Of a DNA stretch of 64,000 nucleotides, positions 1 to 64,000 are shown in pieces (within the stretch, counting starts at the first letter, position 1; every line of letters begins with the position of its first letter). Below the pieces are notes generated by a model. It did not search any database. It was given only the letters and a program-made list of their open reading frames with translations, and was not told the origin of the DNA. The stretch covers positions 8,703,310 through 8,767,309 of the forward strand of contig NC_049996.1 in NCBI RefSeq assembly GCF_000003815.2, given 5' to 3'. Position numbers and translations under genes: made by a program. This DNA is from Branchiostoma floridae (lineage: Eukaryota > Chordata > Leptocardii > Amphioxiformes > Branchiostomatidae).

Positions 1-56
1 CAGCTCCAGCCGACCATTACTCTGAAGAAACATGAGATGAAGAGGTTCCGAATGCT
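1..56 (+). CDS. Multicopper oxidase exon (partial, first in window)
   Basis: Open from base 1, reading TITLKKHEMKRFRML, which fits the strand before the RFRxxN-type segment at the start of cupredoxin domain 2. The donor is placed at 57 (gtgcgt), phase 2, because that joins in frame to an acceptor at 230-231. The alternative GT at 61 would not match phase. Confidence 0.65.
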
Positions 57-3000
57 GTGCGTGGGATTGTGGGATGTACTCTTTCTTACAATAGAGGGTG
101 AGACTATACATAAAGCTGAGCTGACTCAAAGCTTGCACTTGTATATAGCGTTTTTGATTGGTTGGGTATGATGATCGATTACAAAATGAGACATGAGGAG
201 GGTTGTGTGTAGTACTCAATACCCTATAGAGAGGGCCGATGTCAATTGCCAATCTTGCCATTGACATTACGTTTTGCCGTCCAGGTTCCAGCTGTGAAAT
301 GCAGGTGCTCGCGTGGGACGGGCTGTACGTGGATCGGCCCTACACGGTAACTAAGGTGGTCCTTGGTACTGGAGAACGCCTGGACATAGCGGTCAAGTGT
401 AGCGAGGAGGGAAGCTTCAAGGTAAGAAACGTTACAGCCATTGAAAAGATTGTTTATTGAATTTCACAATTTTCTTTCGACATCAAAAATGAGAAAAATG
501 ACCTCATATTGATTTTGATGTGACCGAGGTTTATTTTTGCCTTTGAAACTGGTAGTAGAATCGATATCACTACTGCGCATGCGTGGTACGTAAAAGATGT
601 TGGGTACTCTCTTTAGTCCTGGAATATATGTTGGTCTTTATGTATTCATTCATTTATTGCTTTGACTGTACAAATATACAATCAGGACTTTCAGGCTAGC
701 CTGTGGCTATCACAAAGAGCTACAGGACATGGACGTTATCGCTTTAGACACATAGAAGTATTTTCAATGGCCATTTGATTTTTACAGTTTACACATGTTA
801 TGATCTCGACCCGCAGATGAAGTCCGCTCCGTCTGCCGACGACTTGTTAAGTCTTGGTCTTCCAGATATAGCTTACACTGGGATACTCGCCACCATAGTG
901 GTGAACGGTAATGTTTGAGATTTCATTGAAATGTTTACACAATTATAATGAGGATTCAAAACCCACCTCTTGCATTGAAAATCATTTGTTTTATTTCTAG
1001 GAATCCCAAAACTGGTGCGAGCGAGCGAATAAAAAACGTTTGGCCCAAAAAAGTTTCATCATGAAATAAACGTGTAGGAAAAAAAATTAATTTCTGTTTG
1101 TTCAGGTCTTTTTCTTTGACTTTGGAATTTCACCGTTTTCCGATATTTTTTTTATTTGCAGCATATATTTTATGTGCTCAGTTGACAGCTGCTTTGTACG
1201 ATTTACAATGGTCGAAAACAGAGGAAAATTGACGCGCGCTCGACTGTCATACATATAATCAAAACAACATGGCCTAATGTTCAGTTCAATTTCGTTGATA
1301 ATGTACGCCTTTATTTCTTTCCTTTAATCCGTCCTTCAAGAAGGTTATTTTTTTTTGCTATAAAGGTACAATCAACGCCATCATGGACTTTCCTGAAGAA
1401 CTGCCGTCCCGTCCAGTCTACAACGCCGACTTGCGAAACCTAACGGATGAGCAGGTAAGTATTCATCATCATCAGGTAATTATTAGTTACTGATCTCTTT
1501 GACTTTGACATTGTCTTTAAACTTGACAATTCTAAATGTGCCTCTTAAATGCAGGAAATGTTGTTTTAGAGGGTCCAGATCACGCAATGCAAAGATAACT
1601 TTATATGAAGAATTGGAACCCCTCAAATCATACCCAAACAGGAATGCTGCACATCAGGGGCCTAACGTATCCAGTATACTGATTGTCCGTCTTTGTTTTA
1701 AAGGAGCATGTATAATCTAACATAATGAACGATTTTGTATACATCAGATCCAAGGCAGGTTCGTGGTTGAGTTCGGACCAGGATTTGAATTCAACCGCCA
1801 ACGATACGTCTCACCAACTTACTACAGGTACAAGGATGAGGTAGACACGTATCAGGTCAGTAGGGAATAACGTTATCATCAGTATTCTCTCATAGATTTT
1901 TCTTTGCATGGTCATTTTTAGCTTGCACTATCCCATTGTTGACTCTCTTATTTACAGTGGACAAAGCAGACGTCAGACTAAGGAGATTCATAGTTCTGAG
2001 TACGCATTTGCAACGAAATGCATTGTGGGTAATATATCAAAGGTGAAGACCCCCGAGACATAAAAACATGTCCTATATTATTATGCGAATCGACCGACGA
2101 AGTCTGGACATTTTCACCTTTGACATCTTACCCAAAATACATTTCGCTCTGCATGCGAACTTAGAACCATGAGACGCCTTATTCAGTCCCGTCCGTAAGG
2201 GAGAACTGTTCTTGGATTTTAAGTCATTAAAAAACACTTTTCCCCATTTCAGGAGTGGCATCTCCTGAACACCAACCCCACGTTGGTGCATCCTTTCCAC
2301 ATGCATGTCCACCATTTCCAAGTGGTGTCCTACAACAAGTATGAAGGACCATACGGAAACTATGAAGTGGTCATTGGTCCTTCATCCAAGGCGTATTTCG
2401 ATCTACAGGTACCTAGATACGTTGTGATTTTATCCATTTTTTATGAGTCGTTCTGAATTAGAATTACACTGGAAAGGCAACATTCCTGCAGATGATTAAT
2501 GTCTACCTATGGCCTACATGGCCTAGCCTAACAAAACTGCCATTTTTTTAATATATGTAGTGACCGGTTTCTTCGGCTCTGTCTTGCCCCTTACATTATG
2601 TAATTGATCAATATAAGGTGTGTCTACTACTTTACACGTTACCATGGTGACAGCCATCTGGCCCTGGTCACCGATCTTTAAAAAAAAAACAATATGCTTC
2701 TTTTCATTAGATACGAATCAAATTGACTCATTATTTATTCAGGCATTTTGATATTTATTCTTGTCTCCAAGGGCAAGCTGTGCTATCACCAGGATCCGGA
2801 AGTTAACGTCTCAACTGTCTGGCCCGCACCCTTCCCTGTCAACCTAACTCACGCCTGGAACGAGAGCTGGACAAAGGAGAAGTCCATCTACACCCCCGTG
2901 GGTCAGTGGCGGGACACGGTCATCATGCCGCCCCTCAGTAACATCACCATCCGCTTCCAGCTGCACAGGTCAGGACTATCCCACAACTAGCCCATAATCT

Positions 3001-4280
3001 ACTTAGAAATTATCACTTTAGGCCACACTATCTTATTCCAATATTAGGCCACACTGACTTATATTTATGAATGACATCGGTGGCTGCAGTTCCAAAAAAG
3101 CCGCTAGGGAGTCCAAACTTGCAGCACTTTCTCTCTGCCCCAAGGGCAACTCAAAAATCGCAACCACAGCATGTCCAGAATACGAGATATAAAAAAATTA
3201 CGTTCCGCTTGACAAGCCGCTGGGGGAGGGGGCATTATCGAACTTGACCTTCGTTTTCCTGACCCCTAACCACCTACCAAATGTCATCAGGATCCATCCA
3301 GGGCTTCTCGAGTTATGCTGTTGACACACACACACACACGCACACACACAGAGACAGACAAACACGCTCAAAACATAACCTTCTGGTTAAGGTGACAATG
3401 TTGGAATCTTACAGATACATGGGCCCGCTGTACGTCCACTGTCACAACCTGCTTCACTCCGATCTTGGCATGATCGGAGTGGTGCAGGTGGTGGGAAGAG
3501 GGGAGTCCACGAGCGGCGCTCACGTGTCCGCCGGCGGGAAGTGGCCCGGAACGTGCCGCCGCGGCGACGTGTACAGCCCTGACCGCGCCGGCGGTGTACG
3601 CAGCCGGGCTGGCCCACCACAGATCTACGTATCTCACTGGTAAGGGCTTTAGAACAAGGTTCTGGTTCTGGAAGTAATGGACAACACCCCTAGGCCTTTT
3701 GTTGGGGTAAAACGCCCAGGAACTGGTGCTGTACAGTTATTGCTGGCTCTTCAGGTGTTTAGTGACCTTCTCCCTGTACTTGGCAGGTTCTTGTCACAGT
3801 GTATGGTAGTAGATTCCAATATTGAACTACACTGTTCGCGGAAAGTATGAGTGTCTGTAGCAATCATTGTTAAAGGAGTACAGTTGGAGGTTCAGTTTGT
3901 ACTCAAAGACTTGAGCACAAACTGAAACCCTTGGTATTGGTGGAGTGGCTTGTAGTAGATTTTGTAGAGAATGTTGGGTACTTTCCTTGGTGCTGAAACG
4001 TGTGTTAGGTAACCACAGATCTAACCCCCAGTCCTGCCCAATACTAGTATTTGATGGAAATGTAACAATTCTCTCCTCGGTTGAATCACTTCTGGGTATG
4101 GCCATGCTAACATTGGTTGGACAGCTAGTTGTGATAGGCGGCTAGGATCGGTCTATCGTCTCAGAACCTGGACCATATACACGTAGTATGCTTTCCTTAA
4201 TCTTTAATGTATTTCTCCCTTGCAGTGGTACGCTGTACCTTGTCTGGGCGATAGGACTGGTGATGGCCATGTGGCTGTAG
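1..4280 (+). CDS. Laccase-like multicopper oxidase, 5'-truncated by window edge
   Basis: Spliced CDS: <1-56, 232-421, 817-907, 1366-1454, 1748-1855, 2253-2408, 2772-2968, 3415-3639, 4226-4280. Each intron has GT-AG ends and the phases agree. Visible are the end of cupredoxin domain 2 and all of domain 3. Exon 6 carries the third copper motif (HPFHMHVHHFQ) and exon 8 the fourth (HCHNLLHSDLGM), supplying type 1, 2 and 3 copper ligands including the type 1 Cys and an axial Met. The family couples four one-electron substrate oxidations to reduction of O2 to water. The last exon encodes a hydrophobic stretch (LYLVWAIGLVMAMWL) right before the stop, suggesting a membrane-anchored enzyme with the catalytic part outside the cell. 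HCHxxxH with a single set of motifs fits a laccase-like three-domain protein better than six-domain ceruloplasmin/hephaestin. Domain 1, the signal peptide and the promoter are outside the window. Substrate (iron, phenols, other) cannot be told from sequence. Confidence 0.9.
232..421 (+). CDS. Multicopper oxidase exon, cupredoxin domain 2
   Basis: Reads MSIANLAIDITFC then MQVLAWDGLYVDRP and GTGERLDIAVKC. The 'AxDG..V.P....V..GER.D' pattern is the core of domain 2 in multicopper oxidases. Donor gtaaga at 422, phase 0. The start at 232 (after AG at 230-231) follows from phase and from an in-frame stop at 227-229. Confidence 0.8.
817..907 (+). CDS. Multicopper oxidase exon
   Basis: Follows cgcag and precedes gtaatg. 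Reads MKSAPSADDLLSLGLPDIAY then a short hydrophobic strand ending VVN. Phase 0 in, phase 1 out. Joins in frame to the next exon as VVNGTINAIMDFP. Confidence 0.8.
1366..1454 (+). CDS. Multicopper oxidase exon, linker before domain 3
   Basis: Between ataaag and gtaagt. Reads TINAIMDFPEELPSRPVY; the phase 1 to phase 0 transition is consistent. It corresponds to the variable linker between cupredoxin domains 2 and 3. Confidence 0.85.
1748..1855 (+). CDS. Multicopper oxidase exon, start of domain 3
   Basis: Between acatcag and gtcagt, 36 whole codons. Reads IQGRFVVEFGPGFEFNRQRY and then YYRYKDEVDTYQ. Phase 0 at both ends. Confidence 0.85.
2253..2408 (+). CDS. Multicopper oxidase exon with HPFHMHVHHF copper motif
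   Basis: Between tttcag and gtacct, 52 codons. Reads EWHLLNTNPTLVHPFHMHVH, placing the type 1 His and the type 2/3 His pair of the third copper motif. The usual HPxHxHGHxF consensus has Gly where this protein has Val. Confidence 0.93.
2772..2968 (+). CDS. Multicopper oxidase exon, domain 3 middle
   Basis: Acceptor tccaag at 2771, donor gtcagg at 2969. Reads GKLCYHQDPEVNV, then WRDTVIMPPLSNITIRFQ, the 'W.DTv..P......iRF' strand that precedes the fourth copper motif. Contains N-glycosylation sequons (NLT, NES, NIT). Phase 0 in, phase 2 out. Confidence 0.92.
3415..3639 (+). CDS. Multicopper oxidase exon with HCHxxxHxxxxM motif
   Basis: Acceptor ttacag at 3414, donor gtaagg at 3640. Reads YVHCHNLLHSDLGMIGVVQV: type 3 His, type 1 Cys, type 3 His, type 1 His and axial Met. 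The remaining 40 or so residues are Arg/Gly-rich and not conserved-looking, with GC-rich codons, and lead to a membrane tail in the next exon. Confidence 0.93.
4226..4280 (+). CDS. Multicopper oxidase last exon, hydrophobic C-terminus
   Basis: After cttgcag. Encodes (C)GTLYLVWAIGLVMAMWL then TAG. The tail ends the protein directly after about 15 hydrophobic residues. This fits a C-terminal transmembrane anchor or a GPI-type signal; no basic stop-transfer residues follow, which slightly favours GPI processing. Confidence 0.8.
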
Positions 4281-4650
4281 ACGGAGCAACCAGGCCGCTT
4301 CCCCTATAACAGTCAACAGCATGCAACGTGGACTTCGTTCTGAAGAATGAATTCAAATCCTTGGAAAAGCAGACTTCATCTTGACATGTTTTCTATATAT
4401 GATTTATCCATGTCTTGTAAATAATAATCATACTTATCATATTAATAATAATCATACTTCTTCTAATAACACTATCATCTCTACGTCACTCAAGCAATGC
4501 AGCCTGTGGTTTACCAAGCCCATGGTCACGATGAAATGAAGTCAAATGCATTTTGTGTGGTAACTGGACACTGTGTAGCAGCGCCACCATGTGAATCACA
4601 ATAGAATAGCAAGCACAAGTGGGTGGTAGACCAGTGCAGTCTGGCTAAAG

Positions 4651-4858
4651 GTATCGAAGGATCCACACTTGTTTCAGAAGAAAGGGGAACCAACAAATAT
4701 GATCACAATTGATTAAGTTCTTAGATGACAAATAGAGGAATAACACACACATTTGTATCAAAGGATCAACACTTTTTTCAGAAGAAAGGGGAAACAACAA
4801 ATGTTATCACAACTAATCAATTTCTTAGATTGCAAATAAAGGAATAATATACACGTTA
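4651..4858. repeat. Two-copy tandem duplication, period about 104 bp
   Basis: The block starting gtatcgaaggatcc recurs at 4755 as gtatcaaaggatca. Both copies contain cagaagaaaggggaa followed by caacaaat. They diverge by roughly one base in six or seven. It lies in the presumed 3'UTR of the oxidase. Confidence 0.75.
4835..4840 (+). other. Candidate poly(A) signal AATAAA for the oxidase gene
   Basis: AATAAA 555 bp after the stop codon. It is the first canonical hexamer I noticed on this strand, but others exist further down (near 5873), so use is unproven. Confidence 0.3.
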
Positions 4859-6773
4859 GTATATAAATATCAAGATAGCAACGTATTAACCATATCCTAT
4901 TCTATTCATATTTCAATTCAATTCAGGACAGTTTAGTGGTGAATAATGTTAGCATGAATTAATTTTGTCAGTCTTTGATTCATATTGAAGAGGAGTTTCT
5001 TTTACGTTTTAGATTGAGCTGGTTTCAACAGTTTGATTGAATAACATGTAGATAATTGAAGATATTTCATAACATTGGGTTTTTATGTTCTTTCACTCAG
5101 AATGTACCAGTGTTGTAGCATTATAATAGCAGGGGTTTCTTTATTGACAGTTGTTTGGTTGATTATGTATATGTAAGGAATAATTTAGAAAATGTTATGT
5201 CTGGAGCAACTTTCAAAGGAACTGAGTGGCTCTGCAAATTTCTGAATCGTAAATGGTCGTTGCCATTACTTTTAGTAATGTTTTCAGCGGTCTTGTAGAA
5301 TGCTTGTGAAGAATTGAAGAATTTGCACAAGAATTTAAATACCAATATCTAAAATTGAGAAGAACAACAATACATGTAAAATCAAAGGCGTCATAGTTTT
5401 AATAATGACAAACACATTGTCCTTGATGGTACAAAATTTCACATGAAAATACAGTTCAAATGTTTCCCTAAAAGAGCATCTATGGCACACAGCAGGGTTC
5501 CCGCTACCTACCAGGCCATCCCGATATTATTTGCAACCGTCATGCTAAATTTAGGACCGTTACGCTTATTTTCAACAAGCCTAATGGTACAGTATTAAGT
5601 TGTGCAATAATGTCAGACCCATGTGTACCTTCAGAATGCCAACTTTTACCTAAGTTATAATTTCAATATCTTCACAGAATGAAGACTCCCTTACACACAA
5701 TCCCTCCATTTGGTTGGTTGCTTTGAAACCTCATCATTACACTACACTAAAATCCTGGCTAGAACCCTGCAAAGTTAACAGTAATACATGTTTAAGACAA
5801 TATAAAATGTTAGCCAAATATGCTATTAACACTGTCAAATGACTTCTACAATGTGATTTAAAACTTAAGTTGTAATAAATAAGTTTTTGATAAATGTATA
5901 AATAGTCATGCTAAATGCCATACCAGTAATGGTCATTACATTCATAAAAGTAGCTTACTCTGAAAGGAGCAATATTGAAATATTAACAATATTTTCACAT
6001 CTTCTACTGCATAACAGGATTTTACAAACTTGTTGTATGAAAAAGACCTTGTCAGATTCTTTACTAAGTCTTACCCTTCCAAACACCTTGTCGATAGGAT
6101 AACAGAAGTCTTAGGCACACAAGTTTAATACATTGTTTCAACATTTATCAAGGAAAATACAAAAAAAGTCTTCATGGAGAGCCATTATACCCAGCAATTT
6201 CAGACTTTGTGTAAACATAAATAATTGATAAAAGCATGGCTGTCTCCAGGACCCATCCCTTCATCCAAAGACAGAAATTTGCTTGTTGGGATGGACAAAA
6301 ATTTCATTCTGTCGATCCAAAAAATCTGAAGTTCATGGCATAAAATTGATGAAAACATTCTTTTGCCAGCTGACATATTAGATTTAACCATAAACGTCAA
6401 CAACATGGGCTCCTGAATAATGAGTGGTAGGTAAAAACGTAAAGCTGGAGACAGCCCTTCAATAAAAAAGTCGTAAAACAAGGTATCAAAATTTGTATGG
6501 CTTAAAACTTAATCTCAAAATCCAGCTCCATTCACTAAGTGCCAATAGTCCATCCATTAAACAGTGTATTTCAAGAGACCACGTATAGCATATTAATAAT
6601 AGACGTAAAATGAGGACAACAACAACAAAAGGTATTGCATGAACACTTTTCCTAACACATGAGGTTAATGAGGTTCTAACACTGACAAACAATGTCACAG
6701 AGTTTGACTCAAACACAACACCATCCCACTACCATGTAAAACATCCATCCCACTACCATGTAAAAATTCACTA

Positions 6774-6779
6774 TTTATT
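6774..6779 (-). other. CNPPD1: Candidate poly(A) signal AATAAA for CNPPD1
   Basis: Plus-strand TTTATT, i.e. AATAAA on the minus strand, about 715 bp past the CNPPD1 stop. One of several AT-rich candidates. Confidence 0.3.
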
Positions 6780-7348
6780 ACAGATTCTATGTACAAAATT
6801 GTACATTTCAATTTGTCCTGGAGTAGTTTATCACAAAACAACATCTCCAAAGACTTTGGAAATAATCTCTTGCACTGATACCCATACTAACCTATTTAAG
6901 AACACTTGGTATGATAGTTAAAGAGTATAAAAAAATTACATTTATGCTGAATTACAGCCATTATTCATAATTACATCTGTACATTGGCACCTAATCCCCT
7001 GCCACTGCAAGAACTACAGTAAGACTGACCACGAAAACAAACAAACAGAGCAATACCAGAAGAAGGAAATAGTATGGAGTGTTCCCAAAAAAATGAAAGG
7101 AAGCCCCTTCCCATTTTTGTTGCTTCCTTTCTTTCCCATAAAAGCCCGCAGGAAAATCCTAGCCGCTCTTCAATAAAAATGTAGGTAAGCCTGACTTCCT
7201 ATAAAAATGTAAGGAAGCTTCTTTCCCAATGTCTTTTTTTTTGTTTTCTTTTGCTTTTTTTTCTGTAAAACATATTAAAAACTCCAGGTTTGCCCAGTAC
7301 ACACTCAGACTTATGCCACAAAGCAATTACTAAGCATGATTTTAGATA

Positions 7349-7412
7349 CCCAGTTGCCTGAGTAACTGCTTGTTGGCATATCTTATTACCTGGATGTCTA
7401 ACCTTTATCAAC
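7349..7412. repeat. Dispersed repeat copy (TTACCTGGATGTCTAAC family)
   Basis: Contains cagttgcctgagtaactgct, then a block ending attacctggatgtctaac. The same sequence occurs at 39505-39567, and partial matches lie at 9508-9530 and 9647-9665. Confidence 0.6.
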
Positions 7413-7492
7413 ATACATTTTGTACTAAGACTTAAGCCTTTGTACTAAGATCCTTGTAAAATTGACTGGCCCCAGAAAACCACCTCCAGCCT

Positions 7493-26401
<18,909 letters not shown>

Positions 26402-26590
26402 TTTTGTCACCCTGTAGGGCACAGAAATGGCGAAAATCGACGCTGTTTTACTGCATATTTGACAAAATAATGACCCCGCCAAACTGGGGCACCGGAAGAG
26501 GAGGATGATGGGAAGGTATGTCGTAACGCGGTCTCTTGTCACCACCGCAGCGAATGGGAAAAAATACGTTGATAACGATTTTTCACGCAC
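26402..26590 (-). promoter_or_regulatory. CNPPD1: Presumed CNPPD1 5'UTR/promoter
   Basis: Immediately upstream of the CNPPD1 ATG, with moderate GC and CpG and an ETS-like accggaagag at 26491-26500. No TATA box is seen at a convincing position. Fits a TATA-less housekeeping promoter; the transcription start is not determined. Confidence 0.35.
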
Positions 26591-29230
26591 AAAATGTAGA
26601 TATTACAAATGATAATGCAAAATATATTTAAAAATGACATTCTAAATGTATTTTGTGCCAGAGTATCAGAATCAACGTATGCTTAGACATGTTAGAATTT
26701 ATTTGGATATTATTTGATCTTGTTTGGATGCTACCAGTGCCAAAGACTTGTCATTTTTCTTTCCCCCACCTGTCGTAAGTTGCAAATGCCACTGCGCGAT
26801 GTTTTCTGCACACTTTTATGACTATTAGCTACCCGAAGACTGAAACTGCTTTCTCTATATATACTATATGAGCTTCAGAAGTTGGCGTTCATGTGATAGA
26901 TGGTTTCTTCGTCTATTGTAACGTTTGGTTGTTAGCATTGCAATGAGTTTTGTTGGGTTTTGATGATGTTGACTGTTGTAAATTGTCCTGTAATAACGTT
27001 ATGTCATGCCATGATCATGTTAGTGTTCTTACAAATAGTAAATAGAACCTTTAACATTGTTGGATGTATCTAATATGTTAGTTATGATTTTTTTTAGTGT
27101 GCAGGCCACGACCCAGCACCTGCAGGTATTTGTCACTTGCGTGATGACAATGCTCTCAAAGCAGATGTTAGGACGGGACAGCCAGAAAAAATACGATCTT
27201 CCCTCCAACATTTGCGATACCCAGGAGGCCCTGTGATACCTTTTGTACAATGGCAATGCTTTCAAGAATCTAATACATTGTATTCAGTTATGTTCCCTTG
27301 GGTATATAAGTTGTGATAAGATATTTGTTTGATTCCACCACCACCTGTTTGATTCTCGGATATGTAATAGAGTCTTACATGTGTATGTATTGGTGGCTCT
27401 AACTACCCCTTTCTAGATCCAACATATTAAAATTTCAGCACAATAATGTGAACATTTACTCCATTTAAAAAAAGTTTCCCACAACACTATTTAACTTATG
27501 ATGACCTTATGAGGTATGGCAAGTTTTCCTTAATCAAGGGTTATTAATTGAGTATTATACTAAGTATACCACGCCTATTTTACTATCCTTAATCTAAAAG
27601 CAAAATAAAATGATTATTATGTTGCCCAAATAACAAATGAACTTATCATCTGGGTACTGCTAAATCCAGTTGAATAGTTAGAATTAAGATTATTGTTGAA
27701 ATTGCTGATACTGAACATTAAGATAACTTTAGGAAACATAACAAGTTGGCCAACAAAGCGTACTAGTGATCTTGCAACGATGCATTTCTGTACAAGCCTG
27801 GGTATATTTGCTGTTCATGCATGAGGAAGATCGTTGTAACTTTGAAGCCATTTTTCCCACCTGGATTAGCATTGAACAAATCACTTCCCAGACGCTCCGC
27901 CATGCGGACAGTCCTCGCCACGGGCAATGCGAAATTGAGGTAGCCTCTCCAAATAAACAGCGATCTCATAAGTTTGTTTATTTTTCCACTCCATTTACAC
28001 AAACACACAAGGGTGTCGGTTTAACTCCGCGGACACTTTGCGTCGGCGAGAGGCTGATGGAGTCGTCTGAAAGTGACGACATGAGGGAGGAATGGCGGCC
28101 TGCCTTCTGTTTTCATCGGCAGGAATTCCTCGGAGGGATTCCACTGTTTTCCCCCAAACAGAAGTCTGGCGATTTCCAACGCCATTAGCATATGGAATGT
28201 GTTGGGGGTACAGACGATAGAAATTACCCCTACTGCGATGTCAATGTACTGTGCTACATCGTTAGAAGGATCGCAATTTGCCCTCATATGTGTAGATATA
28301 CATGTAGATAGGTATAGACATAGCATCTGGCCATGGTTCAAAATCATCAATTTCTTATGTTTCAGTGTTGTCATCATAATCATGCAGCTATTACCAAGAG
28401 TCTTATCCCCAAGCAGATACTGCGATGTACTAGTATGTTGTAACGTTTTTCAAATGTTATGGTTTATCAACGTTAACGCGCAAATTAAAAATGAAGAAAA
28501 AAACGTGATATTTTGCCACTACAGAATCTATTGATATATAGCTATAACCAAGAGTCTTATCCCCAAGCAGATACTGTGATGTACTAGCATTTTGTCACGT
28601 TTTTTAAAGGTTATGAAAAAAGTGATATTTTGCCTCCACAGATTTACATGGATTTCATAGCTTTCCAATAAGTGCTCATAGCTTTCTAATAAATCGTTCG
28701 AAAGTCTAAAGCCTTTTTCTTCACTGCTTGAATCCCACCAAAGTAATAGTAATTTCCGATACCAATGAGCTGTCACACCTCTTGCGCAACATGAAGGGCA
28801 CCTTACAATTGGATTTAAAGTAAAGAATAATAACAGATTAAATCTTACCGTACCGCCGAAACGAAATCATGCGACTAAAAAGAAATAAGAATCATAAGCT
28901 ATAATGACAACGGTGCTTTAAAAATCACAAAAACAACACCCTTAAACGCAGCGACCCTTAAGCATTTAACATGCTAATTGTTTCCTTCCTTGGGTATCTA
29001 TCGCGTTCGGCAGTGAGTTGGTCTAACTTTGTTAACTCTAGCGTATCCCTGCTACCTGTTGGTGGCCTTAGAGGCCGGCTTATCAGAGATTAGGGTGGAT
29101 GAGAGTTGAGCTGGGGACAGAAGTCTTCACGCGGCTAATTTTCTATGGTAATCTGTCTTCGCCTTGAACGGAGGAGTGAGACACTAGATGTCGGGGGAGT
29201 GATCAAGGGACAGAAGCCGCCCCCGGCTTA
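26591..29230. other. Intergenic, no gene seen
   Basis: AT-rich, with scattered short open frames lacking any family resemblance. Contains a 164-bp tandem duplication at 28393-28680. Confidence 0.5.
28393..28680. repeat. Tandem duplication, period 164 bp
   Basis: accaagagtcttatccccaa then gcagatactg at 28393 and again at 28557, followed in both by gatgtactag and gtgatattttgcc. Identity is high in the first 45 bases. Confidence 0.8.
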
Positions 29231-30300
29231 AGCCCCGGTCACAAAGCGCGTACGATTCCTTGCGATGGACTATTCCGCATATCGTACGATGAGCGGAGTA
29301 CATCGCAACAAAATCGTAAGCATCGCAAGCCATCGCAACGCATCGGATGGTGTTCAAAATTTTTCCAGCGTCGCACGATTTTTCACTTGTGTCTCTTCTG
29401 TATAGCCGTCTGACCGCTTTTGTGCTTCTTTAACCAACAAACATGTGGACGTAGCTGTTAAATACCTTCCTATAATATCTTTAACTGTAAAATTAAATTA
29501 AAAAAAGACCATGACAACAATATTACAAGCAAAAGTTCAAATCAAGCGTGAGTACTGGTATGGTTATCTCGGCCTGCTTGCCGGCTCTACGTGTCAGGCT
29601 CTTTCGAAGATCGTATCATGATATGCTATCAACAAAAAGATGCCATCATACAAAAATCAAATGATAAGCATTATATCATATATATTTCCGACTCATAGAG
29701 CCTGCCTTTATGTTCGAGTTGTCCCCATGGTTATTACGATTATGGTAAACTGACCCAAGAGTGCCAAGACCGACGATAGCTGAGATTTGATCTAATTATA
29801 AACTCACGTGCATGAAGCGATCAAACTATTGTCTGCATCACCTGTGCGTGACGCGCTGTTCTCTGGTCGCGACTGTGGCAGTTGCGACTGATATATTTCC
29901 CCTTTTCGTCAATATCGACAATATCAGGTAAAACTGAAACCATCACAACATACTAAAAAATCATAAATCTATAACCTCATCAGTAGACAAAAATTGCCGT
30001 AATGAACTCTGCTATGGGGGCAAATAAAACCTTACGACGATAGCGAAATTTTGAACATGTTCAAAATCCATTTCAGCTCTATTTTTCGCCATACGACGCT
30101 CCCCGATTTACTATGATCCACTGCGATTGACACAGGCACGCTCTTATGACCTCATCGTACGATCCACTACGCGCTTTGTGACCACGGCTCTATATACTTA
30201 AACCATTGCTTCCGATTTTCTTCCGACTTACGTCGCACTGCGATTATCCTGCGCATCGGAAGGAATCGCAAGGAATCGTACGCGCTTTGTGACCGGGGCT
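29231..30300. mobile_element. DNA transposon/MITE, 1070 bp, with 36-bp perfect terminal inverted repeats
   Basis: Begins agccccggtcacaaagcgcg and ends with its complement; 36 terminal bases match exactly. TTA precedes the left end (29228-29230) and follows the right end (30301-30303), the pattern of PIF/Harbinger-like elements. Subterminal catcgca-type repeats are dense. A second right-end copy ends at 30190. I find no transposase frame, so it is non-autonomous. Confidence 0.85.
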
Positions 30301-30389
30301 TTACATTACCTCCGAGATCCCTAATACTATTTAACACCGGCACACTGCCTGGCGTAGCCGCTAATAGATCTAAATGAAGCCACACACAC

Positions 30390-30756
30390 TAGTCTCTACC
30401 AGACTGACCTCGCTATATAGGGAGAAAATATTGCCAGAGAAGTTTTGCTACCAGAGGAGTTGGCCGAAGGGGGAACATTTAGCCTCTACCAGGCTCCGCG
30501 GATCGGTGGTCTAATTGTAGAAATAATTGGACGAATAGACTCTATAGTACGCTAGGGGAGTTTAATAGCTGTCAGAAGAATACGTTTCCTCACCTAGTGT
30601 ACTCTAGACTAAATTTGTCCAATTTCTACAATTAGACCACCGATCCGCGGGGCCTGGTAGAGGCTAGGAACATTAACCTTAGGGCTAGCGTGAACTAAAT
30701 CCCCTGGCCAATTTCACGAATTCTACGATCCCCGTAGGAAGGCCTGATGGAGGCTA
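30390..30756. mobile_element. TAGCCTC-type MITE interrupted by a second MITE
   Basis: Starts tagtctctaccag and ends with a reversed tagcctccatcagg-like terminus. Without the inner insertion (30480-30666 plus one 8-bp duplication) it is about 172 bp and aligns with the uninterrupted copy at 42767-42984, sharing the blocks cttgctaccagaggagttgg (one base differs) and gaattctacg. Confidence 0.7.
30480..30666. mobile_element. hAT-like MITE, 187 bp, with 8-bp target duplication
   Basis: Termini tagcctctaccaggctccgc and (reversed) tagcctctaccaggccccgc, inverted repeats about 45 bp long. The 8-mer ggaacatt lies on both sides (30472-30479, 30667-30674). It is inserted into a related MITE. Confidence 0.88.
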
Positions 30757-33700
30757 CACATACACGTGGTGGAGACCTAGCTGTCTTGCTGCCAGTCTGA
30801 GTCTCTATCGGTGTCCTTAAAAATCTGATCGGTTCTCATTAATTTTCTCCCTCGTTGCATGTGGCCAACTGTCTCGCCGGTGCCTTTCCGGACACTGGGT
30901 AGCCGAGCAGAAACCTAGCGGTTCAAATGAACGATTTTTGTTGTACCTACACCCTTGTCATTTTGTCTTATCCCTTTAAAGGTTACGTCGGGTGAAATCC
31001 AAGGCCGTCGGTGGGGTGCGGGGACTGTTGTAGTCCAGTGGGAGGTTCCGATTTGAACAGTTAAACCGCAGCGTGTTTGCCTTGGACATTGTTGAACATA
31101 CAGTAGCCAGGAAATAGCCAGCGGTTACACAGTAATCGACTGGGTGCGACTATGCAGTGTTTTGCAACACTATCCTTGTCTTTGAACTACACCGCTATCT
31201 AACTGTAGCTAAGTGATAGAAAGCAGTATTGAGTAGTGCTGTCGATATAGTACCCTCTACTAATTGCTTTTACCACTAAAGGGAAGTCGTCTATAAAAAA
31301 CGTCGGAAAAAAGCACTTCTCTACATTTATATAGAGTAAGACTTTAAACAGGATGGTTGCTTTGAATCACCCCGTCCTCTACTTAAATTGGTCATTTCCT
31401 GTTGTTATATAATCATACATAAATCTAAGTTTGCTTATCATTCTCTACTGGTACATTTTTGCTACTACATATTTGCTCCTAGCCTCCATAGCAAGCTATA
31501 TCTATGCCATTTGTTTTCATGTTGTCTTATCAGATATATGTCTATATCTATATAGCCGGTATAACCGCCGTTCGGCGTAACACACCAGCTTCGCAGGCAC
31601 GCGGCGCGGCAGCAGCTGGTTATGTTACACTGAACGATTCGATTCATATGCAATGTTCCGATTATATGACAATTTTCTGAGCATTCTATGCCGTAGCTCT
31701 GCCAACGCAAAGCCTGTATATTTACAACTGTTGAACCTGTACATACTAGTATACACTAGACTTTGTAGATGTAGTAAGATGTCACATTCTTATATCACTT
31801 ATAGTGCGGTGGTTAGAAATGCTTTATCATCTTGACTGTTCTCTAGCCTGTAAGAGCACAAACATATAATAAAAGTATTAACCCATTCATTGATATTAGG
31901 TGTGGCAAAGGTAAATTTAAAAATCGTATGTTCGAATTCAGAAAGTTGATATACTATCATAAAATGACACATTATGCACGAAAAAAGGACCAGTCGCTCT
32001 GTATACATTTGTATATAAAATCTTACCCTCACCTTAGGAGCTCTTCAGTTACTAGTAGAAACGTGAAACCTCTTGGGTAAAATACACACACAGGAATCAA
32101 AACCATAATGAGACACACACCGTATGGGTCCACGTATCTTTGGTATATGTATCTATCGTAGTTCTCTTCTTAAATTCGCCAGTTTTCATGACTGTTCCAT
32201 ATATGGCTAGAAGAAGATTGGCGATATGATTGGTTATGACAAGGACATTGCTATGCGTATTCGTCTATTGCAAGAGTACAGATACTTAGTAGCTTGGCCC
32301 ATCGAAAAGCGACTCTAGACATCAGATCGCCTCACTTCGTATCCAATCAAATATACAATTTACACCCCATGGCCACACCATTGATCCCTCACAAAAAACG
32401 TCGTTTTAGCCACTTGAAACACTTACAAGAACAGTAACAAGGCCATTCCACGGCCATTGACTGCATTGTTCTGATCACTGATAAGTCAAAGGTCACGTTA
32501 CACCGCTTATCGAATTCGTGTCGCAGTTCGGTCCGCCTGACCTTAATCCCCGATGACAGACGGTTGTGCTTCTTTCCTGTGCGTCTTTCATGACGGGAGA
32601 TGCCAGTCTGGGCTCGTCGTTAGAACAACACGATCGTGTGTTGTGGGAGAGGTGTCCATAACACGGAAGGAGCGGGCTTTAATACCTTCTCACTGGGCTT
32701 CGTGTTCCTCTCATTTGCAAGACTCGATTAAAAATCGTTCTGCCAAAGCCGGTCATTGATCTGTGGTCAATGCAAGAAACTGACTGCACTCTGCGCCTTT
32801 CCCATATTGTAAAGCTATGGTTTAGTACCTTCCCCAAGAACGTTATGTTTGTGTGTTTGTGGACAGCATAACTCAGAAAGTTGTGCATAGAATTTGATGA
32901 CATTTTAGTAGTTGCTGACAAAACCAAGAAATGATCAAATCTTTGGTCCCCTAGCGGCTTTCTTAAGACAAGTGCTGCTCAGTTTTGACGTGTTCTGGAC
33001 TTGATATGGTCATGATTATGTCTACTCTAGTCTAAAAGCTAACTCTACACTGTAACTTGTTGGGTTCGACTTCTTTTCCTGAGACAGTGGAAGACGAAGG
33101 GTCCCACCTTTTCTATAAATGTATGTATGATGTAGTAATGTCCACCAGACCAATTGCATTCGACAGCAGACCAATTGCCATCGACACTATTCGCCCCCGC
33201 TGGCCCCTCTACTTCACTTAATCCCAAAGCTATATCAAATATTGGTTAACAAAGACATTCAGACAGTCAACACGGGATGATTGGAATATTTTCTATTCGC
33301 TTCTCAGACAAATCAATATACGGTAAACATTTCAGATGATTTCAGCCCGGTGAAAAACTCCGATGAATGGAATCTGTCTCGGAAACGCTCCTAAATCGAT
33401 AACTTTATCACAAACTCTTCAACATCCAGACGCCAAGAGCACAAAAGGAGTGTCAATATTAGTCGTATTCTTTCATGCTTTCGCATTGATTTTAACGCCA
33501 TTTAGTTTTGACAAAACTGACAAATGTGTCAACAGCCCTGACATGGCGACAGTGATTTCATTGTGGCAATATTTAGACTCAATTTCAGAACTGATGACTT
33601 GGCATGTTTTGGTAGCTGTACAGACAATGGAAATGAGATACGGACCGTAGAAAGGTATAATTGTGACATTTAAAGATAATCGCTTGATTATTGAGTGATT

Positions 33701-34475
33701 GGGAGTAGCACCCCTCCAGAAAACAAGTACTTTATCAACGTATTGCTGTCAAAATTGCACTTGATCGATGACTTTTTATCATCTAGAATTACTCGGTCCG
33801 AGTAAAGTTGTCAGGATGGTGGCATTAATGGTTTGATGGGTTTGTGTTTTGCCGTCGGTTGTTGCAACAATTCAGCAATTTCCTGAGTTACGTAAATACT
33901 AACGACGCTAATATTGGGGTTACTAAGATATTTATCATTGACGAGCGTCAACAGTTTGTTTTGCGATTAAAATCAGCGAAGGTACGGATATCGTTAGTTT
34001 TAATGAAGAGGCAAAATTAAAAAAAAATAGATGCAATATATTTTGAGGATTTGTCTCTCAACAAAAGAATAAACATTTATTGATTTCTTGGCTTTTTGTG
34101 AGGAACGTTTACAAGTACCTTGTCCGCGTGCAAGAGGCCTAGGTCATGGAAGGTTCATTATCATAGATTTATTCACTGGCCATCGCACGAGCCTTGCTTT
34201 TATGTGACAGGGACAGTTTTGGGGCGAAAAATACGCAAGACCCTCTAGAGGTCTTAATCCGAAGTACGTCCGAAGATCGTACGTAATGTGACATGGGTAT
34301 AACGGAGGCTGCATGGTAGCTCCTCTGCCAGTCCCGCAGCATCTCCGGTAGTCTATGGAGACGCTATTCAGCCATTCTTCTTGATGCCATAGGACTTCTA
34401 AGCAGGCTCTGACAGAACAGGATCTAAGAAAACCCTTTGTGTCGCAAGACAGCTGAACTTTGTCTCCCAAAAATG
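30757..34475. other. Intergenic, nothing recognised as a gene
   Basis: No exon with family resemblance on either strand. Short frames occur at the density expected for such sequence. Direct repeats begin near 34305. Confidence 0.5.
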
Positions 34476-34705
34476 TAGCCTGGATGCCAGACCCTACCCC
34501 GACCTGAGATATATATAAATATTTTTGAGATCGAGCTGGGGTCTGGCATCCAAGCTACCAGAAATGCCCATAGTTGCCCATCAATCACACGACGATCACA
34601 CGGCGTGTGTGACCACGCCCTAACAGAGGCTGCACAGTAGCTCTTCTGCCAGTGCCACAGCATCCCCGGTAGCCCATAGATACCCTAAGCAGTCATTCTT
34701 CTGGC
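34305..34705. repeat. Direct repeat pair around a small MITE
   Basis: gaggctgcatggtagctcct at about 34307 and gaggctgcacagtagctctt at about 34626 continue in parallel (ctgccagt, gcagcatc, ccggtag, cattcttct). The MITE at 34476-34557 sits between the copies. Confidence 0.7.
34476..34557. mobile_element. Short palindromic MITE, 82 bp
   Basis: tagcctggatgccagacc and its near complement ggtctggcatccaagcta bracket an AT core. Flanks caaaaatg and cagaaatg are an 8-bp duplication with one mismatch. Confidence 0.75.
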
Positions 34706-35269
34706 GCGTCGCTCCCTGCTACAGGCAATAATCCACACCTAATAAGAAGAACAAACACTCCAGCCGGGGCGAAACATGGCCACATTTCTACATGTCAATC
34801 TTCCCACAGGGATCGATCCCCATCGAGATGGTTTGGTGGCGGGAGACGTGTCGTGGGGCAGGAATGTTGGGCTGAGGACAGAGAGTACCGGGTACCGCCT
34901 GTCTGGCCAAAACACTTCTCTGACCACACCCAGGACTGCATACAGACATCACTACGGGTCTCGTTATATATATTATCAATCTTCTACCACTGTCCTACGA
35001 TCACAAACTAACTTACTGAATAAGGGCATCATTGAGGTAGCCCGATACCTATATCTTACAAAATTCAGCTTTCTTTGTACGGAAAAGACCTTCTCAGACC
35101 CTTGTGTTTCTGTCACAGCGTGCTTGAAAGTTTCTACATCAAACTCGAACGACGGCCTACAATAAATGTGTTCGCGTATACTCATAACCTTAACTTGTTC
35201 TTTGTATGCAATACTAATACCATAGACCCCCTTCCCATTGTACGAAATACTACGTTACACGGTTTCATA

Positions 35270-35460
35270 TGAACACACACGTACACATACATGGGTATAA
35301 ACATAACGTTACATATCTACACACCCAGACACATAAAGATACATATACACACACTTTCACACACACGCACACTAAAACACAAATGTGTGACAAACATACA
35401 CCTTGTATTTCATACGTTACAGGCACACACACACACACACATGCAAACACACAGAGACGC
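35270..35460. repeat. (CA)n-rich microsatellite region
   Basis: Interrupted CA/CACA tracts; overlapping open frames on both strands rich in Thr-His or Cys-Val are artefacts of the dinucleotide. Confidence 0.9.
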
Positions 35461-35674
35461 AATGCGCAACGATAGAATGCAGGAGCGATTGATTTCAACA
35501 TTCCAATAATCCACTTAAATGCGCTCCACTTGCTTCCATGTTAGTCCAAATTTGTAAATCCCACCTTAATCCTCCTGGTAGATGAAAACGCTTACACCTT
35601 TTTATTTACATGCGCGCTTGATAACCTTTGAACAATCTGGCTTAGGTACGTAGCCTGTAGACCACTCTAACGTT

Positions 35675-35890
35675 TCATTAATGATCTATAACATTGCCGG
35701 ATATGTTCCCACCGAAGTATTTCCAATAGAACTCCCGTTCTGTTCGATCACGTCAGATCGAACATGATTCGTGTTCTAAAACTCCAAATAGAACTTCGAA
35801 GTCTGGAAATTTTGAGGCCAAATTTGACCATCGTGACGCTTCACTAATGATCTATAACATTGCCGGATATGTTCCCACCAAAGTATTTCG
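35675..35890. repeat. Two direct copies of a 50-bp block
   Basis: aatgatctataacattgccg then gatatgttcccacc is at about 35680 and about 35846, with a divergent spacer rich in gttctg/gaac motifs. Confidence 0.75.
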
Positions 35891-36058
35891 CGATAGGAAA
35901 ACCTGTAGAAAGAGGAAATTGTGTGAGATATCAGAGAAAGCGATCTAATTTTCACTTTCCCTGGTCTGGGTGGCTTCCGGGGGTTCATCCTGGTGATGCG
36001 CTCTCATGAGTGAAGAAGGGGCTTTGGAGGAAAACGAGAAACTGAGCCCCAATTTCCT

Positions 36059-36365
36059 GGGCTCTCAGGTGGTTTGCGCACAGACCTAATCTCTAAACAG
36101 ATAGTAGTGCGATGGCAAACCCTTACGTTTTTCACCTGCTCTGGTTTTCACGTATACTAACGGTATAGTTGATATCACGGGGTACCATGTAGTCCATGCA
36201 CTGGACATGGTATTGTCTGGGCTCTCAGGTGGTTTGCGTACAGACCTAATCTCTAAACAGATAGAAGTGGGATGGCAAACTCTAACGTTTTTCACCTGCT
36301 CCGTTTTTATCTGACGTATGGTTGATATCACGGTATACTATGCAGCTCATGCATTGGTCATGGAT
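36059..36365. repeat. Tandem duplication, period 160 bp
   Basis: gggctctcaggtggtttgcg at 36059 and 36219, each followed by cacctaatct-like sequence, gatggcaaac, tttttcacctgctc and gttgatatcacgg. Confidence 0.85.
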
Positions 36366-39300
36366 GGTATAACGTTAGTCGTTTCTGCCTTAAAGTTACG
36401 GAAGTATTGAAATGTCAAATACAATAATAAGTCACAAATTCTATATCTGTTTATCACTGCTAAGAAGCAAAAGGAAGACGGATAGAAAGACTTGTACTCA
36501 CAGTAGCTTTTATATATGCATTTTGGTAACTCTTCATTTTCTGTGACCTGTACATGTTTTTGTAAGATCAGCGGCAAAGGAGAAAAGAGGACGATACGAA
36601 TGACCATATTTGGTCAGTCGTCTTTCTCCCCATACCCAAAAAGGTATGACAGCAAGCAAGACTACGTCATACAACCTCAAAGATGATCCGTTATGTATAT
36701 TCTCAGGAAACTTTTTATCCTGCTTTGAATACAACCCCTCCTAGGGGAGAATACCTCTGTTAGAATCATAGTTTGTACTTGACCGATACCACTTCCACTG
36801 TGCGCACGAACAGCATCTTAGACACTTTTACATATTGGTGGAATTAAATAATACCCGCAACACCCTCAACAGATGGCACGAACCGATTAGAGCAACCCGT
36901 TTTACTCTGCCCTGACATCAGGGGTGTCAAACGCCATGTTTCTCTTACATCAACTGCTCGGCAACAAGCAAAAGAGCAAGATAACGGCGTGAAAGAGCGG
37001 CACTTGTACACGGTAGATGTCAGCCCGCCGTCAAAGGTAGTAAACACAGTCCAACGACAGAAGAATGGTACCGCACAGAGGCTAAGTCAACACCCCGGCA
37101 TTAATAAGTAGTCGGGACCAGCATTTTTTCCTTGGCCTTATCACCGCTCGGACCCGTGTTCAAACTAATATATCAGAATATATGTCAGTCAGTGACGATT
37201 ATAAAGTGGTGGGGAGATTGAGCCAGATAGAGAGGCACAATATCGGAGGACAATAGACACAAGAGGGCGTTCCTAGCACTAGTGCAACGTGGGTCTGTGA
37301 TAAATTGTTCCTGTAGGGAGAGACTAAATAATGTTATCTGGGATGTCGGGGTAATATGCGCGTTCTTGTGGAGGGAAGACGGGAGGAGGGAAGTCCCGGC
37401 GTTCTCGAGCGGAGAGACGTTACTACGTGCGGGGATGTTCCTCTCGCCCGTCGGCAGCCCCACAACAAAGTCTTCCACTCCCGCCCACTCCCCCGCCGTC
37501 TGACGGGCATGTTTGCGTCTCGAGAACGTCGTTATTTGTACAGGTATGTGCCCGAATTTTCCCACTCAGACAAACACGAGCTTTTGTCGTCTTTCTGCAC
37601 AACAGCGCCTGTTTTTATAAACACGGAGCAATCCCCAGGCAAAATGAACTCCAAACTCATTGTCCAGGGCACAGTCACCTGTATGCAAAGCGAATTAACG
37701 GTCATAAGGTCAGGCCCAACTTGAGTACAACTTCTCTTAAAGGTTGCTGCAAGCGTCGGCGGTATCTCTGGAAAAATCAGTCCACTTTTTGCTAATTTGT
37801 GGGGAAGTCTATTAAATCTTAGTCGCACTATCTGGAGCCGCTTAGCTGGGTCTTTGTCGTCAACGAGCTGTGTAGGTAAACCCAGCGTTTCCACGCAAAC
37901 ACTGGATCAACACACGGCAAACAGGCGATAAGGGACACGTCAAAATACCAGACCTGCGCCATCGATTCGTATCGATTTGGCCGCTGTTCCTACCCGGGTG
38001 TCGGACGGTAAATAAGGCAGAAGGGGCAAAGTCGAGGGTCGCCCCCAAATATATTAAAGAGCCTCTCTTAAAAACGACAGCAACAAAATATTACTAGCCC
38101 GAACATTTAAAAAAACAGTCACAAATATCAGAATTAAAACTTTTTTTGCGATTTGTAGTCTCTAGAAGCATTTTTCCAGATATATATTGCGATTAGGGTA
38201 ATAGAGACACCCAAACACTTTTTTCATCCGAAATTCTTAGATATATTGTAGATCTTCAGTTGGAAAATGTGGACGATGTAGATATATAAGTTGAGGCTCT
38301 TGAATATGTGATAATTGTTATAGTTATATTAGCGCGTACCTAATCCAGTAACATTTTGTACTATTCTATTTCGTTGATTCGGCGGTTGAGGGTTGTCCAA
38401 ATAGCAATGTTTCCTCACTTTATATGATGGCAGAATTTGACTGTAAACATTATTCTTTTGCCATTTCGCATCTGCTTTAATCACAGCTAGGTGCTCCACA
38501 CCAAAAGTAGCCGCCACTTTTCATCGAGATAAGTCATGTCATTTATAGGTGCACTCAGTGGACCTTTTCCAGATTTTCCATTGAGTAAATTTCATGATGA
38601 ATGTTGAAAACTTCAAACGCTACACTAGCCCAAACGTTGAGATGGGAACGTGAACAAATTCTAGTCGAGCGTGCACCAGATGACGTCGGTAGCAGACATT
38701 CTTGCCATTTTTCTCTCTCCACTCGTCAAGATCAAACCTAGCACATATATTCCTCACACAATAGGAAATCATTCACATGAATCTAACCCAAACGTTGCCA
38801 CCTAAATATTCACAAACAGTCCTTGCAGGAGGCAAAGCTTTGCTCTTGTTCTCTTTTTCTGGTCCACAAAAGAATTTGACCAGAAACAAGTTACCGGGTC
38901 CCAACACAAAAAAGACATTTATATTTGGCGTGTCCTTTTGACACCTTATGACATTGACGAGCATGGTATGTACTTCAACAGAATTTCAAAGAAACTCTGA
39001 AGCTTGAAAGGATTTTTTAAAATCCTAGCTTTTTAAGTCTTAATTTTAACAAAGTACATTTCGTCGATACATGAACATTCATTGTATTTCAGCAAATTGT
39101 CAAAGACCTTCTGAAGATAGAAAGGAAGAATTCTCTATAATCTCTACTTTTTAAATCTGAATTTAGAAAAGGGTCTTCGTCGCTACATGAAAATTTCTAC
39201 AAGAGTTGACGAAATAAGCACTGATAAGAAAGACGGATGTGAATTTAAGAGCGGTGAAACGGAAGAATCTTTCCACCTTTACATGACTGATAATTTATCA

Positions 39301-39456
39301 CCATGATAAAGTGGCTTGTTGACGAAGTGATAAATGAAATTTACGCCGTAACTTGGTGATAAGAATGCCCGGATCTTTACATCACAGAAAGAATGCACTG
39401 CCATTTCGGTTGTCCTTAGATTTGTTGTATATATACGTATCGCGCTGATAATACGC
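36366..39456. other. Intergenic, no gene seen
   Basis: A GC- and CpG-richer patch at about 37370-37520 stands out from its surroundings, but no exon can be recognised there. Could be regulatory; nothing specific supports it. Confidence 0.4.
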
Positions 39457-39567
39457 CAAAAAGCAGTTACTCAAGAAACTGGATATGATTTTGAATTTCA
39501 AAAATAGCATATCCAGTTGCTTGAGTAACTGCTTTTTGGCATATCTTATTACCTGGATGTCTAACTT
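39457..39567. repeat. Hairpin copy of the TTACCTGGATGTCTAAC repeat
   Basis: gccaaaaagcagttactcaa and its complement around 39515-39541 form a stem of about 35 bp, followed by atatcttattacctggatgt and ctaac. The arm plus tail matches 7349-7412. Confidence 0.7.
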
Positions 39568-40045
39568 TCGTCGACACACTGAGAATAAAGTTATAAAAAC
39601 AGGACATATTTTTAATCTTACCACAACAAATAAACGTATCAGCATATAGTGACAAGACAGCCACTGTTGTTATGATATATATCATTACAGTCCCATACCT
39701 GCTGTCACTCGTAGTTTATTACGGCCATGAATGGGATGATCATTACCACAACATATATCGATGTTTTTATCACATTCAGATTATAAAAAATCAACTTGCA
39801 GGTCACAATAAAATCACACGAATTACGTGAGCATTTTCAGTGGTGTTGCACTTATTGAATACAAAACTAGTCAATCTTCAATTCTTACCACAATTTAGAA
39901 AGAGTTTGTTTGAAAAGTCAGATATTCCGACTATCTCTTATTGGTATGTACAAAATTTGGCGTCAAGCTCCAAATGTTTTTTTACTATCGTGGAGGTTTA
40001 TTCAGTATGATTTTTTTCTCAATATAGTAGACATAGATAGAAACC

Positions 40046-40137
40046 ATTTTTTTTGTCTTTCGCCGCGCTTCCGCGGCGAAAGGCAATCAGACCGATATTA
40101 GATTTCTGTCCGTCTGTCCGTCCGTCCGTCCGTCCGG
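40046..40137. repeat. GC hairpin followed by (GTCC)n microsatellite
   Basis: tttcgccgcgcttccgcggcgaaa is a palindrome around 40058-40081, followed at about 40107-40136 by repeated gtcc. Confidence 0.75.
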
Positions 40138-40142
40138 GTCGA

Positions 40143-40350
40143 CCATGCCATACCGTGCTAGCGAGATATTCTACCCTGTAGATTCGACGGTATGTAACGT
40201 TATGACATACGTATCGGCCTACCATGAATGTGCTGCTTGGTTTGCGGTCCATGCCATATCGTGCTAGCGAGATATTCTACCCTGCAGATTCGACGGTATG
40301 TAACGTTATGACATACGTATCGGCCTACCATGAATGTGCTGCTTGGTTTC
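40143..40350. repeat. Tandem duplication, period 106 bp
   Basis: ccatgccataccgtgctagc at 40143 and 40249; the copies differ at only a few positions and end tgctgcttggttt. A recent duplication. Confidence 0.9.
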
Positions 40351-41415
40351 TGTATGGCTTATAAGCAGGAATTTGCAGAGACGGATGTGAACGGTGAGGA
40401 TTTCTTCGTAAGATTGTATACAATTTATAAACTAACATGTTCGCTGTTTGGTTATAATAAAACAGACATTGTAGAGAACAGTTTGACATGTCATTTACTT
40501 TGTTTTATGGAAAATCACCGCTACAAAATCTAGAATTGTGTAAGATGCGTGCGCCGCATCTGACATGGTGTGGGAGGGGGGCGTATTCGGAAATTTCTTA
40601 CTCTAAGAAATTTCAGGCTATTTTCGTGTAACAAACTTCTTTCAGCAAAATAGTAGCCCTCGGATGCGTTGAAAATAGAATTACCCACATTTAATTTATA
40701 ATTTCGAAAGGGAAGATTCTGACCGAGCTCGACGGAGTGAGTCTGACGCGTGACGTCACGACTCCGTCAAGTAAAAGCATAATTGCGTTACTAAAAGAAA
40801 CGAAACGTTCCATTAAACATACCACGGACCTGTTTTAGTTTAAAATATCTACCTTTCACATGATCTTGCCATTAAAAAAAATATTTCCATTACTGTATAT
40901 GCCATGTTAATATTTTATGTTCAGTTGTTTATGGTGACAATACTTTGTTTGTTCTTGCAGAAATTCAGGACACATCTACTGATAAATTTGATTACTACAG
41001 TGCACTTTCATAAAACCCTGTTGTACTGTAACAGAGCCGTTCTTAACAGCGAAACAATCCGAATAAAGTTAACATCATTCATGCAGTTGTGTTATTATAC
41101 AGTTCAAGTAAAATATACTCTGTGAGAACCACTACCTTACTAAACAGTTATATAACCTAGCACTTGACCAAACTGTGCCAGAGCTGCCAACGTTGCAGAC
41201 TTGGCACCCACGCTTGACCAAACTATGCCAAACAATTTTACCTACACAATATAAGTAAGCGAAAGACTAGCTTTTTTCAGAAGCTCTTGTTTCTGATAAG
41301 ACTATGCTTGGGCGTCGTTCTAACTGTTCTGCATCGCACTTAAAGAAAGAAACTTTTCCATAAATTTTTGTAGAAAAGGAATGTATGAGTGATGTATATT
41401 TTGAACAACGTGTTG

Positions 41416-41432
41416 CCCCCCCCCCCCCCCCC
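41416..41432 (+). repeat. Poly-C tract, 17 bases
   Basis: Uninterrupted C run flanked by gttg and actttt. Confidence 0.95.
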
Positions 41433-41929
41433 ACTTTTCTTCACCTGTAACAATTTTACAACGCCATATGTTTGCACCAGGGCTTTCTTTGTACTTGCTC
41501 TATCGAGTTGTTTTTAATTGGCCTCTCAGCGGACACTTAAGTCCATTTCTTGTTGTTAATGGCGTGTCCTTTTCTGCAATCTTTGCTGAGTATTTGTTTT
41601 TCACACCGAATTAAAAGTTTGCAATGACTACATAATTACCGAGATATGTAATGGCGGCTTGTGTACTTAACCCACTACGGAGCCATCGCATGAAGTGGGG
41701 ATGCATACAGGCAAATTCCTGTACAGGACGGTACGTTATGTATACGAAGGGTGGAGATCTAAGTTCTAACTGCAAGAGGAACGTACGTTATGTATACCCG
41801 GGGGATGCCCTAGAAAGTTACCTTGCACAAGCAATCGTGGTAATGGTACGTGTTTATGACGTTATATTAAAGTGTTTTTTTGCGCTGTCAAAATCTTACC
41901 AAATCCAGCTACATTGTATTTGAGGACCT

Positions 41930-42215
41930 AGAATAAATACAGGCTATGAGATATGCTCTGAGAGAAGTACACAGGCCGTAGGGGCAGTAGGTTGTATCTA
42001 GCGCACGGTATTGGAAGACGGAGCCCAACCATCTCCTTCCACTGCCTTTTACCTCCCCAACCGAAGTCAGGCCTAAGTACCAATTTTTGCACCTGAGTGA
42101 TGAAAGTCGTGTAACGTGCTTTCTCCAAGAGCACAAGATCGGTAGCATGCCAGGATTCGAACCCGGGACCTCTGGGTTCTGGCTCAAGCACCCACACCTG
42201 TCTTACTACGGGTCC
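41930..42215 (-). mobile_element. tRNA-derived SINE with intact Pol III boxes
   Basis: On the minus strand an A box tagtaagacagg (42208-42197) and a perfect B box ggttcgaatcc (42163-42153) lie 45 bp apart, followed by a tRNA-unrelated body ending near 41930. The body recurs at 10640-10810. Confidence 0.65.
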
Positions 42216-42371
42216 GTCCCCTCCCTTTTCAACAAAAGCAGTGTCCTCAGCAGAACGACCATCGATCCCCGCACGACTGAATCGGACGTTGTAACGTTAT
42301 CACCGATAACGTGGCTGGCCGGGCACCTCTCTCAGATAAGCGTCGGACGGCCACTTGGCATTCCGCCACAC

Positions 42372-42573
42372 TAGCCTCTACCAGGCTCCTCAGGCTGCTG
42401 GAAAAATAGTACAAAATTTGCCAAATAGACGAAAAACACACCAGAGGAGTTTGTTGACCTTTATTAGGTCGCAAACTGTACTCCTCGACCAACCAACTCC
42501 TCTGGTGTGTTTACCGTCTATTTGGCCAATTTCTACTATTTTTCCAGCGACCTGGGGAGTCTGTTAGAGGCTA
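42372..42573. mobile_element. TAGCCTC-type MITE, 202 bp
   Basis: Begins tagcctctaccaggctcctc, ends with reversed tagcctctaacagactcccc. Inner arms (ctggaaaaatagta, accagaggagtt) also pair. No clear 8-bp duplication is left. A half-copy occurs at about 62575-62679. Confidence 0.75.
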
Positions 42574-42766
42574 ACTTTGTCAGACGTGGGTTTACCTTTT
42601 TTCCCGTGGGTGGGGAGGGGGCGAGACCCATCTACTGCAGTTCCGCATACCACAGCAGGAATGATACCACGTTTCCATGCCAACAGTTTTGTTTTCCTCT
42701 TTCCAAAGCGCGCTTACCGTTGCAGAACTTCTGTCGTGGGCGAAAGTGAGAAAGGCGTGAGTACGG

Positions 42767-42985
42767 TTGCCTCTAACAGGGCTGTTACTTTAAGTATGTA
42801 GAAAATAATTTGCCAGGAGAGTCTTGCTACCAGAGGAGTTGGCCAGCCTTCGGAAGGGAAACATTAGCCTTAGCGTGGACAATCTAGCCAATTTCCAGAT
42901 TTTTTGCCGAATTCTACGTCACGATTTTCAATGGTACCCAGGCTACGATTCCCGTACCCCCGTAGGACGGCCTAGTGGAGGCTAT
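42767..42985. mobile_element. Uninterrupted relative of the MITE at 30390-30756
   Basis: Shares cttgctaccagaggagttgg, ggaaacattagccttagcg, ccaatttc and gaattctacg with the outer element at 30390. Flanks gagtacgg and gtgtacgg are a likely 8-bp duplication with one mismatch. It preserves the empty site of the inner insertion. Confidence 0.7.
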
Positions 42986-44113
42986 GTGTACGGGACCTTT
43001 GGTGTCAGAGGGTCGGTCCGATGGCCCTTGATCCCCGCCGGGGCATATCCGGGTGGGCCGGTAACAAGCTAAGTGTTCCTGCACCTGTCAATTTCACGCC
43101 CCGAAACTCTTCTCGTGTGTACATGTAAAGCTTCCTCCGGACTACAAAAGGTCTCGGGTGTTAACTGCCTGCTTAGCAAGGTCCTTAGCCCTCCCCCTTC
43201 CCACACCCCCAGTGAAGGGTCGACCTCGTCGCCTTCAATGGTACCTGCCAAGTAGGTATTGACACCGACCTGCGCACAACAGGTGGGAAAATAGATGTAC
43301 GGGTCAACATGGAGAGGTGACGGGAAAATGTCGCGTGTTTTAAGCGCGCCGATATTTTGTTTGCGTGTGTACAATGCGACAACATCAATTATCACGTTTT
43401 TAAAAGTCTTACATACTAGTATTAAAAAGATAATTTTTCTGTTCGCCAGCGCACAGACCCGTCCCAAACATACTTATATATTTTGTTTGCGTACAAAGCG
43501 GCAACAGCAATTGTAACGTACGTCTTTAAAAGCCTTACATAATAAAACGTTACATTATTTGTCTCTCTGCCAACACAAAGACCCAACCCTAACATTCTAA
43601 TATATTTTCCGAAAATAATTTCATCAGGTTTGTAGACTATAGGAAATAGGAGAATTCTCTTATATCCTCTGATGTATTTTGTTTGCGTACAAAGCGACAA
43701 CAGTAATTGTCACGCACGTCTAAGCATTTTTCTCCCTTTCCCAACACACAGAGCCGACTGAACCAAGTGCTTCCTCATAAGTTCTTCCTCGTATTCAATT
43801 CAACATAACAACCCTATTTAAGTGCAGTGCCATATTTCATTGCCGTCGCACCTGAAGGTGTAACATAAGGCACAATAACAGAATTAATAGCCTATTGAGC
43901 CTTGTTGTAAATTCCATAACAGCAATTAACGCGTTCGGTGCTGTAAATCACGACTAGGGTGCTCTGACCTTGTGTGGGTTAAGGTCAATGTTCTGTCAGT
44001 CAAGTTTTGAACATCAGACGATCTTTTTTGCTTGACTGTTTGTTAGAAACATGTCTGAGCACGAGTATGTGGAGACGAAACTTTTATAGAACGTCAAGTG
44101 GGGTGTTAGGCAT

Positions 44114-44334
44114 AGCCTCCATTGCAGTCTTAGGACGGGGCTGGTTTTTATTTTTGCAGCTTTCGAGACGGAGCAAACTCCTTTCCACGGAAAACTCCCT
44201 TTCCCGGCAAAAGAGAACCTAGCCAACGTTGAAAATTGCGAACCAGCCCCCCCCCCCTAAAATAAAAACCAGGGGCTGATTTTTATTTTAGAGGGGGGCG
44301 CTGGTTCGAAGGCTGCAACCTGCAACAGAGGCTA
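44114..44334. mobile_element. TAGCCTC MITE with palindromic core
   Basis: Outer ends tagcctccattgcag and (reversed) tagcctctgttgcagg. The core at about 44240-44312 is a near-perfect hairpin: gaaccagcccc, C tract, taaaataaaaa and the complement. Part of its left half (aaactccctttc, agaga, actagcca) recurs at about 56490-56560 in Wnt9 intron 3. Confidence 0.7.
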
Positions 44335-45334
44335 CGTTAGACAGGTGGTTAGTACATACTCGAACACTTGTCGTACAACTGATACCCGAGATACCCGTGA
44401 ACTTTGCCCTTAAGTTTTGTTCTGATAAATTCGCGCTGTAGGAACGTGTCTTTGTAGTAGACTAAAAAAACGTCGTAGTTTTCGGGCTCGCGTCAGGTCG
44501 CCGTCCTGGAATGTCCATCCTTTTCTAAATCACAGGAAAAACCAGTCACAATAAACAACCTGGCCATGCCCGGCTCGCCTTTGAGGCCTGTGTTGTTGGT
44601 ATCTGGGTGGCCGGGGTAGACCAGCCTATAACAGTAGCCGGCACAGAAGGAACGCGGTCCGCTTGGCAAGTCAAGCGGCAGGCAGGAGCGCCTCCGTCCA
44701 ACAGGTAGTGTGTCTACTGAAGTGCGCGATGATGTTATCAACGTCCGGAGCTACCATGTCGTCTTTGGGAGGGGGGCTCGTCATTACGTCCTTGTTTCTG
44801 GGAAGTATGCCAGGAATGTCACCGACTGAATCATCGCCAATATTAGCGATGATCGATGAAAATGGGCGGGGAGAAAGGTGAGACCTGACGAGTCGTGTGA
44901 CTGTGACGTTTCCTTTTCTATTTTCGGTGATGTTTCTGGTGGTTCTTTGGATCGACTCCTCGCGCTGAGAGAGGCATAATTTTTCATGTGTGCTTTGTTT
45001 GTTTGGGCGGGGTGAATTATAAATTTGCTCAGTGACGGGTGTCGTGCAATTTTGGGTCGGCACAGGTACAGGCATGTCCGGCATGTCGTCCCTAACCACA
45101 GGCCTGTTGGTGCCGCAGCGCGGGGTGGTTTCTGCTTTTTGGGTGGGGGTGGGGGGGATCAAAAACCGCCCACTGGAAACTTTCAGCCAATGGGATGTGT
45201 TGTCGCTGGGCCTGGCCAGGTGACACCGTGTATAATTAATTACGCAGTCGTCATGCAGTGTGCGCTCCAAGATAAGAGGGACTCGAACCCGCTGCGCGAT
45301 TACGAAATATGTGCAAGGTTGGACTGACAAAATC
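44335..45334. other. Presumed Wnt9 promoter and 5'UTR
   Basis: About 1 kb upstream of the Wnt9 start, with many CpG. A TATA-like tataatta at 45231 is 104 bp before the ATG. A minus-strand 221-codon frame here (44671-45336) has no family resemblance and is treated as chance. Confidence 0.35.
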
Positions 45335-45414
45335 ATGTCGCCTGCTAGTTGCCTACTTGGAGTACTTCTGCTGTGGGACCTGATACCCGGCCCGGACGCC
45401 CTATCGTACTTCGG
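45335..45414 (+). CDS. WNT9: Wnt9 exon 1, signal peptide
   Basis: ATG at 45335, reading [20 protein letters not shown] then DALSYF; donor gtgagt, phase 2. The hydrophobic core and the SYFG junction typical of Wnt9 support this start. Confidence 0.93.
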
Positions 45415-48400
45415 GTGAGTGTGTCCTCGGCGCTTCCTCGCGTCCTCTCCCGCCCGTGCCCTCCGACAGCACCCGTCACGACTGTCGGGGTGCTCCCGTG
45501 TTCAGCCGTAAAACACCGGGCTGCGGCTCCGTTTACAATGTATACACATAAATCCGCGATTTTTCATTCATTCGTCCTCCGTTACAGATTAACAGGGAGG
45601 GAGCCTCTGATGGTGCTGCCGCTCGGAGTGGACGACATCAACGCCCTGCCGCCCGTCAAGATCTGTGAGAGCTTCAAACTGAAGAGGAAACAGCGGCGAA
45701 TGTGTAAGCGGGACGCCGGGGTGGCCGAGACCCTGGTAGAGGCCATGCACATGTCCGCCAGGGAGTGTCAGCATCAGTTTCACAACGAGCGCTGGAATTG
45801 TACCCTGGGCAAGACAAGGCTGAACATGCTCAAGAGAGGTAAGTCCGCGTCACAACATAACACAACACAACACACAACAACGTGAAACGTTCCCCCCTCC
45901 CGTATCGCGGCATCTCCCGATGATTTATGTGTGCCGGCTCGCGACCATGCTAGCTCGGCTCGCCGCTGTGTTGATGGTTCGTTAGTAGCTAGCCATCGCC
46001 TAGTCGTCTCGAATGTCGGCCCCCGTGATAAAGTATATACAGTACCGCGGGGCTGTGTTTTACACCTGTAGCCTTCCCCACCAGCCTTCACAAACACGGG
46101 ACCTCCCGGTAAACATACTGTAACACCACACAGCACGATTAAGGCCCGGCTTTGTCGCCTGTTTTACTACCGGGTGTTGGATTCCCTTTCTTAAATCGTC
46201 GTCTGACACGACTGTAACTGTCCAACCAGTAACGACGAACGTCACCATAGTCTAGTTATATCGTGTAGCAATGACACTGCTCACTAAACAGACGTAATAT
46301 TTGCAAAACGACTCATGGACATACCGTCGTACGGCGCAGACACCTGCCGTTTTCTCGTTGTTGTGAAACTGTTGACATGTTCTCAAGCTTCTAACACCCG
46401 CAAACACGTGTCATGTAAAATGACTCAGCAAAAGGCTCATAAAAAAACACTTATAGAAATCATAAACTTGTACCGTAGCGATTTTGATCGATTTCATGTT
46501 GTTTTTGTTAAACCATTGCTGCCGTACAAGATAGCTCACTGCTTGGTAGGCATTTTTCTCGGTCAACAAATCCCCGCCTACACAGTGGAATTATTTTCAA
46601 GGGGCAAAGACTACATTCTATTGTGTTTTTCGGGATTGACGGCCACAATGTAAAAATAGACTGCAACTTTAGCCTTTGGGTTCAAACTAACTACAACTAA
46701 TTGTCGGTTATCTAAAAAAATTACACCATTTTGGAACATTGTCACAACAGGAATGTCTGTGAAAATGGAAATGCAATATCACCAAACACTGAAACAATTG
46801 TTGCTCTTTCTAAACATGTTTGTCGTGTGAAGTGTTACTGAATGAAAAAGTAGTTCTCTTGTTGCTATGTGTGCCACTACACACTAAAAATCGTTCAAGT
46901 TCGGCCAAAGTGCTTGCACTGTAAAGTCAGATGTTGTTCCACGTTGAGCCTCTATTTATTTTCCTTGCTTCTCGGTGCTGTATTCAACCTGCTTGCTTTT
47001 GGCGGTGACGCTTTCATGTGCAAATAGTTACGTGGCTTGTCAGATCTTTTAAGCGCCTTGCGTGTTTTCTGCCAACATCCTCTTGTATCCTTCACGGTAC
47101 TGCATTCAAAAGCACGCATTGGCTTTTCTTTATAAGCTTTGGTTTTAAAAAATACGTTATACTAATCGCACTGGCACTAGGAGCTGCAGATGCGTTATTT
47201 TAGTTACCCCTTTTGGAAAGATTTTAAAGTTTGAAAATTTTCTGATTTCTAGATGTGGCTGAGGGGCGAAAACGTTCACGTGAAAGAAACAGTGAGTTTC
47301 GTCTCTTCTTCTGTTGTTATACACGCTTTTTTTGAAAACTTGTAATTGGTCTAAATTACCGTCCCCAAAGACCTATGCGGTCTGAGCCGAAGCAGAAACA
47401 AGACCGGCCAGAGAAACCAAACCGGGCCGAACGCTCCTTTTGATCAGTATTCAGAGTTGAAAGATGCGGGAAGAAAATGAAGGGTTGCCGCTTTTGTTGG
47501 CGGCTGTTGTCCCCTTGTTTCTCCTTAGTTGTCGGAGCATGTGTTCGGAAGGGAAATGTCCCTACCAACACTCGATGCTAAGAAAACAGCGGATAATAGG
47601 CGGGATTTGGGGGATGTTATGTACCTATCTTCTTTTAATCCCGCCACCACCGGAGTAACCGTAACCCCTCGGCGATTCTTCCATCAGCCGCTTTCTACTC
47701 CCTTTTTTCATACGCAGTGACTTGTCACAATCTGCTGATTACCAAGTAGTGGTCTATACAGGCCTGGCACGGCCCTTTGTGACTACAATTGCTGTCCAAA
47801 CAATGGAGTCTCGGGCTTTTTAGCGCCCAGACCAAGCGGAAAATGATGTTTATTCGATCCCCTTTAAGGTCGCCCCTCCTCCATAGTGTGTATATGTGTG
47901 TCCTGTTATAGCCTTCCTGAACTAGTGATGATAAGGAAGCGATAAAGTCGTTATCACAATTGTGTTGATAAGTGCAGTTTACACGATATATATTTTAAGT
48001 GATTTACCTGTATATACCTACCATGAGAGCTGTGAGTTGCTTTCACAATATGAAAGTGCTTTCTTTTCAATCTTTTTAACGTATTTCTTCACTCTCAAAT
48101 GAAGATGCAAATTCTGCAATTGTTACACAGTAGCGGATAAGACAAATAAGATATGTACAATGTAAATATATGGGGGATACATTCCTAACAAATGCGTAGT
48201 AGAACATGCATGTTGTGGCTGCATTTGCTATTCCGTATTTTACTCATGTGCGTTTTCGGATATTTGGTACAAATCTATAGCCTGTGAGTGTGATGCTGGC
48301 TTGATAATGATAGGGTTCAAAGAAAGTGTTTCTTAGGTTATCAGGGTTCACAGAAACAGTTTTCTGGGTTTACAGAGACTTCAAAGAAAGTGTTTTCTGA

Positions 48401-51400
48401 GTTTTTAGGGTTCAAAGAAACAGTTTTCTGGATGTACAGGCGTCAAAGAAAGTGTTTTCCGGAATTTCAGGGTTCACAAAAACAGTTTTCTGGGTTTACA
48501 GGCTTCAAACTAAGTGTTTTGGGGGTTTTCAGGGTTCAAAGATACAATTTTCCGGGTTTAAAGGTTTCAAAGAAAGTATTTTCTGGGTTTTCAGGGTTCA
48601 AAGAAATAGTTTTCTGGGTGTACAGACGTCGAGGAAACCGTTTTCTGGGTTTACAGGCTTCAATGAAAGGGTTTTCAGGGTTCAAAGATACAGTATTCCG
48701 GGTTTAAAGGTTTCAAAACAAGTGTTTTCTGGATTTTCAGGGTTCAAGAAACAGTTTTCTGGGTTTACAGACTTCTAAGAAAATGTTTTCTGGGTTTTCA
48801 GGGTTCAAGGAGACCGCGTTCCTGTACGCCATCTCGTCCTCGGGGCTGACGCACGCCCTGGGCCGCGCGTGTTCCAGCGGGAAGCTGGAGAGGTGCACGT
48901 GCGACGAGAGCTTCAACGACATCGATAACCGGGAGACCTGGCTGTGGGGAGGCTGCGGGGACAACCTGAAATATTCCCGGAAATTCGCGCGACAGTTTCT
49001 CAGCATGAACAAGGCGGAGGAACAGGACTTGCGAGCCGCCGTGGACAGGCATAACACCAACCTGGGAATCCGAGTGAGTACCATAGTAGAACCTCTCTCA
49101 TCTGTCGTGTGTGGGTTTCATAGTGGTACAAGCAACAGTGTTGTCCTATCATTGTCCCATTTCTACACTATTATAACAAACACCAACCTGGGAATCCGAG
49201 TGAGTACCATAGTAGAACCCCTCTCATCTGTCGTGTGTGGGTTTCATGATGGTACAACTAGTGTTCTAAGATTACCATAGTAGAACCTCTCTCAATTGTC
49301 GTGTGTGGGTTTCAACAGTGCCGACCTATCTTCGTCCCAATTCTACATTATTATAACAAATAGAATAGAATAACATCAACCTGGGAATCCGAGTGAGTAC
49401 CATAGTAGAACCTCTCTCATCTGTCGTGTGGGTTTCAAAATAATACAACAATACCGTCCTATCTATATCTCTATAACAAATAGAATAGTACCAACCTAGG
49501 AATCCGAGTACCAATCCGAGAATCTGAGTACCATAGTAGAACGAACCCCTCTTCTCTGGCATGTGTGGGTTGCAAGTTTCAACAGTGTTGTCCTATCATT
49601 GTCCCATTTCTACCCTTTTTTGCCTTTATCTAACCGTGACAACTTTATAAGAAATAGAATGACTACGTATTGGGCATTGGTGGTCAAACAAAAGAATGTG
49701 AATTTTCTGTGATCATTCTGATATTATCAAACAACCTCTATCAGTAAATCTTTCCTATGTCACGAAAGAGTACAACCATATTCACCATACTGCACTACAA
49801 GCTTCAATATCTCTACAAGTTAGCTCTAAAAATAACCATTAGAACAATGCAACTTCTAACAAAATAACGTATCCATATCTCTGCACTATTAAAGTTATGA
49901 TATGTTCTTTCGCAAACAAAGTGTAAGGGAGGGCACAATTTTCAAGTCAACATAAAGATAGGACAAAGAGTGCATGGATACTAATCTTAAAATATAAAGA
50001 AAAAGACATTTTTGTCCCCGTTATTTGGGTCCCTAGCCATTCTCTTGGTATTGGTGCATTTCTCAGTGTAACTCGAGGCGGGGGAATAGGAAGTGATTTA
50101 GTTCAGACTAGGAAATCTGTACGCGAGACGAGGAAAACCAGAGTGATGACAAGTTGTCCACATAATGAACAGGTGTTCTTTCCTGTGGGTGGAAGGTCCT
50201 AATCCGGGTTTGTGTGAAAACCACTTCTTCCTAAAGAAGAAATACACGAAAACATGTCCGCCCTGAAAATAGAATTAAGGGGTTTAACAAATGTTGATAT
50301 AGAGATGACTGTTTCGTGGACAAACTCTTGTGGTTTGGGTTCCTTTCTTTCTTTGAAGAAGGAAGCGTCATTAAATGTTCCGTGCGCCCATATCTTGCAT
50401 GACTACTACGAAAGTGATTTTGATTCACGTAGAAAATATGTCAGTATCAGCAAGGAGGTTAAAATAGGATTGTTTAACCTGCTTGGTATCAGGCCAGTGT
50501 TATTTGTGTGGGATAGTTGTTGATCGGCTTGCATGTGAGCCACAATAATCTAGCCATGATACCCATCACACCTTACCCTGCATGACTGCGTCCTCAAGAA
50601 TCTGACCCAAGAAACAATTTCCCAGCCTCGACTCTCCCTTTTTCTGATTAGCCTATCGGTTCTTAAAGTCTTTTACACATATCTGCACAAGACAATTACG
50701 GGTAAATCCTTCCTTTTCCCCTTGAAATGGTTTAATTTTGGGGGTGAGATTAGGGCGACTTTGTGGCGGTATGTCCACCAGGTAGGCACAGTTGGGTCGG
50801 GCCTCAGGCTCCTCGCGATGAGCGACGGCCGGGCTTTTCAGAGAGAAGCGAAAATATTTTTCCAGTGGAGGAGGAGTGAATAAGTGTAGTCAGGTGTGGC
50901 AAACAGAAAAACATGGGAAAAGTAGCCGTTTGGCTTGGGTTTCGGTGGGGCCCTTTGTGCGCGAGCTCGCTGAAGCACCGCGGCGTTTGCGTAGCTGCCT
51001 CGGTGGGATAAAGGCCGGGGTGAAGAGGGTGGCGGCTGGTGAATGTGCCGTGTTGTCGGTAATTGTATTAAAGACAGCAGGTAATCCTACCCACCCAGTC
51101 ACCAATTGGAATTGTTGGCCGGTCGCCATGGCAACGGACGAATTTTTTGTCAGACGATTTGACAGAAAGAGAGAGACTGCAAATTGGTAACTCGGGTGGG
51201 TGTAACTAAGAATTCTTTTGTGTCGAAATTCTAGTCACTTTCGAACGTCTGGGGATGTAGATAGCGACTTATAGGGATTCAAAAGAACAAGTAGTCGCTA
51301 AATATGAAGTACTAGCTTTGAAAATGTGTTAAAACGTAGGTACAGGTCCATGGTAACGTTCTTGCTTCCCTGTCCGAAACACTCACCCATCTAGAAGGTG

Positions 51401-54400
51401 CTCCTATAAGTATAATGTAGAATTCTTTATGTCCAAAATCTAGTCACTTTCGAACGTCTGGGTGTAGATAGCGACTTATAAGGATTCAAATAACAAGTAG
51501 TCAGTAAAGATGAAGTACTAGGTTTGATAACGTGGTAAAACGTAGGTACATGTGTACCCTGGGAATGTTCTTGCTTCCCAGTCCGAAACGCTCGCCCATA
51601 TAGAAGGTGTCCCGATAGATCTTGCATGCATGCTTGCCCCGTGCCATCGCCCTTGGGGGCCAAACTCTCAAATTTCCTCTCCGGAAAAATTCCGGACACT
51701 CTTGTTGTATCCTCAACGAAATTTCCACAGTTATGAGACACGTGGGAAGCTTCGTAGCATTGTGACTGTCGGATTCTCCTCCAAAAACTTTTATCTAAAA
51801 TTATAGTTGATGTTGAAGATGTTAAAACGGATAAGTCTTTTTAATTCCGGTGCCTTTTGGTGCATTTATGAATTATGATGAATGTGCATCTTTCAACAAC
51901 AAAACATAACATATACTTTTCCCTTTGTAACAAAGGAGTGGGATTATAAACGGAAACACACTGAGGTTTCAAAAAAATAAGATCAGACAAAAATGTTCTC
52001 ATTCGAAATTCATAATTGATTCCTATTCGAGAAGGTAGTCTTTCGAACCGACATCCTTAAAAACCGGGACACAAGGAGAGACGGGTTTCTAAGATATATA
52101 TCTAAGTAGAAATGGCAGAGATAGACGTATAATATATAAAAGATATATCTTTTAGTTTTCAACTTAAACTTAGATAATGTTTGGCGCATTTAAGACAAGA
52201 TCATTGTTAAAGATAAGCATAAGAAACGTACAAAAAGACATTGAAATATTTTTGGTAAAGTGAACAAAATGATTTATGGGTAGAAGCCTTCTATATGTTC
52301 AACGTACGTTTTGGGAGTTTCATTTTTGTTATAATTTTTTCGGCCATAGCTTGTAGAATGAGGCAAAAATTCAGTGTGTAAGACAGAAGCAAGTAGGTAC
52401 GGGCACATGAAGATAGAATAAAAGAAATGTCGGCAATGTGTCTCTAGTATAAAAAACGAGCTTCCCTCTGGTGGTTGAAAGAGAAGAAAGCTAAAGTTCT
52501 TGTTTACAACCTGGTTGTAGGAGTGTTGAAGAATTGTGCCTTTGTACGGGCACATGTAGATAGAATAAAAGAAATGTCGGCAATGTGTCTCTAGTATAAA
52601 AAACGAGCTTCCTTCTGGTGGTTGAAAGAGAAGAAAGCTAATGTTCTTGTTTACAACCTAGTTGTAGGAGTGTTGAAGAGTTGTGCCTTTGTCGGTAAGG
52701 CGAGAGTGGTACACGAACCGACAACAAACCGCGCAAAACGAACACAAATAACGGACAACTGTCAACAGTCGGGTCCAACCCTCAACATAGCTTTTTTGTA
52801 CCCTTTTCTGTAAGGGGCAGAGGTCACCCGGAGTATATACTATATAGAGTAACTGAACGTGGTGTTTGTCACATCCCTGTAGCGGTCAATGTCTCCATGT
52901 GAGAATAGCGAACAGTACATTCTCAGTAACGGCTATGTATTTCGTGCATTTTATTGGGTGGCAGCACAAAGTTTTTAGAATGTAAGAAACTGCAATAATA
53001 CATTAACGTAGATATATACATGTAATATACAATATAACTGCAATCAAGAACAAAGGAATATTCCACTAAATACATGAAAGTAAACCCTCTAGATTTAAGT
53101 TCATCGTGATGTTTTAAATACAACTGGATAAAACTGCTTCGTAAGCCAGTTTAGGGGTACAACATATAGCAAAGTGGCCAGATTTGGACTCCATTTGTTT
53201 GGTTTGGTAGCTTTTATTTTCTTTCATGCATCTATTAAAGCGTTTTGGTCACTACCAAAAAGGGAGGAATGTGGCCGTTGCTAGGTTACTAGATATAACA
53301 TCGATATGAATATAATGTCGTTAAGTAGGAATGGGGGAGGGGGGCGACACATCGATCTTTGAGCCTCACGAGTCGGTTAACTTTTAACCACCCCGCTATT
53401 TTCGTACATTGTTTTTATAGCTTGGTACATAGTGACAGTACACAGGTATTTTCCACCTAACACTGTTAGATTTTGTTCTTAAAATATCCACAATTTTCTT
53501 GTGACAAATTGGAATAAAACTTGTCGACTACCTACCCCTACATCGAGGAAGATTGTGACTCCCTAAAATCATATTTTTGATACAAATCATGAAAACAAGA
53601 GTCGAAATGTTGCATATCCGAATATCAAAGAAAGATGATCCTTAGGAATCCAATGTTACAATTGTGACCAAAATTTCATTCGTCATCTAACAGCAAATTG
53701 CTTTCCACGTACCACACTAATTTCAAGATGGGAGGTGTCGGTCTATGATTCCGCAATGCTTGAAAATACAGTACGGCTTCCAAAATCGCCAATAAGTATA
53801 AAAACGTGCCAAAATTAATACAAATCCAGTGAAATGATCTTGACTTATAGGTGCAATCACACAGAAAGAAACAACACCCCTATCGGATCTCGAGGCGAGC
53901 CTCCTGCCCAGAGGTACCAAACCAAGGTATTTTCCTCCAACCTTCCGTAGGCTCGTAAAACGACTCAAGAACAATTATATATCCTGTGCTATCGCCCACC
54001 CAAAATAACAGAACAAACAGTCGTCCTTATCATTGATAAATTGCAGCATACTTCAGCGGCACGGAGAGCGTCGTTTATCATGGGCGTACGCAACGAAGAG
54101 AATAATTTGACCTGGCTCAAAAGTCGTTTATATAGGTATGTCCCCTTTGCTCAACTGGTAGCAGGGAAATTTTGTAACAACGGTAAATGCACATTCCGTA
54201 TCGACCAACCATTCAAAGTGTCTGTTGACGAAAACATCTTCGTCTCCCATCCTAAATGTAGGATCGATTCAAAATCGTAAGTTTAGGATCGACTCAAAAG
54301 CTATGATAACGTCGTATATCCAGTTATATTTGAACAATAAACTGCAATTACAGTCATGCATATTATACAACCTTTGACAACTTATATCAAAGCAATATCG

Positions 54401-57400
54401 CATAAAATCTTTAAAAAGATACAGAAAGGGATTTTGGTTAAGTGTTACCGATCAACATATCCGCTAGCAACTCTGAACCTTTATGTTCTTACATTGCATG
54501 CAGGTAAGATGTAGCAGTAAATATATACTGTATGTGCCAAAGCTGTTGTAACATGGTGGCAGCGGTGGGATTGCCCGATACTGATAGCTACAGGCAAAAC
54601 GGTTCTATTTTCATAATAAGATGTTGTTAAACGTTTTGTTTTTGCAATCCTATAGTAGGATTCAAAACTATGTGTATGTGATCCATTAGCTAAAACAAGA
54701 GCTGATATAGATCAATAACCTAAAATGTAGCTAAACATGACATGTTTATTACTTGCAAAGATCGAATAGAACAACCTTTATCAATACATCACCACCCTAT
54801 GTCGTCACGTCGTCATGCAGACGAATTGCTGTCGCTTTCGAATAATCTCGAACTTTGCGACGACCATGTCAATCTTCACACGGTGCGTGTTGAAGGCGGA
54901 AACCCAACCCTAAATCGCCACAACTTCTTAACTAGTCATCACACCTCACCTCTTCAAGAAAAGGTCAACATAAATTGGTCTCATCAGTTTCCATTCCCAA
55001 AGGTTTGACAACAACAAATCAGTGGAATCATCGTATTTGTGGAGACCCTTCAATTCATCCATAAAGGCACCCAAATTGCGATGTGGTTTGCGATAAGTTA
55101 ACGCGACTACGCGACTTCGTATTAAAGATCTACGCATGTAGGGGGTCCAGTCTAAAGGATGAATTAAGCTATTCCACGACAAGCATGAACTTAACTATTC
55201 CTAGAGAAGTAGGGGTGTAAGACTAGTGGTATTTTTGTTCAGATCATGTTGTGCGATCATTTTAGCTACCGTATCAGCATAATTGAATCTTTCTATTTGC
55301 AATCTGCCCTGGGGCTAATAATTGCAAGACAACAAACCGATACAATAACATGATCTAGTCTATAGATTTACCTGGCGTTTCTATATACATTTTTGGGTTT
55401 GACATCTTTGGGGGCAGCTTTTCATGAATAGTCCAAGTTTTTATGATAAATGAGATTTTGGTCAAGAAATGTAGCTTGTTAGTTTTTCTAGATGATGAAA
55501 CCTTGAGTAAATTGTTGGCATTACAAATAAAATGTATATCATGAACAAAACCCGTCTTCAGTGAATCCAAACGTTTTTCATGAGTAGCCCACGTTTTAAT
55601 GATAACTGGGTTTTGAGATTTCAGTAAAGAAATGTAGCTTTTTATGTTTTCTATATGATGAAACCTTGGGTAGATTGTGGGCATTGCAAATACAAATACA
55701 ATGTATATCACGAACGAAAGACATCTACAGTGAATTCAAACGTTTTCATGAGAAGCCCACGTTTTTAATGATAACTGGGTTTTGAGATTGTAGATTTTTA
55801 GGTTTTCTAGATGTTTAAACCTTGGGTAAATTGTGGGCATCACAAATAAAATGTACATGTATATCACGAACAAACCCCGTCTACAGTGAATCCAAACGTC
55901 GACGCAAAGGTGACAAAGGTCAGGCCAGCACCAGACAAGGCAATTGTCCTTTTGAGAGGAGAAATAATCCCACGTTTATTTCTGGAACCCAGTGTGACGA
56001 CAGGAGACGGAGATACCATCGCTCTATCTTAAGCCGTGTGATTAAGGCGGGCTCGTATCGCCATATCGTCAGGGAAACTGCCGCAGAGATAGGCCCAGGT
56101 AGACAACAAACAAGCAAACAAACAAACAAACAAGAAACACAAGTGCAGTATGCTTAGTGCCACATCATTAACCCTTTTTTCAAAATCAAAAAAAGAACCT
56201 CAGTTTTTGTGTGGTAGAACTTTGCTGGCTCCCGACCGACAAAACAATATGGCAGCTCTGTCATCTAGATGTCAAAATTTGGCAAGTTATGTCATTTGCT
56301 TCTCCATAGCCAGAACATATGATTTTACTCTGAAGTTATTTTTCTGTAAACTTTTAGAAAAAAAAAAGAATATCGTAAAGCTATTTCTCCTCTAAATTTT
56401 AGAATGATAAAGAAAAGAACAAAGAGGCGTGGCGAAACTCCTTCCACGGCAGTGACATCATAGCACTGATTTCACCCCCAGATCAAGATCTACCTTTCTA
56501 AGCAAACTCAATTCCATGGCAAACTCCCTTTCTCAGCATAATAGAGAAACTAGCCAAACTGCCTAAATAAAATCCAGTCCCGCTGAAAGTCTTCGAATTA
56601 AGGAGACTACATTCGTCACTTCAACCCTGTCGAATTGACGAATCAATCTTCATTACGTCTCATCATGGCAGGAACATTTATGCCATAATTTTACCGTTAA
56701 GTTGTTTGTCCTTCAAATTGTAGAAAAAGATGATAGAGATACCCAGAACCCTGGACCATATAGCTTTACCGACACGTTTAAACCTGTCCGCAGTGACGAA
56801 TCAATCTTCATTATGTCTCATCATGAACCGCTCCTTATCACCTGGCCTGTTCCGGTCTTTGTTTCCCCACTATCACCGGGCGGATGTGGGTGGGGAGGGG
56901 GGCACAGTCATGCCCCCGGGACACAGAAAAAAAGCACCAATAACAGTAATCTGCTGGTGTCATATAAAGAGTTTGGCTGACCAAGGAGTGTTCTGAGCCT
57001 GAAACAAGGAGGAGTATTTCTATTCAACATCGTAAAAGCATTAGCACCCCGAATCTTCTTATTGTATTCAGTATGGCCACGGAGAGGGGCAGTAACACCA
57101 TTAATGAATAGAAATGCTGCTCCCTGTTTCAGTGACAGCAGATCCCCGGTGGCTCAGAACACTCCTTGGCCAGCTAAACTCCGGTAGATCTGCCTGGAGA
57201 TTACAGTAACAGATCCATCAAACCTAGCCACTCTACCTGTCATATCGTACACCTGTTTCATCATCAAACAAAGACCTTTAAGTTGTGATGTGGTTAACAA
57301 TAAGTAAAGGCAAGATGAGGACGTCTACAGTCTTATCTTAAAAGGAGCGACTCATTGAGTTCAGATTAAGGTTTTCTGGCTGACATTTCCGTTTTGGGTG

Positions 57401-59146
57401 CTGCTCCTCGATAACAACGATTCTGCATCAGACGTGGACATCTCTAGGTGTAGTCTGTCTTCGTTGTTGCGCTTTGGTGTTAAACATTTCGGTCGTAAGA
57501 ATTTTGGTTCGCACAAAGATTATTGGTCACCCTGACTTTTTACAAAACCTGACACCATTATTTTAAAAAAAGAAAAGAAATTCCCTTGATTTGCCAAGAA
57601 CACCGGTTGAATTTATGAACTGAAGAAGCCAAGAATGGGAAGCAGAACCATAAACATATATAAGACCTGGAATTATTATAAATCTCTCTAATGAAATTTT
57701 AACGCCTCAAAGAAAATAGGCATCTAAACAGACCCGCACATTTGATGAGATGCCTCTTGTTTGGAAATGACGGAAAATCTAAGTAATTATAACTGAATGC
57801 CTAGCCTACGAATGACATACCTGTAGTTGTGTGTGTAGCCTTTGAAAAATCTTGTCATAAGACATGCCTGTTAGATATTTTTTCTCAAATTGCCTTTTTA
57901 AGTTTATATACGAGAACTCGAAGGATTGTTCTAGCTAGGGTGATTTGGGGAGAGTTAAGGAACGTAGGACCTGGTTGAGGTTTTCACTCTGGATTGCCAA
58001 TTAAGAGCTGGGCATGTGTTCTTGTGTTAGGTCTTTCAGCAGGACCTTAAGGAGTCTTAGGCTTGCCAAATAATTAGCATACTCGCGTCATCATGGGGCC
58101 ACAAGTGTTGACAAGCCGTGCTAATTGTTGAACCGCAGAATGACCGAATAGATGAATGGATGGACAGAAAGATTAATGTATCTCCTAGTTCACATTCTTT
58201 CCCATGCTCACATTTTGTCGTTTCACCTGTTAGTCCTGACAATATGTAGTCTCTTTCAAGTCTTTGGTATGACCCAGCCTGGGTTTAAACCTACATCTCT
58301 ACTTTCTCTGCTTAGCAGACCAGCACTGAAAAAGGGTGTAGCAATTGAACACACAATGAACTGTAGTGGCTGCAATACTGTGTGGCCCAAGGGATATAGA
58401 ATGGAGATAGGCACCGCCCTATACATCGAGGCTGTGGAAAGGGTTTTAAATATGTCTAACCGTTGGTTTCAGCACTAACACTTCCCGAAAGAGTGTAGCA
58501 ATCGGACACACCGTGGACTGTAGTGGTTGTAAAAGTGTGTGGCCCAAGGGCTATAGAAATGGAGATAGGCGCCGCCCTAGACCCCGAAGGGTTTAACGTC
58601 TAACCGTTGGTTTCAGCACTAACACCTCCTACTCACCTCCTAACAAAGTATATTTATTTAAAGAAGTCTGTTACATATCAGGTGGTGCGGTCCCGAGTGA
58701 AGACGACGTGCAAGTGCCATGGCGTGTCGGGGTCCTGCAGCGTGCAGACCTGCTGGAGACAACTGGCACCCTTCCACGAGATCGGAGACGTCTTAAAGAA
58801 CAAGTACGAGAAGGCCATGAAGGTGGTGAGCATGACCAACGGCGCGGGGGAGAGAGCGCAGCTCATGAACGAACCCGTCGGGAACGAGGCGCCCAAAGGC
58901 CCGAAGAACAACGACATGGTGTTCGTCGACGACTCTCCGAGCTACTGCAAAAAGGGGAAATATTCGTACGGCACTAGAGGCCGAATCTGTGACAAGGAGA
59001 AGAACTGCGACAGTATCTGTTGTGGAAGGGGACACAACACACAAAGTCTCGTCATCAAGAGACCCTGTCAGTGCCAGGTCAAATGGTGTTGTTATGTCGA
59101 GTGCAAAGAATGCAACACGAGAGAAAATATCTACATGTGTAAATAA
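45335..59146 (+). CDS. WNT9: Wnt9, secreted lipid-modified signalling protein
   Basis: Exons 45335-45414, 45588-45838, 48802-49073 and 58682-59146; 1068 nt, 355 aa, GT-AG introns with agreeing phases. Residues 1 to about 22 are a signal peptide; then the Wnt fold with its Cys framework. The assignment to Wnt9 rests on [51 protein letters not shown] and [20 protein letters not shown], which match vertebrate WNT9A/B rather than other subfamilies. NCT after ERW is a conserved N-glycosylation site. Ser217 in [10 protein letters not shown] is the expected palmitoleoylation site (Porcupine substrate). The C-terminal Cys-rich block with CCGRGHNTQ and [16 protein letters not shown] is complete, so the gene looks intact. 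Wnt9 acts extracellularly through Frizzled/LRP receptors. Intron 3 is 9.6 kb. The splice junctions of exon 3 are embedded in tandem repeats (see findings). Confidence 0.97.
45588..45838 (+). CDS. WNT9: Wnt9 exon 2
   Basis: After ttacag, before gtaagt; phase 2 in, phase 1 out. Encodes [13 protein letters not shown], the [19 protein letters not shown] region, and [11 protein letters not shown] with the conserved glycosylation site. Confidence 0.97.
45839..48313. other. Wnt9 intron 2 before the minisatellite
   Basis: No exon seen. A short acaac/acac microsatellite follows the exon 2 donor (45850-45882). The rest is AT-rich single-copy-looking sequence. Confidence 0.5.
48314..48801 (+). repeat. 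31-bp minisatellite, 16 units, abutting Wnt9 exon 3
   Basis: Units start at 48314, 48345, 48376, 48409, 48440, 48471, 48502, 48533, 48564, 48595, 48626, 48657, 48679, 48710, 48741 and 48771; exon 3 starts at 48802, in register. Period 31 (one unit of 22, one of 33, one of 30). Two subtypes alternate: ggttcaaagaaacagttttc and g(c/t)ttcaaagaaagtgttttc, giving a 62-bp dimer. Each unit ends with AG, mostly tttacag or ttttcag. Confidence 0.95.
48802..49073 (+). CDS. WNT9: Wnt9 exon 3, flanked by junction-spanning repeats
   Basis: After ttttcag, before gtgagt; phase 1 in, phase 0 out. Encodes [20 protein letters not shown], the RCTCDE and [15 protein letters not shown] blocks and ends NTNLGIR. The exon is GC-rich in the middle; its first and last about 20 nt also belong to tandem repeats on each side. 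Confidence 0.97.
49053..49545 (+). repeat. Tandem copies of the Wnt9 exon 3 donor region
   Basis: caacctgggaatccgagtga then gtaccatagtagaacc occurs at the true donor (GT at 49074) and again with GT at 49200 and 49393, with a degenerate copy at 49508 and a copy lacking the exon part at about 49270. The first two are about 126 bp apart and differ by one base over about 69. Confidence 0.93.
51211..51625. repeat. Tandem duplication, period 210 bp
   Basis: aattctttt/atgtc then tagtcactttcgaacgtctg at 51211 and 51421; both continue gtagatagcgacttata, gaagtacta and aaaacgtaggtac. Confidence 0.85.
52397..52694. repeat. Recent tandem duplication, period 147 bp
   Basis: gtacgggcacatg at 52397 and 52544; the copies differ at about six positions over 147 bp. 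This is the least diverged repeat of its size in the window. Confidence 0.92.
55430..55910. repeat. Tandem repeat, three copies of about 150-170 bp
   Basis: ttcatga at 55431, 55577 and 55744 starts units containing cccacgttt, atgataactgggttttgaga, gatgaaaccttg and atgtatatca. Confidence 0.85.
56976..57185. mobile_element. Inverted-repeat element, about 210 bp
   Basis: ggctgaccaaggagtgttct plus gagcc is matched in reverse by gctggccaaggagtgttctg plus agcc. A second paired block (tgaaacaaggaggagtattt / tgaaacagggagcagcattt) follows, with an extra 17 bases on the right arm. Confidence 0.75.
58337..58622. repeat. Tandem duplication, period 157 bp, close to the Wnt9 exon 4 acceptor
   Basis: tgtagcaattgaacacac (58337) and tgtagcaatcggacacac (58494) start units that share gtgtggcccaaggg, tggagataggc, ccgcccta and ctaaccgttggtttcagcac. 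The second ends about 60 bp before exon 4. Confidence 0.88.
58682..59146 (+). CDS. WNT9: Wnt9 exon 4, palmitoylation site and C-terminal Cys domain
   Basis: After tatcag. Starts [20 protein letters not shown], continues [13 protein letters not shown] and ends in [14 protein letters not shown] and TAA. The residue following LGIR in the family is V, agreeing with this junction and not with the downstream donors. Confidence 0.97.
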
Positions 59147-60902
59147 CCCTTCATATAATGCTTTACCGATAGTTTCCATCTCTATATGTCTCTGTTATTG
59201 AAGCTCCGATCTATGTACTCTCCAAGCAGAGGTTCGGCTTCAGGTGTTTTTTTTTTTTGTTTTTATTACATTTTTTGGCACTTTTCTCCATGTCCACCGT
59301 CTTCGTCGTTTGGCCGGCTGGCATAAAGAAAATGATGCAAAATAGAAAGCCTCACAAAAACGCCTAAAACACGTGAAAAAAAAACAGTCGGAGTCGAACC
59401 TCTACTTGGAGAGTAGGATCTATGTATTATTGTCACCCGTTTCCTGTACATATACTTTTCAAACAAGAATGTGTAACTGTTGTATACATATTCCAGAAAG
59501 GTTGAACTAAGATGAAAGTAATAGTGTAGAAAAATGTTGTTTTGAATGTTTGGCTTCCCGTGAGGAAGATGTTGAAGACGTATTTATTTATCAGGAGGAA
59601 AATTGTGTTGTGTAAATGTGGAACGTTCTGTACTGTCCAGGGGAAGAGTCTTTTTACAATGAATGCCATGAAAAAACAGCTTTTATAAAGTGCAAATAAG
59701 ACACATGGAAAGTTGGAATAGCGCTATGAGTTTTTGTTGAGTATACCTACACCCAAACGATAACTGAGTGCAGCTTGCCGCCATGCAGAAAAAAAATATA
59801 GCTATGCTCTCTCGTTTTGTTTTGAATTATTTTGTAAAAAAAATTTGCGTTGCATACTCTTAACGATGTTGTAAAAATGTATGTATAGCTTGTATTGGCT
59901 GCGCGACGGTTTGATTTGGATATACGAAGAAAAGAAAGGCTTTAGAAAAATAACGATTTGGATGATACGACCATTTTCACAATTTTGTACATAATTACTA
60001 ATTGTGACGTCATGTCCCTATGGGACAGCCATTTTGTGACGACTATTATGGGATGGCAACGTTGTGCGCAGACGCAAAAACATTGCGCCTGCGCACTGGG
60101 TAGATGTGAAAATTCCGATAGAAAAAAAGACTAGGAGACACGATCGAGCCGTTTGATGGTTTGGGATATCATTTAGTATATAGAAAAGCACTTACAATCG
60201 TTTGTTACTGTCACAAACGTGTTAACATACAGCAGTAGATCACCATGTATATACATTTGTGTAGTTACAGCATCAGTAATGTGGTGATGGGACGCCATTC
60301 AATGCGAAACGGTCTACGTAACAACTACATTATCTCGCCCATATGTCTTAATATTGATTCTTTTAGCGACCAAACTTGTCGACAACGCAGCTCCCAGTTC
60401 TGGACTTAAACAAAAAGTTCCCATCCGTCTTGTTAACCCAAAAGGCAGGGGACAGAAAACGAAGCATTCACCCAGCAAGGAAGGTAATATAAGGAACTTA
60501 ACGCGCGTTTTCAAGTAGATGTAAAGCGGGAAGAAATTTGTCAAGTGTTAGAAATATTAACATGAATGCCCTTAAAGATTTTGGGAGTGTGGGCATAGTT
60601 AAGGTAAGTCAATGGGTTACAAAAGTGGATATAAAGGTATGAACATAGATTAGAAGGGGACAGGAAAACTTTCCAACCCCGCTTTATATTGGAAATAGCC
60701 CTCACAGCTGTTGTTATATTGGTCAATGCTTTGTTCCCTAAAAAGGGCATCCCCCAAAGGCTACAATTGATAGGCGTGCAATTCTTTAAAAGAATCCGTG
60801 TTTTCCTCTGTTGCTGTTTTAATTTATTTCATGGCCGAGTCGGAGCACTTTTCTTGGTGAGAGGGGCCGCATTTTCTCAGATGAACTGAAGAATGTAATA
60901 AA
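59147..60902 (+). other. WNT9: Presumed Wnt9 3'UTR and downstream region
   Basis: No open frame of note. An AATAAA at 60897-60902 is the clearest poly(A) candidate, which would give a 1.75-kb 3'UTR. Earlier near-matches exist, so the true end may be nearer. Confidence 0.4.
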
Positions 60903-60989
60903 GGCATTCCTTCTCTTTTTATACCAAGGTCTGGATCTATTTCATGTTATATATCATGATATATGTAAGTAGTGAGAACATAAATATCT

Positions 60990-61120
60990 GCATATAGACA
61001 TACACACACGTACACACACAAATGCACATACGCACACACACACATACGCGCACACACACACACACACAAAGAGACATATATACACTGTTCCGCGGCACAC
61101 ACATGCGCACGCATAAACGC
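60990..61120. repeat. (CA)n-rich microsatellite
   Basis: acacacac tracts interrupted by ACG and ATA. Minus-strand Cys/Val-rich frames across it are artefacts. Confidence 0.9.
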
Positions 61121-61572
61121 ATACATATACAGAAGTGAAAAACAGAAAAAACTGCAAACATTATCACAGTCTTTGAAAGTATAATCATTGCTAAGGTTTG
61201 GTATAGTAAATTATATCATATTGCTTACAAAAACATCTAAGTTAGTGGCCAGGTGGTATCTTGCGTTAGAAATTTCTGAATTATATCAAAGTAACACCCG
61301 TGTCGAAATGCCTGTCTTGTTTAGGGCTTCGTGTCCAACATGTAACACTATTGCTCACTCTTGCTTGTCGACTAAGTATTAAGTGATCTTTAAGTAAGGA
61401 CACTATTTTACAACATATGCAAAGAAACAGCTCCGTAGCGCGGGGATTCTATGAAATTCGGGACACACCTATGTGCCTGTGACCGCGTTCGTCGAAAAAG
61501 TGCGGGCTTTTCCTCGTGACGTCATATTCAAACGACAATGGTGAAAAAAAGGACATGTAGACGTTTGTATCT

Positions 61573-61672
61573 NNNNNNNNNNNNNNNNNNNNNNNNNNNN
61601 NNNNNNNNNNNNNNNNNNNNNNNNNNNNNNNNNNNNNNNNNNNNNNNNNNNNNNNNNNNNNNNNNNNNNNNN
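61573..61672. other. Assembly gap, 100 N
   Basis: Exactly 100 N, the usual placeholder for a gap of unknown size. Confidence 0.99.
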
Positions 61673-61685
61673 AGTGTTGCTAAAG

Positions 61686-61919
61686 GTGGTGTCTCACTGC
61701 ACTTGGGGCACCGGTGCGGCACTGCGGGGTTCGAAAGATTGCTCAACGAATTTCCGAGATTACTGAACAAATTTTCTTACATTTTGTGTATTTTGTTGTC
61801 TTCTAAGTCATACTTTTACGTATTACGCAATATCTAGATTATCTTATAATAACACAATATGCCGCAGTGAACGAACCTCGCAGTGCCGCACCGGTGCATC
61901 AAGTGCAGTGAGATACCAC
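61686..61919. mobile_element. Inverted-repeat element next to the gap
   Basis: gtggtgtctcactgcacttg and (reversed) gtggtatctcactgcacttg, continuing gcaccggtgcggcactgcg in both arms; about 50 bp of inverted repeat around an AT core. Non-coding. Confidence 0.8.
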
Positions 61920-64000
61920 AGGAAGTGTTGATCACTATGGGAGGTTGTGGCGCTCTTCGCTCTGTCGCCTCCTGTCTTAAGACACAGGTAATCAGTGAGG
62001 AAGTTATTGGTCACTCTACACCAGGTGTGTTGTTTGAAGGTGAAGTTTAGGGAAGTGCGCTTTGTGGTGAAGACCCCCTTAAGCGTTGTCATTCTCTAAC
62101 AACAGCACAAGGAAACAATATCGCTCACAGTTTACGATCTAGATGGTTTCCAATGACCATTCGATTACTGAACCAATTAAGGAGCTGTATACTAAAGGTT
62201 ATGACCAAGAACGTGTTTGCGAAAAGAGATAGTTGCATCGTAATTAAGTTCGTAAAAGGTTATGTCTCTAGCGTGACGTCAAAGTTATATATCAGTCATG
62301 ATGAAATATATATCAATCTACTTGTGCGCAAGAGACCGGAGTCAGCTAACAGATGTGCCCAGTGTATGTGGTAGAGACTGTCATTCTGGTATAGGACTGT
62401 TTAGCCATAGCCGATGCTGTAGGGCTAATATCAATCAGCCCTATACCATGGTCAATACTGACTGAAGAAGGCCATGTATAAGCAAGAAATCTACGACTGA
62501 TTTCGATCCTGGTCCCTCTTTGTGACAAATGGCTGCGGTTTATCAAAGATAGCCTCAGGCGGCGTCCTTCGGTCGTAAACTGTACTCTTCGACCATCTAA
62601 CTCTTCTGGTGTTTTTTCCTGTCTTATTTGGCTAATTTCTAATATTTTTCCAACGACCTATGGAGCCTGGTAGAGGCTAGATCAAATGAGTTCTCAAGGC
62701 TACCTTTCTATAAATAGATCGATTGTAGATTGACCGTAAGGTGATCAAATCGGATTTGTGACCCTTGATTTTATCATTGGAATATGACGCAAGATCCAAA
62801 AGTACGATTCCAAAGACAGATAAACATAACAAGCGTAGAATATCGTTTTTGTCTGTAAAATTCGTTGAGTGATTTGTGAAATTTAAGTCGCTCAGGTTTC
62901 ACTAATGGAAAGGGGTGTAAGGTCGCCATATGACATGCATACCAGGAATGTAATAACTTTATCTGTCGACCTCTATGGTATTTGCTTACCTTTGTGAAGG
63001 ACATTGTTTTCAATATGTTACGCAAAACCAAAACTACATTCTCCGCCAAACGTTTGAACAGAACAAGATGAATTGATACGTAAAACACAGACAGATTTGA
63101 CCATCTTATCTTGTATCGTTTTCTACTGACACAAAGGTTAACACAGGTATGAAAAAGCCACACGGTTTACCTCCCCTGTGTAGACATGTGATTACGACTG
63201 TCAAACTACGTCAGGATGATTGACAGGCAGGACGGACGACAAGCATGGTGCATCGATTTTTTGGGGCTAGTTAGCGCTTAAAATCCAATAGTTTACCGTG
63301 CGAACAAAGGCGACCCCGGGCGCAAATCCTTCGGCACATATTTGTCATTTTTTCTCGAATGCCTCACTTAGTCATTTGATAAGAATTATGATGACTCAAT
63401 CGATTGAGAGCAAAACATGTACAAACGCGTGGGGAAGAGTCAAGAAGGTACCAAGGTCGAAATGTTCGCTGGGCAGAAGCGGTGATGCCACTGAAAACAG
63501 CGCACCATGCGGATATATAGGAAACTGCATACCCATGAGCGTAAAGCTGTTGAGAGAAGTATAACATTGCAGCATTAGTTGTTTTACTTACATGGTTGCC
63601 CTTCCGATGTTGCTGGATGCTGAATTTCAGCAAAACGCCGACAATGTCGTAAGATTCCATGTGATTCCAGGGGAATTCTTCAATCCGAAGAAAATAAGGT
63701 TGGTATCCGAAGTGCGAGTAGTACCGATCCTACGAACAATCGCTACGTCGTCTTCAGTGCAACATCCAAATATCCACATGTACCATAGAACGATGCAGAA
63801 AGTGCTCCGTCTTTTCTAATCTGGAAATCACAAATGTTCACCATGAGATATCAAAAAGGTGTACTGTACAATGTGTGGGCGGAGTTTGGAAGATAAAAAA
63901 AAACTTTACAAAAGGCTCAACATTTGATTTCTACTTTTACAATACCTAAAGCCAAGGGCATATTTCCAAGTCAAGTTTAAGTCCAAGTCAAGTCTAAGGT
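61920..64000. other. Downstream region, no gene seen
   Basis: No recognisable exon. Contains a half-copy of the TAGCCTC MITE (about 62575-62679, ending ggagcctggtagaggcta) and a short aagtc-type repeat at the very end. Open frames at 62774-63163 (minus) and 63298-63564 (plus) have no motif. Confidence 0.5.

Follow-up and report, generated by a model that had tools for sequence, protein, structure and literature searches.

A tandem array across the exon 3 boundary of an amphioxus Wnt gene duplicates its splice donor and is probably an ordinary boundary-spanning repeat

Where the end of an exon has been duplicated together with its splice donor, does the copied donor give the gene a second product, or does it lie in the intron as part of a repeat? 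This question is posed by a Wnt gene of the amphioxus Branchiostoma floridae, which lies on the + strand of the 64-kb window (the whole stretch of 64,000 nucleotides analysed here). The original prediction was that the terminal 21 nt of exon 3, together with about 48 nt of intron, recur 126 bp downstream with one mismatch, that an identical second donor at 49200 adds 42 open codons, and that its use would yield a Wnt isoform with a 42-residue insert. Our results uphold the repeat, the donor, and the reading frame of the predicted insert, and lend no support to the importance ascribed to the second donor.

Four exons join into a single 355-residue reading frame (Table 1), and the spliced protein belongs to the Wnt family, matching PF00110 at 330.3 bits over residues 57-355 and profile positions 4-305 of 305. 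Its PDB matches are Wnt-7a, Wnt-5a, Wnt-3a, Wnt-3, Wnt-8, and WntD, the first three being the best; the gene is assigned at the level of the family, the subfamily label Wnt9 being that of the original prediction and the comparison set containing no Wnt9 sequence. No second Wnt gene was found in the window (best tblastn match outside the four exons, E = 0.31), while the 10 of 98 stop-to-stop ORFs scanned against Pfam revealed no further gene, their one match falling under its curated cut-off, and Rfam gave zero matches at the gathering score.

Table 1. Coding exons, tandem repeats, and the predicted insert of the Wnt gene (positions within the window)
Feature	Position	Strand	Evidence
Wnt coding exon 1, ATG to donor	45335..45414	+	assembled reading frame; tblastn
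Wnt coding exon 2	45588..45838	+	assembled reading frame
31/62-bp tandem array running into the first bases of exon 3	48312..48808	+	TRF
Wnt coding exon 3 (272 nt); its donor is the one fitting other Wnts	48802..49073	+	reading frame, PDB alignments, Pfam
Repeat unit 1: final 21 nt of exon 3, donor 49073/49074, 105 nt of intron	49053..49178	+	repeat search
Stretch gained if the second donor is used: 42 codons, stop-free	49074..49199	+	translation
Repeat unit 2, identical donor 49199/49200; contains an internal further unit from 49270 without exonic part	49179..49371	+	repeat search
Repeat unit 3, identical donor 49392/49393	49372..49486	+	repeat search
Diverged unit 4 and array tail, degenerate donor	49487..49619	+	repeat search
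Wnt coding exon 4, stop codon TAA	58682..59146	+	assembled reading frame

Both self-BLAST and a seed-based repeat finder detected the duplication at the donor side of exon 3; at score 50, Tandem Repeats Finder missed the 126-bp array itself and reported only a 20-bp piece at 49487-49533. Copies 1 (49053-49131) and 2 (49179-49257) stand 126 nt apart and are identical at 76 of 79 positions (96.2%), a resemblance far beyond chance (E = 1.3e-25 in the self-comparison), with mismatches at 49094, 49122, and 49123, one of which falls within the first 69 nt (21 exonic, 48 intronic). The repeat is thus as predicted and extends further. The donors of units 1 to 3 all read CGA/GTGAGTAC. The further copies predicted at 49393 and 49508 are also present, but the donor of copy 4 (49507/49508) is degenerate, reading CGA/GTACCAAT, and the array is longer than had been described: pieces at 49270-49358, which has no exonic part, and at 49513-49619 also resemble unit 1, so that it reaches about 49619. 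In all, it comprises four units with the exonic end, three of them with an intact donor, and at least one without, each about 115-130 bp long. Identity to unit 1 drops from copy 2 to copy 3 (91.1%) and to the later pieces (76.7 and 78.1%). From start to start, the units with the exonic end lie 126, 193, and 115 nt apart, and of these steps the first alone is divisible by three. Selection on the insert was considered and set aside: the three differences in 79 positions (0 of 21 exonic, 3 of 58 intronic) are too few to separate the two parts, and the 21/21 exonic identity is no clear sign of selection because the intronic part is also near-identical (55/58).

The array spans an exon-intron boundary, and most, though not all, of its copies retain the splice signal. 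It thus appears to have the form of the amphioxus “mirages”, described in the available text of PMC3087553 as minisatellite-like tandem duplications of exon-intron boundaries, at both 5' and 3' boundaries. From what is directly visible (a repeat whose left end is exonic, donors that are identical, and a 126-nt step that is open), we infer a choice of donor and a passive role for the remainder. Specifically, the boundary between exon 3 and intron 3 would have been duplicated in tandem, producing a short minisatellite that reaches downstream into the intron; the outermost, exon-proximal donor at 49073 would be the one used for functional mRNA; and the downstream copies would be passive leftovers, with the openness of the first step an accident. 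Occasional noisy splicing at 49199 would fit this passive-repeat account, which we regard as highly probable. The array, with its duplicated donor, is in that case probably ordinary.

How much weight can the open frame bear? As predicted, the 126-nt step keeps the frame and leaves 42 open codons; past 49073, the frame runs for 68 codons before a stop at 49278-49280. The chance of meeting no stop over the 105 new nucleotides is 0.19 on the + strand window-wide and 0.17 within intron 3; dinucleotide shuffles give 0.18 and base shuffles 0.13, so that 13-19% of comparable sequence would be open. For copy 2 alone, the chance of being both in frame and open is about 0.04-0.06 (one third for the frame, multiplied by the no-stop chance). 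The same exon, however, offered several such chances, including six acceptor copies, and for this reason the openness is unremarkable. Across nine duplicated splice signals of exon 3 (three donors, counting that of the degenerate fourth unit, plus six acceptors, exact matches only), three lie a multiple of three away and one is also open, relative to 0.24 open in-frame signals expected by chance; one or more would arise with a probability of 0.22. The stop-free, in-frame first step is not clearly above chance.

The acceptor copies counted here belong to the second array, at the other end of exon 3, where six exact CAG/GGTTC copies lie upstream with their exon sides starting at 48345, 48471, 48533, 48595, 48679, and 48741. 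Two of the six (48595 and 48679) are in frame, and none gives an open in-frame extension. A search for local direct repeats (lag up to 700, E up to 1e-3) gave 47, which together occupy 10.4% of the window; two of the six splice boundaries of the Wnt gene lie inside them, neither being a boundary of exon 2. An enrichment of repeats at splice boundaries was rejected: P = 0.12 if the boundaries are independent, which is not significant, and the two repeat-borne boundaries are hardly independent because they end one 272-nt exon. There are eight further TRF arrays in the window, with periods of 81-238 bp. Since repeats are common in the window and the overlap with boundaries is not significant, exon 3 lies in repeat-rich DNA and not evidently in a special device. 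RNA pairing between the flanking arrays, by which exon 3 might be looped out, was likewise discarded, as 48300-49700 holds just two inverted 12-nt matches (92% complementary).

Elsewhere in the window, 58331-58629 holds a unit of about 157 bp in two copies (79% alike) that stops 53 nt before the exon 4 acceptor is reached, both copies carrying the acceptor-like GGTTTCAG. Little-diverged tandem duplications outside exons, at 40143-40349 (106 bp, 98%) and 52397-52692 (147 bp, 96%), are of a kind frequent in the window.

The case that the second donor is appreciably used, yielding a functional Wnt isoform with 42 residues inserted before a conserved segment, draws on the identical donor, the step divisible by three, the absence of a stop, and the comparative weakness of the genuine exon 3 donor. 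The predicted protein argues otherwise in three respects. First, the direct junction 49073^58682 aligns without gaps around LGIR/VVRS with one Wnt-7a and two Wnt-5a PDB chains (3 of 12 hits). Second, the Pfam wnt profile favours the direct junction (330.3 bits) over the protein with the insert (317 bits), in which the match is split into two stretches; searched by themselves, the 42 insert residues give no hit in Pfam at E up to 1. Third, the protein contains 24 cysteines past residue 25, and the insert would make their number odd, at 25. In Wnt proteins most cysteines form disulfides, and the conserved segment just after the predicted insert carries the lipid, so that an unpaired extra cysteine right before it is unlikely to be harmless. 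Published amphioxus boundary repeats offer little encouragement either: in the available text of PMC3087553 and PMC3902484, the mirages of Adh3, globin, and troponin C (TnC) reportedly leave splicing undisturbed, and the authors of the PGBD5 study set aside an in-frame insertion of 57 residues predicted from its repeats, without RNA evidence either way, normal splicing of PGBD5 being their own inference, made without RNA across the repeats (PMC3902484). With the openness of the frame itself within chance, we give a functional isoform very little credence.

Use of the downstream donors without a useful product is another matter, and a functional isoform is much less likely than such leaky use. 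The exon 3 donor is the weakest of the gene, its U1 duplex reaching -7.1 kcal/mol, relative to -13.4 and -10.7 for the donors of exons 1 and 2 (45414 and 45838), and of 3950 GT sites scored on the + strand, 3.1% equal or exceed it in strength. Because this weak donor is accompanied by two of equal strength (copies 2 and 3), all within 320 nt, leaky use is plausible, and genuine competition among the three is a plausible counterpoint to the passive account. Some exon 3 ends could then fall at 49199, giving the insert, or at 49392, where translation would hit the stop at 49278 and yield a protein ending at residue 269; the latter transcripts would probably be degraded by nonsense-mediated decay, and the array would cut Wnt output without providing a useful isoform. 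The available text of PMC3087553 mentions that mirage copies could serve as cryptic splice sites, although RT-PCR of the globin mirages suggested regular splicing. We regard leaky use as possible and rather unlikely, while noting that it overlaps with the passive-repeat explanation.

The array, or its copy number, could instead be an artefact of assembly. The sequence represents one haplotype only; the copy numbers of the PGBD5 repeats differ between two lancelet assembly versions (2 vs 7 and 3 vs 6; available text of PMC3902484); and the draft genome contained an aberrant assembly of BflGb6 (available text of PMC3087553). Nevertheless, the units of the Wnt array are not mechanical duplicates, being distinguished by substitutions and indels, and the PGBD5 sequence was confirmed on re-examined reads (PMC3902484, same text), which makes an artefact quite improbable. 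Repeat number can also be allelic, as in BflGb6, whose haplotypes carry 6 vs 3 units in the available text of PMC3087553. The most far-fetched idea that we entertain is that a young boundary-spanning minisatellite, with an open in-frame first step and a donor equal to the weak original, is now converting Wnt intron to coding sequence, with allelic repeat number toggling the 42-residue insert ahead of the conserved segment, such that a length-unstable repeat would make ligand isoforms.

If the finding is only structural, the known boundary-spanning repeats gain a Wnt gene in which both ends of one exon carry arrays, and the locus is a natural setting for testing spliceosome choice between three identical donors spread over less than 320 nt. 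Should the second donor be used, the gene would exemplify the creation of new coding sequence by boundary repeats in a conserved developmental ligand. The literature searched gave nothing on Wnt9 splicing in amphioxus, and the terms “isoform”, “splic”, and “mirage” each occur zero times in PMC6060547.

Placed beside known systems, the locus resembles, first, the model, discussed in PMC3087553 (available text), in which introns are gained when sequence containing splice sites is duplicated in tandem, in that duplicated splice signals supply raw material; unlike in that model, no new intron is evident in the Wnt gene, and the copies fall within the present intron 3. Second, it resembles lancelet PGBD5, whose repeats (60 and 108 bp, abutting 5' splice sites) join the known cases together with those of troponin C in the available text of PMC3902484: both are conserved genes with donor-side repeats and a predicted in-frame insertion, although the insertion in PGBD5 came from a predicted extra exon and that in the Wnt gene would come from the second donor alone. 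Finally, it resembles the mirages of Adh3, BflGb6, BflGb9, and troponin C, in which units likewise combine an exon end, a splice signal, and adjoining intron, and 5' and 3' boundaries are affected. The Wnt unit of about 115-130 bp falls amid the published lengths (10-72 bp in Adh3, 150-160 bp in BflGb6, and 157 bp in BflGb9; available text of PMC3087553). The Wnt array, known from the sequence of one haplotype, departs from these mirages in the gene that it occupies, in the presence of arrays at both ends of one exon, and in a first step that is both in frame and open.
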